The position numbers and the translations under genes are program-made. The notes beneath the pieces are model-generated. The model was not told the DNA's origin, did no database searches, and was given only the letters and a program-made list of their open reading frames with translations. A stretch of DNA of 64,000 nucleotides from Patiriisocius marinus (GTDB lineage Bacteria; Bacteroidota; Bacteroidia; Flavobacteriales; Flavobacteriaceae): positions 124,001 to 188,000 of the forward strand of contig NZ_BKCG01000006.1 of assembly GCF_008974325.1 (NCBI RefSeq), in the 5' to 3' direction. Positions 1 to 64,000 of the stretch are shown here, one piece after another. Within the stretch, counting starts at the first letter, position 1. Every line of letters starts with the position of its first letter.

Positions 1-1547
1 CCACTTCCTAATTCTCCTGCATCCTTAGTGTCGTCTTTAAAATCCTCATCATTTAGCAATCTGTTTTCATAGCCTATTAATCTATATGCTTGCACAATAC
101 TAGGATTAAATTCTACCTGGATTTTTACATCTTTAGCGATGGTGTACATGGTTCCAAAAAACTCAGTACCAAGTACTTTTCTAGCCTCCTGCATAGTGTC
201 TATGTAGGCATAATTACCGTTTCCTTTATCTGCAAGTGTTTCCATTTTAGAATCTCTGTAATTTCCCATTCCAAAACCTAAGGTTGTTAAAAACACACCG
301 CTTTCTCTTTTCGCTACAATTAAATCTTCCATTGAACGATTGCTAGAAGCGCCTACGTTAAAATCGCCATCAGTTGCTAAAATCACTCTATTGTTTCCAT
401 TGTTAATGAAATTTTCTGAAGCAATTTTATAAGCCAAATCTATCCCTGCTCCTCCCGCAGTGGATCCTCCAGCATTTAATCGCTCGATAGCATTTAAAAT
501 TTGTTCTTTATTTGAACCTGAAGTTGCCGGCAACACTAACCCTGCTGCTCCTGCATATACTACTATTGAAACTTTATCCTCTTGACGAAGGTTATTAACC
601 AATACACGTAAAGCCGATTTTAATAATGGTAATTTATTTTCGTTGTTCATAGATCCTGATACGTCTAATAGAAAAACTAAATTAGATGCCGGAATAGTAT
701 TCGTGTTCCTTGTAATGTCTTTTCCTTTTAATCCTATTCTAACCAATTGAGCATCTTTATTCCAAGGTGCATTTGACACTTGTGTACTTATAGAAAATGG
801 TTCGTTTTCTTCTGGCTCCGGGTATGCGTAATTGAAGTAATTAATCATTTCTTCAATTTTTACTGCATCGCTAGGAATTTCTTGTCCGTTATTTATCATT
901 CTACGAACATTGCTATATCCTGCTTTATCAACATCAATTGAAAAGGTTGACAAAGGTGCTGTCGCTACATTTTTAAAGATGTTTTCTTGAATACGACTAT
1001 AACTTTCTGTTTCTATTAAGTCTGCATCATTAACTGTAAAATGACTTCCTGGTCCAGTTGATCCAGTAGAATTTGTAATTTTCAAACCAGCTACTTTTCC
1101 ATTTAAAGATCTCACTACTGATGATTCATTAGTATTTAAACGTTTTCTATCTCTTCTTGAAAGGGATTCAGCGTTTAGTGGTGTTACGGCATAACCTAAA
1201 GATTTGCTTTCTTTTCTCACTCCTGAATATCCCCTTATTACAACCTCATCTAAATCTGCTCCAATTTGTAATTGAACGTCTATTATCTTACTTGTTTTAG
1301 TAATAGTGATTTCTTTACTAATGTAGCCTATATAAGAATAAACAAGCTTTGTTCCTTCATGTACAAGCAATTTGTAATTACCATCAAAATCTGATTGTGT
1401 TCCATTGCTAGTACCTTTCTCTAAAATATTCACTCCTGGTAATGGTAATCCAGATTCGTCTGTAATTGTTCCTGTTACTTGTACTTCTTGTGCTTGTACT
1501 ATAGTTGCGCATAGCAGCAATACTAAAGTGTAAATTAAATTTTTCAT
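1..1547 (-). CDS. vWA domain protein with carboxypeptidase-regulatory and plug-like N-terminus (3' end off window)
   Basis: The gene starts at an ATG at 1547 (MKNLIYTLVLLL, a signal peptide ending near VQAQ) and stays open to the window edge, so only about 515 residues are visible. After the signal peptide comes a CarboxypepD_reg-like beta-sandwich (GTITDESGLPLPGVNI; SDFDGNYKL), then a short TonB-receptor plug-like stretch (RSLNGKVAGLKI). A vWA domain follows whose MIDAS motif DVSGSMNNENK lies near base 660. The layout resembles the YfbK-type vWA/DUF3520 family of Bacteroidota; the C-terminal domain lies outside the window. It is predicted to be exported. The next minus-strand gene upstream (1755-5195) shares the regulatory/plug module and the promoter region. 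No beta-barrel is visible, so it is not a TonB receptor. Confidence 0.85.
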   Translation of the reverse strand, partial: MKNLIYTLVLLLCATIVQAQEVQVTGTITDESGLPLPGVNILEKGTSNGTQSDFDGNYKLLVHEGTKLVYSYIGYISKEITITKTSKIIDVQLQIGADLDEVVIRGYSGVRKESKSLGYAVTPLNAESLSRRDRKRLNTNESSVVRSLNGKVAGLKITNSTGSTGPGSHFTVNDADLIETESYSRIQENIFKNVATAPLSTFSIDVDKAGYSNVRRMINNGQEIPSDAVKIEEMINYFNYAYPEPEENEPFSISTQVSNAPWNKDAQLVRIGLKGKDITRNTNTIPASNLVFLLDVSGSMNNENKLPLLKSALRVLVNNLRQEDKVSIVVYAGAAGLVLPATSGSNKEQILNAIERLNAGGSTAGGAGIDLAYKIASENFINNGNNRVILATDGDFNVGASSNRSMEDLIVAKRESGVFLTTLGFGMGNYRDSKMETLADKGNGNYAYIDTMQEARKVLGTEFFGTMYTIAKDVKIQVEFNPSIVQAYRLIGYENRLLNDEDFKDDTKDAGELGS

Positions 1548-1572
1548 ATCGTTGTGGTTTTATTTGTTCACT

Positions 1573-1660
1573 CAAAACTACAGCGATACATTCTCCTAAT
1601 AAAGGACACTTGAGGGAACGGTTCCTTAAAATGAGGGAACAGGTATTATGGTCTAGGGAA
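1573..1660 (-). promoter_or_regulatory. Promoter with 21-bp-phased direct repeats upstream of the vWA gene
   Basis: Read on the minus strand, a perfect Bacteroidota -7 box (TAGTTTTG, matching TAnnTTTG) lies at 1573-1580, 26 bp before the start codon. Upstream, GTTCCCTCA occurs twice (1611-1619 and 1632-1640) with starts exactly 21 bp apart. A degraded third copy lies another 21 bp away near 1654-1660. Nine-bp direct repeats with a 12-bp spacer are the geometry bound by LytTR-type regulators; that assignment is inference. The same arrangement precedes the neighbouring vWA gene. Confidence 0.6.
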
Positions 1661-1699
1661 AATTTTTGAGTTTTAAAATTTCAGCGATGATTATAATAA

Positions 1700-1732
1700 A
1701 AAAAAGCAACCCGCATAAAGTGGATTGCTTTA
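1700..1732 (-). terminator. Terminator after the VIT/vWA gene
   Basis: The sequence contains AAAGCAA and TTGCTTT arms around a short loop. On the minus strand the hairpin is followed by a run of T, placing it just downstream of the stop codon at 1755. Confidence 0.6.
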
Positions 1733-1754
1733 AATTTCTACAATAAACTACTTT

Positions 1755-4700
1755 TTATAAATTTGCTACCCTATCAATTAATTGAAGCTCATTTTTCCCT
1801 TGTAACCTAACAACCTTAACCTCTTTAGATTCATTTTCACTTCCATAATTTTTAAAAATTGTGATTTTTAAAAATGTTGGGTTTTCAATTTTTTGATAAC
1901 GGTCTCCAAAATACTTAACTTTAATATAGTAAGAACCTGATATCATTTTAGGTAGTGTAAATTCCTCCGGACCAAAACCTTGGGTCATATCTTCAGATAT
2001 CTTTCCACCAATAATTGTATTAGGATGAGAATAAAAGCATTTTTCTAAGTTAGGATCTATTATATGTAAATCAATATCTGTATCATTATGGTTCCAATCA
2101 ATAACAACTCGAAAGTCCATTTTTTTAGATTGATAATCGCTACTATGCTTTTTATTTAACTCATTACTTATTGACAGTAAATTTCCAACTTCATTTGCTG
2201 CAATTTCATTGATTCCCTCAAACACTCTTCTTTGTGTCCCTTCTGTTAAGTTTCCATTAGCTACATTGTCTAATAAAGAATATGCTTCATCGAATTCTTC
2301 AATCTCTATCAAAGCTAGTGCTAAATCTCTATATGACTGTGTGTCTTCAGATCGCAATTTTAACACTTGACGATAAATAAAAACTGCATTTACAAAATCA
2401 CCCTGTTCCTCGTACTTATAAGCTAAAGCTTTAAGTAATTCATAATTATCGATATCTATCTCAGCAATATTTGAAAGAATTCGATTTGCTAAAATTCTAT
2501 TTTTCCCTTTCATAAAGTCATACACATCAACAAAATACGCTGGTTGCCCAATAAAACTATCACGCTGACTCAAATAGAAATTATACAGATCCTTTGAAGT
2601 TACTTCCTTGAGTTTTGTTAAGTATGTAGTGGTCCATTCTTTTTCATTCCACGTACGTTCACCAGCTAGCTTGGTTCTTTCTTGTTGTTGAGCAATGAAT
2701 TCTGCAACTCGTCTTGCTGAATACCTATTCCCATAATTAATAGAACTTCCTGTATTTTTTGTAGTAATTATTACAACCCCATTTCTACCTTGAGTACCAA
2801 ATAAAACTGAAGCACTAAGTCCTTTTAAAACTTTTACTTCTTTAATATTGTTTGGATCTATATCCAATGATCTATTACTAGTAACTGTATTACCTCCAGC
2901 AAATCCAGTTTGTGCATTTGTTCCATTATCAAAAGGAACACCGTCCACAATAAACAATGGTTGGTTATTTCCATTAATCGAACTTTTACCTCGAATGATG
3001 AAATTTGTTCCAGAACCTGTTGCTCCACTATTTCCTGTAATTTGAACCCCAGCAATTTTACCGTTTAAAGATCTTACAACATCACTTTCTGGTGTATTCG
3101 AAAGTTCTTCAGATTCAAGAGTCGTTACTGCATAGCCTAAAGATTTTCGTTCTTTTGAGATACCACCATAACCTGTAACAACAACTTCGTTAAGCGTATC
3201 CCCTTCTTCCATCGCAATGTTTATTGTACCGCCTCCTTGAACTGTTGTTTCTAGTGAATCAAAGCCAACATAACTGTACACTAAATCTTGACCAGTAGAT
3301 ACATTGATTCTGTAATTTCCGTCAAAATCTGATTGTGTCCCAATTGTTGTGCCTCTAATAATTATATTAACTCCAGGTAATGGCAAACCACTTTTATCTG
3401 TAACAGTACCTGTTACTGTAACTTGACTTCCAGTGGGAGCGGCTATAATATGTTGTTCATTTTCAACTGACTCAATTTTTGTTGCTTCTTGCTCATCATT
3501 TGTAGTTTCAAATACCCTCCTATTTGCATTTGTTCCTGCAACTTTGTTTTTACTTAACTTTAAACGGTTTTGTAATCTTTTGTATTCTTCTAATAATTCC
3601 TCTGGCGGTGTAATATTATACCTTAAATAATCTTGTGCTGTTTCAAGAACAATCAATGATGTATGATCTGTAATTAGGTTATAATCCATACCTACTTTTA
3701 CAATATCATTTCTATTAGTATCACTATCTTTTTCTAATTGAGCTACTTTTTTTATAGCCCATAACGAAGCTATCATACCTGTTTCGGATTGTATTTGTGG
3801 CACTTTTAAACTAACTTGTTCTGTAATTTTTGAGCCATAACCAAAATTTAATATAATCTCTTCATTTTGCTTAACCCCTTTAGCTGTAAAAGAAAAATCA
3901 TTAAAAACTGTTGTGTTTTCGGCAGGATAAACCTCTAAATTTTTATTCAAACTTGAATGACCTAAATATTTAAAAGGAATAAAAAATGTTTTTTCAATAG
4001 CTTCTGAAATACTATTATTCTGAAGGTTTATGTAATTACCAGCCGAGTTCTCACTTAGTTGTTTATTCTTCGCATGGTTAGCTTTTTGAATACTATTTAC
4101 CACAAATACATTCCCATTTATTGTTTTAGGAAACTCACTTAAAGTGAGCATACCATCTGTAAACAACAACACATCTCCTGATTCCTTTATATCTTTAAAT
4201 AGATTTTTATATGAAGTTGCTCCATCGTAAACTTGCGCACTCAAATAGTTTTTAAGTGTTACAGTATTAGCATCACGAATTTTAAATTTCCTTTTACTTA
4301 CCAAAACATTACTAAACGTAATTACTTCTAATTTTAAGTTTTTTAATTTACCTAAATACGAATCTATATAAGCTAATTCCTTATCTAGATCTCTATCTTT
4401 CATAGAATAAGAGATATCCCAAAACAAGGTTACATTCGTATTCTTCTCTCTTTCAACTTTAGTAGTATCTAAAGAAGTATAGGCGTATAAATAATCATCA
4501 TTTCTAAGAACTTTATATCCTGTATCTATTGGAATTTTTACAGCAAAATCATTTTTTGGAGTGACATGCTGTTTTTGATAATTATAAGTATAACCAACCT
4601 TAGATTGAACTATATCACTGCCTTTACTTCTTCCTGAAATTATTATAGGTTTCTTTTGTTGTCCTACTAAGTTTATTGACATTGAGAAACGCTCTAGAGG

Positions 4701-5195
4701 AGTTTCAAAATCTAAAGGAACTTTAACTTGATGAGCACCTTCTGTTACTTGTAGCGTTTCTTGATAGGCCAATACAACTCGTTTGTAACCATTTGCAGGT
4801 ATTGGGTAAATACGAGCTCTATAGGTATTTCCTGTTCCCTTTTCTAATAGAGCAGGATCTACACGCCGCCTAACTACTGCTTCAAAAGCAATTCGGCCTT
4901 GTTCTTTTTCTACAACAACTGCTTCTCTTAAATTTCCATTTACGTCCAAAGCAAATCTGGAAACTGATTGATTTTCTCCTAAAGGGAATACAAGCTCTCC
5001 TTCTAATATTGATGTAGTTGGGTTATAGAAATACATATCGTACGTTGTAGTAGAAACTGCTCCAACGACTTCTACGTTGACGTCAAGTTTTTTAATCCCT
5101 AATTCCTTTTCTCCTACTTTTATCAATGGAACCTTTTGAGAAAAACAGGTGCTAGTTATTAGTAGTGCTATTAAAATATGTAGTAATGTTTTCAT
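1755..5195 (-). CDS. VIT + vWA protein with carboxypeptidase-regulatory, plug-like, TPR and DUF2135-like domains
   Basis: This 1146-residue protein has a signal peptide (MKTLLHILIALL...CFSQ). A VIT (vault/inter-alpha-trypsin) domain spans about 20-150 and a vWA domain about 250-400 (DISYSMKDRD replaces the canonical DxSxS with an acceptable variant). A CarboxypepD_reg-like domain follows (GTVTDKSGLPLPGVNI, about 595-650). A TonB-plug-like segment (LNEVVVTGYG; RSLNGKIAGVQI; VLKGLSASVLFG) covers about 670-810. TPR-like helices lie at about 900-990, and a C-terminal domain resembles DUF2135 (DTDIDLHIIDP; GFGPEEF). No beta-barrel follows the plug, so it is unlikely to be a transporter. Marine-group VIT/vWA proteins are exported and of unknown function. 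It shares its promoter region and regulatory/plug module with the downstream vWA gene, indicating domain shuffling or duplication. Confidence 0.85.
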   Translation of the reverse strand: MKTLLHILIALLITSTCFSQKVPLIKVGEKELGIKKLDVNVEVVGAVSTTTYDMYFYNPTTSILEGELVFPLGENQSVSRFALDVNGNLREAVVVEKEQGRIAFEAVVRRRVDPALLEKGTGNTYRARIYPIPANGYKRVVLAYQETLQVTEGAHQVKVPLDFETPLERFSMSINLVGQQKKPIIISGRSKGSDIVQSKVGYTYNYQKQHVTPKNDFAVKIPIDTGYKVLRNDDYLYAYTSLDTTKVEREKNTNVTLFWDISYSMKDRDLDKELAYIDSYLGKLKNLKLEVITFSNVLVSKRKFKIRDANTVTLKNYLSAQVYDGATSYKNLFKDIKESGDVLLFTDGMLTLSEFPKTINGNVFVVNSIQKANHAKNKQLSENSAGNYINLQNNSISEAIEKTFFIPFKYLGHSSLNKNLEVYPAENTTVFNDFSFTAKGVKQNEEIILNFGYGSKITEQVSLKVPQIQSETGMIASLWAIKKVAQLEKDSDTNRNDIVKVGMDYNLITDHTSLIVLETAQDYLRYNITPPEELLEEYKRLQNRLKLSKNKVAGTNANRRVFETTNDEQEATKIESVENEQHIIAAPTGSQVTVTGTVTDKSGLPLPGVNIIIRGTTIGTQSDFDGNYRINVSTGQDLVYSYVGFDSLETTVQGGGTINIAMEEGDTLNEVVVTGYGGISKERKSLGYAVTTLESEELSNTPESDVVRSLNGKIAGVQITGNSGATGSGTNFIIRGKSSINGNNQPLFIVDGVPFDNGTNAQTGFAGGNTVTSNRSLDIDPNNIKEVKVLKGLSASVLFGTQGRNGVVIITTKNTGSSINYGNRYSARRVAEFIAQQQERTKLAGERTWNEKEWTTTYLTKLKEVTSKDLYNFYLSQRDSFIGQPAYFVDVYDFMKGKNRILANRILSNIAEIDIDNYELLKALAYKYEEQGDFVNAVFIYRQVLKLRSEDTQSYRDLALALIEIEEFDEAYSLLDNVANGNLTEGTQRRVFEGINEIAANEVGNLLSISNELNKKHSSDYQSKKMDFRVVIDWNHNDTDIDLHIIDPNLEKCFYSHPNTIIGGKISEDMTQGFGPEEFTLPKMISGSYYIKVKYFGDRYQKIENPTFLKITIFKNYGSENESKEVKVVRLQGKNELQLIDRVANL

Positions 5196-5221
5196 ATCGG
5201 TGTGGTTTTAAATTGTTTAAT

Positions 5222-5288
5222 CAAAACTACAACGATACCTCATCCTGCTACAGGACACTTGAGGGAACGGTTCTTTAAAATGAGGGAA
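5222..5288 (-). promoter_or_regulatory. Second copy of the phased-repeat promoter, upstream of the VIT/vWA gene
   Basis: A -7 box TAGTTTTG (minus strand) sits at 5222-5229. GTTCCCTCA at 5260-5268 and TTCCCTCA at 5281-5288 are again 21 bp apart. Distances to the start codon match those of the copy at 1573-1640 to within a base or two, and much of the intervening sequence is conserved (for example around AAGTGTCC). Shared regulation of the two vWA genes is inferred. Confidence 0.6.
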
Positions 5289-5356
5289 AGAGTCATATAA
5301 CTTCGTAAAAGAATTATACTTTTAAAATTTCAGCAGTAAAACCTTTACTAAATATT

Positions 5357-6433
5357 TTAACGATAGCCTTTTAAAAGTTTTTGTATTTCACCACGTCTAA
5401 TTTTTCCGTTTTCAGTTATTGGAAGTTTAGACATTGTATAAATTTTTTTAGGACGTTCAAATGCATCTAATGTATTGAAAATTTCTGGATGATTTTTAAG
5501 CGCAAATTTATCCGTAGTTTCTAAAACTAAAATTAAACGTTCGCCCAACGCATCATCCTTTTCAGATGAAATTACAAAAGGCACATCTATTTGCGAGCCT
5601 ATTTTTTTTTCTATTTGCTCAGGAAATAATTTAACTCCTCCACTATTTACAACATTATCAATACGACCTAACCACTCAAAAGATCGAGCGCTATTAATCG
5701 TTACAAGATCATTTGTAATAATAGGTTTTTCGCTTACTTTAAAAGCGTCAATAACTAAACAACCACGACTATCTGTTTTAAAAGTAACATCTGGCATTGC
5801 TGAATAGGAGGACGTTTTACCAGCGCCATTAATACGGCGAACAGCAATATGTGTAACACTTTCAGTCATTCCATATGTTGCAAATGCTTCTGTTTTTTTG
5901 TTTTGTAACAGCGCATCTAATTCATTTGACACAGCCCCACCGCCTATAATAAGTTTTTTGATTTTATCTAAAGCATCAATAGAATGATATACTTGATAAG
6001 GTACCATTGCTGCAAAATCATACGTATTATCGTAATGAGTAATCGCATCTTTTTCTGGAGCAACTACGTGTAAATCCCAGCCCATAGTTAAAGCTCTAAC
6101 TAACATCATCTTGCCCGCAATATATTTAGCTGGCAAACATAACAAAGCCGTATTACCTGCCCCCATTTTAAAGAAGACACCTGTTGCACTTGCGCTATTA
6201 ACCATGTGCTCTTTAAGTAGTCTAATTTTTTTAGGCTTTCCAGTAGAACCAGATGTTTTTACTTTTATATAGTCATTATCATCAAACCATTTAAGTATAA
6301 ACTTGGCTATTTGACGTTCGTATAAAGCGCCATTTTTCTTTAACTTATTGCCAAAGTCAACTAGGTCTTGAGAAGACTCAAAAGTAAGACCGTTGAATTT
6401 AAATTGAGGATGGAGATTTTTTGAAGTATCCAA
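5357..6433 (-). CDS. menE: o-succinylbenzoate-CoA ligase (short Bacteroidota form)
   Basis: MenE activates o-succinylbenzoate to its CoA ester in menaquinone synthesis. The 358-residue protein has the AMP-binding P-loop TSGSTGKPK at residues 60-68, a later ATYGMTE adenylate motif, and a C-terminal region with WLGRIDN and the lysine-containing tail NGKIRRGE typical of acyl-CoA synthetases. It is about 100 residues shorter than the Gram-positive enzymes, mostly at the N-terminus, as is usual in Flavobacteriia. It is the last gene of the men cluster, separated by 135 bp with a hairpin from the CPBP protease gene. The men context supports MenE over other acyl-CoA ligases. Confidence 0.88.
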   Translation of the reverse strand: MDTSKNLHPQFKFNGLTFESSQDLVDFGNKLKKNGALYERQIAKFILKWFDDNDYIKVKTSGSTGKPKKIRLLKEHMVNSASATGVFFKMGAGNTALLCLPAKYIAGKMMLVRALTMGWDLHVVAPEKDAITHYDNTYDFAAMVPYQVYHSIDALDKIKKLIIGGGAVSNELDALLQNKKTEAFATYGMTESVTHIAVRRINGAGKTSSYSAMPDVTFKTDSRGCLVIDAFKVSEKPIITNDLVTINSARSFEWLGRIDNVVNSGGVKLFPEQIEKKIGSQIDVPFVISSEKDDALGERLILVLETTDKFALKNHPEIFNTLDAFERPKKIYTMSKLPITENGKIRRGEIQKLLKGYR

Positions 6434-6508
6434 TGGTGGTTTTTCCTTTTAGATTCTACTAAGATACTAAAATAAACACCTAATTAACACACGTTTTTTT
6501 TAATCGAT

Positions 6509-6540
6509 AATGAGACTATAATATAGACCATAGTCTCATT
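6509..6540. repeat. Perfect 11-bp inverted repeat between CPBP gene and menE
   Basis: AATGAGACTAT and ATAGTCTCATT flank a 10-base spacer. Neither strand has a T tract directly after the stem, so it is not a textbook terminator. It could be an RNA-processing stem or a protein-binding site within the men transcript. Confidence 0.6.
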
Positions 6541-6568
6541 TAATGATAATTTAAGGTTTTTTATCTTT

Positions 6569-7534
6569 CTAATGTACAATTAATGAATCGTCATTATTAG
6601 TTTGAGTGTTTTCAATCATTTCAGGAGGTACTACTTTTCCAAATAATTTCTCTTTCCAGTTTTTCCACTTATATTTTTTAGCCATTATCAATAATATAAC
6701 AGGATATACAACTAATACTGGAACAATAATTTCTAACACTTCGCTAGTTGCTTCTTCTGCTGTGTATATAAATAATGCATCCGTTTGCAAAGCAGACCAA
6801 CTAGATGTTACTAAAATTGCAGCCATTAAATTATTACCAAAGTGAAAGCCTAAAGCCAACTCTAAACCTTCATCCATCAAAGTCATAATTCCTAGAAGTA
6901 AACCTGTACCAATATAAAAAATCATAATAATCCATCCCATTTCTGCTACTTCAGGATTTGCTCCATGAAAAACTCCGAATAACACAGAAGTCAATATCAA
7001 TGGGAACCATCTATTTTTAACAAAAACACCTAGGTGCTGCATGATATACCCTCTAAACAAATACTCTTCTAGACCTATTTGTAAAGGAAAAAGCAACAAG
7101 CTAATTATCAGTAAAATACTAAACTTAACAGGGTCAAACTGCCATACTACTTGACTTGGATCTGAATAATAAGATAATGCAAAAGTCGAAATTGTAATAA
7201 TTACAATAAGTGAGAATGAGAAAAACACACGCTTCCAGTCAACTTTACTACGTGAGGTTGTTAACGAAAGAATACTGCGTTGATGTAGAAACTTTACAAG
7301 TAAAAATAAAAGTCCTAATAAAACAGCAAACGGTAATAAATTTACAGCTAACCAGAAATTTTTACTTGGAATAAGCTCCATTAATTTTCGTTGCTCTTCC
7401 ATCACATCAATTCCTTCACTAAAAAAAAGAAAATAAATAAGGTTTGCAATAAAAAGTCCGGCAGTAATAATTACAGTAATTAGAAACATCCACGTTTCAT
7501 TTTTACCCTTGTAAACTTGCTGTATGTAATTCAT
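6569..7534 (-). CDS. CPBP family intramembrane metalloprotease
   Basis: A 321-residue polytopic membrane protein with about eight hydrophobic segments. It carries the CPBP (CAAX protease and bacteriocin-processing, Abi) signature: glutamate pair and arginine in EEYLFRG (E156, E157, R161), a second motif FGVFHG at 186-191, and HFGNN near 231. The residues predicted to hold the metal are all present, so it should be active, but the substrate is unknown. It starts 3 bp after the menC stop, so it is probably cotranscribed with the menaquinone genes. This placement is common in Flavobacteriaceae and its link to menaquinone is unexplained. The start codon is the ATG just upstream of MNYIQQVYKGK. 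Confidence 0.88.
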   Translation of the reverse strand: MNYIQQVYKGKNETWMFLITVIITAGLFIANLIYFLFFSEGIDVMEEQRKLMELIPSKNFWLAVNLLPFAVLLGLLFLLVKFLHQRSILSLTTSRSKVDWKRVFFSFSLIVIITISTFALSYYSDPSQVVWQFDPVKFSILLIISLLLFPLQIGLEEYLFRGYIMQHLGVFVKNRWFPLILTSVLFGVFHGANPEVAEMGWIIMIFYIGTGLLLGIMTLMDEGLELALGFHFGNNLMAAILVTSSWSALQTDALFIYTAEEATSEVLEIIVPVLVVYPVILLIMAKKYKWKNWKEKLFGKVVPPEMIENTQTNNDDSLIVH

Positions 7535-7537
7535 AAT

Positions 7538-8572
7538 TTAAAAATTGAAGTCCCAGTTTTTAGTTGTATCGTAAAAGATTGTGCCATTTTCAACCGTTAA
7601 AGGTGAAGGCACGTTATTCGTGTAAAGGCTACCAGTACCTAAACCCTGTGGCAAATTACTATTTTTTGTGAATGTATATTGCGAAATAGCATTTAAACCA
7701 ATATTACTTTCAAGCGCCGATGTAATCCACCATCCTATCCCAAGACTATCTGCAAGTGAAATCCACTCATCAGTCCCAGCAAAACCACCAACAAATGAAG
7801 GTTTTAAAATAATATATTGCGGGTTAATAATTTCTAATAATTTTCGTTTTTCTGAAATTTTAAAAATCCCTATAAGTTCTTCATCAAGAGCAATTGGTAA
7901 AGGCGTTTGCTCACATAGCTTAGCCATATCAATCCAATTACCTTGTTTTATAGGCTGTTCAATTGAATGAATATCTAAAGCCGAAAGGGTTTTTAGCTTT
8001 TCTAATGCTTCTGAAATTTTAAAAGCTCCATTTGCATCAACCCGTAATTCAATTTGGTTTTTAGAAAAGTGTTTTCTAATATCTTCAAGAACCGAAATTT
8101 CAGTATTAAAATCAATTGCACCTATTTTCATTTTGATACAATTAAATCCTTGCTCTAATTTTTCTGAAATCTGACTTTTCATAAAAGCCGCATCTCCCAT
8201 CCATATTAACCCATTAATTTCTATTGGAGCATTTCCGAGGGAAAAATCGGAAGGAAAAATGGAAAACATATCTTTTGAAACTAAAGAAAGAAAAGCCGTT
8301 TCAACACCTATCTGTATTGAAGGAAATTCCTCAAGTTCCTTTAATATTTTTTTTTCTCCTAAATGAATATTATCACAAACCCATTGCAGTTTTTCTTCAT
8401 AATCTGGACGATCATCAATACTTAATCCACGAAGTAAGCCACATTCTCCCACGCCTTTATTCACCTCATCCTTAATTAAGATAAAATAGGTGTCCTTTGT
8501 TTTGAGAACCCCTCTTGAAGTACCGCTAGGCCTTTTAAAAATTAGCGTATGTTTTTTGAATGTAGCTTTCAA
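7538..8572 (-). CDS. menC: o-succinylbenzoate synthase
   Basis: MenC dehydrates SHCHC to o-succinylbenzoate in menaquinone synthesis. The 344-residue protein belongs to the enolase superfamily. The catalytic lysine motif KMK is at 147-149, metal ligands are D179 (VDANGA), E205 (EQP) and D230 (LDEEL), and a C-terminal barrel ends in ESNIG. Sequence alone cannot fully separate MenC from dipeptide epimerases of the same fold, but the position between menA and menE settles it. It lies 12 bp after the metal-dependent hydrolase gene and 3 bp before the CPBP gene. Confidence 0.88.
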   Translation of the reverse strand: MKATFKKHTLIFKRPSGTSRGVLKTKDTYFILIKDEVNKGVGECGLLRGLSIDDRPDYEEKLQWVCDNIHLGEKKILKELEEFPSIQIGVETAFLSLVSKDMFSIFPSDFSLGNAPIEINGLIWMGDAAFMKSQISEKLEQGFNCIKMKIGAIDFNTEISVLEDIRKHFSKNQIELRVDANGAFKISEALEKLKTLSALDIHSIEQPIKQGNWIDMAKLCEQTPLPIALDEELIGIFKISEKRKLLEIINPQYIILKPSFVGGFAGTDEWISLADSLGIGWWITSALESNIGLNAISQYTFTKNSNLPQGLGTGSLYTNNVPSPLTVENGTIFYDTTKNWDFNF

Positions 8573-8584
8573 ATATGCTATAAT

Positions 8585-9265
8585 TTATACTGTTAAAGAG
8601 GCTCCTATTTCAAGTAGATGTAATTTCTTTTTAGCATCGTTAAATGTTCGATAAGCTTTTTCGTGATCAATTTCAATGTAACCAAAAGTATCATAATGAA
8701 CACCTAGTATATTAGAACATTCAATAAAATCACTCGCAATTACTGCATCATCAATTCCCATAGTAAAATTATCTCCAATAGGTAAAATCGCTAAATCAAG
8801 TTTGTAATGTAATGGTATTAACTTCATATCCATTGTGAGCGCTGTGTCTCCTGCTATATAAATAGTTTTATCATCTGCTTTAAGGATAAAACCCGCAGGT
8901 AACCCTCCATTACTTCCATCTGCAAAAGTGCTTGAATGTATAGCATTAACAAGTTTTAAATGGCCAAAATCAAACTCCCAAGCACCACCATGATTCATAG
9001 GATGAACGTTAAATCCTTTTTCTTGATAATGCATTGCAATTTCATAATTACTAACAATAGTAGCTCCTGTGTTTTTTGCAATAGCTTCAGCATCAAGTAC
9101 GTGATCTTGATGAGCGTGCGTTAAAAGAATATAATCGGCCTTAAGGTCCATTATATCAACTTTGTTTTTAGCAGCATCGTTCCCCGTTATAAAAGGGTCA
9201 ACCAGAATCGTTTTTTCTACAAGTGCTATCTGAAGTGTATTCTGTCCAAAAAAAGTGATTTTCAT
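8585..9265 (-). CDS. Metal-dependent hydrolase, UPF0173-like metallo-beta-lactamase fold
   Basis: The ATG at 9265 (MKITFFGQNT) is chosen because the family starts there. The open frame continues upstream with a 47-residue extension that resembles no domain. The 226-residue protein has the HxHxDH metal motif (THAHQDH, H50-H55) and a second conserved segment GDTAL, with a terminal histidine in GVHYDTFG. It matches the UPF0173 type of metallo-beta-lactamase hydrolases, whose substrate is generally unknown. It lies within the men cluster between menA and menC; a role in quinone metabolism is guilt by association only. Confidence 0.85.
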   Translation of the reverse strand: MKITFFGQNTLQIALVEKTILVDPFITGNDAAKNKVDIMDLKADYILLTHAHQDHVLDAEAIAKNTGATIVSNYEIAMHYQEKGFNVHPMNHGGAWEFDFGHLKLVNAIHSSTFADGSNGGLPAGFILKADDKTIYIAGDTALTMDMKLIPLHYKLDLAILPIGDNFTMGIDDAVIASDFIECSNILGVHYDTFGYIEIDHEKAYRTFNDAKKKLHLLEIGASLTV

Positions 9266-9421
9266 CAGTATCAGTTTGTTTTTATAGGTTTTCAGCTGAA
9301 TTATCAACTGTTTTGAGAATTCTAAATTAAGGAAAAAAAGTGAATCGCTACTGAATAATCTTGAAGCAATAATTAGTTCGCTTTGACTGCGAAAGATACA
9401 CTTCAAGTAGTACCAAATTGT

Positions 9422-10324
9422 TTATATAAAAGCGGTCGCTAACAATAATATACTAAACAAAAATGTGCTTAAAGCTACCTTCTTCAATTCAGGATCTAAT
9501 AACTCTGGATTAGTTGTTTTATAAACTTTTACAATGTTTAAAAAAAGTGGTATAAAAGCAATTAATGGTATAAATGCCAAGTAATTATTTTGTGTTACAT
9601 ACAAGTATGTGGCAGCAGCAATAAATGCTACTATTATTAATAGTGTATGATACATTTTTACTTTTTCAGCACCTAACACTACTGCTAACGTACGTTTATT
9701 AACTTTTTCGTCCTGAACACGATCTCTCATATTATTTAAGTTGAGTACCGCTACACTTAATAACCCTATTGTGATTGCTGGAAGTAAAATATAATTTGAA
9801 AGTGATTGACTGAATAAAAAATAACAGCCCATGACACCTACAAGTCCAAAAAAGATAAAAACAAAAATATCTCCCATCGCTCTGTACCCGTAAGCACTTT
9901 TTCCCACAGTATATTTTACTGCTGCAATTACTGCTGCAATACCTAAATTAAAGAAAATAAAAGAAAGTAGAAATTGCTCGTTACCAAAGGCACTAAAGAT
10001 TAATAAACTTGCAAGAAATAATGTTATCGCGGCAGTAACAATCATTCCTTTTTTAAGCTCTTTCGCTTTTAATAGTCCGCTTTGCATTGCACGTTTAGGC
10101 CCTACTCTATCTGCATTATCAGTCCCTTTTACACCATCACCATAATCATTTGCAAAATTAGACAATACCTGAAAGCCAACAGTTGTTAGTATTGCTAGAA
10201 TACAAATATGTAAACTGAAAACATTTTCAAATAAAGCCGCTGCACTTGCGACAAGTATTCCTGAAATTGATAAAGGCAATGTGCGCAATCTAGCAGCTGA
10301 AATCCAAGCTTTTAATTTTGTCAT
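9422..10324 (-). CDS. menA: 1,4-dihydroxy-2-naphthoate polyprenyltransferase
   Basis: MenA prenylates DHNA to demethylmenaquinone in the inner membrane. The 300-residue UbiA-family protein has about eight to nine membrane segments. The first aspartate-rich motif NDYGDGVKGTD is near residue 59, with the adjacent RVGPKRAM typical of MenA, and the second motif is NMRDRVQDE. It is the first visible gene of the men run on the minus strand; menB, menD and menF are not in the window. The 156-bp gap to the next gene leaves room for a second promoter. Confidence 0.9.
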   Translation of the reverse strand: MTKLKAWISAARLRTLPLSISGILVASAAALFENVFSLHICILAILTTVGFQVLSNFANDYGDGVKGTDNADRVGPKRAMQSGLLKAKELKKGMIVTAAITLFLASLLIFSAFGNEQFLLSFIFFNLGIAAVIAAVKYTVGKSAYGYRAMGDIFVFIFFGLVGVMGCYFLFSQSLSNYILLPAITIGLLSVAVLNLNNMRDRVQDEKVNKRTLAVVLGAEKVKMYHTLLIIVAFIAAATYLYVTQNNYLAFIPLIAFIPLFLNIVKVYKTTNPELLDPELKKVALSTFLFSILLLATAFI

Positions 10325-10481
10325 TGAAAGGTTGTTATAGCTGCAAAAATACTATTAAATAAATTTTACATTGCCGAAATATGACTTAATTAATTAACTC
10401 ATTCTATATCTTACACTCCGCTTCAAAAGCAACAGTTTGTACATTTTCATCTATACTGTATATTTTATTTTTGAATAAAAC

Positions 10482-10522
10482 AAAACCCGCCCTAAGGTAA
10501 ATTCTACCAAAGAACGGGTTTA
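10482..10522 (-). terminator. Terminator after the choice-of-anchor I gene
   Basis: AAACCCG and CGGGTTT arms enclose a long loop that holds a second small stem (GGTA/TACC). On the minus strand it is followed by a T-rich run. It lies just past the stop codon of the gene at 10545-13898. Confidence 0.65.
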
Positions 10523-10544
10523 AGAAAGAGACTAATTTGACTAA

Positions 10545-13500
10545 TTACTCAACTATAAGCTTTTGTGAAACTCCATTTTCATTTTGCACAACATAAGTCC
10601 CTGTAGGCAATGAAGCAATGTTTAATGAAGCTGCATTAGTTACCGAAAGCATATTTCGGCCTAACATATCGTACACTTTATAATTTCCAGGAGCACTAAA
10701 AAACACATCGCCATTTGCAGGGTTTGGATATAAAGCAAAATTATTTTCTGAAGTAGTAAAGTTATTCAACCCAAGGATTACATTATTTAATGCGTACACA
10801 GATAAAGTTGCACTCACCTCATTAGCAACAACGATATATGCTATTCCTGTAGCACTTTCTTCTGCACTTACAAAAGCAAGTCCTTCTGGTCCAAGATCGC
10901 CCATTTCATCACCACCTGGAGTAACATCTCTATTGTTTAAGTATTGTAAAAATTGTGGAGAAGTTGGATCTGTAATATTGTAAATCATGACACCACCTAT
11001 ACGCTCTAATAATACAAAAGCGTAAAACTGACCTTCAATTTCCTTAACTAAAACACCTTCTGGTTCTGGTCCTTTATTGTCACTTCGGTTTTTTAGATTG
11101 TTATTACTATTACTTGCATTGAAAATAGCACCGTACACTGGGTGGTTAGCCGTTATTACTTCAAAGTCGTTTGCACTATCATAAACCAAAGTTCCTGTTG
11201 CTGCTTCAAATATTGAGAAAGAACGACCTCCAAATATGTGAATCTCCTCAAACAAACCATTGTTGTCTGCATCTCCTGAAGCACTAGTTACATTAATAGA
11301 ACCTAAGTTAGCTTCTAATTCAAGAATATCTAAATCATTAAATACTGTTGGGTCTAGAGTATAGTTTGAATCTCCTATTTTAACTTCTTCTTCAAATGCA
11401 TCATATTCTCTAGCATCACCCTCGTTTGCAGTTACAATATAATCTACACCACCTACACTGTAATAAGAGATTGCATCTGGCATATACATACCTTTTATAG
11501 GCCAATTTGCATTGAAAACAAAATCAGTATCATTACTAACATCAATTGAATTTTGTGGAAGTGAATGATCTTTTAAACCAAATGATTTTACATCGGTAAC
11601 CGTTCCTGAAGCTATATCAATAATAGCATATGCATTGTTTTCTTGTAAGACCACATAAGCCGTTTCTGAGTTGTTTGAGACTGCAATGTATTCTGGTTCA
11701 AAATCTTGAGATGCAGTTGCACCTGGACCATATATTCTAATTCCACTTGCATTTAATGAAGTTTCTTGACCATCATAATTATTAAAATTTACTAAAGTAA
11801 CATCAGCTTGATCGATAGCAGAAAGTCCACCTGTAACATCAATAATTGCTACTGAACCTTCTGGATCTACTGAATAATCGTCGTTAGGCTGTCCTTCATT
11901 AGCTACTAATAATTTAGTTCCATCAGGTGAGAAAACTAACATATCTGGTAATACTCCTATTTCTACAACTACAGGAGTTTCAACTCCCAACGCATCTCTA
12001 AATACTACAAAACCGTTTGCAACAGGATCGTTATTTGCAACAGCGATTGCTACTAAACCATTTTGTACCGCAACACTTTGTGCAGATGCGCCAATGGACG
12101 TTACATCAATAAAACTAGTTTCGGTAATATTTGCTGGATCTGTAAAATCTAATACATTTATTTTAGAATCATTCACAACAAATAATTGCTGATTATCGTT
12201 ATCGTAAGCTACGATTTCAGCAGTACCGTCTGCATCTACTAAGTAACTTGAAAGTAAGCTAGCATCTAATGGTGTTGTGTCTTCAGCAGGTATTTGTGTA
12301 TCATCATCTAAAATGTAAACCGTAAAAAGTTGCTTAATTCCTAACTCAGCATTTGTTGGGTTTTCAATTTGTAAAACAAAAAACTTGTCACTATTATCTA
12401 TTGTATTGTCTGTTATATTGATTGTAACTATTTGATCATCCATATTTCCAGCTGAGAAATTTACGGTTTGAGTAGTTCCAAATGTAAAATCTGCCCCATC
12501 AACTGCCGTTCCTGCACCTACTAATGAAACATCTACAGTTGTATTTATTGTTGGCATTTCAGAAATTTCAATAGCGATGTTAACTGCTCCATCATTTTCA
12601 TTTACTGAAATATAAGATGTATTAAAAGCTACTTGAGATATAGTTACTGGCACTCCATTACCTGGAGATCCAATATTGGGCACATCGCCAGCAGAACCTG
12701 CCGTTGCAATAGTTTCCACTGCGCCATTTACATTTCCAACTACACTAAAAGCACTCAATTCAACATCAAACGATTGCCCATCGTTAACACTAGTATCTGG
12801 ATAAACTCCTGTATTAACTGGTGTATTAATTGAAGTTGGTAATCCAATCCATAAGTTAACAGCATCGCCACCGCCACCTAATCCAGCTCCGTCAGTGAAA
12901 CCTACTTCTGTTGATGATAAGTCTATTACAGAACCCCAGATTGATGTAAATACATCAACGTCTGCTATATCTCCTGTAACTAAAACAATTGCAGTTTCAC
13001 CAGCAGGAATTGTAGTTACTCCTGAAATGATATCTGCTGTGGTTTCATCTGCACTTTCGTCATCATAATATAAATCTCCATCAACTCCTGAAATCCAATC
13101 GGTTGTTCCTGTATTTTTAATTTCAAACCAATCTGCAGTTAAATCATCTCCGCTTTGACCTGAAAATATTTCGGTAATTTCTAGTTGTGGTAATACCACT
13201 GTAGCTACTTCTCCTTCAAATGAAATTGTATCGATCATTAAAGTTTCAGAACCACTATTTGTTCTTGCTTGTACCACTAACTCAACGTTTGCACCATTTG
13301 CGATAGTTGCAGTTCCTGTAATCCAAGAGTTTTCAATCATTAAATCATTTATATCACTTCCAAGCGTATTTAAAATATCCGTTTCTGTATTGTTTGTTAA
13401 ATCTCTAACAAAAATTCTAAACAAATCATTGCCTTCGTCATTTGTAGTACCGTTACCTTCGTATCCTGTATCATTGATAAAATAATCTATAGACACTGTG

Positions 13501-13898
13501 TTATTTTCGTAACCTGTAAAATCTACAGCATCAAAAACAACGGTCATTGTTCCATCTAAATCTGATAATTGATATCCTTGTGTTCCACTTGTGAAGGTTG
13601 TTACATCTCCTGTAAAATCTGTAACTCCTACATAATCTCCGTCAGTTAATCCTACTCCTGGAACATCATAAGGAATGTAACTTGCTGCAAAACCAATTTC
13701 TGTTGCAGTAGCGGCAAAGTTTACTGAAGGTTCATCTACATTATTTAGTAAGTCGTGAGCTACTGTGGCATCGCCAGTATCTGTGTAGTTACTTGTTCCT
13801 AATGCAGGCTCTTCAAAGTTAGTGCTTGCTATTTCAATAGATTGACTAAAAGCCATACCGCCTATAAATAGTGCACATAAAAAGGTAATTTTCTTCAT
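10545..13898 (-). CDS. T9SS-exported choice-of-anchor I protein with lamin-tail and Calx-beta domains
   Basis: The start is placed at the ATG at 13898, where the protein begins with a clean signal peptide (MKKITFLCALF...AFSQ); the frame is open for ten codons more upstream. The 1117-residue protein has an N-terminal beta-rich region, a lamin-tail-like domain (LEITEIFSG; DWFEIKNTG, about 236-420), a Calx-beta domain (about 416-533), and a choice-of-anchor I beta-propeller-like domain (about 543-1036, with VFSPDGTKLLVANEG). A T9SS type A sorting domain covers the last 70 residues (LYPNPANGDVFF; YVVQNENG). It should be exported and anchored or released at the surface. Function is unknown; some relatives are annotated as alkaline-phosphatase-like, which this sequence does not prove. 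Confidence 0.85.
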   Translation of the reverse strand: MKKITFLCALFIGGMAFSQSIEIASTNFEEPALGTSNYTDTGDATVAHDLLNNVDEPSVNFAATATEIGFAASYIPYDVPGVGLTDGDYVGVTDFTGDVTTFTSGTQGYQLSDLDGTMTVVFDAVDFTGYENNTVSIDYFINDTGYEGNGTTNDEGNDLFRIFVRDLTNNTETDILNTLGSDINDLMIENSWITGTATIANGANVELVVQARTNSGSETLMIDTISFEGEVATVVLPQLEITEIFSGQSGDDLTADWFEIKNTGTTDWISGVDGDLYYDDESADETTADIISGVTTIPAGETAIVLVTGDIADVDVFTSIWGSVIDLSSTEVGFTDGAGLGGGGDAVNLWIGLPTSINTPVNTGVYPDTSVNDGQSFDVELSAFSVVGNVNGAVETIATAGSAGDVPNIGSPGNGVPVTISQVAFNTSYISVNENDGAVNIAIEISEMPTINTTVDVSLVGAGTAVDGADFTFGTTQTVNFSAGNMDDQIVTINITDNTIDNSDKFFVLQIENPTNAELGIKQLFTVYILDDDTQIPAEDTTPLDASLLSSYLVDADGTAEIVAYDNDNQQLFVVNDSKINVLDFTDPANITETSFIDVTSIGASAQSVAVQNGLVAIAVANNDPVANGFVVFRDALGVETPVVVEIGVLPDMLVFSPDGTKLLVANEGQPNDDYSVDPEGSVAIIDVTGGLSAIDQADVTLVNFNNYDGQETSLNASGIRIYGPGATASQDFEPEYIAVSNNSETAYVVLQENNAYAIIDIASGTVTDVKSFGLKDHSLPQNSIDVSNDTDFVFNANWPIKGMYMPDAISYYSVGGVDYIVTANEGDAREYDAFEEEVKIGDSNYTLDPTVFNDLDILELEANLGSINVTSASGDADNNGLFEEIHIFGGRSFSIFEAATGTLVYDSANDFEVITANHPVYGAIFNASNSNNNLKNRSDNKGPEPEGVLVKEIEGQFYAFVLLERIGGVMIYNITDPTSPQFLQYLNNRDVTPGGDEMGDLGPEGLAFVSAEESATGIAYIVVANEVSATLSVYALNNVILGLNNFTTSENNFALYPNPANGDVFFSAPGNYKVYDMLGRNMLSVTNAASLNIASLPTGTYVVQNENGVSQKLIVE

Positions 13899-14180
13899 TT
13901 CAAGATTTTTGTTGGTTAAAGTTGGCACGAAATTAAAGCGAATTATTCTGCACGGTATTAGCTAAACTTTAAGTGTATGTGAAACTTTAAGCGGTTATCA
14001 ACAACAGGATTTACCTAACTTTTAATTTAATGTAAACTTTATGTAAAAAGGGGCTAATTGAAGCAAAACAACTTGAAATTTAAGAATTACTAATATCAAA
14101 TAGGACGGTATTTTTTGCTCCTTATCAATATTATTTGTTTCTTTATTTTTTAAACTAACTAATACTATAATTCCCCACAC

Positions 14181-14552
14181 ATGACATCTACCTACCACAT
14201 TGGATTATTATTTTTAAGAGTTGCTTTTAGCGGAATGATGCTTACGCACGGTATTCCTAAATTAATGAAGCTAGTACAAGGTAATATGGAATTTGGTGAC
14301 CCTATTGGCATCGGTTCTGTTCCTTCTTTTATTTTAACTGTTATTGCCGAAGCAATTTGCCCACTCCTAATTATTATAGGTTATAGAACTCGTTTTGCAA
14401 GTGTTCCTGTAATTATCACAATGGCTGTAGCTGCATTTATAGTGCACGGAGCAGATCCACTTGGAACAAAAGAGAAAGCATTACTTTATTTATTTGGCTT
14501 TGTTGCTGTGGCTTTATTAGGTCCTGGAAAACATAGTGTAGATAGAAAGTAG
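14181..14552 (+). CDS. DoxX family membrane protein
   Basis: The 123-residue protein has four hydrophobic helices and the DoxX-type opening LLFLRVAFSGMMLTHGIPK. It includes the GDPIGIGSVPSF loop common in small flavobacterial DoxX proteins. DoxX proteins are integral membrane proteins linked loosely to redox or quinone functions; the exact role here is unknown. It stands divergent from the T9SS cargo gene at 13898, and a small membrane-protein frame begins 9 bp downstream. Confidence 0.85.
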   Translation: MTSTYHIGLLFLRVAFSGMMLTHGIPKLMKLVQGNMEFGDPIGIGSVPSFILTVIAEAICPLLIIIGYRTRFASVPVIITMAVAAFIVHGADPLGTKEKALLYLFGFVAVALLGPGKHSVDRK

Positions 14553-14561
14553 ATTAGACTT

Positions 14562-14759
14562 TTGATAGAGGAGTTCTTCGCTACAGTTATACAAGAAATA
14601 CTTTTTAAAAGCATCATTAAACTTGATGCTTTTATAAGGTGGCTATTTTTAAAAAACAAGTACACTTTGAAAGAAGTCTTAGATCAAAATTGGAATGGAA
14701 GGATTGGCTTCTTATTCATTATGCTATTTTCTATATTTATTATCTATATTATTAAATAG
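14562..14759 (+). CDS. Small hypothetical membrane protein
   Basis: A 65-codon frame with a TTG start, 9 bp after the DoxX stop. The central part has mixed charged and aromatic residues (LDAFIRWLFLKNKYTLKEVL) followed by a clear C-terminal transmembrane segment (FLFIMLFSIFIIYIIK). The composition looks protein-like and the spacing suggests cotranscription with the DoxX gene. I do not recognise the family. The start codon is uncertain. Confidence 0.45.
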   Translation: MIEEFFATVIQEILFKSIIKLDAFIRWLFLKNKYTLKEVLDQNWNGRIGFLFIMLFSIFIIYIIK

Positions 14760-14796
14760 CTAATGCAAAACCTTTGAAATTTCCGAAGAGATTCTT

Positions 14797-15798
14797 CTAA
14801 CTAAAAATTTTGATTAATAACTCTTTCAACAAATCGCTGTTACTAGCATTTGACCCCACTCCTTTACTTTTTACATCCGTTTCGTGTAGATAAGTAATTA
14901 TCATACTCACTTTTCTCATATTGAAGTTACGTCCAGCAGTATGATAATCGTTAATAAAGTAAGGACTAACTCCTAAAGCTTTTGCAGCATTGTCTTTATT
15001 TGAAACAGCGTGATATTTTAGCATTTTAGAGAAAAACCCATATAAGGTCGCAATTGTCATCACTAAAGGATTGCTCTTTGGGTTATGTTCAAAATATTGC
15101 GCAATTGCAAATGTTTTTTTAATATTCTTTGACCCTATTGCTTTAATTAACTCAAAGCTATTATAATCTTTACTAATACCAATATTCTCTTCCACTAACT
15201 CAGGCGTAATTTGCGCACCCTTTGCAATTACAGAGCGTAATTTATTGAGCTCATTATTGATTTTACCTAAATCTGTCCCTAAATATTCAGCAAGCATTGC
15301 TGAAGCTTTAGGGGTAATACTATGCCCCTGAACTGACAACGTACTCTCAATCCATTTAGGAATTTGGTTGTCATAGACTTTCTTGCTTTCCATTAACACA
15401 CCAACCTTTTTAATGGCTTTGGCTAGTTTTTTACGAGCATCTAATTTCTTATATTTATAACACAAAACTAGCACTGTAGTTGGTTGCAAGTTTTCTACAT
15501 AACTAACTAAGTTTTCAATAGTTCGAGATAAATCCTGAGCTTCTTTCACAATAATTACCTGGCGTTCAGCCATCATAGGAAAACGCTTTGCACTCCCTAC
15601 AATATCATCAATTGTAACATCACGACCATAAAAAACCGTTTGATTAAACCCCTTCTCCTCTTCAGTTAACACAGTATCTTCAATATAATCTGAAATTGTA
15701 TCAATAAAAAAAGCCTCCTCACCCATTAAAAAATAGATAGGTTTAAGATCTCCTTGCTTTATGCTTGTAATAATTTTTTTAGTATCGACTGAAGACAT
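14797..15798 (-). CDS. holA: DNA polymerase III subunit delta
   Basis: The delta subunit opens the beta clamp within the clamp loader. The 333-residue length fits the family. The N-terminal AAA+-like part starts with IYFLMGEEAFFIDTI and continues through KRFPMMAERQVIIVKEAQ, a hallmark delta segment. The middle has KKLDARKKLAK, and the C-terminal helical collar domain follows (NELNKL; SKDYNSFELIKAI). No working P-loop is seen, as expected for delta. It is divergent from the HSDR_N-type gene; about 90 bp separate the two starts, a pairing common in Flavobacteriaceae. Confidence 0.9.
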   Translation of the reverse strand: MSSVDTKKIITSIKQGDLKPIYFLMGEEAFFIDTISDYIEDTVLTEEEKGFNQTVFYGRDVTIDDIVGSAKRFPMMAERQVIIVKEAQDLSRTIENLVSYVENLQPTTVLVLCYKYKKLDARKKLAKAIKKVGVLMESKKVYDNQIPKWIESTLSVQGHSITPKASAMLAEYLGTDLGKINNELNKLRSVIAKGAQITPELVEENIGISKDYNSFELIKAIGSKNIKKTFAIAQYFEHNPKSNPLVMTIATLYGFFSKMLKYHAVSNKDNAAKALGVSPYFINDYHTAGRNFNMRKVSMIITYLHETDVKSKGVGSNASNSDLLKELLIKIFS

Positions 15799-15889
15799 GG
15801 GCTTTTCACTATTTTTTTAATTCTGAAATATCAAACTCATAAACAATTCCAAAGCAAGAAAATCGTTCTTTCTTCCTACCTTTACAGCA

Positions 15890-16351
15890 ATGCAAGAACT
15901 CAACTTTAAAGAATACTCGTTTCGATTCAAAAATAGGGAAAACAAACCACTGATTTTTGATGTCATCCGAAAAAAGTTTCTCGTTCTCACTCCTGAGGAA
16001 TGGGTTCGCCAGCATACCTTACAATACCTTATACAAGAACTCAACATTCCGCAATCTCTAATTAATGTTGAAAAACAAATAAAAGTACATGACACTATAA
16101 AGAGATACGACATAGTAGTCTACAATAGCGACGGAAGCCTTCATATTATAGTGGAATGTAAAGCACCCAAAGTAAAAATTACCCAAAGTACTTTTGACCA
16201 AATTGCACGCTATAACTTTGCTTTACAATCATCCTTTTTAATGATTACTAACGGGCTAGAACATTACTTTTGCAGAATGGACTACGAAGAACAGCGCTAT
16301 GCTTTTTTAGAAAACTTACCAAAATACACTCTTAATAACGCAACAAACTAA
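15890..16351 (+). CDS. HSDR_N-type (type I restriction R-subunit N-terminal fold) protein
   Basis: The 153-residue protein matches the stand-alone HSDR_N_2 type. It has a PD-(D/E)xK-like nuclease core with D74 (KRYDIVVY) and E89-C-K91 (IIVECKAP), then the QIARYN segment that often follows in these proteins. It is far shorter than a true restriction R subunit, with no helicase domain and no modification or specificity genes nearby, so it is not a type I system. The partner and substrate are unknown; the conserved pairing with holA hints at DNA repair or replication. A -7-like box TACCTTTA lies at 15877-15884, close to the ATG. A glycosyltransferase gene follows 3 bp downstream. Confidence 0.8.
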   Translation: MQELNFKEYSFRFKNRENKPLIFDVIRKKFLVLTPEEWVRQHTLQYLIQELNIPQSLINVEKQIKVHDTIKRYDIVVYNSDGSLHIIVECKAPKVKITQSTFDQIARYNFALQSSFLMITNGLEHYFCRMDYEEQRYAFLENLPKYTLNNATN

Positions 16352-16354
16352 TTT

Positions 16355-17353
16355 ATGACAACAGCCGTAGTTATTTTAAATTGGAATGGTGTAGACTTGC
16401 TTGCAAAGTTTTTGCCAAGCGTAATAGCATTTTCTAAAGAGGCGACAATTTACGTTGCAGATAATGCCTCGACAGATACTAGCCTAAATTTTTTAAACCG
16501 AAATTTTCCAGACGTCAAGATTATTAAGAATAAAGAAAATGGAGGCTATGCAAAAGGCTATAATGATGCACTTAGTGATTTAACCGAAGATTTATTTGTT
16601 CTTTTAAATAGTGATGTTGAGGTGACTAAGAATTGGCTAACACCTGTTATAGCTCAATTTAAATCTAACAAAAATCTAGTTGCCGCTCAACCAAAAGTAT
16701 TAGATTATAAAAACAAAGCTTATTTTGAATATGCAGGTGCAGCAGGTGGATTTATAGACAAATATGGTTATCCATTTTGTAGAGGTAGAATATTTGATAC
16801 CTTGGAAAAGGATGAAGGACAGTATAATGACATACTACAAATATTTTGGGCGACTGGAGCCTGTTTATTTATTACAAACAAATCCTTTAAAGAACAAAAT
16901 GGTTTTGACGAATCACTTTTTGCTCACCAAGAAGAAATAGATTTATGCTGGCGATTACAAAAAAATGGAGGTGAGGTAAACTATATTGGAACTAGCAACG
17001 TTTACCACGTAGGCGGAGCAACTTTATCAAGTTCAAACCCTAAAAAAACCTATTTTAATTTCAGGAACTCCTTACTAATAATGCTAAAAAACATAAATGG
17101 GCCATCTGTTTTTACAACTTTATTTATAAGAATGCTTCTCGATGGTGTTGCAGCATTTCGTTTTTTAACAAAAGGAGACTTTGGTCATTTTGGAGCTATT
17201 TTTAAAGCACATGTAATGTTTTACAGTATGGCACCGTCTTTCTATAAAAAGAGAAAAAATTCATCTAGAAACTTTCAGTATAATAAATTAGGAAGTATTG
17301 TATGGCAGTATTTTGTGAAAAATCGCCGTATATTTAAAGAATTGAAATTTTAA
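16355..17353 (+). CDS. Family 2 glycosyltransferase
   Basis: The 332-residue GT-A fold enzyme has the opening VVILNWNGVDLLAKFL, the nucleotide-binding ADNAST motif near 35-40, and LLNSDVEV (NSD at 85-87) in the DxD position. The later segment ATGACLFI and the acidic DLCWRLQKNGG stretch are typical of rhamnosyltransferase-like GT2 proteins. The acceptor is unknown. It starts 3 bp after the HSDR_N stop codon and probably shares its transcript. Confidence 0.88.
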   Translation: MTTAVVILNWNGVDLLAKFLPSVIAFSKEATIYVADNASTDTSLNFLNRNFPDVKIIKNKENGGYAKGYNDALSDLTEDLFVLLNSDVEVTKNWLTPVIAQFKSNKNLVAAQPKVLDYKNKAYFEYAGAAGGFIDKYGYPFCRGRIFDTLEKDEGQYNDILQIFWATGACLFITNKSFKEQNGFDESLFAHQEEIDLCWRLQKNGGEVNYIGTSNVYHVGGATLSSSNPKKTYFNFRNSLLIMLKNINGPSVFTTLFIRMLLDGVAAFRFLTKGDFGHFGAIFKAHVMFYSMAPSFYKKRKNSSRNFQYNKLGSIVWQYFVKNRRIFKELKF

Positions 17354-17469
17354 AACACTGATAATCAATATAATTTAATTAATAATTCATCTATTAAATT
17401 ATTGTTAAACCGTTTGATTTGGTTAACACTTTTAATAGCTTTGAGCACGTTTTTAAAACAATAAATATT

Positions 17470-18330
17470 ATGAAAAAACTGATGATTTTAGCCCTTTGTG
17501 GCGCATTTCTATTTCCTTCTTGTGTAGCAAAAAAGAAATACCAAGAATTGGAAGCTAACTATCAAAAAAATAAAGATTTACTCAACACAGCTACTGTAAA
17601 ATTGAATAGCTGTGAGCAAGATCGTGCTTCGGCAAATACAAGAATTAAATCGTTAGAAGAGCGTATTGCTGATTTAAAATTATCTAATGAAAACTTAATT
17701 TCTACTTCAAAGGATATGACAGTTCTTACTTCGCAAGGAGCTACTAATCTTGAAAAATCTTTAGAAAGTTTAAAAGAAAAAGATCTTAAAATTAACCGCT
17801 TACAAGATGCACTTACTAAAAAAGATAGTGTAACGCTAGCTTTAGTAACTAGCTTGAAAAAAGAGGTTGGACTTAATGATCCAGATATTGAAATCAATGT
17901 TGAAAAGAGCGTTGTATTTATCTCATTAAGTGACAAAGTTTTATTCAAAACTGGAAGCTATACAGTTACAGATCGTGCTAAAGAAATTTTAGGAAAAGTT
18001 GCAACTGTTATTAACAGTAAGCCAGATTTTGAAGCAATGGTTGAAGGTCATACTGATAATGTACCTTACAATGGAAGTATTTTACTTGACAACTGGGATT
18101 TAAGTGTCAAACGTGCTACTTCAATTGTACGTGAACTACAAGCATTAGGGGTTAAGCCTGAACAATTAATTGCTGCTGGACGTAGCGAGTACATTCCACT
18201 TGTACCTAACACAGATGCACAAAGTCGTTCAACAAACCGTAGAACTAAGATTTTAATTTTACCTAAAATTGATCAATTCTACGAAATGATTGAAGATGAA
18301 ATGAAAAACTTATCTGAAGAAGGTAACTAG
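17470..18330 (+). CDS. OmpA family lipoprotein
   Basis: The ATG at 17470 is chosen because it gives a lipoprotein signal (MKKLMILAL, lipobox FPSC with the lipidated cysteine at residue 18); the frame is open 17 codons further upstream. The 286-residue protein has a long coiled-coil (about 30-130) followed by an OmpA C-terminal peptidoglycan-binding domain (about 150-270; VLFKTGSYTVTD, EGHTDNVPY, LSVKRATSIV, RSTNRRTKI). It should tether the outer membrane to the cell wall. It stands alone, followed by a strong terminator. Confidence 0.9.
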   Translation: MKKLMILALCGAFLFPSCVAKKKYQELEANYQKNKDLLNTATVKLNSCEQDRASANTRIKSLEERIADLKLSNENLISTSKDMTVLTSQGATNLEKSLESLKEKDLKINRLQDALTKKDSVTLALVTSLKKEVGLNDPDIEINVEKSVVFISLSDKVLFKTGSYTVTDRAKEILGKVATVINSKPDFEAMVEGHTDNVPYNGSILLDNWDLSVKRATSIVRELQALGVKPEQLIAAGRSEYIPLVPNTDAQSRSTNRRTKILILPKIDQFYEMIEDEMKNLSEEGN

Positions 18331-18353
18331 AAACTAGTAACACATTTAGATGT

Positions 18354-18387
18354 AAAAAGCGCAACCATATAGGTTGCGCTTTTTTTG
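18354..18387 (+). terminator. Rho-independent terminator after the OmpA gene
   Basis: AAAAAGCGCAACC and AGGTTGCGCTTTTTTT form a long stem with a four-base loop and a T tract, 23 bp after the stop codon. Confidence 0.9.
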
Positions 18388-18411
18388 TTATACAAATAAC
18401 CGCTAACTTTG
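18385..18411 (+). promoter_or_regulatory. Bacteroidota promoter for the CrtI-like oxidoreductase gene
   Basis: TTG at 18385-18387 and a perfect -7 box TAACTTTG at 18404-18411 are 16 bp apart, and the ATG follows at 18429. The -33 element overlaps the T tract of the preceding terminator, so the two transcription units are packed end to end. Confidence 0.6.
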
Positions 18412-18428
18412 AGATTCATACTTTTTCG

Positions 18429-20129
18429 ATGAATAAAAATGTTTACGACCAGCATTACGATACAATTATCATTGGCTCTGGTGCAGGCGGGTTATCTGCC
18501 GCAATTTGCTTAGCTCGCGAAGGACAAAAAGTACTTGTTCTTGAACAGCACGACGTTCCTGGCGGTTGGTGTCATAGTTTTTATTTAAATGGATATAGAT
18601 TTACACCAGGTGTTCATTACGTAGGTTTATGTGGTACAGATGGCACCGGAAACTCTACAAGCGATCTATACGAAGGTTTAGGTATAGGTAGTGAACTTAC
18701 TTTTTTCAAAATGCGAGAAGATGCTTACGAGCATTGCTGGATTGGTAACGAACGATTCGACTATCCATCCACTCACGAAGAATTAATCACAAGATTACAA
18801 GAACGATTCCCACACGAAGCCAAAGGCATCAAAAAATACTTAGACCTTGTAAAAAAAGTAAGCTATGAGTTAAGCTTAATCCCTGAAGTTAAAACTTTTT
18901 GGGACAAAGTTACAATTCCATTTCGCACCAAACATATGGGAAAATATGGTTTATTTAGTTTGCAAAGAGTTATTGATTGGCATATAAAAGATCCATTACT
19001 TAAAGACTTTTTAAACATTCAATACGGTGACCATGGTGTTGAACCTAAACGTGCGAGTTTTATTTTACACGCTGCTTTAATGAATCATTATTTTAAAGGT
19101 GGATACTACCCAATGGGCGGTGGTGGCGCTATTATAAAAGCAATGACTAATGCCATTAAAAAATACGGAAGCACCGTTAAAACTAAAGCTTATGTAGATC
19201 ACATTCTACTTGAAAATTCTGGTAAAACTAAAAAAGCAATTGGAGTTCAACTAAATAATGGCACACAGATAAAAGCTCATAGAGTAATCTCTAATGCAGA
19301 TCCAGGAATCACATATAACAAACTAGTTGGGCGCGAAAACCTATCGCAAAAAATACTTAAAAAACTAGAAAAAACATCATACTCTTGTACTTCATTAATG
19401 TTGTTTTTAACGGTTGATATGGATGTGAGAGCTGCAGGAATCGATTCAGGAAACATTTGGATGCTTGACGATGGTGATATGAATGAAAATTTCCGCGAAA
19501 TGCAGGAAACTAACATCGAAGATATAAAAGATTTTAAAGGAATATTTATTAGTTGCACTACTTTGAAAGACCCTCCAAGTTTTGATGGACGCTACCACAC
19601 CTTTGAAGTTATTACGTTCATAGGTTATGATTCATTTAAACGCTTTGAAAATGAAGATTTAAAACGCTCTAAAGCGTATTTAGAATTTAAAGAAATGTGC
19701 ACGGAAAAAATGTTAATAACGCTAGAAAAAGCTATCCCAAATATTAGAGAACATATTGTACACAAAGAACTTGGAACCCCTATAACAAATAAATATTATG
19801 TAAATTCTACTAAAGGTGGTGTTTACGGTACAGAGAAAACGTTGAAGCACATTGGGCCTTTTGCCTTTAAGCCGAAAAGTGAAATAGAAAATTTATATCT
19901 ATGTGGAGCAAGTATCGCAGCACATGGTGTTGCTGGCGCAAGTTATAGCGGAGTTCAAACTGCAGGACTTATTCTGGGTAAAAAACAAAATGAACTATTA
20001 CAGCCCAATCCAAACGAGCGCATAAGTACCTATGACGCTGAAGACCCTAGCCATTATCCTGATTATATTCTCAAAAAAATGGAAGTAAAAAAAGCTAGAC
20101 TTACTGCTGGAGTAAATAAGTTTGAATAA
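18429..20129 (+). CDS. FAD-dependent oxidoreductase of the CrtI/CrtISO/retinol-saturase type
   Basis: The 566-residue protein begins with a Rossmann dinucleotide-binding motif (IIIGSGAGGLSAA, residues 13-25) and the acidic end of strand 2 (LVLEQHDVPGG). It ends with the C-terminal FAD-contact region (LYLCGASIAAHGVAGA) of the phytoene desaturase superfamily. Length and the GGWCHSF segment fit carotenoid isomerase or all-trans-retinol 13,14-reductase-like enzymes more than CrtI itself. No other carotenoid genes lie nearby, so the substrate cannot be assigned. Confidence 0.85.
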   Translation: MNKNVYDQHYDTIIIGSGAGGLSAAICLAREGQKVLVLEQHDVPGGWCHSFYLNGYRFTPGVHYVGLCGTDGTGNSTSDLYEGLGIGSELTFFKMREDAYEHCWIGNERFDYPSTHEELITRLQERFPHEAKGIKKYLDLVKKVSYELSLIPEVKTFWDKVTIPFRTKHMGKYGLFSLQRVIDWHIKDPLLKDFLNIQYGDHGVEPKRASFILHAALMNHYFKGGYYPMGGGGAIIKAMTNAIKKYGSTVKTKAYVDHILLENSGKTKKAIGVQLNNGTQIKAHRVISNADPGITYNKLVGRENLSQKILKKLEKTSYSCTSLMLFLTVDMDVRAAGIDSGNIWMLDDGDMNENFREMQETNIEDIKDFKGIFISCTTLKDPPSFDGRYHTFEVITFIGYDSFKRFENEDLKRSKAYLEFKEMCTEKMLITLEKAIPNIREHIVHKELGTPITNKYYVNSTKGGVYGTEKTLKHIGPFAFKPKSEIENLYLCGASIAAHGVAGASYSGVQTAGLILGKKQNELLQPNPNERISTYDAEDPSHYPDYILKKMEVKKARLTAGVNKFE

Positions 20130-20207
20130 TTTTAATTCTGAAATATTAGAATATTAAAACTCTAACTATTTGAGAATATTTTAAGAAAAGAACGCTTTTA
20201 TAATGCG

Positions 20208-20215
20208 TATTTTTG
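20208..20215 (+). promoter_or_regulatory. -7 box for uvrB
   Basis: TATTTTTG matches TAnnTTTG and ends 6 bp before the ATG at 20222, implying a very short or absent leader. No well-spaced -33 element is seen. Confidence 0.45.
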
Positions 20216-20221
20216 AGTTGT

Positions 20222-22225
20222 ATGAAATTCAAAGTAGAATCAGAATTTAGCCCAACGGGTGATCAACCTGCAGCAATTAAATCCTTAGTTGAAGGTATTA
20301 ACAACAACGAAAAATACCAGACGCTTTTAGGGGTTACAGGTAGTGGAAAAACATTTACAGTAGCTAATGTAATTGAAAGAACACAAAAACCTACTTTGGT
20401 GTTAGCTCATAATAAAACATTAGCAGCCCAACTGTATCAGGAGTTCAAAACATTCTTTCCAAACAATGCCGTTGAATATTTTGTTTCCTATTATGATTAT
20501 TACCAACCAGAAGCTTTCATTCCAACTAGTGGAACTTATATTGAAAAAGATCTTTCTATAAATGAGGAAATTGAAGTGATGCGATTAAGCACAACTTCTT
20601 CCCTACTTTCGGGACGTCGCGATGTAATTGTTGTAGCTTCTGTATCTTGTTTATATGGAATTGGTAACCCGGTAGAATTTCAGAAAAATGTAATTGAAGT
20701 TGCTAAAGGTCAAATTATATCACGTACCAAATTACTTCACCAATTAGTACAAGCATTATATTCTAGAACTGAAGCCGATTTTAATCACGGTAGCTTCCGT
20801 ATTAAAGGTGATACAGTAGATGTATTTCCTGGATATGCCGATAACGCTTTTAGAATTCACTTTTTTGGAGACGAAATTGAAGATATTGAAGCTTTCGACC
20901 CAATAAATAATAGCGTTATTGAAAAGTACGAACAACTTCGCATTTACCCTGCAAATATGTTCGTTACTTCGCCAGATGTATTACAAGGAGCTATTAGAAA
21001 TATACAAGATGACTTGGTAAAACAAGTAGATTATTTTAAAGAAATAGGAAAACACTTAGAAGCTAAAAGACTTGACGAAAGAACAAACTTTGATCTTGAA
21101 ATGATTAGAGAATTAGGGTATTGCAGTGGTATTGAAAATTACTCTCGTTACCTTGATGGACGTATGCCAGGAACTAGACCTTTCTGTTTGTTAGACTTTT
21201 TTCCTGACGACTATTTAATGATTGTAGATGAAAGTCACGTAAGTGTTCCACAAGTGGGTGCAATGTATGGTGGAGATAGATCTCGAAAAGAAAACCTAGT
21301 TGAGTATGGTTTTAGACTTCCCGCTGCAATGGATAATAGACCGTTAAAATTTGAGGAATTTGAAGCAATGCAAAACCAAGTAATTTATGTGAGTGCAACT
21401 CCAGCAGATTACGAACTTGAAAAAACCGGAGGTGTATTTGTAGAGCAAATCATTCGACCTACAGGCTTATTAGACCCACCTATTGAAGTGAGACCTAGTT
21501 TAAATCAAATAGATGATTTATTAGAAGAAATTCATCAACGTATTGAACTCGACGAACGTATTTTAGTTACAACGCTTACTAAAAGAATGGCTGAAGAACT
21601 TACTAAATATTTAGAACGTGTCAACGTACGAACTAGATATATACATAGCGACGTAGATACGCTAGAGCGAGTAGAAATTATGCAAGATTTAAGAATGGGA
21701 ATTTTCGATGTTCTTGTAGGTGTAAACCTATTAAGAGAAGGACTCGATTTACCCGAAGTTTCCTTAGTCGCAATACTTGACGCTGACAAAGAAGGTTTTC
21801 TAAGAAGTAACCGATCCCTTACTCAAACGGTAGGTCGTGCAGCCCGAAACTTAAATGGAAAAGCTATTATGTATGCAGATAAAATCACTAAAAGTATGCA
21901 AATGACAATCGATGGAACTGAATATCGAAGAAGCAAACAAATGGCCTACAATAAAGCTAACAACATTACTCCTACAGCAATAAAAAAATCATTTGACAAT
22001 GCGCTAACAAAATCTAAACAGGAAGCATATACTTTTGAAACTGCCGAAACATTATCTGCTGCTGAACCAGAAGATCAATATTTAACAAGACCACAAACCG
22101 AAAAGAAAATTAGAGATACTCGTAAAGCCATGGAGAAAGCGGCGAAAGAATTAGACTTTATGATGGCTGCTAAATTGAGAGATAAAATTAAGGTACTTCA
22201 AAAATCTTTAGAAGAAATAAGCTAG
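20222..22225 (+). CDS. uvrB: Excinuclease ABC subunit B
   Basis: UvrB is the damage-verifying helicase-like subunit of nucleotide excision repair. The ATG at 20222 is preferred over an in-frame TTG three codons upstream because MKFKVESEFSP is the usual beginning. The 667-residue protein has Walker A GVTGSGKT (37-44), the beta-hairpin YYDYYQPEAF that inserts into DNA, the Walker B-type motif VDESH, helicase motif VI region QTVGRAARN, and a C-terminal UVR domain (about 625-665) for UvrC contact. It is complete with no missing motif. A metallopeptidase-like gene begins 2 bp later. Confidence 0.95.
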   Translation: MKFKVESEFSPTGDQPAAIKSLVEGINNNEKYQTLLGVTGSGKTFTVANVIERTQKPTLVLAHNKTLAAQLYQEFKTFFPNNAVEYFVSYYDYYQPEAFIPTSGTYIEKDLSINEEIEVMRLSTTSSLLSGRRDVIVVASVSCLYGIGNPVEFQKNVIEVAKGQIISRTKLLHQLVQALYSRTEADFNHGSFRIKGDTVDVFPGYADNAFRIHFFGDEIEDIEAFDPINNSVIEKYEQLRIYPANMFVTSPDVLQGAIRNIQDDLVKQVDYFKEIGKHLEAKRLDERTNFDLEMIRELGYCSGIENYSRYLDGRMPGTRPFCLLDFFPDDYLMIVDESHVSVPQVGAMYGGDRSRKENLVEYGFRLPAAMDNRPLKFEEFEAMQNQVIYVSATPADYELEKTGGVFVEQIIRPTGLLDPPIEVRPSLNQIDDLLEEIHQRIELDERILVTTLTKRMAEELTKYLERVNVRTRYIHSDVDTLERVEIMQDLRMGIFDVLVGVNLLREGLDLPEVSLVAILDADKEGFLRSNRSLTQTVGRAARNLNGKAIMYADKITKSMQMTIDGTEYRRSKQMAYNKANNITPTAIKKSFDNALTKSKQEAYTFETAETLSAAEPEDQYLTRPQTEKKIRDTRKAMEKAAKELDFMMAAKLRDKIKVLQKSLEEIS

Positions 22226-22227
22226 AA

Positions 22228-22857
22228 ATGAGATATTTTACAAAGTCATTAACACACATAGCACTCTTGTTTATTTATCTTCCCTTTACTATGATAGCAG
22301 CAACTGAAATCAATTTATCTAATAAAATAATTCCAGAATCAATTAAATCTGAAACTTTAAAGGCATTATCCTTTTATCCAGAGTTGAAAGATTGTGAAAT
22401 TGAATTTGTATTTAAAGACAATATCAAAAAGTCAACAATGCAAGCACAACCTACTTTTGGAAGTTTTTTTAGAAATAGAAAAAACAGAAGTTATGTTATT
22501 AAAATAAGCCGAAAAATTCAAATTGATACAGAGGAAATGTCAATTGATGACGTACCAAGTGAGGTAATGATTGGGTGGCTTGGTCACGAACTTGGACATG
22601 TAATGGATTATCGATCACGCTCGAATATGGGAATGTTGATTTTTGGAGCAAAATATTTATTCTCAAAATCACATATACAAGAAGTTGAAAGATCTGCTGA
22701 TACCTTTGCGATAAAGCACGGTATGGGAAATTATATATTGAAAACTAAAAACTTCATTCTTGATCATGCTGATATTTCAGAAACATATAAAGCAAAACTT
22801 CGTAAGCTATATATGTCACCTGAAGAGGTAATGCATATGCTAGAGGAATATCAATAA
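22228..22857 (+). CDS. Secreted zinc metallopeptidase-like protein (M48-like HExxH)
   Basis: The 209-residue protein has an N-terminal hydrophobic signal or anchor (about 8-26) and a zinc motif HELGH at 120-124. This is followed by EVERSADTFA (E154, D158), the third-ligand arrangement of gluzincins such as M48. It has few membrane segments besides the signal, so it is not HtpX. Substrate unknown. It starts 2 bp after uvrB, and a strong terminator ends the pair; cotranscription is likely but functional connection is not implied. Confidence 0.7.
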   Translation: MRYFTKSLTHIALLFIYLPFTMIAATEINLSNKIIPESIKSETLKALSFYPELKDCEIEFVFKDNIKKSTMQAQPTFGSFFRNRKNRSYVIKISRKIQIDTEEMSIDDVPSEVMIGWLGHELGHVMDYRSRSNMGMLIFGAKYLFSKSHIQEVERSADTFAIKHGMGNYILKTKNFILDHADISETYKAKLRKLYMSPEEVMHMLEEYQ

Positions 22858-22874
22858 AAATATTGAAGTAAAGC

Positions 22875-22911
22875 AAAAACCCCAATCAACAAATGTTGAT
22901 TGGGGTTTTTT
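22875..22911. terminator. Bidirectional terminator between the metallopeptidase and E2 genes
   Basis: AAAAACCCCAATCAAC and GTTGATTGGGGTTTTTT are perfect complementary arms with a short loop. A and T tracts flank the stem on both sides, so it can serve the convergent genes ending at 22857 and 22935. Confidence 0.9.
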
Positions 22912-22934
22912 ATAAATCTGAATTTAATATAAAA

Positions 22935-24248
22935 TTAAATTTCTCTATTTTCATCCCATCCTTCTAGGTAATCTGCTACTTTCTTAACAAATTGTCCTCC
23001 TAAAGCTCCATTTACAACTCTATGGTCATAACTGTGAGATAAGAACATCTTGTAACGAATACCAATAAAATCACCATCTGGAGTTTCAATTACCGCTGGC
23101 ACTTTTCTAATTGCACCAAGAGCAAGAATACCTACTTGTGGTTGATTTATAATAGGAGTTCCCATAATACTACCAAAAGTACCTACATTAGTAACAGTAT
23201 AAGTTCCACCTTGAATATCATCAGGCTTTAAAGCCCCACCTCTAGCACGCCCAGCTAAATCATTTACCGCTTTACTCATCCCTACAAGGTTAAGCTGATC
23301 GGCATTTTTAATAACCGGTACTATTAAATTTCCATCAGGTAAAGCAGCAGCCATACCAAGATTTATATTTTTACGTTTGATTATTTTATCGCCATCAACA
23401 GCAATATTCATCATTGGAAACTCTTTTAAGGCTTTTGCTACGGCTTCCATAAAGATTGGAGTGAAAGTTAAGTTCTCACCTTCTCGTTTAGCAAATTCGT
23501 TTTTAACTTTTTTACGCCAGTTCCATATTTTTGTAACATCTGCTTCAATAAATGACTGTACGTGTGCGCTAGTCTGTACGCTTTCTACCATATGATGAGC
23601 AATTAATTTACCCATTCTTGTCATTTCGATAACCTCATCTCCTCCATTTACTGAAACCGGAGCAGCAACTTTAGCTGTAGCCGGCTTAGTTGATGTAGTT
23701 GTAGACTCAGTAGCAGCTTGAGCTGGAGTAGCACCTCTATTTTTTAAGTAATCTAGAATGTCATTCTTTGAAACTCGACCATCTTTTCCTGTACCAGGAA
23801 TAGCGTCTAATTCGGCCTGATCAATTCCTTCTTCACTTGCTATCTTTTTAACTAAAGGAGAGTAAAAACGATCACCTGAACTTACAACAGGAGCAACTTG
23901 ATCTTTCGCTGCAGTTACTGTTTTTTCAACAGCAGCTACATTTGTATCAGCTGGAGCACTTGTTTTTTCTTCACTTGCTACTGGAGCTTGTGTAGAAGAA
24001 GCATCACCTTCAGTTTCTATGATGGCTAAAGTTTCACCTACTTGTACAACGGCGTCTGCTTCAAAAAGTATTTCTACAAGCACACCATCTACTTCACTAG
24101 GAACTTCACTATCTACTTTATCTGTTGCGATTTCTAGAACCGCCTCATCAGCTTCGATGGTATCTCCAACACTTTTTAACCAGTTTGTTACTGTAGCTTC
24201 AGCAACACTCTCTCCCATTTTGGGTAGTTTTAATTCAAATCTAGCCAT
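22935..24248 (-). CDS. 2-oxo acid dehydrogenase complex E2 (dihydrolipoamide acyltransferase)
   Basis: The 437-residue protein has an N-terminal lipoyl domain with the modified lysine in ATDKVDSE (K44), an Ala/Thr/Pro-rich linker (about 80-125), and a peripheral subunit-binding domain (FYSPLVKKIA...GRVSKNDIL, about 128-166). A second linker leads to the catalytic acyltransferase domain (about 205-437). The active site reads DHRVVNG (H409, N413) where the textbook motif is HxxxDG, so the aspartate position is asparagine. The sequence looks more like a branched-chain or pyruvate-type E2 than SucB, but E1 genes are not adjacent, so I leave it unnamed. Confidence 0.88.
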   Translation of the reverse strand: MARFELKLPKMGESVAEATVTNWLKSVGDTIEADEAVLEIATDKVDSEVPSEVDGVLVEILFEADAVVQVGETLAIIETEGDASSTQAPVASEEKTSAPADTNVAAVEKTVTAAKDQVAPVVSSGDRFYSPLVKKIASEEGIDQAELDAIPGTGKDGRVSKNDILDYLKNRGATPAQAATESTTTSTKPATAKVAAPVSVNGGDEVIEMTRMGKLIAHHMVESVQTSAHVQSFIEADVTKIWNWRKKVKNEFAKREGENLTFTPIFMEAVAKALKEFPMMNIAVDGDKIIKRKNINLGMAAALPDGNLIVPVIKNADQLNLVGMSKAVNDLAGRARGGALKPDDIQGGTYTVTNVGTFGSIMGTPIINQPQVGILALGAIRKVPAVIETPDGDFIGIRYKMFLSHSYDHRVVNGALGGQFVKKVADYLEGWDENREI

Positions 24249-24322
24249 AGTTTATGCGATATAACGTTTTCTTTTTCCGGTGCAAAAATACCTAATTTTT
24301 ATGTTGAATACATGTAAAATTA

Positions 24323-25441
24323 TCAAAAAACCGTAACCGATCCTTTTTCATCACTTCGATCACTGCCTAACAGAAAATTACAACCAGGTGGGCGGATTCT
24401 AAAAATGTTTCCTCTACCCTTTAATTGGGTCATTGCTTTAAAAATTTGATCATAGCTTAGATACTCAGTATCAAATACAAAAAGTGATTTTTCATATAAA
24501 CTATCCTGCAACATACTTTTAGACGATGCGTGAAGTTCTAATGGTAAAACTTTAGAGATTTTACCAAATAAAGTTAAGTTTTCCGTAAGTACGTAAGATG
24601 ATTGAATACCAGCATACTCCATATTAGCCTCACTTACAGTTCGGTGTGAGTTAGATGCTAGCTTAATCCCAATCTGTACAAAAACATCAAACAGCTTATT
24701 TGTTTGAAAATGCTTATTATAAAATATATTCATTGCGCCGTAAAAACGCTTTAAATATTCTTTATTTTTAGTAGTGCTTTCTCCTTTATAGTGTAATGTT
24801 TTAACACTACCATAGTAATAGTTGTTGTATCCAGCCTTAGTTAATTTATAACTAAGATCAATGTCTTCTCCGTACATAAAGTAGTCTTCATCAAAGCCTC
24901 CCACTTCAAGGTAAACGGAGCGTTTCATCAACATATAAGCACCTACCAAAACAGAAACCATTCCTTCGTTTTCTTCGGAAATATGACTGGTGTAATATTG
25001 TTTTGTGAATCCAGCCATCTTTAAAACAGAAACTTTAGGAGTTGGTAAGTTTCTTTTACTTTCTGGTAGAAAGGCACCAGTACCATCCATTAAATAACAA
25101 CCTAAAGCTCCTAAATTACTTAAACTTTCGGCTTTAATTAATGCTTCTCTAATACTCGACTCAGTTATTGCTGTATCAGGATTTAATATAAGAACGTATT
25201 CTCCTTTAGCTACATCAACAGCTTGATTGTTAGCTTTACTAAAACCAACATTTTCTTTATTTTCAATTAAAGTGAGTTTTGGAAACTTCTCTTTTACCAT
25301 CGCACAACTATCATCTGGTGAGTTGTTGTCAATAATTAAAATTTCGGCATCAATATTAGTAATTGCTCTTTGACAAGTTAAGATGCATTGCTCTAGAAAA
25401 TAGCGCACATTGTAATTAAGAATTACGATAGATATTTTCAA
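24323..25441 (-). CDS. Family 2 glycosyltransferase
   Basis: The 372-residue GT-A enzyme starts MKISIVILNYNVRYFLEQ. It has the IIDNNSPDDS nucleotide-binding motif, ENVGFSKANNQ, and LNPDTAI in the metal-binding DxD position. GEDIDLSYKLTKAG is the expected acidic acceptor-site segment. It resembles rhamnosyltransferase-like GT2 proteins. It lies 4 bp after recR on the same strand, an arrangement frequent in Flavobacteriaceae. The acceptor is unknown. Confidence 0.88.
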   Translation of the reverse strand: MKISIVILNYNVRYFLEQCILTCQRAITNIDAEILIIDNNSPDDSCAMVKEKFPKLTLIENKENVGFSKANNQAVDVAKGEYVLILNPDTAITESSIREALIKAESLSNLGALGCYLMDGTGAFLPESKRNLPTPKVSVLKMAGFTKQYYTSHISEENEGMVSVLVGAYMLMKRSVYLEVGGFDEDYFMYGEDIDLSYKLTKAGYNNYYYGSVKTLHYKGESTTKNKEYLKRFYGAMNIFYNKHFQTNKLFDVFVQIGIKLASNSHRTVSEANMEYAGIQSSYVLTENLTLFGKISKVLPLELHASSKSMLQDSLYEKSLFVFDTEYLSYDQIFKAMTQLKGRGNIFRIRPPGCNFLLGSDRSDEKGSVTVF

Positions 25442-25445
25442 AAGG

Positions 25446-26066
25446 CTAAGAGTTTTTTAGAGAGTTTTCAAAAGGAATTCTGTTTACAATACTTCTACCT
25501 AGGGTCACCTCATCTGCATATTCAAGCTCATCCCCTACTGAGATTCCACGGGCAATAGTTGTTGTAATTATATTGAATCCTTCAATTTGCTTAAAGATAT
25601 AGAAATTTGTAGTATCACCTTCCATTGTTGAACTTAATGCAAAGATCAACTCCTCAATTTTACCTTCTTCAATTTTTTGAATTAGAGAGTTTATGGTAAG
25701 ATCGTGTGGTCCTATTCCATCCATTGGTGAAATTTTGCCACCTAAAACGTGGTAGTGCCCACGATACTGACTAGTAGCTTCAATAGCCATTACATCGCGA
25801 ATATCTTCTACAACACATACAATTTTAGCATTGCGGTTTTGGCTTGCGCAAATTTCGCATAAGGCTGTATCACTAATATTATGGCAGTTAGAACAAAAAT
25901 TAACTAGCTCGCGCATTTGTTGTATTGCCGTAGCTAAATTTTCGGTTTGTTGTGCAGGTTGCTTTAATAAATGAAGCACTAATCGAAGAGCTGTACGCTT
26001 ACCAATTCCAGGGAGTTGCGACATTTCGTTAACTGCATTTTCTAATAATTTTGAAGAGAAATCCAT
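25446..26066 (-). CDS. recR: Recombination mediator RecR
   Basis: RecR works with RecO/RecF to load RecA at gaps. The ATG at 26066 ([11 protein letters not shown]) is preferred over a TTG three codons upstream. The 206-residue protein has the helix-hairpin-helix [12 protein letters not shown], a C4 zinc finger (C58, C61, C70, C73), and a Toprim domain with [12 protein letters not shown] and [12 protein letters not shown]. All family elements are present. Confidence 0.95.
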
Positions 26067-26258
26067 TGCCTGCAAGATAAAAAAATGTGTCCATTAAACA
26101 ATGGTATTAAACTTTCAGAATGAAATATTAATAGTAAAAAAAATAGTTTTAAAAATTGCTAAAATATCGTCAATCAAAATAAAATTTCCTTAGTTTAATT
26201 CTATTTGGCTTTAAAATGTAAATTTACAGCTCATAAAATAAATCTACTATTAAATCGT

Positions 26259-27722
26259 ATGCAACCATTACAAATTATTGGACTCATCGCAGGTTATTTC
26301 GGGTTATTACTAATTATCTCCTATTTAACAAATCGAGGAGGTAGCAATGCAGATTTTTTTAAGGCTGGCAAAGAATCACCTTGGTATTTAGTTGCTTTTG
26401 GAATGATTGGTGCATCCCTAAGTGGTGTGACATTTATTTCGGTTCCTGGTGCTGTAGCTGCAAATAGTTTTGGATATTTTCAAGTTGTTTTAGGATATAC
26501 CGTAGGTTATGCAGTAATAGGACTTGTATTACTCCCATTGTATTATCGATTAAACCTCACCTCTATATATGCTTATTTGGAAGGTCGTTTTGGTATTGCG
26601 TCCTATAAAACTGGAGCTTCATTTTTTTTACTTTCAAGAATTGTAGGTGCTAGTTTTAGACTGTATTTGGTCGCTATAGTTTTACAAGATTTAGTGTTTG
26701 ATAAAATACCCTTTTTTGGGATGGATGGTGTGCCTTTTTGGGTGACTGTTTCTATTACAATTTTACTTATTTGGCTATATACTTTTAAAAGCGGAATTAA
26801 AACTATTGTATGGACAGATACTTTACAAACCCTATTTATGCTTGTTGCATTAGGAGTTGGTATTTATTACGTTGCTGAGGGACTAGGTGTTTCAGGAATG
26901 GGAATTTTCGATAAAATTGCCGAAAGTAATATGTCTCAAATTTTCTTTTTTGATGACTATAAAAGCGGTAATTATTTCTTCAAACAATTTATTAGTGGTG
27001 CTTTTATTGCCATTGTGATGACTGGTTTAGACCAAGATATGATGCAAAAGAATTTGACGTGTCGTAACTTAGAAGACGCGAAAAAAAATGTATTTTGGTT
27101 TACAATTGTTTTAACAATTGTAAATATAATTTTCTTAGGCTTAGGGTTATTATTGACTCTTTACGCGCAACAAGAAGGTATAGATGCAGTAAAAGACAAA
27201 CTTTTCTCTACAATTGCCGTAGACGGAGGATTGGGTATTGGGCTTGCCGTTTTCTTTTTACTTGGTTTAATTGCTGCTGCCTACTCTAGTGCAGATAGCG
27301 CTCTTACCTCATTAACAACATCGTTTAGTATTGACATTTTAGATATAGAGAAAAAACACTCTGAAGCTACACAAATCAAAATTCGAAAGAAGGTTCATAT
27401 TGTGATGTCCTTTGTATTGCTTTTTGTGATTGTATTTTTCAACTATGTTATTGGTGATGCTTCAGTTATTACCAAACTCTTTACTTTTGCTGGTTATACG
27501 TATGGGCCACTACTTGGATTATATGCTTTTGGTTTGTTTTCTGAAACCAAAGTAAAAGATAAATTAGTTCCTTGGGTTGCCATTATTGCACCCGTTTTAG
27601 GATTTGCTATAAGCTATTTTAGTAAAGAATTATTTCAGTTTGAATTTGGATTTTTCATTCTAATTCTAAACGGATTCCTAACAACGCTTGGGCTAATATT
27701 GATTAGTACCAAGAAGCACTAA
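26259..27722 (+). CDS. Sodium:solute symporter (SSS family)
   Basis: The ATG at 26259 (MQPLQIIGLIAGYF) places the first membrane segment at the N-terminus as in the family; an in-frame upstream start at 26205 adds only a charged tail. The 487-residue protein has about 13 hydrophobic segments, the core motif GASLSGVTFISVPG, and the sodium-site region AAAYSSADSALTSLTT near residue 350. The substrate cannot be told from sequence. Its last 30 bases overlap the 3' end of the convergent CoA-binding gene. Confidence 0.88.
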   Translation: MQPLQIIGLIAGYFGLLLIISYLTNRGGSNADFFKAGKESPWYLVAFGMIGASLSGVTFISVPGAVAANSFGYFQVVLGYTVGYAVIGLVLLPLYYRLNLTSIYAYLEGRFGIASYKTGASFFLLSRIVGASFRLYLVAIVLQDLVFDKIPFFGMDGVPFWVTVSITILLIWLYTFKSGIKTIVWTDTLQTLFMLVALGVGIYYVAEGLGVSGMGIFDKIAESNMSQIFFFDDYKSGNYFFKQFISGAFIAIVMTGLDQDMMQKNLTCRNLEDAKKNVFWFTIVLTIVNIIFLGLGLLLTLYAQQEGIDAVKDKLFSTIAVDGGLGIGLAVFFLLGLIAAAYSSADSALTSLTTSFSIDILDIEKKHSEATQIKIRKKVHIVMSFVLLFVIVFFNYVIGDASVITKLFTFAGYTYGPLLGLYAFGLFSETKVKDKLVPWVAIIAPVLGFAISYFSKELFQFEFGFFILILNGFLTTLGLILISTKKH

Positions 27723-28055
27723 CGTACAAGCAACTTCACTTTCAATGCTGTTCTCTTTTAGGATGGAATAAAATTCTGGGTTTTCTGTTCCTGGATTAAA
27801 TATAACGCGCTTTGGTTTTAATGAAATTATATATTCGTAATATTCTCCCTGACGTTTTGGATTTAAATATAAAGTTACTGTGTCAATATCAGTAAAGAGT
27901 TCTTTTTCTTTAGTAATTGAAACGCCTGCAACTTCACCCTCTCTTAATCCTATTGCTACAACTTCGTGATTATAACTTTTCAGTCTGTTGATGGCAATAT
28001 TAGAATATCTATCAGTTTTTAAACTCGCTCCAATAACTAGTGTTTTCTTTTTCAT
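27693..28055 (-). CDS. CoA-binding domain protein (CoA_binding_2 type)
   Basis: The 120-residue single-domain Rossmann protein starts MKKKTLVIGASLKTDRYSN. It continues with the NRLKSYNHEVVAIG segment, DIDTVTLYLNP and FNPGTENPEF, all signatures of small CoA-binding proteins of the YccU type. The ligand is presumed to be CoA. It is convergent with, and overlaps by 30 bp, the symporter gene; the C-terminus is therefore encoded by both strands. Confidence 0.88.
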   Translation of the reverse strand: MKKKTLVIGASLKTDRYSNIAINRLKSYNHEVVAIGLREGEVAGVSITKEKELFTDIDTVTLYLNPKRQGEYYEYIISLKPKRVIFNPGTENPEFYSILKENSIESEVACTLVLLGTNQY

Positions 28056-28111
28056 ATGTAATATTTCAGAAGGGAAAATTACAGCAGATAATTAATTATT
28101 TATCTTAAATA

Positions 28112-28204
28112 ATGTTAAATATAAAAACAAGTGTAACAGGATGGGTAATAAACCGTCTATTACATAGAAACGTTTCTACTTTATTGCAAGAAATTTTACG
28201 TTGA
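28112..28204 (+). CDS. Possible 30-residue small protein
   Basis: An ATG-initiated frame (MLNIKTSVTG...LLQEILR) ends 29 bp before a strong plus-strand terminator. There is no clear ribosome-binding site or -7 box, and frames of this length occur by chance in AT-rich DNA. The terminator is the only supporting evidence. Confidence 0.2.
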   Translation: MLNIKTSVTGWVINRLLHRNVSTLLQEILR

Positions 28205-28233
28205 TGGTTAGTGTTAATAATTGCAATGAAGTT

Positions 28234-28265
28234 ACGCCTCCAAAATTCTAGATTTTGGAGGCGTT
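28234..28265 (+). terminator. Strong orphan terminator
   Basis: ACGCCTCCAAAAT and ATTTTGGAGGCGT are perfect 13-bp arms, followed by TTTTT on the plus strand only. The closest annotated plus-strand gene ends about 510 bp upstream at 27722 with an opposing gene in between. Confidence 0.8.
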
Positions 28266-28459
28266 TTTTATTAGTGACATTGTACTAAACCTTTCTTTTA
28301 TTAAAACTGAAATGTTATATAAAAGTTAAATATGATAATAAATGAAACGTTTACTTAAAGTGTGTCGTCTATATATAAAAATACCTTATTAAGAATTATA
28401 ATTATTTGAATTAGCCCTCTACAATTTTAAGACTTTATATTTAGGTTTGTTTAAGTTAA

Positions 28460-28500
28460 GATGCCCTTCAATTTACTAGAAATTGAAGGGTATCTGTTTT
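28460..28500 (+). terminator. Second orphan terminator-like hairpin
   Basis: GATGCCCTTCAATTT pairs with AAATTGAAGGGTATC (one G-T pair) around a short loop, followed by TGTTTTT on the plus strand. Confidence 0.65.
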
Positions 28501-28671
28501 TATATAAATACCCCATAAAGGGTATTTCAGAAATTAGCAGTTTCAGATAATTTTGAATTACGTTTATTAATTATCTATGAAAAGAAAAATAGCCACTGTG
28601 TGTAGTACCATTACAGTTTTTTTTTGAATATTTCAATAAAATTAAAACACATAGAAAATTATTTTTTTAGC

Positions 28672-28706
28672 AAAAAAGCTGCTTTCTTTTAAGAAAACAG
28701 CTTTTT
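28672..28706 (-). terminator. Terminator after the fabH-type gene
   Basis: AAAAAGCTG and CAGCTTTTT arms with an inner CTTTCTTTT/AAGAAAA pairing. On the minus strand the stem is followed by T-rich sequence. It lies 27 bp past the stop codon at 28733. Confidence 0.75.
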
Positions 28707-28732
28707 ATTATTTTGTATAATACAGTGAAAAA

Positions 28733-29740
28733 TTACCACCGCATCACTACACTACCCCAAGTAAATCCACTACCAAAAGCAGCAAGTACCACAAGGTCAT
28801 TATCTTTAATTTTTCCAGCTTCCCAAGCTTCAGATAAAGCTATTGGAATTGAAGCTGCAGTTGTATTACCATATTTTTGAATATTATTAAACACCTTTTC
28901 ATCTGGCACTCCCATTTTCTTCTGTATATATTGAGAGATACGCAAATTAGCTTGATGTGGTATAAACATATCAATATCTGTAGTTGCTAGTCCATTCGCT
29001 TCAAGACCTTCCATTATAACTTGAGAGAAACGAACAACGGCGTGTTTAAAAACAAACTGTCCATTCATATGTGGATAGTACGGAATATTTTCTTGATCAT
29101 TTTCTGCAATAATTTCTGGAACCCAATGGTCAGTCGCTGGTCCTTGAAGTGCTAACTCATCTTTATGTTTTCCTTCACTATGCAAGTGAGTAGATAAAAT
29201 ACCCGCAGAATTACTCTCGTTTCTTGAAATAACAACTGCTCCTGCACCGTCACCAAAAATTACAGAAACACCTCTACCTCTAGTTGTCATGTCTAATCCA
29301 CCACTATGGTTTTCAGCACCAATAACTAAAACGTGTTTGTACATTCCTGTTTTAATAAATTGATCTGCAACTGAAACCGAATAAACAAACCCACTACATT
29401 GGTTACGAACATCTAATGCAGGAATTGTACGCATACCTAACATTTCTTGAACTTGAACACCACCTCCAGGAAAATACATATCTGGACTTAAAGTCGCAAA
29501 TACAATCATATCAATATCATCAGGAGTCAATCCAGCACGTTCAATAGCTATTTTTGAAGCTTTTACTCCCATTACAGATGTAGAGTTTCCGTCACCTTTT
29601 TTTATATGACGACGTTCTTTGATACCAGTTCGTTCTTGAATCCAAGCGTCATTTGTGTCCATCAATTTTGAAAGATCGTCGTTTGTAACAATATTTTCTG
29701 GTACATAATGCCCAACACCAGTAATTTTAGAGGAATACAT
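28733..29740 (-). CDS. fabH: Beta-ketoacyl-ACP synthase III (FabH family)
   Basis: FabH condenses an acyl-CoA with malonyl-ACP to begin fatty acid synthesis. The 335-residue thiolase-fold protein has the complete catalytic triad: C115 in QCSGF, H262 in PHQANLRI, and N292 in GNTTAAS. The GxGxG-like C-terminus AAFGSGFTWGS also fits. It stands alone, not in a plsX/rpmF cluster, so it may be an accessory FabH paralogue with a different starter, which is common in Flavobacteriia. Confidence 0.85.
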   Translation of the reverse strand: MYSSKITGVGHYVPENIVTNDDLSKLMDTNDAWIQERTGIKERRHIKKGDGNSTSVMGVKASKIAIERAGLTPDDIDMIVFATLSPDMYFPGGGVQVQEMLGMRTIPALDVRNQCSGFVYSVSVADQFIKTGMYKHVLVIGAENHSGGLDMTTRGRGVSVIFGDGAGAVVISRNESNSAGILSTHLHSEGKHKDELALQGPATDHWVPEIIAENDQENIPYYPHMNGQFVFKHAVVRFSQVIMEGLEANGLATTDIDMFIPHQANLRISQYIQKKMGVPDEKVFNNIQKYGNTTAASIPIALSEAWEAGKIKDNDLVVLAAFGSGFTWGSVVMRW

Positions 29741-30220
29741 ATTTAGAAATTTTAAGGCTCGAAAGATACGGATTTCGGAAAATGAATTCCTATTTATTGC
29801 TTTAATTTAATATGCATGCATAGCACTTTAAATAAGCTTCACTCTTTCGAAATGTGTTAGAATTGTTTTATATAAAAAACAAAAAAGGGAGCTTTGCTCC
29901 CTTTTTCTAAACAACCTAACCAATAAATAAAAGTCAACTTAAAAAGAACTTCTATTATAGTATAGACTTCAAATATATAATATTGTTTAATCTTTAAGTA
30001 ATTTAGATAAACAATAATTTGTTAAAGTATTCTCAACCTTTTTGTTTACCAATTTTTGTCTTGTTAGCAGAAGTAAAAATGACATGTTGTCACAAAATTT
30101 ATAATGGTACTTGTTTTGAATGTATAGATTGAAATGTTAATTCATTAATATTTTGGCGTAAGCTAAAATGTATCAAAATATAAGTTTAATTAAATCAACC
30201 CGAAATAAGGGAATATAATT
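29741..30220. other. 480-bp intergenic region between the divergent fabH and htpG genes
   Basis: It must hold both promoters. It also contains a complete terminator hairpin at 29882-29907 that ends neither flanking gene. On the minus strand a 32-codon frame (MSFLLLLTRQK...) runs from about 30085 to 29990 and lies upstream of that hairpin. No other gene was seen. Confidence 0.45.
29882..29907. terminator. Orphan bidirectional-looking terminator
   Basis: AAAAAGGGAGC-TTT-GCTCCCTTTTT is a perfect stem with A and T flanks, so it could act on either strand. It lies in a divergent promoter region where no terminator is expected. Confidence 0.75.
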
Positions 30221-32110
30221 ATGAGTACAGGAACAATTAATGTAGCGGTAGAAAATATTTTTCCGCTAATCAAAAAGTTTTTATACAGTGATCACGAGAT
30301 TTTTTTACGTGAGTTAGTTAGTAACGCGACTGATGCAACTTTAAAATTAAAACACCTTACTAATATAGGTGAAGCTAAAGTTGAATACGGAAATCCTAAA
30401 ATTGAAATTAAGATTGATAAAGAAGCAAAAACACTTCATATTATTGATCAAGGTATTGGAATGACACTTGAAGAGGTTGATAAGTACATTAACCAAATTG
30501 CATTCTCTGGAGCTGAAGAGTTTATTGAAAAATACAAAGATACTAAAGGAGAAGACGCAGGAATTATTGGTCATTTTGGTCTTGGTTTCTATTCTGCTTT
30601 TATGGTTGCAGATAAAGTTGAAATCATAACAAAAAGTTTTAAAGATGAACCTGCTGCTCACTGGAGCTGTGATGGATCGCCAAATTACACTTTAGAAGAA
30701 GCTTCTAAAACAGAAAGAGGAACAGAAATCATTCTTCATATTTCGGAAGATGAAAAAGACTTTCTTGAAGACTCTAAAATCACAGAGCTTTTAGTAAAGT
30801 ATAACAAGTTTATGCCTATTCCAATCAAATTTGGAACTAAAACTGAAACGCTTCCTAAGCCAGAAGATGCTAAAGAAGAAGACCCTGCACCTACGCAAGA
30901 GGTTGACAACATTATCAACAACCCTACACCAGCGTGGACAAAAGCACCTACGGAATTAAAGGATGAAGATTATTCTTCTTTCTATCGTGAGATGTATCCA
31001 ATGCAATTTGAGGAACCGCTTTTCAATATTCATTTAAATGTAGATTATCCTTTCAACTTAACAGGTATTTTATACTTCCCTAAGATGAGTCAGGATATGC
31101 AGATTCAAAAAGACAAAATCCAACTATACCAAAACCAAGTTTTTGTAACAGATAATGTTGAAGGGATCGTTCCAGAATTTTTACAGATGCTTCGTGGGGT
31201 GATTGACTCACCAGATATTCCTTTAAATGTTTCTCGTAGTTATTTACAAGCTGATGGAGCTGTAAAGAAAATCTCTAGTTATATTACACGTAAAGTAGGA
31301 GATAAATTAAAGAGTCTTTTCAACGGAAATCGTGAAGACTTTGAAGCAAAGTGGAATGACATTAAAATAGTGATTGAATATGGTATGCTTACAGAAGAGA
31401 AATTCTTCGACAAAGCACAAGACTTTATGTTGTATCCTACTGTTGATGGTAAGTATTACACTTTTGCTGAATTAAAAGAAAAATTAGCTACAACTCAAAC
31501 TGATAAGGATGGTAAGCTAGTTTTACTTTATGCAAGCAATACAGAAGATCAGCACAGTTATATTCAGTCAGCTAAAGACAAAGGGTACGAAGTACTCTTA
31601 TTAGACTCTCCTATTATTGCTCATTTAATGCAAAAAATGGAATCTACTAATAACGATGTAAACTTTGCTAGAGTTGATGGAGATCATATTGATAATTTAA
31701 TTAAAAAGGACGAAGAAGCAATTTCTAAACTTAACGATGAGGAAAAAGAAACGCTTAAAACTTTTTTAACTGAAACTATTCCTTCAGATAAATTTACAGT
31801 ACAATTAGAAGCTATGGACAGTTCAGCAAATGCATTCACGATTACAGAGCCTGAATTTATGCGCCGTATGAAAGAAATGCAACAGTCTGGAGGTGGCGGA
31901 ATGTTTGGTTTAGGTGGCATGCCTGATATGTACAATCTTATCGTTAACACTAATAATGAGTTAGTAGCTGAAATATTAAACACGAAGACAGCTAAGAAAA
32001 AAGAACGATTGGTAAGTCAAGCTTTAGATTTAGCTAAACTTAGCAAAGGACTTCTTAAAGGTGAAGAAATGACTGCCTTTATTAAACGCAGTTACGAGAT
32101 GATTAAATAA
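30221..32110 (+). CDS. htpG: Chaperone HtpG (Hsp90)
   Basis: HtpG is the bacterial cytosolic Hsp90 ATPase. The 629-residue protein has the GHKL ATP site with E31 and N35 (RELVSNATDA), the DQGIGMT and GHFGLGFYSAF lid motifs, the middle-domain catalytic segment including SRSYLQAD, and a C-terminal dimerisation domain. It is full length, and a terminator follows 26 bp after the stop. Confidence 0.95.
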   Translation: MSTGTINVAVENIFPLIKKFLYSDHEIFLRELVSNATDATLKLKHLTNIGEAKVEYGNPKIEIKIDKEAKTLHIIDQGIGMTLEEVDKYINQIAFSGAEEFIEKYKDTKGEDAGIIGHFGLGFYSAFMVADKVEIITKSFKDEPAAHWSCDGSPNYTLEEASKTERGTEIILHISEDEKDFLEDSKITELLVKYNKFMPIPIKFGTKTETLPKPEDAKEEDPAPTQEVDNIINNPTPAWTKAPTELKDEDYSSFYREMYPMQFEEPLFNIHLNVDYPFNLTGILYFPKMSQDMQIQKDKIQLYQNQVFVTDNVEGIVPEFLQMLRGVIDSPDIPLNVSRSYLQADGAVKKISSYITRKVGDKLKSLFNGNREDFEAKWNDIKIVIEYGMLTEEKFFDKAQDFMLYPTVDGKYYTFAELKEKLATTQTDKDGKLVLLYASNTEDQHSYIQSAKDKGYEVLLLDSPIIAHLMQKMESTNNDVNFARVDGDHIDNLIKKDEEAISKLNDEEKETLKTFLTETIPSDKFTVQLEAMDSSANAFTITEPEFMRRMKEMQQSGGGGMFGLGGMPDMYNLIVNTNNELVAEILNTKTAKKKERLVSQALDLAKLSKGLLKGEEMTAFIKRSYEMIK

Positions 32111-32135
32111 TATTTAATCTATATCAATTAAGTTT

Positions 32136-32167
32136 AAAAATCCGTTCAGAAATGAGCGGATTTTTTT
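32136..32167 (+). terminator. Terminator after htpG
   Basis: AAAAATCCG and CGGATTTTTTT arms around a 12-base loop, with a T tract on the plus strand. Confidence 0.8.
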
Positions 32168-32405
32168 ATCCAAATTTTTAAAGCTCCAAATACAATCAAT
32201 GAAAACAGAAAATATATAATTTATAATTAGCCTATTAAATTATCGATTTCACATTTACACTATTCATTTTCAGGGAATTTGAAATAAATTACACTTTTGT
32301 GATATAAAATGTATTATTCATAATTAATTGAGAATGTGATATTAATTAGGTTTTTATTACCTTGACACCCTATTAATTATTGAATATAATCCTACATTTT
32401 ATCTG

Positions 32406-35400
32406 ATGAAATTACTTTTAAAATTAAAAAAACAAGTGGCATTTATTGCAGTTGCGCTTTTTGCTTCAACAATTGTTGCGCAAAATAGTGATGAAACTAC
32501 TACTAGTTCAGACTATACTCCTAGTGACAATCCTACTTTAGTATTAACTCCTACTAACTTTTTTGTTTCAGCAGCGGTCAGAGACCTACCTGTTTGTGAT
32601 GACTTATCCACTTTTGATGGTTTTATAGTACCTAAAGACGGTGCCAATACAAGTCACGATATGAGTGAGAAAAGAAAAAGAAAATTAGCTCATTTAAATG
32701 CTGCAGGTAGAAGTAGCACGACTATTGACCCAAAAATGCAAATGGATATTGCTCCAGATGAATCTGGTTTAAACAGAGCGCCAATTGTAAATTTTGATGA
32801 TGTAGGTAATACTTCTGCTCCACCAGATCCTTCAATGGCTGTTGGTCCTAATCATATTGTAACAATGCAAAATGGTGTATGGGCAGTTTATGATAAAACT
32901 GGTACAATGGCTGCTGGTTTCCCAAAAACGTTAAATGATCCTCTTTCAGGACCTAATCACGCAGACAACGCTGGTGATCCAGTTGTAATGTATGATAGAG
33001 AAGCAGACAGATGGTTTATATCACAATTCCAATTATCTGGAAATGCAAATTTATCTGACAATGTATTTTTAATAGGAATTTCAACTACACCAGATCCTAC
33101 AGGTGCTTTCAATATTTACGAATATGAACTTCCAGCAGGTAATGATTATCCGCACTATGGTGTTTGGGGTGATAGTTATGTAACAGCTGGTAACTTTACA
33201 GGTGCTCAAAAAGTTTACACTTTCAATAGAAATAAAATGTTAGCCGGTGACCCTACCGCTGAGATTGTAGGGTTCTCTCCAACTAACCTAGGTGTTGGTG
33301 GTTTTGCTGCTCCTATTCCAGTTCACTCTGAAGCCGCTGGTGCTGCAACAGGGGATATTAAGATTGTCTATTATCAAGATGATGCTTTTGGCGGTGTTAA
33401 TTCAGATCATATCGGTATGTGGAATATTGACATGGATTGGACAAACGCCACTACTATTAACAACTCTACCATTTCTGATAAAGTTGAAATACCTACAGCA
33501 CCATTTGATGCAGCAATAGCTGGTGGCTTTGCTAACATTGCACAACCTGGAACTACACAACGAATCGATGCTATTGTTGGGGCGGTTATGAATATGTCGC
33601 ACTGGTATAAATTTCCAACACACGAATCTATATTATTGAACTGGGTTGTCGAAATCCAAGATGGAACGCAGAAATCTGGAATTCGTTGGGTTGAACTTAG
33701 AAGTACAAATGCAGGAAACACCTGGAGTGTCTACCAAGAAGGTACATTTACTGATCCAGCTGCTACAACTGTTGCAGAAAAAGAATCTGTTTTTATGGGT
33801 TGTATCTCAATGGATAGTCAGGGAAATATAGGATTAGGATACACTAAAGCCGGAACAAACACCTTTCCTTCTCTTTATTATACAGGTAGAATGGATGGCG
33901 ATCCTTTAGGAACTATGACAGTTCCTGAAGAGTTAGCAATTGCAGGTACAACTTCAGTTACATTCAATGATCGTTATGGTGACTACGGACAAGGAGTAAC
34001 TGACCCTGTAGATGACTTAACTTTTTGGGTTACATCAGAATACTCAGGAGACCCTGGGTTCAATAGAAAATCGAGAGTTTACTCCTATAAACTAGCTTCA
34101 GATATTCCATTAGAAATTACTTGTCCAAATGATATAACTGTTAACTGTGGGGATGATACATCACCTGCAAATACAGGAATGGCTACAGCAGTATCTGACT
34201 GTGACCCTAACCCGTCTGTTTCATTTGAGGACGTTATAGAATCAACTTGTGGAAACACTCAAATAATTACCCGTACTTGGACTGCTGAAGATTCTTGTGG
34301 AAACGATTCAGTAACTTGTATTCAAACCATTACCACACAAGATATTACTGGCCCTACAGTAGTTTGTCCAGATAATATAATTATAGACAATGATACAGAT
34401 CAATGTACTGCTGTAGTAACTTTTGATGTTACAGGAAGTGACACTTGTGGAGATGTGACTATCACTCAAGTAAACGGATTACCTTCAGGAAGTGAATTCC
34501 CAATTGGTGATACTACCAATGAATTTGAAGTTACTGATGACTGCGGAAATGTTACAATATGTTCTTTTGTCGTTACTGTCGAAAATTCAGTAATACCAGA
34601 AGCAATTTGCCAAGATATTACTGTAGAACTCGATATAAATGGAATAGCTACAATTACATCTGCAGATGTTAATGGTGGAACTGGAACAGTTTGCGTTAGT
34701 GACAATGCAAGTATTGATATAGATACTTTCGATTGCTCAAATATTGGAGAAAATGATGTTGTTCTAACGGTAATTGACAATGAAGGAGATTCAGCAAGCT
34801 GTATCGCAGTTGTGACAATTGAAGATAATCTAGCTCCTGAGGTGGTTTGCGAACCTATTACGGTTGAATTAGATGAAAATGGAATGGCTGTAATAACTGG
34901 TGAAATGGTAGCTGGTGCAAGTACTGACAACTGTGCTATTGATTCTATTGTAATTACGACACCTACTACAACATTTGACTGTACAATGGTTGGTGAACAC
35001 GCAGTTTCAGTTATAGTTACTGATGTTAACGGAAATTCAAGTACTTGTGACACAACAGTTACTATTGTTGATGCTACTTTACCTACTGCTATTTGCCAGG
35101 ACTTAACACTTGAACTGGATACAGACGGTCTTGCTGTAATTGATGTGACAGATATTAATAATGGAAGTTTTGACAACTGTGGAGATGTTACCGTCGAAAT
35201 AGATGTAACATCTTTCAACTGTGACAACGTAGGAGAAAACGATATTACACTTACCGTAACTGATATCAACGGAAACGTATCACAATGTATTGCTACTGTT
35301 ACTATTGAAGACAACACAGCACCTTTAATAGTTTGTCAAGATATTACAGTAGAACTTGGTGACACTAATTTTGTTGCGATCCAACCTTCAGATATAGATG

Positions 35401-36320
35401 GTGGAAGTTCTGATAACTGTGAAATTGTATCAATGACTATCGATGTTGAATCTTTTGACTGTACTAACATTGGTGATAACGATGTTCTTTTAACGATTAC
35501 AGATTCAAGTGGTAACATTTCAGAATGTACTGCTGTAGTTACTGTTATCGAAAGTGTTTTTGCTCCTAATGCAGTTTGCCAAAACCTTACAGTGACGCTA
35601 ATGGAAGATGGAACTGCTACGGTAATTCCTTCAGATTTTGATAACGGATCAACTGGTATTCGCTGTTTCGATGGTTTATCAATAAGCCAAGATACTTTTG
35701 ACTGTGATGACATAGGTGAGACTATCCAAGTATTATTTACCGTTACTAATTCAGCTGGAGACACTGATAGTTGTGTTGCATTAGTAAATGTAGTCGATGG
35801 GTTGGCTCCAGAAGTTGTTTGTCCAGAAGATCAAACAGTAACCTCTATAAATGGACCATTTGAGTTACCAGATTACTTTGCTATAGGTGATGCCATCGCG
35901 ACAGATAATTGTACAGATCCTATTACAACATACGAGCAAGATCCACTACCTGGCACTTTATTAGATACTGGTGTACATACCGTAACAATTACTGTTCAGG
36001 ATGCAAATGGTTTCGAAGCAGCATGTTCATTCGAGATTACAGTAGAAATTGTACTAGGTGCTGATACAAATGAAATAGCACTTAACACATTAACGCTTTT
36101 CCCTAATCCAGCTAGTCAACAAATTACAATTAGCAATCCACAAGGAGCTCTAATTAAAAATGTAACTATTTACGACATAACTGGAAGATTAGTAATTTCT
36201 AAAAAAGGACGTATTGAAGCAAATAAAACTATTAATATAGAATCATTATTATCAGGAAATTATTTAGTTATTATTGAAGGTAAGTTTGGACAGGTTACTA
36301 AACAATTTATTAAAAAATAA
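32406..36320 (+). CDS. T9SS-exported propeller-like protein with HYR-like repeats
   Basis: The 1304-residue secreted protein has a signal peptide (MKLLLKLKKQ...VAQ). An N-terminal region of about 100-560 is rich in short beta motifs (DPSMAVGPNHIV; DPVVMYDREADRWF), suggesting a sialidase-like or BNR-type beta-propeller. From about 568 the protein consists of repeated HYR-like beta-sandwiches of about 80 residues (ICQDITVELD; FDCSNIGENDV), each with conserved cysteines. The last 75 residues are a T9SS type A sorting domain (LFPNPASQQITI; YDITGRLV). It is the first of four head-to-tail genes with this tail. No catalytic motif was recognised; adhesion is inferred from architecture. Confidence 0.85.
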   Translation: MKLLLKLKKQVAFIAVALFASTIVAQNSDETTTSSDYTPSDNPTLVLTPTNFFVSAAVRDLPVCDDLSTFDGFIVPKDGANTSHDMSEKRKRKLAHLNAAGRSSTTIDPKMQMDIAPDESGLNRAPIVNFDDVGNTSAPPDPSMAVGPNHIVTMQNGVWAVYDKTGTMAAGFPKTLNDPLSGPNHADNAGDPVVMYDREADRWFISQFQLSGNANLSDNVFLIGISTTPDPTGAFNIYEYELPAGNDYPHYGVWGDSYVTAGNFTGAQKVYTFNRNKMLAGDPTAEIVGFSPTNLGVGGFAAPIPVHSEAAGAATGDIKIVYYQDDAFGGVNSDHIGMWNIDMDWTNATTINNSTISDKVEIPTAPFDAAIAGGFANIAQPGTTQRIDAIVGAVMNMSHWYKFPTHESILLNWVVEIQDGTQKSGIRWVELRSTNAGNTWSVYQEGTFTDPAATTVAEKESVFMGCISMDSQGNIGLGYTKAGTNTFPSLYYTGRMDGDPLGTMTVPEELAIAGTTSVTFNDRYGDYGQGVTDPVDDLTFWVTSEYSGDPGFNRKSRVYSYKLASDIPLEITCPNDITVNCGDDTSPANTGMATAVSDCDPNPSVSFEDVIESTCGNTQIITRTWTAEDSCGNDSVTCIQTITTQDITGPTVVCPDNIIIDNDTDQCTAVVTFDVTGSDTCGDVTITQVNGLPSGSEFPIGDTTNEFEVTDDCGNVTICSFVVTVENSVIPEAICQDITVELDINGIATITSADVNGGTGTVCVSDNASIDIDTFDCSNIGENDVVLTVIDNEGDSASCIAVVTIEDNLAPEVVCEPITVELDENGMAVITGEMVAGASTDNCAIDSIVITTPTTTFDCTMVGEHAVSVIVTDVNGNSSTCDTTVTIVDATLPTAICQDLTLELDTDGLAVIDVTDINNGSFDNCGDVTVEIDVTSFNCDNVGENDITLTVTDINGNVSQCIATVTIEDNTAPLIVCQDITVELGDTNFVAIQPSDIDGGSSDNCEIVSMTIDVESFDCTNIGDNDVLLTITDSSGNISECTAVVTVIESVFAPNAVCQNLTVTLMEDGTATVIPSDFDNGSTGIRCFDGLSISQDTFDCDDIGETIQVLFTVTNSAGDTDSCVALVNVVDGLAPEVVCPEDQTVTSINGPFELPDYFAIGDAIATDNCTDPITTYEQDPLPGTLLDTGVHTVTITVQDANGFEAACSFEITVEIVLGADTNEIALNTLTLFPNPASQQITISNPQGALIKNVTIYDITGRLVISKKGRIEANKTINIESLLSGNYLVIIEGKFGQVTKQFIKK

Positions 36321-36343
36321 TAACCTTAACATAAAGTATTTAT

Positions 36344-36381
36344 AAGCAATCACTCATATTCGTGGGTGATTGCTTTTTTTT
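36344..36381 (+). terminator. Terminator, copy 1 of a duplicated intergenic segment
   Basis: AAGCAATCAC and GTGATTGCTT arms with a T9 tract. A nearly identical hairpin occurs at 49945-49982. Confidence 0.85.
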
Positions 36382-36668
36382 TAATGACTTATATTTTTCT
36401 ATTCTGAAATAGTAATGCACATGAAATTTCGGCATCTACATATTACACTAAATGCTATTAAAATCAGCAAAATTTTCTCATAAAAATATCCCTTTCATGC
36501 ATTTAAAGCTATTAGTTAATTAACTTTATCTAGAAGTAAAATACATTGTAATTAATTGAATATTAATTATTAATCTAAACCACAATTTTTTATACACGAC
36601 AATAATCTCTATTTTCGTGAGATAGCAATTTTAGGAAATGCTATATTAGATCATTATAAATTCCATAT
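36382..36668 (+). promoter_or_regulatory. Leader/promoter region of the M36 peptidase gene, duplicated at 49983-50258
   Basis: The stretch shares long matching blocks with the DNA before the decayed copy at 50259: for example TACATT(G/A)TAATTAATTGAAT, ACAATAATCTCTATTTT and the final AAATTCCAT(A/T)TATGAAATTAAG. Conservation across both copies suggests the duplicated unit carried its promoter. No perfect -7 box was placed. Confidence 0.5.
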
Positions 36669-39600
36669 ATGAAATTAAGAAAACTACTCTCACTATTATT
36701 AATCCTAGTTTGTTTCAGTGCTTTTTCACAAAAACATAGCAAAGCCGAACAAGGAATTTCTAATATCTCGCTCAAACAATTAATTGAAAAAAAAGATAAT
36801 TCGTTTGTTATCACTAAAGAAAATACAAGCTCTACAAGTGGTATTAGACATGTTTACCTTAGACAAGCTATCAATGGTATCGAAGTTTTAGGCACAGAAT
36901 CTAGTATTCACCTTAGAGCAGATGGTTCAGCATTAAAAACTTATAATAGTTTTGTAGATAATATTACAGCAACAGTAAAATCATCCTCAGCATCATTAAC
37001 TGCTTCACAAGCAATTGCTGCTGTAGCACAGAATAAAGGATATAATTTAAATTCTTTAAGTGTAATTGAAACTCCAACAGGAACAAATAGAAAATCCCTT
37101 TATTCTAAAGCTGGAATTTCAAAACTTGACATTCCTGCTAAACTAGTATATTTTAAAGATGAAAATAATAATACCAACTTAGCTTGGGATCTATCAATCT
37201 ACGAAACATCAAGTACTAATTGGTTCAACTATATAGTTGATGCCTCTAATGGAACTATTTTAGCAAGCTACAACTGGACACTCTCGTGTAATATATTAGG
37301 TAATCATGAGGACCACGCACACAATAACAATGAAACAGCTTTTGTTGGACCTTTAAACAATACCGCAATTACAATAGAAGATGAAACTGCTTTAGTTGGT
37401 AGCTACTTCGTTTACCCAATGCCTATAGAGTCTCCTAACTTTGGAGCCGCAAGTGTGGTAGTAGATCCTGATAATGCCATTGCTTCTCCTTTTGGCTGGC
37501 ACGATACAGATGGAACTGCAGGAGCAGAATTTACAATCACAAGAGGAAATAATGTATTTGCTTACGAAGATGGCGACAATGCAGGATTTAGTCCTGACGG
37601 TGGAGCAGCACTTAGTTTCAACTTTCCAATAAATCCTACATATACCGTTGGTGACCAATCTGAATCTGGAATTATTACAAACTTATTTTACTGGAATAAC
37701 ATTATTCACGATGTAACTTATCAATATGGTTTTGATTCAGCATCTGGAAATTTTCAAGAAAACACATATGGCAACGGAGGATTAGGAAATGACTCTGTAA
37801 ATGCTGAAGCACAGGATGGATCAGGAACTTGTAACGCAAATATGGGAACTGGGCCTGATGGTGCATCGCCTACTATGCAAATGTATGTTTGTGGAGACAG
37901 AGATGGAGATGTAGATAACGGTGTAATTGTCCACGAATATGTTCACGGTGTAACAACAAGATTAACAGGTGGAGCAAATAATGCCAATTGTTTATTTAAT
38001 GATGAACAAATGGGTGAAGGTTGGAGTGACTATTATGCTTTAATGTTAACTATTGACGCTGCTGATGTAGCAACTGATGCAAGACCAATGGGTACTTGGC
38101 TAATAGGAGAAGGACCTAATGGAAACGGAATTAGAACGTTCCCTTACAGTACTGACTTTGCTATCAACTCACATACATACGATGATATTAACACAGAGTC
38201 TATTCCTCACGGAGTTGGATCTGTTTGGGCTGAAATGCTATGGGAAATGACTTGGGAAATTATCGCCGTTGAAGGTTTTGACCCAGATATTTATAATGGT
38301 ACTGGCGGAAACAATACAGCATTAGCACTCGTTACTGAAGGATTAAAGCTACAACCTTGTTCTCCTGGTTTTGTTGATGGTCGTGATGCAATATTAGCTG
38401 CGGACGAAGCACTATACGGAGGAAGTCACGCTTGTGAAATATGGGCTGCATTCGCTCGTAGAGGGTTAGGTTTTAGCGCCTCGCAAGGAAGTAGTAATAG
38501 TAGAAGTGATGGTACAGAAGCATTTGACCTCCCTCCTTCTTTTTCCTCATTAGAGGTTATCGATGAAATTTGCCTTGCTGGTGGTATAGTAACCGGATTA
38601 GGTGGTGGTTCACCTACAGGTGGAGTTTATAGTGGTGCTGGTATCACAGATGATGGAAACGGAACTACTTATACATTTGACCCTAGTGTCGCTGGAGCAG
38701 GAAATGTTACTGTAAGTTATAGCACAATCGACTTTTGTACAGGTGCTCCTGGAATATTAATGGATGACATTTTAGTAACTGATGAACCGCCAGTTCTTAT
38801 TTGTATAGGATCTGGAATTACAGTACTTGATGGTTCTGCAGAAAATAGTCCAGCATTAAATATTGAAGATTTGACAACAGTTTCAACTACAATCGAAATT
38901 ACTGAAGATTTTAATATTACTGACCTCAACGTTGCTTTAGATATAGAGCACACTTATGTTGAAGATATGATTATAACACTAATTTCTCCAGCATTAACTC
39001 CAGTGGTTATTTTTGATGGAAATGCTGATGGATGTAGTGGTAATGATTTAATTACATTATTAGACGATGAATCAACAAACCCATTAATATGTGGCAACCC
39101 AATAGCTTACAACCAACTTGATTACATACCTAGCAATGCTTTAGCTGGTTTTAATGGCGAAAGTACACTCGGTACTTGGACTTTGACTATTCAAGATACA
39201 TTTAATGGAGACCCCGGAATTTTAAACAATTGGAGAATAGATTATTTTTCTGAAATTAATTCAGTACCACTGGATGTTACCTTAGACGTTAATGGAACTG
39301 CTACAATAAATGCAGATCAATTATTAGAAAGTGTTTTACTTGAGTGCGGTGGTTATACAGTTACAGCAGGAACACCATTAGCAACAACTGTTACATTTAC
39401 AATACCAGATATTGGATTAAACAACGTAGATGTACTTGTAACTAGTGATACTGGTCAAACTGCAACGTGTGTTGCAGTAGTTAACGTAATTGAAAATATG
39501 GATGGTGGTCAAGCTATAACTTGCCCAGAAGATGTTACTATTGAATGTGGAGAAGATACGTCGCCTGCAAACACTGGTACCGCAACAGCAGTTTCAAATT

Positions 39601-41714
39601 GTGACCCTAATCCAATGATTACTTTTTCAGATTCTGTAGAGGATACTTGCGGTAACACTCAAATAATTACTCGTACTTGGTTTGCTGAAGATAGCTGTGG
39701 AAATGATATTGACTCTTGTGTTCAAATCATTACTACTGTAGATACTATAGCTCCAACAGTAGTTTGTCCTGAAAACATAGTGGTAGATACTGATGCTGGT
39801 CAATGTACAGCACTAGTTAATTTCGATCTTATGGAGGCTGATGATTGCGGAGATATTACTATTAATGTAATTAGTGGTCTGCCATCAGGTAGCGATTTCC
39901 CTGTGGGAACAACAACTAACGTATTAGAAATAGTTGATGGCTGCGGAAATATAACTGAATGTTCATTTACTGTTACTGTTGAAAACACCACTATCCCTGA
40001 AGCTATTTGCCAAAATATAACAGTGCAATTAGATGCATCAGGTATGGTAACAATTACAGCAGTTGATGTTACAGGCGGCGCAGGTACTGTATGCTCAAGC
40101 ACAAACGCAACTATTGATATTGATACTTTCGATTGTTCTAATATAGGAGATAACAATGTTGTACTTACAGTAGTAGATAGTGATGGAAACGAAGATAGCT
40201 GTACGGCAGTTGTTACTGTTGAAGATGTTATAGCTCCAGAAGCTATTTGTGCTCCTATCACAATAGAATTAGATGAAATGGGAATGGCTACTATCACTGG
40301 TGATATGATTGATGGCGGAAGTACAGATAATTGTGATACTGTTTCATTTGACGCAAGTGTAACTTCATTCGATTGCACTATGGTTGGTGACAATACAGTA
40401 ACACTAACAGTTACTGATGCAAATGGAAACAGTACGAGTTGTGATACTACTGTAACTGTAGTAGACAATATTATTCCTACAGCAATTTGCCAAAACATAA
40501 CAGTAGAATTAGATGCTGATGGAATTGCAACTATCGAAGCAAGTGAGATTGACAATGGTAGTTTTGATAACTGCGGAAATGTAACAGTTGAAATAGATGT
40601 TACTACATTTAATTGCGATAACATTGGTACTAATGATGTTGTTTTATTAGTTACAGATGACAATGGAAATACATCAGAATGTGATGCTGTGGTTACCATT
40701 ATAGATAATGTAGCTCCAGTTGCTATTTGTGCAAATATTACGATTGCACTCGATGAAGATTATATGGCGGAAATCGAAGCATTTGAAGTTGATGGAGGTA
40801 GCACAGACAATTGTGAAATAGTTTCGATGGAAATTGATGTATCTACATTCGATTGCTCTAATGTAGGTGATAACAATGTTGTTTTAACCTTAATAGATGG
40901 AAGTGGTAACATTTCAGAATGTACAGCAATAGTTACTGTTACCGAAGGTATTTTTGCTCCTAATGCAGTTTGTCAAAACGTAACTGTTACATTAGGTGAA
41001 GATGGAACAGGTATTGTAACACCTTCAGATTTTGATAATGGATCTACCGGAATACGTTGTTTCGACGGATTATCGATATCGCAGGATATATTTGATTGTG
41101 ATGATATAGGCGAAACAAACCAAGTATTATTTACAGTTACAAATGCTGCTGGAGATACTGATAGTTGTGTTGCATTTGTAAATGTAGTTGACGGTTTAGC
41201 TCCAGAGGTTGTTTGCCCAGAAGATCAAACAGTCACTTCTATAAATGGTCCTTACCAACTTCCTGATTATTTTGCTTTAGGCGAAGCTATCGCTACTGAC
41301 AACTGTACCAATCCAATAACAATTTATGAGCAAGACCCTATTCCAGGAACATTACTTGATGCAGGAACTCATATAATCACAATCACGGTTCAAGATGATA
41401 ACGGTTTTGAAGCAGAATGTTCATTTGAGTTAACAGTTGAAATTGTTTTAGGAACTGATACAAATACCGTTGCATTAAATACAATAACTCTCTACCCTAA
41501 CCCAGCAAATCAAAAAGTTACAATTGATAACCCACAAAATGCTCTAGTGGAAAAAGTTGCGATTTACGATATTACTGGAAGATTAGTAATTTCAGAAAAT
41601 GGGTTAATTAGTCAATCTAAAACAATTGATATCGCTTCATTACAATCAGGAACATATCTTGTTCTAATTGAAGGTGAAATAGGACAGATTACTAAACAAT
41701 TGATTAAAGAATAA
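36669..41714 (+). CDS. M36 (fungalysin-type) metallopeptidase with P-domain, HYR-like repeats and T9SS tail
   Basis: The 1681-residue secreted protease has a signal peptide (MKLRKLLSLLLILV...AFSQ) and an FTP/PepSY-like propeptide region to about 200. The M36 catalytic domain carries zinc ligands H422 and H426 (HEYVHG) and E450 (GEGWSDYYAL). A proprotein-convertase P-domain follows (about 715-860; LNVALDIEHTYVEDMIITL, WRIDYFSE). Cysteine-containing HYR-like repeats run from about 950 to 1590, and the T9SS type A sorting domain forms the end (LYPNPANQKVTI). It should digest extracellular protein at the surface. An incomplete, mutated copy of its 5' part lies at 50259-51014. Confidence 0.88.
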   Translation: MKLRKLLSLLLILVCFSAFSQKHSKAEQGISNISLKQLIEKKDNSFVITKENTSSTSGIRHVYLRQAINGIEVLGTESSIHLRADGSALKTYNSFVDNITATVKSSSASLTASQAIAAVAQNKGYNLNSLSVIETPTGTNRKSLYSKAGISKLDIPAKLVYFKDENNNTNLAWDLSIYETSSTNWFNYIVDASNGTILASYNWTLSCNILGNHEDHAHNNNETAFVGPLNNTAITIEDETALVGSYFVYPMPIESPNFGAASVVVDPDNAIASPFGWHDTDGTAGAEFTITRGNNVFAYEDGDNAGFSPDGGAALSFNFPINPTYTVGDQSESGIITNLFYWNNIIHDVTYQYGFDSASGNFQENTYGNGGLGNDSVNAEAQDGSGTCNANMGTGPDGASPTMQMYVCGDRDGDVDNGVIVHEYVHGVTTRLTGGANNANCLFNDEQMGEGWSDYYALMLTIDAADVATDARPMGTWLIGEGPNGNGIRTFPYSTDFAINSHTYDDINTESIPHGVGSVWAEMLWEMTWEIIAVEGFDPDIYNGTGGNNTALALVTEGLKLQPCSPGFVDGRDAILAADEALYGGSHACEIWAAFARRGLGFSASQGSSNSRSDGTEAFDLPPSFSSLEVIDEICLAGGIVTGLGGGSPTGGVYSGAGITDDGNGTTYTFDPSVAGAGNVTVSYSTIDFCTGAPGILMDDILVTDEPPVLICIGSGITVLDGSAENSPALNIEDLTTVSTTIEITEDFNITDLNVALDIEHTYVEDMIITLISPALTPVVIFDGNADGCSGNDLITLLDDESTNPLICGNPIAYNQLDYIPSNALAGFNGESTLGTWTLTIQDTFNGDPGILNNWRIDYFSEINSVPLDVTLDVNGTATINADQLLESVLLECGGYTVTAGTPLATTVTFTIPDIGLNNVDVLVTSDTGQTATCVAVVNVIENMDGGQAITCPEDVTIECGEDTSPANTGTATAVSNCDPNPMITFSDSVEDTCGNTQIITRTWFAEDSCGNDIDSCVQIITTVDTIAPTVVCPENIVVDTDAGQCTALVNFDLMEADDCGDITINVISGLPSGSDFPVGTTTNVLEIVDGCGNITECSFTVTVENTTIPEAICQNITVQLDASGMVTITAVDVTGGAGTVCSSTNATIDIDTFDCSNIGDNNVVLTVVDSDGNEDSCTAVVTVEDVIAPEAICAPITIELDEMGMATITGDMIDGGSTDNCDTVSFDASVTSFDCTMVGDNTVTLTVTDANGNSTSCDTTVTVVDNIIPTAICQNITVELDADGIATIEASEIDNGSFDNCGNVTVEIDVTTFNCDNIGTNDVVLLVTDDNGNTSECDAVVTIIDNVAPVAICANITIALDEDYMAEIEAFEVDGGSTDNCEIVSMEIDVSTFDCSNVGDNNVVLTLIDGSGNISECTAIVTVTEGIFAPNAVCQNVTVTLGEDGTGIVTPSDFDNGSTGIRCFDGLSISQDIFDCDDIGETNQVLFTVTNAAGDTDSCVAFVNVVDGLAPEVVCPEDQTVTSINGPYQLPDYFALGEAIATDNCTNPITIYEQDPIPGTLLDAGTHIITITVQDDNGFEAECSFELTVEIVLGTDTNTVALNTITLYPNPANQKVTIDNPQNALVEKVAIYDITGRLVISENGLISQSKTIDIASLQSGTYLVLIEGEIGQITKQLIKE

Positions 41715-41733
41715 AATCTATTATTAAGTATTT

Positions 41734-41769
41734 AAAATCCACCTTGAAAGAGGTGGATTTTTTTTTTAT
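41734..41769 (+). terminator. Terminator after the M36 peptidase gene
   Basis: AAATCCACCTT and AGGTGGATTT arms with a long T tract. Confidence 0.85.
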
Positions 41770-41826
41770 TATTTTCTTTTTTAATAGAAACATTCTGTTT
41801 GAAAAGTCTGTCGCTTAGAATTTTAA

Positions 41827-41860
41827 TAACTTTGAAAACGAACCTTTACAATCCCCCCCC
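41827..41860 (+). promoter_or_regulatory. -7 box and C8 homopolymer before the BspA-type gene
   Basis: A perfect -7 box TAACTTTG lies at 41827-41834. A run of eight C (41853-41860) ends one base before the ATG at 41862. In such AT-rich DNA this tract is conspicuous and sits where ribosomes bind. Slippage would alter leader length or initiation strength; this is inferred. Confidence 0.6.
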
Positions 41861-41861
41861 T

Positions 41862-44800
41862 ATGAAAGTTTTTTACTTTAGAACTTCCCTTCAATTTTTA
41901 TTTCTATTTATTACAAGTAGTATTTCAGCAACAACACTTAATTTCAGTTTAGCCGAAATATTAAATGAAACTAAAATTTCAGCTAAAAACGTACACATTT
42001 CACTTGATGAGGTTCTTGTAACTCAAACAATACCATTTGTTAGTGTTTGGGACACGGAACAAATAGGAACCTCAGCAGATAATCAAATAACAATACCAAT
42101 AAATCCTGCATTTACAAACTACAACTATACCATAGATTGGGGTGATGGAATGATGGATACAGGTGTAACTGGAGCAATTACTCACACATATGCAACACCA
42201 GATACTTACACGGTAAGCATTACGGGTACATTCCCTGCTATCTATTTTAATGGAACTGGAGATAGAAGAAAAATTATAGAAATTATTTCTTGGGGAAACA
42301 TACAATGGCAGAGTATGGAGAATGCATTTTATGGTTGTCAAAATCTTAATTTTGATGCTATTGCAGCACCAGATTTATCTCAAGTAACAAGTTTAAAAAA
42401 TATGTTTAGAAATGCCACTTTATTTAATGGTATTCTAAATGGATGGGATGTTAGTACTATTACAAACATTTCTGGTATGTTTCAAGACTGTGATACGTTT
42501 AATAGACCTTTAGATGCTTGGACTACAAATAGCATCACTGATATGTCATATACATTTGACGATGCGAATAATTTTAATGAACCTTTAGATAACTGGAATA
42601 CAGGATCTGTTACTACAATGGCTTCTATGTTTAGGTCTGCTAACGATTTTAATCAAAATATAAACAACTGGAATGTATCGCAAGTAACTAATATGAGTTC
42701 TATGTTTTATGCTTCTGACATGGCTTTCCCTCTAAACAGTTGGGATGTTTCGCAAGTAACATTAATGAACGAAATGTTTGGCAGTACTCCTTTCAACCAA
42801 CCTTTAGACTTGTGGCAGGTAGGAAATGTCACTGATATGAGTGGGATGTTTAGAAGTACCCCTTTTAATCAAAATATTGAGATATGGATTGTAAGTAGTG
42901 TTACCAATATGGCCAGTATGTTCGAACGAAATTACAGTTTTAACCAGCCTCTTAATGGTTGGGATGTATCGAGCGTAACTAATATGTCTAATATGTTTGC
43001 TGGTATATTTTCTAGTATAACAGCATTTGATCAACCATTAGACATTTGGGACGTAAGTAGTGTAACAGATATGAGTGATATGTTTGAATCATCATCATTT
43101 AATCAACCAATTGGTGATTGGGATGTATCAAGCGTTACAATTATGGCTGGTATGTTTGATACATCAAGTGCATTTAACCAACCTATTGAAGGATGGGATG
43201 TATCAAGCGTTACAAATATGGCAGAGATGTTTGACTCAGCTGTAAGTTTTAACCAACCACTTAATGCGTGGAATGTAGCTAATGTAAGTTCTATGAACTC
43301 TATGTTTCAAAATGCAAACTCATTTAATCAATTATTAGATTCTTGGGTTTTCAACACCAATATTAACTTGACTAGAATGTTTAGAAATGCTTCTGCATTT
43401 GATCAAAATCTAGGTTCTTGGAATATGACTATTGTTTCTAACGTATCGCAGATGCTAAATAACAGTGGCCTTTCAGAAACTAATTATAATAATACCTTAA
43501 TTGCTTGGGCTGCACAGGATGTTGTTGATGGATTAACACTTGGAGCGAACACTTTACTTTATTGTGATGGTAGATTTGCTAGACAAGATTTAATCGACAA
43601 TCAAGGTTGGACAATATTAGATGACGTATTTAACTGTAGCTTTGTTTTGTGTACAGACATTATATCACCAGAAGACGGTGACATTAATGTTCCAGAGAAT
43701 TTTAATCTTGTATGGGAGGAAGTAACTGCTGCAACAGGATATTACCTAACTGTAACAAAAGATACCGGCGGTACTGTTACAACACTATTAGACAATGTAA
43801 ATGTTGGTTTAATTACAACATACGATTTTCCTGTAGATTTTACTCCTGGAGATATTGTTACTGCAAAAGTAGTTCCTTTTAATGGTGAAGGAGCGGCAGA
43901 GGATTGTATTACTGAAACTTATACTATTATTGAATCTTGGATCAATAGTCCGGAAGCTTTTAAATTAACTTATAATACAAGTACAACAGATAGTAATACT
44001 ACTCCTGTAAATCAACTTAAAATATCAAAAAACAGTAGTTACACCTATAATTATTCTATTGACTGGGGTGATGATCAATTTAATAATAATGTAACACAAA
44101 CTATTACACACACTTACGATACACCTGGAACATATACTGTATCGATTATAGGAGATTACCCTGCACATTATTTTAATTATTCAAATACAGATAATATAAA
44201 ATTAATAACTATTGATCAATGGGGTTCTCAACAATGGCAAAGTATGGATCAATCATTTCTCAATTGTCAAAATATGACATATAACGCAAGTGATGTTCCC
44301 GATTTATCACAGGTTGAAAGTATGAGATCTACATTTTATCAATGTTTTCTCTTTGATGCAGATATTAATAATTGGAATGTTTCAAACGTGACTAACATGT
44401 CTAATTTATTTGCGGCTGCATTTGTTTTTAATAGCCCATTAAATAGTTGGGATGTGTCAAACGTAACTAATATGAGTGGATTATTTTTAGTTGCTCGAGA
44501 CTTTAATCAGCCTATTAATTCTTGGGATGTTAGTAGTGTTACTAATATGTACAGAATGTTTGATGGAAACGGTCAACCTCAAGCTTTTAACCAACCACTT
44601 AATGATTGGAATGTTGAAAATGTAATTGATATGGGATATATGTTTAGATATACCCCAAATTTCAATCAACCCCTAGATTTATGGGATGTTTCTAGTGTTA
44701 CAACCATGAACCGTATGTTTGAAAACGCTACTGCTTTTAATCAAAATATTGATTTTTGGAATGTTGAAAATGTAACAAACATGGATGCCATGTTTTCAAA

Positions 44801-47800
44801 TGCCGATGCATTTAACGAACCATTAAATTCTTGGAATGTTGAAAATGTTCTCACAATGAGATCAATGTTTCAAAGTACTAATGTTTTTAACCAACCACTT
44901 AACGACTGGAACACATTTTCTTGTGTTAATATGAGTTCGATGTTTCAAAATGCTGTAGCTTTTGATCAACCTTTAAACAATTGGGAAGTAGCTACTGTAA
45001 CAAATATGTCCTATATGTTTGATTCAAGTTTGGTTTTCAATCAAGATATAAGTGCTTGGAATGTTTCTCAAGTTACTAATATGACCTCCATGTTTGAGGA
45101 TGCATTTTTATTTGACCAACCTTTAGCTCCTTGGAATGTTAATTCTGTAGTGAATATGACTTCGATGTTTGAAGACGCTCAAGCATTTAATCAGCCTATT
45201 GGTGGCTGGGATGTAAGCGCAGTTGCTAATACAACTTCCATGTTTGAACGTGCGCAATTATTTGATCAACCATTAGAGAACTGGAATGTAAGTTCTGTTA
45301 CTATTATGGAATCTATGTTTGAAAGCGCTCAAGTTTTCAATCAAAATATTAATGATTGGGACGTTTCCTCCGTAACTAATACTAGATCAATGTTTGAAAA
45401 CTCCACTGTTTTCAACCAACCTCTTGGAGATTGGGATACAGGCGAAATATTAACAACTGAAAAAATGTTCAATGGTGCAAGTGCTTTTAATCAACCTATA
45501 AATACTTGGGACACATCTTTTGTAACTAACATGGAATCGATGTTTGAAGATGCTATTGCATATAATCAGGAATTGAACGATTGGAATGTAGCTTCTGTTC
45601 AAACTATGGAACGAATGTTTAAAGGTGCTTCTTTATTTAACCAAAACATTAACTCTTGGAATACTAGAGAGGTAACAACTATGGAGGAAATGTTTGAAGA
45701 CGCAATTGCTTTTAATGAACCATTAAACAATTGGCGTGTTAGAAACGTGACTAATATGTCTAGAATGTTTCAAAATGCAACCATGTTTAATCAAGAATTA
45801 AGTGAATGGGATTTAGAAGAAGTTGAAATGAGAGCTATGTTTAGATTAGCTTCAGCTTTTGATCAATATTTGGGTGACTGGAACTTGTCACAAACTACAA
45901 ACCTCAGCCAGATGCTTGATAATTCTGGGATGTCTAGAATGAATTATGATAATACAGTTATTGCTTGGGCAGAACAAGATGTACCTCTAGGACTTACATT
46001 AGGAGCTTTAAATGTTCCTTATTGTGATGCTTTTGAAGAACGTGAATCAATTATTGCAAACTATGGATGGACATTTTCTGGAGATGTTTTAGATTGTCCA
46101 ATCCCAGAATGCACACAATTAATATCTCCGTTTAACACAGAAATTGATGTTCCTGTAAATACAAACTTATCTTGGGAACCAGCGGTATTTGCAAGAGGCT
46201 ATAGACTTACTGCTACTTCAGTACCGACAAACACTAACAATGTTGTTGATATTGTATTAGTTGACCAAACATCTTATAATTTTATTAATGACTTTAGTGG
46301 TGGTGAAGTAGTTACCGTAACTATTGTTCCTTATAACGATACTGGTGAAGCAATGGGTTGTACTTCAGAAATATTCACAATAATAAATAGTCCTACTCCC
46401 ACTATTCCAGCATGTACTTCACTAACAAGTCCTTTGGATGGAGCTGTAGATGTTGCTGTCGACACAGACCTAAGTTGGAATCCTATTAGCAATGCTGACG
46501 GTTATAAAATTTCAGTAGGTACTACAACAGGAGGTATTGATATTCTTGATAATTTTAATGTTGGAAATGTTACAACTTATGATTTATTAAACGATCTCCC
46601 AGAAAACTCCATTATTTATATTACAATAACTCCTTTTAATGAAGTAGATGATGCAGCAAGTTGTACAGAAGAAAGTTTCACAACCGAAATAATACCAGTC
46701 CCTCCTATTTGTACAACTTTAACAAGCCCGCTTGATGGGACTATGGATGTTCCTTTAGATACAAACTTAACGTGGATGGCAGTACCTAATACCACTGGTT
46801 ATTTACTATCTGTAGGTACTACTCCTGGAGGTATTGAAGTCTTGAATTCAATAGACGTAGAGAACATTACTACGTATGATTTTATCACAGATCTTGATGA
46901 GGACCGCACTTATTATGTGAGAATAACTCCTTATAATAATGTAGGCGATGCTGCTAGTTGTACCGAAGAATCTTTCACTACTGAAACACCTTCAAATGTT
47001 ATTGCAATGTGCATGGATATCACAGTTCAGTTAGATGCAAGTGGTTCTGTAACGATTACACCTGCTAATATTGATGGCGGAAGTTCAGACCCAGATGGAC
47101 CAGTTATATTAACTATTGATACAACTAGTTTTGACTGTTCGAATATTGGATCTAATACTGTAACGCTTACTGTAACGGACAATGAAGGAAATATTGCTTC
47201 TTGTCAAGCTACCGTAACTGTTGAAGATAACGTAGCGCCAATTATAGATTGCTTAGATAATCAAACCGAAGAAATACAAGCAGATTGTATGTTTACAATA
47301 CCAGATTATACTGCTTTAGCAAACATTTCAGATAATTGCTCAAGCCCAAGTATTACTCAATCTCCAGCCGCTGGAACTTTGGTTGGAATTGGAATTACTG
47401 AAGTCACTATTGATGTAACCGATGGTACAAACCCAGTTTCATGCACATTTGAAATTGAAGTTTTAGATACTGTTGCGCCAGTAGTAAACTGCGCAGATAA
47501 TTTTACAGTTGAATTAGACGCTTCGGGAATGGCAAGTATTATAATTGCTGATATTGACTTAGGCGCTACTGATAATTGTGGCGTTAGTGTTATGATTGAC
47601 ATTACAGAATTTACCTGTGATAACCTAGGAGACAATACTGTTACGTTAACTGCTACAGATGGAAACGGACTTACAACAATGTGTACAACAATAGTTACTG
47701 TTACAGATCCATTGTTCGCCTGTAATGCACCTCCAGTTGCAGTATGCCAAGAGGTTATTGTTTCTGCAAATTCAGACTGTATGGGCGAAGCAGTATCATT

Positions 47801-49922
47801 AGATTTTGATGGTGGCTCTACCGACCCTGAAGGAGAAGCATTAACTTTTACAATACTACCTGAAGGTCCTTATCCATTAGGAATAACTGATGTTACTTTG
47901 ACGGTAAGTGACGGCGTACTAAACAGTAGTTGTACCACTACAATCACAGTTATTGATAACACTCCGCCTACCCTAACTTGTATTGATGAGCAAATAGTAG
48001 ATGCAGATTCTTTCTGTTCATTTACTATTCCTGATTATACTACAATGGTAACTGCTAGTGATAATTGCAGCACACTTACTGTTACACAATTTCCTGTAGC
48101 AGGAGCAATTGTTTCTAGCGGAACTACAGTTATTACTGTAATCGCTAATGATGGCACAAACCAAGTAAGTTGCTCATTTAATTTAGTAGTTAACGATGTT
48201 ACTACTCCAACTGCTAATTGCCAAGATATCACTGTTCAACTAGATGCTTCAGGAATAGCAACTATTGAAGCTGCTGATATTGATGGAGGAAGTATCGATT
48301 CCTGCGGAAATATTACAACAACAATAGATATCTCAACATTTGATTGTTCAAATATTGGTGATAATATAGTCACTCTTACAGTTACTGATGATTCAGGATT
48401 AGAAAGTATTTGTACCGCAATAGTTACGGTGGAGGATATATTTATTCCAGAAGCAGTATGCCAAAACATAACAGTTCAATTAGATGCTACAGGAGTTGCT
48501 TCTATTACTCCAGCTGACATTGACAACGGAAGCACAGATAATTGTGGTGTTCCTACACTTGAAATTGACGTTGCAACTTTTGATTGTTCTAATGTAGGTG
48601 ATAATCTAGTTACACTTACAGTTACAGATAATTTCGGAAATACAAATACGTGTATTGCTACAGTTACAGTTATTGACGATATAGCACCAGTTGCTAATTG
48701 CCAAAATATAACTGTTCAATTGGATGCTACTGGAGTTATTTCAATAACTCCTGCTGACATTGACAACGGTAGCACAGATAACTGCGGAAATGTCACAACA
48801 ACAATAAACATCAATACATTTGACTGCAGTAATGTAGGGGAAAATGAAGTAATTCTAACAGTAACTGATGCTAGTGGATTGTCTTCAACTTGCACTGCCA
48901 TAGTTACTGTAGAAGATAATGAAGCACCTATCGTTAACTGTCAAGATATTACTATTGAATTAGATGAAAACGGTATGGCTGCAATAACAGCCTTAGATAT
49001 TGATGGCGGAAGCACAGATCCTTGCGGTATCGCTACCACAGAAATTGATATCGACACTTTTGATTGTTCAAATTTAGGAGATAACAACGTAACACTTACT
49101 GTTACTGATATCAATGGAAACCAATCAAATTGTATTGCAATTGTCACAGTTATTGGGACTAGTGCTACACCAATTGCAGTTTGTCAAAACCTTACAGTTC
49201 CACTTGGTGCTGATGGTACAGCAACAATTGAAGCTTCTGCATTAAACGGAGGTTCTTCTGGAACCAGCTGCCCTGATAGTTATACCATAAGTGTTGATAC
49301 TTTTACTTGTGAAGATATCGGGACTCCTGTTCAAGTAGTATTTACAGTTACAAACGCACTTGGAGAAAGTGATAGTTGTGTTGCACTTGTAAATGTAGTT
49401 GACACCTTAGCTCCTGAAGTATTCTGCCCAGATGACCAAACAGTTATTTCTACAGGACCATATATGTTGCCAGATTATTTCGCAACTGGCGAAGCAATGG
49501 CTATTGATAACTGTACAGATCCTGTTACTGTCTTTGATCAAGAACCAAGTCCGGGAACTCCGCTTGAACAAGGGACCTACACAATTACACTTTCAGCGCA
49601 AGATTCGAATGGCTTTGAAAATGAATGTACTTTTGAGTTAACAGTAAATGATACGTTAGGAACAATTGACCTTGAACCAACTATCGCAACCGTACTACTC
49701 TACCCTAACCCTGCAAACAATGTTATTCGAATTAGTAACCCACAATTAATCCAATTAGAGAAAATAACTATTTACGATTTAAATGGAAGAGTTGTGTTAA
49801 CCGAAATTTTAAGTAATATTGAATCAAGTGCTATTGATGTTTCATTACTACAAAGTGCAACGTATCTAGTTACAATAGAAAGCGATGCAAGAACAATCAC
49901 TAAGCGAATGGTAAAAGAGTAA
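41862..49922 (+). CDS. Giant T9SS surface protein with two PKD + BspA/DUF285 repeat arrays, Fn3-like and HYR-like domains
   Basis: The ATG at 41862 gives a signal peptide (MKVFYFRTSLQFLFLF...SATT). A TTG 21 codons upstream is in frame but adds a non-signal extension across a C8 tract. The 2686-residue protein has a PKD-like domain (about 67-126), a first DUF285/BspA leucine-rich-like array (about 146-536; repeat core W-D-V-S-x-V-T-N-M-x-x-M-F), and an Fn3-like domain (about 596-690). A second PKD domain (about 696-766), a second longer array (about 786-1360), and three Fn3-like domains (about 1416-1708) follow. HYR-like repeats (about 1710-2600) and a T9SS type A tail complete it. It is likely a cell-surface adhesin; ligand unknown. 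Confidence 0.85.
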   Translation: MKVFYFRTSLQFLFLFITSSISATTLNFSLAEILNETKISAKNVHISLDEVLVTQTIPFVSVWDTEQIGTSADNQITIPINPAFTNYNYTIDWGDGMMDTGVTGAITHTYATPDTYTVSITGTFPAIYFNGTGDRRKIIEIISWGNIQWQSMENAFYGCQNLNFDAIAAPDLSQVTSLKNMFRNATLFNGILNGWDVSTITNISGMFQDCDTFNRPLDAWTTNSITDMSYTFDDANNFNEPLDNWNTGSVTTMASMFRSANDFNQNINNWNVSQVTNMSSMFYASDMAFPLNSWDVSQVTLMNEMFGSTPFNQPLDLWQVGNVTDMSGMFRSTPFNQNIEIWIVSSVTNMASMFERNYSFNQPLNGWDVSSVTNMSNMFAGIFSSITAFDQPLDIWDVSSVTDMSDMFESSSFNQPIGDWDVSSVTIMAGMFDTSSAFNQPIEGWDVSSVTNMAEMFDSAVSFNQPLNAWNVANVSSMNSMFQNANSFNQLLDSWVFNTNINLTRMFRNASAFDQNLGSWNMTIVSNVSQMLNNSGLSETNYNNTLIAWAAQDVVDGLTLGANTLLYCDGRFARQDLIDNQGWTILDDVFNCSFVLCTDIISPEDGDINVPENFNLVWEEVTAATGYYLTVTKDTGGTVTTLLDNVNVGLITTYDFPVDFTPGDIVTAKVVPFNGEGAAEDCITETYTIIESWINSPEAFKLTYNTSTTDSNTTPVNQLKISKNSSYTYNYSIDWGDDQFNNNVTQTITHTYDTPGTYTVSIIGDYPAHYFNYSNTDNIKLITIDQWGSQQWQSMDQSFLNCQNMTYNASDVPDLSQVESMRSTFYQCFLFDADINNWNVSNVTNMSNLFAAAFVFNSPLNSWDVSNVTNMSGLFLVARDFNQPINSWDVSSVTNMYRMFDGNGQPQAFNQPLNDWNVENVIDMGYMFRYTPNFNQPLDLWDVSSVTTMNRMFENATAFNQNIDFWNVENVTNMDAMFSNADAFNEPLNSWNVENVLTMRSMFQSTNVFNQPLNDWNTFSCVNMSSMFQNAVAFDQPLNNWEVATVTNMSYMFDSSLVFNQDISAWNVSQVTNMTSMFEDAFLFDQPLAPWNVNSVVNMTSMFEDAQAFNQPIGGWDVSAVANTTSMFERAQLFDQPLENWNVSSVTIMESMFESAQVFNQNINDWDVSSVTNTRSMFENSTVFNQPLGDWDTGEILTTEKMFNGASAFNQPINTWDTSFVTNMESMFEDAIAYNQELNDWNVASVQTMERMFKGASLFNQNINSWNTREVTTMEEMFEDAIAFNEPLNNWRVRNVTNMSRMFQNATMFNQELSEWDLEEVEMRAMFRLASAFDQYLGDWNLSQTTNLSQMLDNSGMSRMNYDNTVIAWAEQDVPLGLTLGALNVPYCDAFEERESIIANYGWTFSGDVLDCPIPECTQLISPFNTEIDVPVNTNLSWEPAVFARGYRLTATSVPTNTNNVVDIVLVDQTSYNFINDFSGGEVVTVTIVPYNDTGEAMGCTSEIFTIINSPTPTIPACTSLTSPLDGAVDVAVDTDLSWNPISNADGYKISVGTTTGGIDILDNFNVGNVTTYDLLNDLPENSIIYITITPFNEVDDAASCTEESFTTEIIPVPPICTTLTSPLDGTMDVPLDTNLTWMAVPNTTGYLLSVGTTPGGIEVLNSIDVENITTYDFITDLDEDRTYYVRITPYNNVGDAASCTEESFTTETPSNVIAMCMDITVQLDASGSVTITPANIDGGSSDPDGPVILTIDTTSFDCSNIGSNTVTLTVTDNEGNIASCQATVTVEDNVAPIIDCLDNQTEEIQADCMFTIPDYTALANISDNCSSPSITQSPAAGTLVGIGITEVTIDVTDGTNPVSCTFEIEVLDTVAPVVNCADNFTVELDASGMASIIIADIDLGATDNCGVSVMIDITEFTCDNLGDNTVTLTATDGNGLTTMCTTIVTVTDPLFACNAPPVAVCQEVIVSANSDCMGEAVSLDFDGGSTDPEGEALTFTILPEGPYPLGITDVTLTVSDGVLNSSCTTTITVIDNTPPTLTCIDEQIVDADSFCSFTIPDYTTMVTASDNCSTLTVTQFPVAGAIVSSGTTVITVIANDGTNQVSCSFNLVVNDVTTPTANCQDITVQLDASGIATIEAADIDGGSIDSCGNITTTIDISTFDCSNIGDNIVTLTVTDDSGLESICTAIVTVEDIFIPEAVCQNITVQLDATGVASITPADIDNGSTDNCGVPTLEIDVATFDCSNVGDNLVTLTVTDNFGNTNTCIATVTVIDDIAPVANCQNITVQLDATGVISITPADIDNGSTDNCGNVTTTININTFDCSNVGENEVILTVTDASGLSSTCTAIVTVEDNEAPIVNCQDITIELDENGMAAITALDIDGGSTDPCGIATTEIDIDTFDCSNLGDNNVTLTVTDINGNQSNCIAIVTVIGTSATPIAVCQNLTVPLGADGTATIEASALNGGSSGTSCPDSYTISVDTFTCEDIGTPVQVVFTVTNALGESDSCVALVNVVDTLAPEVFCPDDQTVISTGPYMLPDYFATGEAMAIDNCTDPVTVFDQEPSPGTPLEQGTYTITLSAQDSNGFENECTFELTVNDTLGTIDLEPTIATVLLYPNPANNVIRISNPQLIQLEKITIYDLNGRVVLTEILSNIESSAIDVSLLQSATYLVTIESDARTITKRMVKE
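42300..43500 (+). repeat. BspA/DUF285 repeat array 1
   Basis: About fourteen units of roughly 25 codons, each with the pattern FNQPLxxWxVSxVTxMxxMF, sometimes 2-3 codons shorter. The final unit ends in QMLNNSGLS and a capping segment (LIAWAAQDV). Confidence 0.85.
44220..45990 (+). repeat. BspA/DUF285 repeat array 2
   Basis: About twenty-two units of the same roughly 25-codon repeat, capped by QMLDNSGMS and VIAWAEQDV, parallel to array 1. Unit-to-unit identity is higher in codons for FNQP and MF than elsewhere. Confidence 0.85.
48950..49650 (+). repeat. 0.7-kb segment nearly identical to 56941-57641
   Basis: The two segments align at a constant offset of 7991 bp with only a handful of substitutions seen by eye, mostly silent (for example TTA/CTA and AAT/AAC), and no indel. 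They encode the last HYR-like repeats of the BspA-type and FG-GAP proteins. Confidence 0.9.
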
Positions 49923-49944
49923 TTTTATAACAATAACTTTATAT

Positions 49945-49982
49945 AAGCAATCACTCACTTTTGTGGGTGGTTGCTCTTTTTA
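49945..49982 (+). terminator. Terminator, copy 2 of the duplicated intergenic segment
   Basis: AAGCAATCACTCAC and GTGGGTGGTTGCT arms followed by T5. It is nearly the same hairpin as at 36344-36381. Confidence 0.8.
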
Positions 49983-50258
49983 TATAATAAGTTCAAATTT
50001 ATATTCTGAAGTAATACTTTTTATAAAACTTGGGTTAAGTCAATTATTAAAACAATTAAAAACAACAAAATTTTCTCATCAAAATATCCCTAAAGTATAT
50101 TTAATAATACTTGTTACTTGACTTTATCTAAATGCTTAATACATTATAATTAATTGAATATTAACATAAAACACAATTTTTCACACACAACAATAATCTC
50201 TATTTTGTCAGATAGCATTTTTATAAAATGGTATTTCAGATCATTTTAAATTCCATTT

Positions 50259-51014
50259 ATGAAATTAAGAAAACTACTCTCACTATTATTAATCCTAGTT
50301 TGTTTCAGTGCTTTTTCACAAAAACATAGCAAAGCCAAACAAGGAATTTCTAATATCTCTCTCAAACAATAAATTAAAAAACAAAATAATTCGTTTGTTC
50401 TTACTAAAGAAAATACAAGCTCTACAAGCGGTATTAGACACGTTTATCTTAGGCAAGCTATTAACGGCATCGAAGTAGTAAATCCAGATAATGCAATTGT
50501 ATCTCCTTTTGGGTGGCACGACACAGATGGAACTACGGGAGCAGAATTTACAATAACAAGAGGAAATAATATATTCGCTTACGAGGATGGTGACAACTTT
50601 GGTTTTAGCCCAGATGGTGGAGCTGCTTTAAGTTTTAACCTTCCAATAAACCCAACATACTCGGCTGGTGACCAATCTGAATCTAGAGTTATTACTAACT
50701 TATTTTATTGGAATAATATAATCCACGATGTTGCTTATCAATATGGCTTTGATCCTGCATCTGGTAATTTTCAAGAAGACAATTATGGAATGGGCGGTGA
50801 AGGAAGTGATTCTGTAAACGCAAAAGCACAAGATGGTTCAGGAACCTTTAATGTAAATATGGTTACAGGTCCAGATGGAGACAATCAAATCTTTGATAAA
50901 AAAACCTATGGTGAAATTGATAACCAAGGCAAAGGAAACGACTTATATCCGCAAGCAGTATCGCTCACATTTACATTCTTCATACTTTTACTGTACCAAT
51001 TTCAAAAAAAATAA
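50259..51014 (+). pseudogene. Decayed partial duplicate of the M36 metallopeptidase gene
   Basis: The first 37 codons match the intact gene at 36669 almost exactly, then codon 38 is TAA (50370-50372) where the intact gene has TTA. The frame then continues without another stop. At about 50474-50480 an in-frame deletion joins codons equivalent to 36886 and 37460 of the intact gene, removing about 573 bp (191 codons) of the propeptide. Homology ends near 50880 (GPDG), before the HEYVH zinc site. The last 45 codons (KKTYGEIDNQGKG...) match nothing recognised. No active protease can be made; the 3' part could be translated only if reinitiated. Confidence 0.9.
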
Positions 51015-51163
51015 AAGAACTTTTCCTGATTATCGTCTTTAAAAAGAGACAGGTGTGAGTGGCTACAACAAGTAGATTTTATGAAAATTACGTAGTTACA
51101 CGTATATCATAAATTTATGTTAATTAGTATATTGTAAATCATTTTTATCTAACCATTTTAATT

Positions 51164-54100
51164 ATGAAAAAAATTAAATGCTTTCTATTCATTACACTTT
51201 CGTTTTTTACCAGCACAATTAGCGCACAAGATTTTAACGAGGTCATCAAAGCAGTCGCCTCAGATCGTGATACTGCTGACCAATTTGGTATTTCTATAAG
51301 TATCTCTGGTGACCGTGCCATTGTCGGAGCCGCATCTGAAGATGAAGATGCGATGGGCGGGAATACACTATCCAATGCTGGGTCTGCGTATATCTTTGAG
51401 CGTGATGGTTCGGGAAACTGGATTGAAGTTCAAAAATTAGTTGCAGCAGAGCGTAATTTTGGTGACAATTTCGGTGGATCTGTGAGTATCTCTGGCGACC
51501 AAGCCATCATTGGGGCTAAATATGAAGATGAAGATGCGATGGGCGGGAATACATTAAATAGCGCCGGGTCTGCGTATATTTTTGAGCGTGATGGGGCGGG
51601 AAACTGGATTGAGGTACAAAAACTGGCGGCGGCAGACCGTGGTACTGATGACTTATTTGGTGGATCTGTGAGTATCTCGGGGGACCTTGCCATCATTGGG
51701 GCTAGTTATGAAACTGAAGATGCGATGGGTGGGAATACACTTCCCGGAGCCGGTTCTGCATATATCTTTGAGCGCGATGGTGCGGGTAACTGGAATGAGG
51801 TACAAAAACTGGTTGCGGCAGACCGTAGTCCTAATGACTTATTTGGTAGATCCGTTAGTATCTCGGGGGACCTTGCCATCATTGGGGTTATGTTTGAAGA
51901 CGAAGATGCGATGGGCGGGAATACACTATTAAATGCTGGGTCTGCGTATATCTTTGAGCGTGATGGGGCTGGCGTCTGGTTTGAAGTACAAAAACTAGTC
52001 GCGGCAGACCGTGATGGTATTGACCAGTTTGGTTTTTCCGTGAGTATATCTGGCGACAGTACCATCATTGGGGCTTTCAATGAAGATGAAGATGCAATGG
52101 GTGGGAATACACTATTTGGAGCCGGAGCAGCCTATATATTTGAGCGCGACGGAGCTGGCAACTGGAATGAGGTACAAAAACTGGTCGCATCAGATCGTGA
52201 TTCTTTTGACCAGTTTGGTTATTCCGTGAGTATCTCTGGCGACAGTACCCTCATTGGGGCTAGTAGTGAAGATGAAGATGAGATGGGCGGAAATACACTA
52301 TTTGGAGCCGGTTCTGCGTATTTTTTTGAGACTGCTCCTCCTCATAATGTCATTGTATCTAGCGGTGATTTAATTTTTACAGACAATAATGATAGAGATG
52401 ATAATCTCACCATCGTTATTAACGGTGCAAATTACCGCATAACAGACCCTAGCAACTCGCTTATTGCAGGAATGGGAGCTACGCAAATAGATGCAAATAC
52501 AGTAGATGTTACAATAACATCAGTAACAGGAGACATTACCATAAATACCAATGGCGGTGATGACTCTTTAACCACAGATTTTTCTGGCGGAAATTTTCAA
52601 GACATCATTAATTATGATGGAGGGGCACAAAACAACACAAACCCTGGCGATATTTTAACCCTGCAAGGCGGTGGTACTTTTGCTACAGTGGAACATACGT
52701 TTACTAATGCAAGTGACGGTGGTGTTGCCGTATCAGGAAATGGTGCCATAAACTATGTAGGCTTAGAGCCTGTGATTGATAATTTAATGGTTGCAGACCG
52801 TATATTTACCTTCACGGGAGCAGATGAATCGATCTTCTTAGTAAATGAAGCAACAACAGGATCTAATATAATCGATAGTACTTTAGGTGAAAGCGTCACA
52901 TTTACCAACCCGACAAACAGTTTGACTATAAATACAGATATAAATGGAGGTTCTGGGACAGATAATATTGGTATTGGAGATATTGACGCTGCTTTTAATG
53001 CAGATTTAATAGTAAATTCTGGGCTTGAAATGGATCAAGTTAGTTTTTCGGGGTCGATAGATATAGGAACAGGGTCTTATTTTATTAATGCATACCGAAT
53101 TTTGGCCGTAGGAGCCCTTAGCACTTCTGGAACTGGTGAAATTAATTTAACGGCTTTGTCGCATATTACAAAATCGTCGCCGAATAATTTAACTTCAGAA
53201 AATGGTGATATAAACTTAAACAGTAATGCCTCAGGAATATCTACAGATACCGCCTATAATGCTATTGTTATTACTCAAGGTGAAATCGAAACCACAGGTA
53301 CAGGGAATATTAATATAACAGGGATAGAAGTATTAAATGGCACAGATAGTTTTAACTATGGTGTTGTAATAGCAAATGGTGGTAGCGTTCAAGCTACTGG
53401 CACAGGTTCAATTTTTATTAATGGTACAGGTGGTGACGGAACTGATAATAATGATGGTGTAAATATTCAAAATTCTGCGACCGTGCGTACAGTAAATGGA
53501 GACATTACTGTAATTGGCATATCTGGAACAGGGACCACAAATGATAATAATGGAATAAAAATAGTAGGGGCCACAGTAGAAAGCACAGGTACTGGTGTTA
53601 TCTCTATGAATGGAACATCTCTTGGAGTCTTAGAGAATAACAACGGAGTGTTAATTAACGGTGCAGGTACAAGTATAAACGCGGCTGGCGGGAATATTAA
53701 TATCACTGGCCAAGGGGCTATTGGCGCAATGGGTGATTTAAATAGTGGTATTCAAGTTTCAGATGGTGCTACTATAGAAAACATAGGAACAGGAGCAATA
53801 AATTTGACTGGAATAGGTGGAGATGGAAATAATAGTAACAATGGTGTGACTATAAATGGTGCGGGCACCGCTATAACTACCGTAAACGGTGGGATTACGT
53901 GTAATGGAACTTCTGGAGTTGGGGCTTTAGCTTATAATGATGGAATTAGAGTTGAAACTGGAGCTGTTGTAGAATCAACAGGTATGGGATTAATTACCAT
54001 GGATGGTATTTCAACAGAAAGTCAGCAACGCGGTAACGGTATTTCTATAACAAATGCAGGTTCAGAAGTAAGAACAAATGGAGGAGGTATAAGTTTAACG

Positions 54101-57100
54101 GGGCAAGGCGCCTTAATTAGTATAGGTCAGAGAAATTATGGTGTTGCTGTTTCTGATGATGCTTTAGTAAGTGATAGCAGCAGTGGAGACATCACTATAA
54201 ATGGTACTGGAGGTAATGGAAGCCAACTTAACTATGGTGTGTACTCTTTATTTGACGGTACTTTACAAGTAACTAATGGAAACTTACTTTTAAATGGTAC
54301 TAGCGGAAGTACAAGTACAACAAATAACAGCTATGCTATAGGTGTAGTCAATTCGAAAGCAGAGGCTATTGGAACAGGATCTATTACTATAAATGGTCAA
54401 GCCTCTGGAGGTGTGAATTCGGGATTAGGAGTACTTATTATTGGTGACACATCTATTGGTGCCACAACCGAAATTGTAACTGCTGGTGGTGGAATAAACA
54501 TAACAGGTCAAGGAGCCGGAACGGGTAACGATTGTTATGGTATGTATCTACTTGATGCAAGTATATTTGATACCGCTGGTGGAGATATTACTATTAATGG
54601 TACAGGAGCAAGTGGGGCTAATAACAACAGTATCGGCTTTGCGATTTCCGATGATTCTTCTGTTTCCACCACTGGAGGCGGTAATATTAATATTACAGGT
54701 ACCGCAGGAAATGCATTAAGTAGCGGAATTTATTTTGAAAACACAGATGTGCAAATTCTATCGAGCGGGACAACTACTTTAACAACAGCGATAGGACCAC
54801 TAGTTACTCCTGCTGGAATACCTGCAGCAAGTTTAATAGAAGGTACTACCGTTACCCTTATCGGTGAGTTACAACCCGGTAAAACAACACCTGGACTTGG
54901 ACAGCTTCCTATTACAGGCAACACCGTTCTAGCTGATAGTGCGATACTTTCAATCACAATTTCAGGCGAAATCACCCCAGGAACAGATTATGATCAACTA
55001 GCAGTTAATGGAACCGTAGATATATCTGACGCTACCTTAAATCTAATAGATGACATTGCGGTGCCTATAACTACAGCAGCAGAAATTATCCTTATCGATA
55101 ACGATGGCGCAGATGCAGTAATAGGAAATTTTAATGGCTTGCCTAATGGCGCTGCAATATTATTTAACAACCAATCATTTATAATTAATTATGATAGAGG
55201 CGATGGTAATGATGTTACCTTAACTGTAGGCGCACTCCCTACTGCCGTATGTCAAGATATAATTGTACAACTAGATGCTGCAGGTTCTGTTACAATATTG
55301 CCTATAGATGTAGATAATGGATCATCAGATCCTGATGGACCTGTAACCTTATCTATTGATATAGATACTTTTACTTGTACAGATATAGGTCCAAATATGG
55401 TAACACTAACAGTTACAGATAATACAGGAAGCACAGCAAGTTGTACAGCAATAGTTACGGTAGAAGATATGATAGCACCTATTGCCGTTTGTCAAAACAT
55501 AACAGTACAATTAGATGAATTTGGACAAGCAACCATAATCGCTAATGATGTAGATGGAGGCAGTACAGATAACTGCGGAAATATTACAACCACAATAGAT
55601 ATCACCACTTTTGATTGTAGTAATCTGGGCGATAACATAGTAACACTAACCGTTACCGATGATGCAGGACTTTCATCTACATGCACAGCAATAGTAACCG
55701 TAATAGATATACTACCACCTACTATTACTTGCCCAGAGTCGGTAGAAGCATTTACAGACTCAGATCAATGTACTGCTACTAATGTAGCATTAGGATCACC
55801 TGATGTTTTTGACAACTGTGACGTGATGAGTATTACTAATGATGCTCCTGCTGTTTACCCTATAGGAATCACTGTGGTGACCTGGACGGTAACAGATACT
55901 TCTGGTAATATAAACACTTGTTTACAAGAGGTAAGTATTACAGACAATGAGTTGCCAACAGCAGTTTGCGAAAACTTTACCATACAACTTGATGCCACTG
56001 GTATAGCAAGTATCTCTCCAGATGAACTTGATGGAGGCAGCACAGATAATTGTACTATCGCCAGTATTTACACAAGTCAAGACACATTTACTTGTGATGA
56101 TCTAGGCGATAACCTAGTTACTTTATTTGTAGAAGATGCCTCTGGCAATGTGCAAGAATGTACTGCTATCATTACCGTACAAGACATCATCCCTCCTACT
56201 CTTGTTTGTATGAACATTTCAGAAGAACTTGATGTAAACGGTATGGTTGTTCTAGATTATACACAACTTATAGATCCTGCAAGTACAGATAATTGTGGCA
56301 TAGTAGATGGCTTTTTAAGTATAAGTGAGTTTAACTGTACTAATATAGGTGACAATACAGTGACGCTAACCGTAGTTGACGCCTCTGGTAACGAGGCTAC
56401 CTGTACGGCTATTATTACTATCATTGACAATTCTGTCCCGGTGGCAAGCTGCCAGAACATCACAATAACACTTGACGATATGGGTATGGCTACTATCACG
56501 CCAGAGCAAATAGATGCAGGTAGCTATAATAACTGCGGAAATGTGACTTTATCAATTGACATGGACACTTTTGATTGCACTAATATAGGCGATAACATCG
56601 TGATACTTACCGTGACTAATGACAATGGCGCGATTGCTACTTGTGAGGCTACAGTAACAATAACCGAAGAAACCCTTCCAGAGGCAGTGTGCCAGAACAT
56701 CACTGTTTCACTTGATCCGGATGGCAACGTTACTATTTTAGCTTCAGATATAGATGGTGGTAGTACAGACAGTTGCGGAGCAGTTACGTTAACCATAGAT
56801 CAAGATAGTTTTGATTGTACTCATGTAGGTGAGAATGATGTGGTGTTAACAGTTACAGATACTAATGGAAATAGTTCAAGTTGTACAGCAGTGGTAACTA
56901 TAGAAGATGTTACACCACCAACAGCTATCTGCCAAAACATTACTATTGAATTAGATGAAAACGGTATGGCTGCAATAACAGCCCTAGATATTGATGGCGG
57001 AAGCACAGATCCTTGCGGTATCGCTACCACAGAAATTGATATCGACACTTTTGATTGTTCAAACTTAGGAGATAACAACGTAACACTTACTGTTACTGAT

Positions 57101-57913
57101 ATCAATGGAAACCAATCAAATTGTATTGCAATTGTCACAGTTATTGGGACTAGTGCTACACCAATTGCAGTTTGTCAAAACCTTACAGTTCCACTTGGTG
57201 CTGATGGTACAGCAACAATTGAAGCTTCTGCATTAAACGGAGGTTCTTCTGGAACCAGCTGCCCTGATAGTTATACCATAAGTATTGATACTTTTACTTG
57301 TGAAGATATCGGGACTCCTGTTCAAGTAGTATTTACAGTTACAAACGCACTTGGAGAAAGTGATAGTTGTGTTGCACTTGTAAATGTAGTTGACACCTTA
57401 GCTCCTGAAGTATTCTGCCCAGATGACCAAACAGTTATTTCTACAGGACCATATATGTTGCCAGATTATTTCGCAACTGGCGAAGCAATGGCTATTGATA
57501 ACTGTACAGATCCTGTTACTATTTTCGATCAAGAACCAAGTCCGGGAACTCCGCTTGAACAAGGGACCTACACAATTACACTTTCAGCGCAAGATTCGAA
57601 TGGCTTTGAAAATATATGTACGTTTGAGTTAACAGTAAATGACACTTTAGGAACAAATGATGTACAGCTAAACATAGCAACAGTACTACTCTATCCTAAT
57701 CCTGCAAATAACTTTATTACTATTAGCAACCCTCAATTAATCTCATTAGAGAAAATAACTATTTACGATTTAAATGGAAGAGTCGTTTTAACCGAAATTT
57801 TAAACAATATTGAAACAAGCACAATTGATGTTACATTATTACAAAGCGCAACATACTTAGTAACAATAGATGGTGATGCAGGGCAAATCACTAAACGATT
57901 AATTATAGAATAA
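51164..57913 (+). CDS. Giant T9SS surface protein with FG-GAP repeats, beta-strand repeat region and HYR-like domains
   Basis: The 2249-residue protein has a signal peptide (MKKIKCFLFITLSFF...SAQ). Six FG-GAP/integrin-alpha-like repeats of about 60 residues occupy about 26-389 (DQFGISISISGD; AYIFERDG). A region of about 392-1356 is rich in G/N/T and beta-strand repeats (TGTGNINITG; NGTGG) reminiscent of filamentous adhesin passengers. HYR-like cysteine-containing repeats run to about 2162, followed by a T9SS type A tail (LYPNPANNFITI). Its last HYR repeats are nearly identical in DNA to those of the preceding BspA-type gene. Adhesin function is inferred. The next gene starts only 50 bp downstream with only a weak hairpin between. 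Confidence 0.85.
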   Translation: MKKIKCFLFITLSFFTSTISAQDFNEVIKAVASDRDTADQFGISISISGDRAIVGAASEDEDAMGGNTLSNAGSAYIFERDGSGNWIEVQKLVAAERNFGDNFGGSVSISGDQAIIGAKYEDEDAMGGNTLNSAGSAYIFERDGAGNWIEVQKLAAADRGTDDLFGGSVSISGDLAIIGASYETEDAMGGNTLPGAGSAYIFERDGAGNWNEVQKLVAADRSPNDLFGRSVSISGDLAIIGVMFEDEDAMGGNTLLNAGSAYIFERDGAGVWFEVQKLVAADRDGIDQFGFSVSISGDSTIIGAFNEDEDAMGGNTLFGAGAAYIFERDGAGNWNEVQKLVASDRDSFDQFGYSVSISGDSTLIGASSEDEDEMGGNTLFGAGSAYFFETAPPHNVIVSSGDLIFTDNNDRDDNLTIVINGANYRITDPSNSLIAGMGATQIDANTVDVTITSVTGDITINTNGGDDSLTTDFSGGNFQDIINYDGGAQNNTNPGDILTLQGGGTFATVEHTFTNASDGGVAVSGNGAINYVGLEPVIDNLMVADRIFTFTGADESIFLVNEATTGSNIIDSTLGESVTFTNPTNSLTINTDINGGSGTDNIGIGDIDAAFNADLIVNSGLEMDQVSFSGSIDIGTGSYFINAYRILAVGALSTSGTGEINLTALSHITKSSPNNLTSENGDINLNSNASGISTDTAYNAIVITQGEIETTGTGNINITGIEVLNGTDSFNYGVVIANGGSVQATGTGSIFINGTGGDGTDNNDGVNIQNSATVRTVNGDITVIGISGTGTTNDNNGIKIVGATVESTGTGVISMNGTSLGVLENNNGVLINGAGTSINAAGGNINITGQGAIGAMGDLNSGIQVSDGATIENIGTGAINLTGIGGDGNNSNNGVTINGAGTAITTVNGGITCNGTSGVGALAYNDGIRVETGAVVESTGMGLITMDGISTESQQRGNGISITNAGSEVRTNGGGISLTGQGALISIGQRNYGVAVSDDALVSDSSSGDITINGTGGNGSQLNYGVYSLFDGTLQVTNGNLLLNGTSGSTSTTNNSYAIGVVNSKAEAIGTGSITINGQASGGVNSGLGVLIIGDTSIGATTEIVTAGGGINITGQGAGTGNDCYGMYLLDASIFDTAGGDITINGTGASGANNNSIGFAISDDSSVSTTGGGNINITGTAGNALSSGIYFENTDVQILSSGTTTLTTAIGPLVTPAGIPAASLIEGTTVTLIGELQPGKTTPGLGQLPITGNTVLADSAILSITISGEITPGTDYDQLAVNGTVDISDATLNLIDDIAVPITTAAEIILIDNDGADAVIGNFNGLPNGAAILFNNQSFIINYDRGDGNDVTLTVGALPTAVCQDIIVQLDAAGSVTILPIDVDNGSSDPDGPVTLSIDIDTFTCTDIGPNMVTLTVTDNTGSTASCTAIVTVEDMIAPIAVCQNITVQLDEFGQATIIANDVDGGSTDNCGNITTTIDITTFDCSNLGDNIVTLTVTDDAGLSSTCTAIVTVIDILPPTITCPESVEAFTDSDQCTATNVALGSPDVFDNCDVMSITNDAPAVYPIGITVVTWTVTDTSGNINTCLQEVSITDNELPTAVCENFTIQLDATGIASISPDELDGGSTDNCTIASIYTSQDTFTCDDLGDNLVTLFVEDASGNVQECTAIITVQDIIPPTLVCMNISEELDVNGMVVLDYTQLIDPASTDNCGIVDGFLSISEFNCTNIGDNTVTLTVVDASGNEATCTAIITIIDNSVPVASCQNITITLDDMGMATITPEQIDAGSYNNCGNVTLSIDMDTFDCTNIGDNIVILTVTNDNGAIATCEATVTITEETLPEAVCQNITVSLDPDGNVTILASDIDGGSTDSCGAVTLTIDQDSFDCTHVGENDVVLTVTDTNGNSSSCTAVVTIEDVTPPTAICQNITIELDENGMAAITALDIDGGSTDPCGIATTEIDIDTFDCSNLGDNNVTLTVTDINGNQSNCIAIVTVIGTSATPIAVCQNLTVPLGADGTATIEASALNGGSSGTSCPDSYTISIDTFTCEDIGTPVQVVFTVTNALGESDSCVALVNVVDTLAPEVFCPDDQTVISTGPYMLPDYFATGEAMAIDNCTDPVTIFDQEPSPGTPLEQGTYTITLSAQDSNGFENICTFELTVNDTLGTNDVQLNIATVLLYPNPANNFITISNPQLISLEKITIYDLNGRVVLTEILNNIETSTIDVTLLQSATYLVTIDGDAGQITKRLIIE
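51241..52330 (+). repeat. Six tandem FG-GAP repeats of about 180 bp
   Basis: Units begin with a D-R-x-x-x-D-x-F-G codon block and include AYIFERDGAGNW and EDEDAMGGNTL. Long DNA stretches such as GATGCGATGGGCGGGAATAC recur almost unchanged between units. The block is visibly richer in G and C than its neighbours. Confidence 0.88.
56941..57641 (+). repeat. 0.7-kb segment nearly identical to 48950-49650
   Basis: Second copy of the shared HYR-like 3' segment. Divergence rises sharply after 57641 in the T9SS tail and before 56941. Confidence 0.9.
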
Positions 57914-57963
57914 AAAGTAAAAAATAGTATCTTTTTAAATTCAGAAATTTTAAGCATTTACTA

Positions 57964-58860
57964 TTGGTTCTACAAGAAAAACATATTCTAAAATCATTTG
58001 ACACTCCCACGCGCTTGTCTGATTTGCCTGTGGGAACATTTGTGACTATCCAATCTCGAAAAGCTTTTAAAAAGGCTTTAAAAAAGGCTTTAGTGAAATT
58101 AAATGGTGAACCTGCACAAACATCAAACTTTGTTTTGGGAGGTGAGCTTATTGAAATTTTTACTGATGAGTCAATCAAGAAAAAACCAAAAATTTCAATA
58201 CCGTTTGAAATTCTTTTTGAAGATGAGTATATAGCTATCATTAACAAACCGGCTGGCGTAGAAGTGAGCGGAAACAAAAAATACACTATTACTAATGCTT
58301 TATCATCAGCATTAAAATCTAGCAATCAAGTTGATGCTTTAATAAGGCCACTACCCGCTCATCGATTAGACTATCCTACAAGTGGATGCTTAATAATTGG
58401 TAAAACTTCAAAAGCATTAACGGTACTTAACCAACAATTTGAACACCAACAAGTAGACAAAACTTATATAGCTGTTACCGTAAATTCGCAAACTACTCAA
58501 GGTATTATTAAAGAACCTATTGATAAAAAACCTTCAACATCTAGTTACCAAGTATTAAAAACAATAGCGTCACAAAAATACGGTGCTTTAAACCTTGTAG
58601 CATTAAAACCACATACAGGGAGACGACATCAATTAAGAAAGCACCTCGCTTATATAGGAAATCCAATTTTTGGAGAAAAGGAATATGGAAATCCATCAAA
58701 TCAAGGCCACGGTAATGGACTTTATCTTCAGGCATATAAGCTAGAATTTAATCATCCTATAACGAATGAATTGGTTCTCATAACATCTCCTGTTTCTAAA
58801 AAATTTAAAAATTTATTTGTTGATATTCAGCAAACCCTATTAGAGATAAACGATTTTTAA
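57964..58860 (+). CDS. RluA family pseudouridine synthase
   Basis: The 298-residue enzyme isomerises uridine in rRNA or tRNA. It has an S4-like N-terminal part (about 15-68) and the catalytic motif HRLDYPTSG with aspartate D136. KPHTGRRHQLRKHL and NPIFGEKEYG in the C-terminal half fit the family. The only usual start is TTG at 57964 (no ATG in range after the in-frame stop at 57925), so the true start may be non-canonical. Target uridine unknown. It is convergent with the response regulator gene. Confidence 0.85.
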   Translation: MVLQEKHILKSFDTPTRLSDLPVGTFVTIQSRKAFKKALKKALVKLNGEPAQTSNFVLGGELIEIFTDESIKKKPKISIPFEILFEDEYIAIINKPAGVEVSGNKKYTITNALSSALKSSNQVDALIRPLPAHRLDYPTSGCLIIGKTSKALTVLNQQFEHQQVDKTYIAVTVNSQTTQGIIKEPIDKKPSTSSYQVLKTIASQKYGALNLVALKPHTGRRHQLRKHLAYIGNPIFGEKEYGNPSNQGHGNGLYLQAYKLEFNHPITNELVLITSPVSKKFKNLFVDIQQTLLEINDF

Positions 58861-58891
58861 AAAACTTAAAATTTCAGAAAGGATTAGTTAA

Positions 58892-59569
58892 TTAATATGG
58901 AGAATCTAATTTTACAAGTTCGCGCTGAAGTGCAAAAACAACTAGTCCAGCAATATTTTTAGATTCGGTTTTAAGCAGTAAATTAGTTCTATGACCTTCC
59001 ACTGTACGTGGACTGATAAATAGTTTCTCAGCAATTTCGGGAGTTGTATGCTGACGACAAATAAGTTCTAACACCTCCATTTCACGTTTAGAAATAAAAC
59101 TAGTATCAAAAGGCGATTTTACTTTTCGTTCCCCAGTACTCAATAATCCTTCTTGAATGTATTTAAACACCGTATCATCGTAGTAAAAGCCTTTTGAAGC
59201 AACTTCTTTAATAGTTTTAATCATCAGCTTAGGTGTGCTATTTTTAGCTAAATAAGCCACTGCACCTATTGATATCATATTTAAGATAAATGGTTTACTA
59301 AAATAGCTAGTGAGTGCAATAATTCTAATTTCAGGGAATTCCTCTCTAATTATCTTAGTTACCTCAACACCATTTAATTCTGGCATTTTTAAAAGGGTTA
59401 TTACAATTTCAGGTAATGTACAGGTTTCTCTTAATTGAGTTACTAAATCTAACCCATCTGCTGCATCAAATAACACTTCAAAATTTTCATTTTTACTCAA
59501 TATTGCACGCAATCCTTGTCTAAACAATAACTCGTCATCTGCTAATGCTAATGTAATTTTACTGCTCAT
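58892..59569 (-). CDS. NarL/LuxR-type response regulator lacking the phospho-acceptor aspartate
   Basis: The 225-residue protein has a receiver domain (about 5-120) and a LuxR-type HTH (about 153-220; KREMEVLELICRQHTTPEIAEKL, SPRTVEGHRTN). The acidic pair D11-D12, T87 and K109 are conserved. The position that should hold the phosphorylated aspartate, three residues before MP, is L59 (VITLLKMPELNG), encoded by CTT. It therefore cannot be phosphorylated in the usual way and is an atypical receiver. It is the last gene of a four-gene operon, and overlaps the kinase gene by 11 bp. Confidence 0.88.
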   Translation of the reverse strand: MSSKITLALADDELLFRQGLRAILSKNENFEVLFDAADGLDLVTQLRETCTLPEIVITLLKMPELNGVEVTKIIREEFPEIRIIALTSYFSKPFILNMISIGAVAYLAKNSTPKLMIKTIKEVASKGFYYDDTVFKYIQEGLLSTGERKVKSPFDTSFISKREMEVLELICRQHTTPEIAEKLFISPRTVEGHRTNLLLKTESKNIAGLVVFALQRELVKLDSPY

Positions 59570-60350
59570 CTTTTATTGATTTTATTTCGAAGGTACTCCC
59601 TTCTCCTATTTTACTATAAATACCTAATGTTGCTTTTAATATTGCAGCTCTACTCTCTATATTTTGTAATCCAATACCCGAAATCTTCTCAGTTCGTTCA
59701 GTATTAAATCCTACACCATTATCTCTGAAAATAAGCTCAAAGCCTGGATTTAAATTTTTCATTTCAATATTAACTTGTGAAGCTCCGCCATGTCTAATAG
59801 CATTATTAAAGAGCTCTTGAACTATTCTAAAAATATGCAAACTATCATCTAATGAGATATCAGGCAAATCCTGTATTGTATGATGTATTTGTACTTTATT
59901 CGTTTTTAAAAAGTCTTCTACTAATTCCTCTAAAGCTACTTGTAAACCAAATTTATCCAGCACTGGCGGCAGTAAATCGTGCGCTATCCTTCGGGCGCTT
60001 TCTAAAATATTTGTTGTAATATTTAATATGTGATTTAAAGATGTTAGTTGATCTTCAGAATGTCTATCATCCTCAATTAACAAGTTAGTTGTAAGGCTTA
60101 CTAGATTTAACTTTGAACTAATTGCATCGTGCATATCTTGTGCAATACGCTGTCGTTCTTCTTCTTGTGTTGAAATTATCGCTTTAAGAACGTCTTTTTG
60201 ATTATTTAACTGCATTTCTATTTTTGATAACTGCTCTGCAACTATTCGTTTTCTTGAATAGAAAAAGAATAGCATCAACCCTGTTGTAAGAAGCACTGTA
60301 AACATAATCCCGTAAACGAGAAAAACAATTAGACTTTCTTGGCTTTCCAT
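59559..60350 (-). CDS. Membrane histidine kinase (HisKA_3 type)
   Basis: The 263-residue kinase has one N-terminal transmembrane helix (about 8-32), a short coiled-coil, and a HisKA_3 phosphorylation helix with H74 (RQRIAQDMHDAIS). A HATPase_c domain with the N box (LFNNAIRHGG) and G box (DNGVGFN) follows. All catalytic motifs are present, so the kinase looks active. With almost no external domain it probably senses through the preceding multi-pass membrane protein. It overlaps that gene by 22 bp and the regulator gene by 11 bp, indicating translational coupling. Confidence 0.9.
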   Translation of the reverse strand: MESQESLIVFLVYGIMFTVLLTTGLMLFFFYSRKRIVAEQLSKIEMQLNNQKDVLKAIISTQEEERQRIAQDMHDAISSKLNLVSLTTNLLIEDDRHSEDQLTSLNHILNITTNILESARRIAHDLLPPVLDKFGLQVALEELVEDFLKTNKVQIHHTIQDLPDISLDDSLHIFRIVQELFNNAIRHGGASQVNIEMKNLNPGFELIFRDNGVGFNTERTEKISGIGLQNIESRAAILKATLGIYSKIGEGSTFEIKSIKDEQ

Positions 60351-60994
60351 TTTGAAATATTAATTTTCCATTCAATAAAAATCACTATCTGTAATAAAAA
60401 ATAACTCACTACATTAATATCTGATATGTTACTGGTCGTTTCCTTACTTAGTATTTTATTATCAACATCATCTACTAATAGTGCGTAAAGCAAAAACACA
60501 AGGGAACTAATAGACAAATACACTAGTAATCCTCCACTAAAATATAAGTAATCCCCTTTATTACTTAATGAATTATATAGATGCATCATAATATATGCAA
60601 GTACTGGTATTGTAGCTATGAGTATTTCAGGAAGGTTGAAATAAGCAAAGTCCTCTGGCCAAATTAAATAATAAGCTAATAAAGTTATTAATACCAATAC
60701 TAATAATATGTTTACAACGTGTTTTTGTTTTTCAGTAAACAATGATTTATAAAAAAAAGATAAACAGACAAATTGAATAATTAAATAAACATGAAACAAA
60801 AAAAGATTATTCTCCCCTAAACTACTTAGATAAGATGAGACTAGTTGATTTGTACAAATTAAGGCTAAATAAATAGTCAAAATATTTAATGACCTTAATT
60901 TTTTAATATTATAGGCGCTATATAAATACAATAGCACATTTATCAACATTAATAATTCCCAAATAGAATCTACCAGTCCTAATAGTACTTTCAT
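60329..60994 (-). CDS. Multi-pass membrane protein, putative sensor in a two-component operon
   Basis: The 221-residue protein has about six to seven hydrophobic helices and a short basic C-terminus (NISKWKAKKV). Similarity to a named family was not recognised. It starts 3 bp after the small CPxxC protein and overlaps the histidine kinase by 22 bp. Because that kinase has little sensory domain of its own, a role as membrane sensor or partner is plausible but inferred. Confidence 0.75.
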   Translation of the reverse strand: MKVLLGLVDSIWELLMLINVLLYLYSAYNIKKLRSLNILTIYLALICTNQLVSSYLSSLGENNLFLFHVYLIIQFVCLSFFYKSLFTEKQKHVVNILLVLVLITLLAYYLIWPEDFAYFNLPEILIATIPVLAYIMMHLYNSLSNKGDYLYFSGGLLVYLSISSLVFLLYALLVDDVDNKILSKETTSNISDINVVSYFLLQIVIFIEWKINISKWKAKKV

Positions 60995-60997
60995 AAT

Positions 60998-61432
60998 TTA
61001 GTTATGATACAAAGAGCTATTTACATTACAAGTTTTAGGACAAGGTCTTCCAAAATCAAATGCTCCACTTCCAGATAAAGGAACTTGAGGTTCATCTTTA
61101 CTGTTTTTTACCTGATCTTGAAATTCTCCTTTTACATCTACTGTACCTACCATTACTAATTTTTCTTCCTCTTCCCCAGTAATACGATCTGGACCTATTG
61201 CCATATATGCTCTAATACCATAAACAGCAGGATTGCTATGAACCACAAGCCCACCTTTACCGTCACTTACTAATACCCCTATCTCTTCTAACAAACTTAA
61301 AAGATCTGTATTAGGAATTAAAAAAGCTTTAGAATGCGAAGGGTATTTTGTCTGCCACGCTTTTGTCCAATTTTCAGCATCATCAATTGGCACTCCATTT
61401 TTAGGTAATTTACTGTCTGAGTTAGTTGTCAT
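60998..61432 (-). CDS. Small uncharacterised protein with C-terminal CPxxC motif
   Basis: The 144-residue protein has no signal peptide or membrane segment. Landmarks are WTKAWQTKYP, the helix AFLIPNTDLLSLLEEIG, the strand pair GIRAYMAIGPD and EKLVMVGTVDV, and a C-terminal tail with CPKTC at 131-135. I recall similar short proteins (AF.I...L..LL, GIR.Y, L..VG, then CPxxC) as frequent in Bacteroidota and unnamed, but have no search to confirm. It is the first gene of the operon with the membrane protein, kinase and atypical regulator. Function unknown; the tail could bind metal or form a disulfide. Confidence 0.75.
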   Translation of the reverse strand: MTTNSDSKLPKNGVPIDDAENWTKAWQTKYPSHSKAFLIPNTDLLSLLEEIGVLVSDGKGGLVVHSNPAVYGIRAYMAIGPDRITGEEEEKLVMVGTVDVKGEFQDQVKNSKDEPQVPLSGSGAFDFGRPCPKTCNVNSSLYHN

Positions 61433-61728
61433 AATTATAATAATTTGTTGGTTAATTGTGACTCCAAGTTCTTAAAAATAACTCGTATAAAAAATTCAAT
61501 TATACAAATTAGGTATTTACACCTGATTGTACTTATAAAAGGTGATTTCTAGCTACTAAATATTGCACATTACAAAATAAAACCTTATCTTCTGTAAACC
61601 AAATGATTACAAAAAACAAGTAGTTATACCTATTGACATAAGCGTTTAAATTCGCTATTTATGCTAAGCACTAATTTGTACTATTACAGATATAACGGAA
61701 TAGCTATTTTTCAACTAACTATCCAATT

Positions 61729-61767
61729 AAAAGTCCTGATAACAAACATGTTATTGGGGCTTTTTTA
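61729..61767 (+). terminator. Orphan terminator 1
   Basis: AAAAGTCCTGATAAC pairs with GTTATTGGGGCTTTTTT (with G-T pairs) around ACAAACAT-type loop, followed by a T tract. Confidence 0.65.
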
Positions 61768-61779
61768 TTCTGAAATTTT

Positions 61780-61817
61780 AAACCGTCAATAACGCTAAGT
61801 TGTTGGCGGTTTTTTTA
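61780..61817 (+). terminator. Orphan terminator 2
   Basis: AAACCGTCAA and TTGGCGGTTT arms with a T7 tract, 13 bp after the first terminator. Confidence 0.7.
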
Positions 61818-61874
61818 ATACTTTTAAATTTTTGAAGAACACTTACAATCCTATTAATTAAATAAGCAACTTTC

Positions 61875-62225
61875 ATGTTACCATGGCATCAATATATCCT
61901 AGGTTTGATTTTTATAATCGCAGGAGCAAACCATTTTAGAACACCAAAAATTTACGAGCGCATTATGCCTCCATATATTCCATCGCCAAAATTAATGGTT
62001 CAAATAAGTGGAATTACAGAAATGCTAGCAGGATTTATTTTACTTAATTACAAAACTGCTGAAGCTGGAGCATGGATGATGATTTCCCAACTTGTTATTT
62101 TTTTATCTGTACATATATTTATGCTTCAAAATGAAAAAGCGGCAATGAAACTTCCTAAATGGATATTAATATTACGAATTCCTTTACAATTCGCTCTTAT
62201 ATATTGGGCATACCAATACACTTAA
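61875..62225 (+). CDS. DoxX-like membrane protein
   Basis: The 116-residue protein has four hydrophobic helices and the DoxX/MauE-like opening ILGLIFIIAGANHFRTPKIY followed by MPPYIPSP. It ends in a hydrophobic helix. It is probably a small redox- or quinone-linked membrane protein of unknown role. The AlkB-like gene begins 1 bp after its stop codon. Confidence 0.8.
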   Translation: MLPWHQYILGLIFIIAGANHFRTPKIYERIMPPYIPSPKLMVQISGITEMLAGFILLNYKTAEAGAWMMISQLVIFLSVHIFMLQNEKAAMKLPKWILILRIPLQFALIYWAYQYT

Positions 62226-62226
62226 T

Positions 62227-62838
62227 GTGAAATTATTAACCCCTCCAGAAAATATAGATTGTTGGCAGCTACCCATTCCAGATGCCGAAATTTTCTACTA
62301 TCCCAATTTTTATGAGCAAGTAAAGGCAAATGCACTTTTTAAAAAACTTTATGAGGAAACTCAATGGCAAGAAGACGATATTACAATTTTCGGAAAAACC
62401 TACAAGCAACCAAGATTAACAGCTCTTTACGGAAATAATGAAAAAGCGTATAAGTATTCTAATATTATAATGTTTCCGAAGAAATTTACTGAAACATTGC
62501 TTGAATTAAAGAATGATGTTGAAAAAGTAAGTCCTGAAAAATTTACATCTGTATTATTAAATCTATACAGAGATGGTAGCGATAGCAATGGCTGGCATAG
62601 CGATAATGAAAAGGAGTTGGGGAACCTCCCTTTCATAGCTTCACTTTCATTTGGGGCGAAAAGATCGTTTCAGTTAAAACATATAACTGTCGCTTCACAG
62701 CGATTTAAAATTGAATTAGCAAATGGAAGTTTAATTCTAATGGGAGGAGAAACTCAAAAAAATTATAAGCATCAACTCCCAAAGACGAAGCGCCCATTAA
62801 CGCAACGTATTAATTTGACTTTCAGAACTATTTATTAA
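62227..62838 (+). CDS. AlkB-like 2-oxoglutarate/Fe(II) dioxygenase
   Basis: AlkB-type enzymes remove alkyl groups from DNA or RNA bases by oxidative demethylation. The 203-residue protein starts at GTG 62227. It has the iron triad H124 and D126 (WHSDNEKELG) and H182 (YKHQLPK), then R194 and R200 (QRINLTFR) for 2-oxoglutarate. The nucleotide-flipping segment (PRLTALYG) is as in AlkB relatives of Bacteroidota. No Ada or O6-methyltransferase is adjacent. Its final 42 bases overlap the convergent membrane-protein gene. Confidence 0.88.
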   Translation: MKLLTPPENIDCWQLPIPDAEIFYYPNFYEQVKANALFKKLYEETQWQEDDITIFGKTYKQPRLTALYGNNEKAYKYSNIIMFPKKFTETLLELKNDVEKVSPEKFTSVLLNLYRDGSDSNGWHSDNEKELGNLPFIASLSFGAKRSFQLKHITVASQRFKIELANGSLILMGGETQKNYKHQLPKTKRPLTQRINLTFRTIY

Positions 62839-63201
62839 TTTATATCGTATACCTAATAAACAAACAAGCATACTCATTACTATAGTGTTATATATTAAAT
62901 GTGTTATAGACACGTCATCTATTACGCTACCAAAAGCCATAATTGATGTTATTATTAATGCTGTTAAAGATGCCTTATTGACGCCTATTTTAAAAACTAA
63001 TAGCGCTCCCAGAAAAAATTCTAAAAAAGGAAAAATACTAGCACTAATAATGAATAATTCTTGATTTATAGATTGGTTATAATCTATAAGTACTATATCT
63101 AGATATTCTCTAATAGAAAATATTCTATAAATACCGTGTAGCATTATTATTCCTCCTAAAATCACCCTTACAGTAAACTGTACATTTTTAAACTTTGCCA
63201 T
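62797..63201 (-). CDS. DoxX/MauE-like small membrane protein
   Basis: The 134-residue protein has about four hydrophobic helices and the opening FTVRVILGGIIMLHGIYRIF, similar to DoxX/MauE-type proteins. The last part is encoded antisense to the AlkB-like gene's 3' end (42 bp shared). Its C-terminal residues (NSSESQINTLR) are therefore constrained by the other gene. Function unknown. Confidence 0.65.
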   Translation of the reverse strand: MAKFKNVQFTVRVILGGIIMLHGIYRIFSIREYLDIVLIDYNQSINQELFIISASIFPFLEFFLGALLVFKIGVNKASLTALIITSIMAFGSVIDDVSITHLIYNTIVMSMLVCLLGIRYKLINSSESQINTLR

Positions 63202-63602
63202 AAAATTGATATAATTTAATAATTATTACAATTCAAGTGTAATGCCTTTTGCGACAAATATGTATACTGGAAATATTAATTATTGATATAAACTCAGTAA
63301 TAATAAAAGCGAGATTGTATCAAATAAAAAGTTCTTTCGTGGGGAGAAAAAAAGAGAACCAGCCCTTAAATCTACACAAATGTACAAACCAACAACATAC
63401 TAAACATCAGTCATTTATATTAATTTATTTCAAAAACAAAGGTTTTCGATGTAGTGCTATTTTTAGAATATTAAATGTCGTTAACTATCATATTAAAAGA
63501 TATTTTAGAACTAAAAATTATCAAAATAGATTTAAAAAAACTTATTTTTAATGTTTAACGTTTTGTAAATAAACATAAACAAATTAAAATCATACTTTTG
63601 AA
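63202..63602. other. 401-bp AT-rich intergenic region
   Basis: The divergent region between the 134-residue membrane protein and the TIGR03643 gene. A 100-codon TTG-initiated frame at 63249-63551 is K/I/N-rich without domains and is not counted as a gene. A perfect -7 box TACTTTTG lies at 63593-63600, only 2 bp before the next start codon. No other feature was seen. Confidence 0.5.
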
Positions 63603-63890
63603 ATGATGAAAAAAACAGTGGAACTTACAGATAGAGAAACAGACAGAATTATTGAAATGGCTTGGGAAGATAGAACAACTTTTGACGCTATAAAATTTCA
63701 GTTTGGACTTTCAGAAAAAGAAGTTATTAACCTAATGAGACGTGAGATGAAACTCTCTAGTTTTAAAATGTGGCGCGCAAGAGTTCAAGGAAGAAGCACT
63801 AAACATGAAAAATTACGTAGTGACGACGTAACACGTTTTAAGTGTAGTCGTCAAAAACAAATTACTCACAATAAAATTTCAAAAAGATAA
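63603..63890 (+). CDS. TIGR03643 family protein (DUF2805)
   Basis: The 95-residue basic protein begins MMKKTVELTDRETDRIIEMAWEDRT and continues with SFKMWRARVQGRSTKHEKL, the marks of the TIGR03643 family. The N-terminal part looks like a helix-turn-helix. In many bacteria the gene is beside cryptochrome/photolyase genes, but none is visible here. A -7 box at 63593-63600 is only 2 bp upstream of the first ATG, suggesting a leaderless or very short-leader mRNA, or initiation at the second ATG (63606). Confidence 0.88.
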   Translation: MMKKTVELTDRETDRIIEMAWEDRTTFDAIKFQFGLSEKEVINLMRREMKLSSFKMWRARVQGRSTKHEKLRSDDVTRFKCSRQKQITHNKISKR

Positions 63891-63900
63891 CGAGAATATC

Positions 63901-64000
63901 TTATCCGAAAATTTCGTTTAAAACACCTGCAAGACGAATACCAGCTTTTTGCAACTGGCTTCTTGCTACATTTACATATTGATAGCTGTAACGATATCCT
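63901..64000 (-). CDS. 3' end of a probable S1/P1 nuclease gene (partial)
   Basis: Only 33 codons are visible. The C-terminus reads YQYVNVARSQLQKAG then IRLAGVLNEIFG and a stop at 63901. An AGIRLAxxLNxIF ending is typical of bacterial S1/P1-type zinc nucleases. The rest of the gene lies beyond the window, so the call rests on this tail alone. Confidence 0.55.
   Translation of the reverse strand, partial: GYRYSYQYVNVARSQLQKAGIRLAGVLNEIFG

Follow-up and report, generated by a model that had tools for sequence, protein, structure and literature searches.

Organisation of the locus

The window analysed is a stretch of 64,000 nucleotides from Patiriisocius marinus. On its minus strand lie four co-directional open reading frames (ORFs), encoding a small protein, a membrane protein, a histidine kinase (HK) and a response regulator (RR). 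The ORF coordinates agree with the tight packing described in the first-pass annotation, with a gap of 3 bp followed by overlaps of 22 and 11 bp. The features considered below are:

61611..61633, minus strand: second, weaker palindrome copy (PWM score 15.4, under the highest shuffle, 16.3)
61504..61526, minus strand: operator-like near-palindrome TCAGGTGTAAATACCTAATTTGT, whose nearer edge lies 72 bp before the small-gene ATG
60998..61432, minus strand: small protein, operon gene 1 (144 aa; ends in ..GRPCPKTCNVNSSLYHN; homologues at the equivalent position)
61001..61060, minus strand: C-terminal tail FDFGRPCPKTCNVNSSLYHN, proposed recognition element (frame kept, middle residues of CPxxC hypervariable)
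60329..60994, minus strand: 7-TM membrane protein, proposed receptor (221 aa; AF2 model with seven long helices)
59559..60350, minus strand: HK without sensor domain (263 aa; HisKA_3 and HATPase_c)
58892..59569, minus strand: NarL-type RR with REC and GerE (225 aa; domain matches and synteny)
59393..59395, minus strand: codon CTT (Leu) at RR residue 59, the phospho-acceptor position

The small and membrane proteins of the window matched nothing above any Pfam or NCBIfam cut-off. PADLOC contained no family for the small protein, the 7-TM protein or the kinase, and returned two weak matches for the HTH part of the RR.

Conservation of the four-gene unit

On the sequence evidence, the four genes are a conserved signalling unit across Bacteroidota. 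Gene order is identical in 27 of 28 loci of the family, the 28th being interrupted by a contig end, and two of the 27 syntenic loci carry extra small or membrane copies. A scan of contigs with the window's small protein as single query gave no confirmed relative. Named genomes were scanned with a nine-member alignment of the small protein (101 found, 80 kept). The complete four genes occur in order in 75 of these 80 loci, and the remaining five are contig-end truncations. One further candidate, L136, was a false positive (a secreted protein) and was removed from the set. Among 199 sampled genomes of the family, 33 encode the small protein and 32 of these also encode the 7-TM protein; the small protein is thus not scattered without its membrane partner, and the earlier proposal that the four genes form one unit is borne out. 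In the 33rd genome (G068), the small-protein match is weak (E 5.9e-4) and diverged ORFs of multi-TM appearance adjoin the small genes.

The small protein and its tail

Most of the homologous small proteins are about 110-155 aa long, and a folded body is predicted (AF2 model of the window protein, pLDDT 84). A fold search against the PDB gave nothing at E<=0.001: the best match had an E of 0.19, and the top matches (a PH-domain/Rac1 complex and the CaMKII hub) are statistically insignificant. PDB sequence profiles gave no convincing match.

The tails follow the pattern ..YDFTxPCPxxCDxxSPLN, where a conserved frame surrounds the hypervariable residues "xx". The Cys pair is complete in 115 of 127 scorable tails; at least 12 have lost one or both Cys and retain the frame, as in ..EPCPPASDPESPLN, whose operon is intact. 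Several of the 18 unscored tails likewise lack the second Cys. By eye, no signal peptide is recognisable in the majority of the small proteins. In five loci (L107, L121, L122, L234 and L298), lipoprotein-like versions, their signal also judged by eye, occupy the first position of the operon, so that the domain would be placed outside the cytoplasm there.

In a tail-profile search of 14 whole genomes, every hit at E<=0.01 sits at the operon locus, a distribution that does not support a general sorting role for the CP-tail. The second-subtype tail of one genome (G179, L233) was not picked up by the profile, and diverged tails would therefore escape such a search.

The seven-TM protein

The first-pass annotation had called the second gene product a multi-pass membrane protein, and a confident AF2 model (pLDDT 93.2) now gives it seven long helices, the number found in 7TMR-DISM proteins. 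Weak matches to 7TMR-DISM_7TM were obtained for 10 of the 65 aligned 7-TM sequences (best E 2.7e-5), the window's own protein not being among them; the L141 sequence scored 13.9 bits, below the curated cut-off of 29. The 7-TM protein is a separate gene, with no fused signalling domain, in 79 of the 79 loci that reach it (of 80). It matched no AgrB, peptidase or protease family. The best fold match had an E of 0.05, to GPCR and rhodopsin chains with TM-scores up to 0.58, a similarity of the model that we read as shared seven-helix topology only.

In the alignment of 65 sequences, the outer halves of the helices are more variable than the inner halves (mean entropy 2.18 versus 1.75), both overall and in five of the seven helices. 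A conserved outer ligand pocket had been considered and was rejected, because conservation lies in the inner halves. The inner loops and the C-terminus are rich in K/R.

The kinase and the response regulator

The window kinase contains HisKA_3 (residues 65-131) and HATPase_c, with the phospho-His and the ATPase boxes present; this His is kept in 147 of 147 aligned relatives. The kinase had been described as having almost no sensory domain, and we likewise see a single hydrophobic N-terminal segment (about residues 8-31, by eye) and no matched sensor domain. It resembles the UhpB and LiaS models with scores under their cut-offs.

The RR combines the Response_reg and GerE domains. In the window copy, the phospho-acceptor Asp of the receiver is replaced by Leu59, from which the first-pass annotation had made a non-phosphorylatable regulator a part of the system. 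This did not hold: the Asp is present in 145 of 145 aligned relatives, so that the replacement is private to the window genome, and the system has the phospho-acceptor of a two-component receiver whereas the window copy does not. In the window genome, the last phosphorylation step has probably been lost or altered through D59L.

Coupled variation of the tail and the 7-TM protein

Comparison of related loci indicates that the tail and the 7-TM protein tend to vary together, as signals and receptors do. In two close MAGs (L158 and L160), identity is 1.00 for the HK, 0.98 for the RR (truncated by the contig end in L160) and 0.98 for the small-protein body. The 7-TM proteins are only 0.49 (N-terminal half) and 0.50 (C-terminal half) identical, and the tails read CPPNC and CPTYC. 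At the nucleotide level, the identity of about 1.0 drops to about 0.6 at the end of the small gene, stays there across the 7-TM gene and recovers to 0.93-1.0 at the HK. Since the tail adjoins the 7-TM gene, a single recombination tract can move both, and recombination is seen around the locus in L155, L158 and L160. A second pair (L168 and L172) has identities of 0.95 for the HK, 0.96 for the RR, 0.94 for the body and 0.96 for the C-terminal half of the 7-TM protein, versus 0.59 for its N-terminal half. Both small paralogues show D->N and S->E changes in their tails, and the 7-TM differences are about evenly divided (24 outside, 20 inside). Within the window genus, the HK of the window is 0.59-0.62 identical to that of each relative. 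Its 7-TM protein is 0.65/0.71 identical to that of L137, which has the tail frame FDFGxPCPxxCNxNSSLYH in common with the window and a different "xx" (VY versus KT), and 0.38-0.39 identical to those of L138 and L030, which carry another frame.

Over 30 non-overlapping pairs, 7-TM identity is above that predicted from the HK, RR and body in the 12 pairs with the same "xx" and below it in the 18 others (permutation P 0.0095, in a pair test that takes no account of phylogeny). Some pairs depart from this trend. Tails differ with similar 7-TM proteins in L189/L209 (0.86), L198/L212 (0.75) and L152/L154 (0.75), and the same "xx" accompanies dissimilar ones in L195/L205 (0.69), L188/L287 (0.66) and L108/L110 (0.62). 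With these exceptions, the locus shows the agr-type polymorphism between conserved flanks, here in the putative signal and receptor. When all pairs are taken together, the two 7-TM halves show the same gap (0.109) whether the tails agree or differ, which gives the N-terminal half no special status.

Paralogues within one genome match in "xx" in seven of eight cases, versus 2.4% for random pairs; those of L054 do not match. Among two-domain lipoproteins, the tail matches in just two of five, and lipoproteins near L034, L195, L205 and L199 have non-matching tails. The agreement between paralogues may result from gene conversion; several changes common to the L172 paralogues are in favour of this, and the differing codons inside matched tails (Ser AGT versus TCT in L168) are against it.

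The palindrome and neighbouring genes

The window palindrome has a PWM score of 18.8, against a 1% shuffle threshold of 11.8 and a highest shuffle of 16.3, and is one of two exact pattern matches in the genome. Of 165 small genes, 51 have the palindrome upstream, and the other 114 have none as modelled. As a check for a wider regulon, exact matches were counted in eight genomes (24, versus 12 for the reversed-pattern control). Three sites away from the operon are each shared by two genomes: one precedes an 87-aa ORF (L300/L320), one lies inside an ORF of about 300 aa (L305/L318) and one between convergent ORFs (L303/L309). We saw no link between these sites and the operon. The promoter pattern TTTG-N17-21-TAnnTTTG is absent upstream of the window's small gene and from the 26 intergenic regions scanned. 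Of 156 loci, 42 have phage tail-Collar genes as neighbours.

Discussion

The sequences show a conserved unit, an intact His and Asp in the relatives, seven predicted TM helices and the coupled variation of tail and 7-TM protein. The explanation that we favour, to which we give an even chance of being right, is that the four genes form a signalling system found throughout Bacteroidota, whose signal and receptor are a polymorphic pair and whose 7-TM protein reads the tail. The small protein would be exported, and its C-terminal tail, as part of the protein or as a cleaved peptide, would bind to the 7-TM protein, in all likelihood on the outer side. Within the membrane, the 7-TM protein would supply the sensing function that the one-TM kinase lacks. 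The NarL-type regulator would be phosphorylated by this kinase and would act through the CAGGTAnAAATACCTG palindrome on its own operon and also on the divergent tail-Collar genes in loci that have them.

The same coupling would be expected if the small protein stayed inside the cell as an adaptor, detecting a ligand there and binding through its tail to the cytoplasmic side of its own 7-TM protein; coevolution would then only preserve the specificity of the pair. The scarcity of signal peptides, the K/R-rich inner loops and C-terminus, and the even spread of the L168/L172 differences agree with such an adaptor, but the variable helix halves are the outer ones and the first-position protein carries a lipoprotein-like signal in five loci; on balance we find it rather unlikely. 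The gene content (precursor, membrane protein, kinase and regulator) also resembles agr, which would suit a 7-TM protein that processes or exports the tail, as AgrB does, with the kinase as receptor. We hold this to be improbable: the kinase lacks a sensor domain and shows 100% identity between L158 and L160, whose tails and 7-TM proteins differ, and the 7-TM protein matches no protease family.

The first-pass annotation had raised a redox- or ligand-sensing relay, and only its second half stands: the unit is likely a ligand-sensing relay. A CPxxC pair that binds metal or forms a disulfide, and so signals the redox state, would account for the 115 tails with both Cys, but CPxxC has the spacing Cx3C and not the invariant CxxC of a redox sensor, and one or both Cys are lost from at least 12 of the 127 scorable tails, with intact operons, and the second Cys from several unscored ones. 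Because of this spacing and these losses, we regard a redox relay as very improbable as a general mechanism. Least credible to us is an ordinary orphan two-component operon whose tails drift and whose 7-TM genes are replaced horizontally, with no relation between the two. The recombination around L155/L158/L160, the disregard of phylogeny in the pair tests and the several exceptions to the coupling are in its favour; against it, the small-protein body and kinase remain 94-100% identical while tail and 7-TM protein change, and the tails of paralogues match.

Taking the unit as a signal-receptor pair with a sensor-less kinase, we read it as agr- or ComX-like in logic, not in parts. In agr, a hypervariable region is flanked by conserved parts. 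The staphylococcal system is termed "highly conserved but polymorphic" (PMC10482373). AgrBDCA is likewise a four-gene operon of small protein, membrane protein, kinase and regulator with a polymorphic signal-receptor pair; the present unit differs by the size and predicted folded body of its small protein, its HisKA_3-type sensor-less kinase, its NarL-type regulator, its occurrence in Bacteroidota and its 7-TM membrane protein, which is itself the varying part. ComQXPA of Bacillus is polymorphic and has a NarL-type regulator. Its pre-peptide signal, kinase and regulator occupy one four-gene locus (PMC4008528), as the signal candidate, kinase and regulator do here; however, our unit has no isoprenyl transferase, and its proposed receptor is separate from the kinase.

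Seven-TM sensors linked to kinases are also found among the 7TMR-DISM and LytS-type proteins, the former being defined by a signalling domain fused to the 7-TM part. BtsS, for example, is a 7-TM receptor kinase (PMC10653868). The 7-TM protein studied here shows weak 7TMR-DISM_7TM matches in just 10 of 65 sequences and differs in being encoded by its own gene, without a fused extracellular domain. The combination of a minimal-input kinase with a separate membrane protein as sensor is common to our unit and to LiaF-LiaS, BceB-BceS and UhpC-UhpB; to our knowledge, a variable-tailed small protein occurs in none of these, and this feature distinguishes our unit. In the portions of the literature covered by our search, no paper was recognised as describing a system of such make-up, in line with the first-pass annotation, which knew of none.

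It is conceivable, at somewhat less than an even chance, that the unit serves self-recognition or pheromone signalling throughout Bacteroidota in a manner not described before: a dedicated 7-TM receptor would read the variable C-terminal tail of a folded protein and drive a sensor-less kinase, and tail and receptor would be inherited together as matched, exchangeable types. Gram-positive bacteria are the best-known setting for polymorphism of protein- or peptide-based signals and their receptors. If the pairing is one of signal and receptor, the Bacteroidota, a large phylum, would have a means of recognition between cells whose specificity code can be read, and the natural allele pairs (the L158/L160 MAGs; Aquimarina amphilecti and A. 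latercula) make this pairing directly testable. A function could then also be proposed for the small CPxxC-tail proteins, a family named by no searched library, and these proteins would be linked to the bacterial phage-tail Collar proteins. The four-gene unit may thus be an undescribed way for Bacteroidota to recognise their own kind.

Conservation of the four-gene unit

ORF calling on the window recovered the operon (58892-61432) as four ORFs on the minus strand, with the 3-bp gap and the 22- and 11-bp overlaps described in the first-pass annotation. These ORFs code for a small protein with a C-terminal CPxxC tail, a membrane protein (7-TM), a histidine kinase (HK) and a response regulator (RR). 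The kinase displays HisKA_3 and HATPase_c domains and, by eye, a single hydrophobic N-terminal segment; the regulator contains Response_reg and GerE domains. The small and membrane proteins reached no curated cut-off in the domain-family searches.

The window's small protein was used as query and detected relatives (E<=0.01) in 28 other genomes of the 199 sampled in the family. The complete order small-membrane-HK-RR was found in 27 of the 28 family loci, the last being cut by a contig end. Profile searches were positive in 29 of 246 genomes order-wide and in 35 of 395 phylum-wide, these samples overlapping each other and the family sample. Among the loci fetched from them, all 42 of L093-L134 carry the small, HK and RR genes on the same strand and in this order. 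A match to the 7-TM profile is present in 34 of these, including L126, where the match precedes the small gene and another hydrophobic ORF follows it; in the remaining eight, its place is held by a multi-TM-looking ORF of 209-229 aa. The RR is displaced in L135, L140 meets a contig end and L136 was rejected as a false positive. A scan of named genomes, some of them common to the sampled set, found 101 loci, of which 80 were kept. All four genes are in order in 75 (nine with an extra small or 7-TM copy or a split kinase frame) and the other five are cut by contig ends; the median intergenic gaps are 4, -4 and 1 bp.

The small protein was the bait for all loci of these counts, and the reverse test was a search with the 7-TM profile. 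In the family sample, 39 of 199 genomes were positive, including 32 of the 33 with the small protein; together with the gene order in the family loci, this supports the proposed linkage of the small and membrane proteins. The seven genomes with a 7-TM match outside these 33 show that the 7-TM family is somewhat wider than the four-gene unit. In G072, a 7-TM-HK-RR set adjoins a phage tail-Collar gene; G193 has these three genes and lacks a CP-tail gene; and G143 represents a second subtype, with CPPTCPEE as the end of its first gene product. In G028, G033, G097 and G159, the sequence fetched around the 7-TM gene shows neither an HK nor an RR match.

Several variants were also observed. Paralogous 7-TM genes, with or without HK/RR, occur at other loci (L224-L229) with no CP-tail protein; in L224-L226 and L229 they directly follow a gene whose product starts with a signal-like stretch and SYILIPMDA. 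The diverged second subtype (L232 4261-4959, L233 4236-4958) comprises a protein of 232-240 aa ending in CPPTCPEE or CPPTC, then 7-TM-HK-RR; the palindrome found about 85-115 bp upstream is weaker. In the relative genome G068 (L235 1-4368), an expanded array small-TM-TM-small-TM-TM-kinase (TM by eye) has tails that lost both Cys and end in PPQANYPQ or PPGQPYPN.

The regulator

The first-pass annotation regarded the regulator as atypical. This is true of the window's copy, where residue 59 is Leu (CTT), and is not a feature of the system: Asp is found at this site in 145 of 145 aligned receivers (RR matches >120 bits, 180-270 aa, some genomes present twice), along with the other acidic, Thr/Ser and Lys positions. 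The receiver without phospho-acceptor Asp is thus private to this copy; the three same-genus copies have GAT or GAC, and GAT to CTT needs two substitutions. D59L may reflect a genuine loss, a change to action independent of phosphorylation, or an error in the assembly. The kinase His is kept in 147 of 147 aligned sequences.

Upstream palindrome and neighbouring genes

With a 1% shuffle threshold, a near-palindrome (consensus nCAGGTAnAAATACCTGnTTTTA) was detected ahead of 51 of 165 small genes; in 37 of these 51, its far end is 50-125 bp away from the start codon. The window's copy is among them:

61504-61526: near-palindrome before the small gene

The palindrome lies downstream of the RR instead in seven loci from a single genus (L103, L105, L110, L112, L113, L117, L118). 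Among 156 fetched loci that were scanned (some genomes twice), 42 have a gene for a Collar protein (Pfam PF07484; E 6.8e-30 for the L031 neighbour), which is upstream and divergently oriented in 37. Collar genes are carried by 19 of the 33 family-sample genomes that have the small protein, versus 24 of the 166 that lack it (Fisher P 6e-7). The palindrome occurs in 37 of 38 loci with Collar neighbours versus 14 of 122 others, an association that is partly circular because the 18 sites used to build the model come from loci where a Collar gene is divergent. In the window's genus, it is present without Collar neighbours. Four genomes that lack the small protein show no copy of the palindrome at their Collar genes, nor does the window's genome at its single Collar gene, on another contig. 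Exact matches number 0-5 per genome in eight genomes (24 in total versus 12 for a reversed control) and revealed no additional target connected with the operon.

The pattern also recurs at three further places, in two genomes each (L300/L320, L303/L309, L305/L318), apparently unrelated to the operon. The Collar gene of the window's genome (L222 6594-7525, contig C9) lies between a 125-aa ORF without Pfam family, which precedes it, and a 1608-aa ORF whose N-terminus looks signal-like. In the window, a 2249-aa protein with FG-GAP and HYR repeats and a Por secretion tail (51164-57913) adjoins the operon on the opposite strand, beyond a pseudouridine-synthase gene.

Coupled variation of the tail and the 7-TM

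The tail follows the frame YDFTxPCPxxCD. Its D, its two P and its C residues hardly vary, and the other frame positions are strongly conserved; entropies are 3.4 bits at the position preceding PCP, and 2.3 and 3.6 bits at the two variable positions of CPxxC. Of 145 distinct proteins, 127 were scorable and 18 fell outside the pattern; one or both Cys are lost in 12 of the 127, and the second is absent in several of the 18 (e.g. L099, L108). Tail profile matches (E<=0.01) in 14 whole genomes are confined to this locus.

Single-domain paralogues within one genome share their CPxxC residues in 7 of 8 cases (permutation P 0.0001), the eight genomes including the nearly identical L172 and L284 and several Aquimarina pairs from one old duplication. 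Random locus pairs share these residues in 2.4% of cases, and pairs drawn from 19 Aquimarina loci in 7%; body identity between the paralogues, measured in five of the genomes, is 44-51%. For two-domain lipoproteins, 2 of 5 same-genome comparisons gave a match, and four more adjoining the operon do not match.

Between L168 (A. amphilecti) and L172 (A. latercula), the small bodies, HK and RR are 94%, 95% and 96% identical and the C-terminal half of the 7-TM 96%, versus 59% for its N-terminal half; the tails of both paralogues changed alike. In two Flavobacteriaceae MAGs, L158 (CPPNC) and L160 (CPTYC), the identity is 100% for HK, 98% for RR and small body, 93% for the upstream flank and 50% for the 7-TM; nucleotide identity falls at the end of the small gene and is regained at the kinase start. 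L155, from a third MAG, has the upstream insertion of L160 and the 7-TM type of L158 (cut by a contig end), which indicates that types have been exchanged. The insertion (about 2 kb, with a 654- or 649-aa ORF) lies just upstream of the operon in two of these three contigs. In the window's genus, the kinase is 59-62% identical to those of L137, L138 and L030; 7-TM identity reaches 65-71% only with L137 and is 38-39% with the others. The window and L137 share the frame FDFGxPCPxxCNxNSSLYH (xx differing, KT and VY); L138 and L030 have FDFTxPCPxxCDxxSPLNHG.

Among 30 non-overlapping close pairs, the 7-TM is more similar than HK, RR and body predict in the 12 same-xx pairs and less similar in the 18 different-xx pairs (permutation P 0.0095, kinship not tree-corrected); the statistics of all tail-7-TM tests ignore the tree. 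Several pairs break the rule. The raw all-pair contrast is confounded, same-tail pairs being closer kin (mean HK 0.89 vs 0.80), and the gap between 7-TM halves is equal in both groups (0.109). The tail and the 7-TM tend to vary together, with exceptions.

Proposed recognition of the tail

Since the kinase is invariant beside a variable 7-TM, the comparison points to the 7-TM, rather than the kinase, as the putative reader of the tail. Its AlphaFold2 model (65 sequences) has seven long helices (pLDDT 93.2), and loop charges place the N-terminus out and the C-terminus in. Pfam 7TMR-DISM_7TM gives weak matches in 10 of the 65 aligned sequences (best E 2.7e-5) and none for the window's copy. Across the 65 sequences, mean entropy is higher in the outer helix halves than in the inner ones (2.18 vs 1.75 bits, P 0.002; five of seven helices), as expected if recognition is outside and kinase coupling inside; the L168/L172 differences (24 outer, 20 inner) show no outer bias from this pair alone.

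The main rival explanation takes the small protein as a cytosolic adaptor; by eye, no signal peptide was seen in most copies. The model of this protein (two helices and a sheet, pLDDT 84) has no PDB fold match at E<=0.001. In five loci (L107, L121, L122, L234, L298), the protein encoded at the first position shares the domain or the tail and has an N-terminus resembling that of a lipoprotein, and elsewhere the operon is flanked by two-domain relatives that also look like lipoproteins and have a similar tail; such versions would place the small domain outside. In L039 (11895-12938), the domain is fused behind an N-terminal region of about 200 residues that weakly matches thaumatin (E 0.0037). 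The constancy of the kinase next to a variable 7-TM, the variable outer halves and the lipoprotein-like versions favour recognition on the outer face of the 7-TM, which we propose with middling confidence.

No described system of this make-up was recognised in the titles and abstract openings of the literature searched, in agreement with the first-pass annotation. The agr and ComQXPA operons are similar in working principle, but by its parts the unit is a member of neither. In the proposed mechanism, the tail would be recognised by the 7-TM on its outer face, with coupling to the kinase on the inner side.
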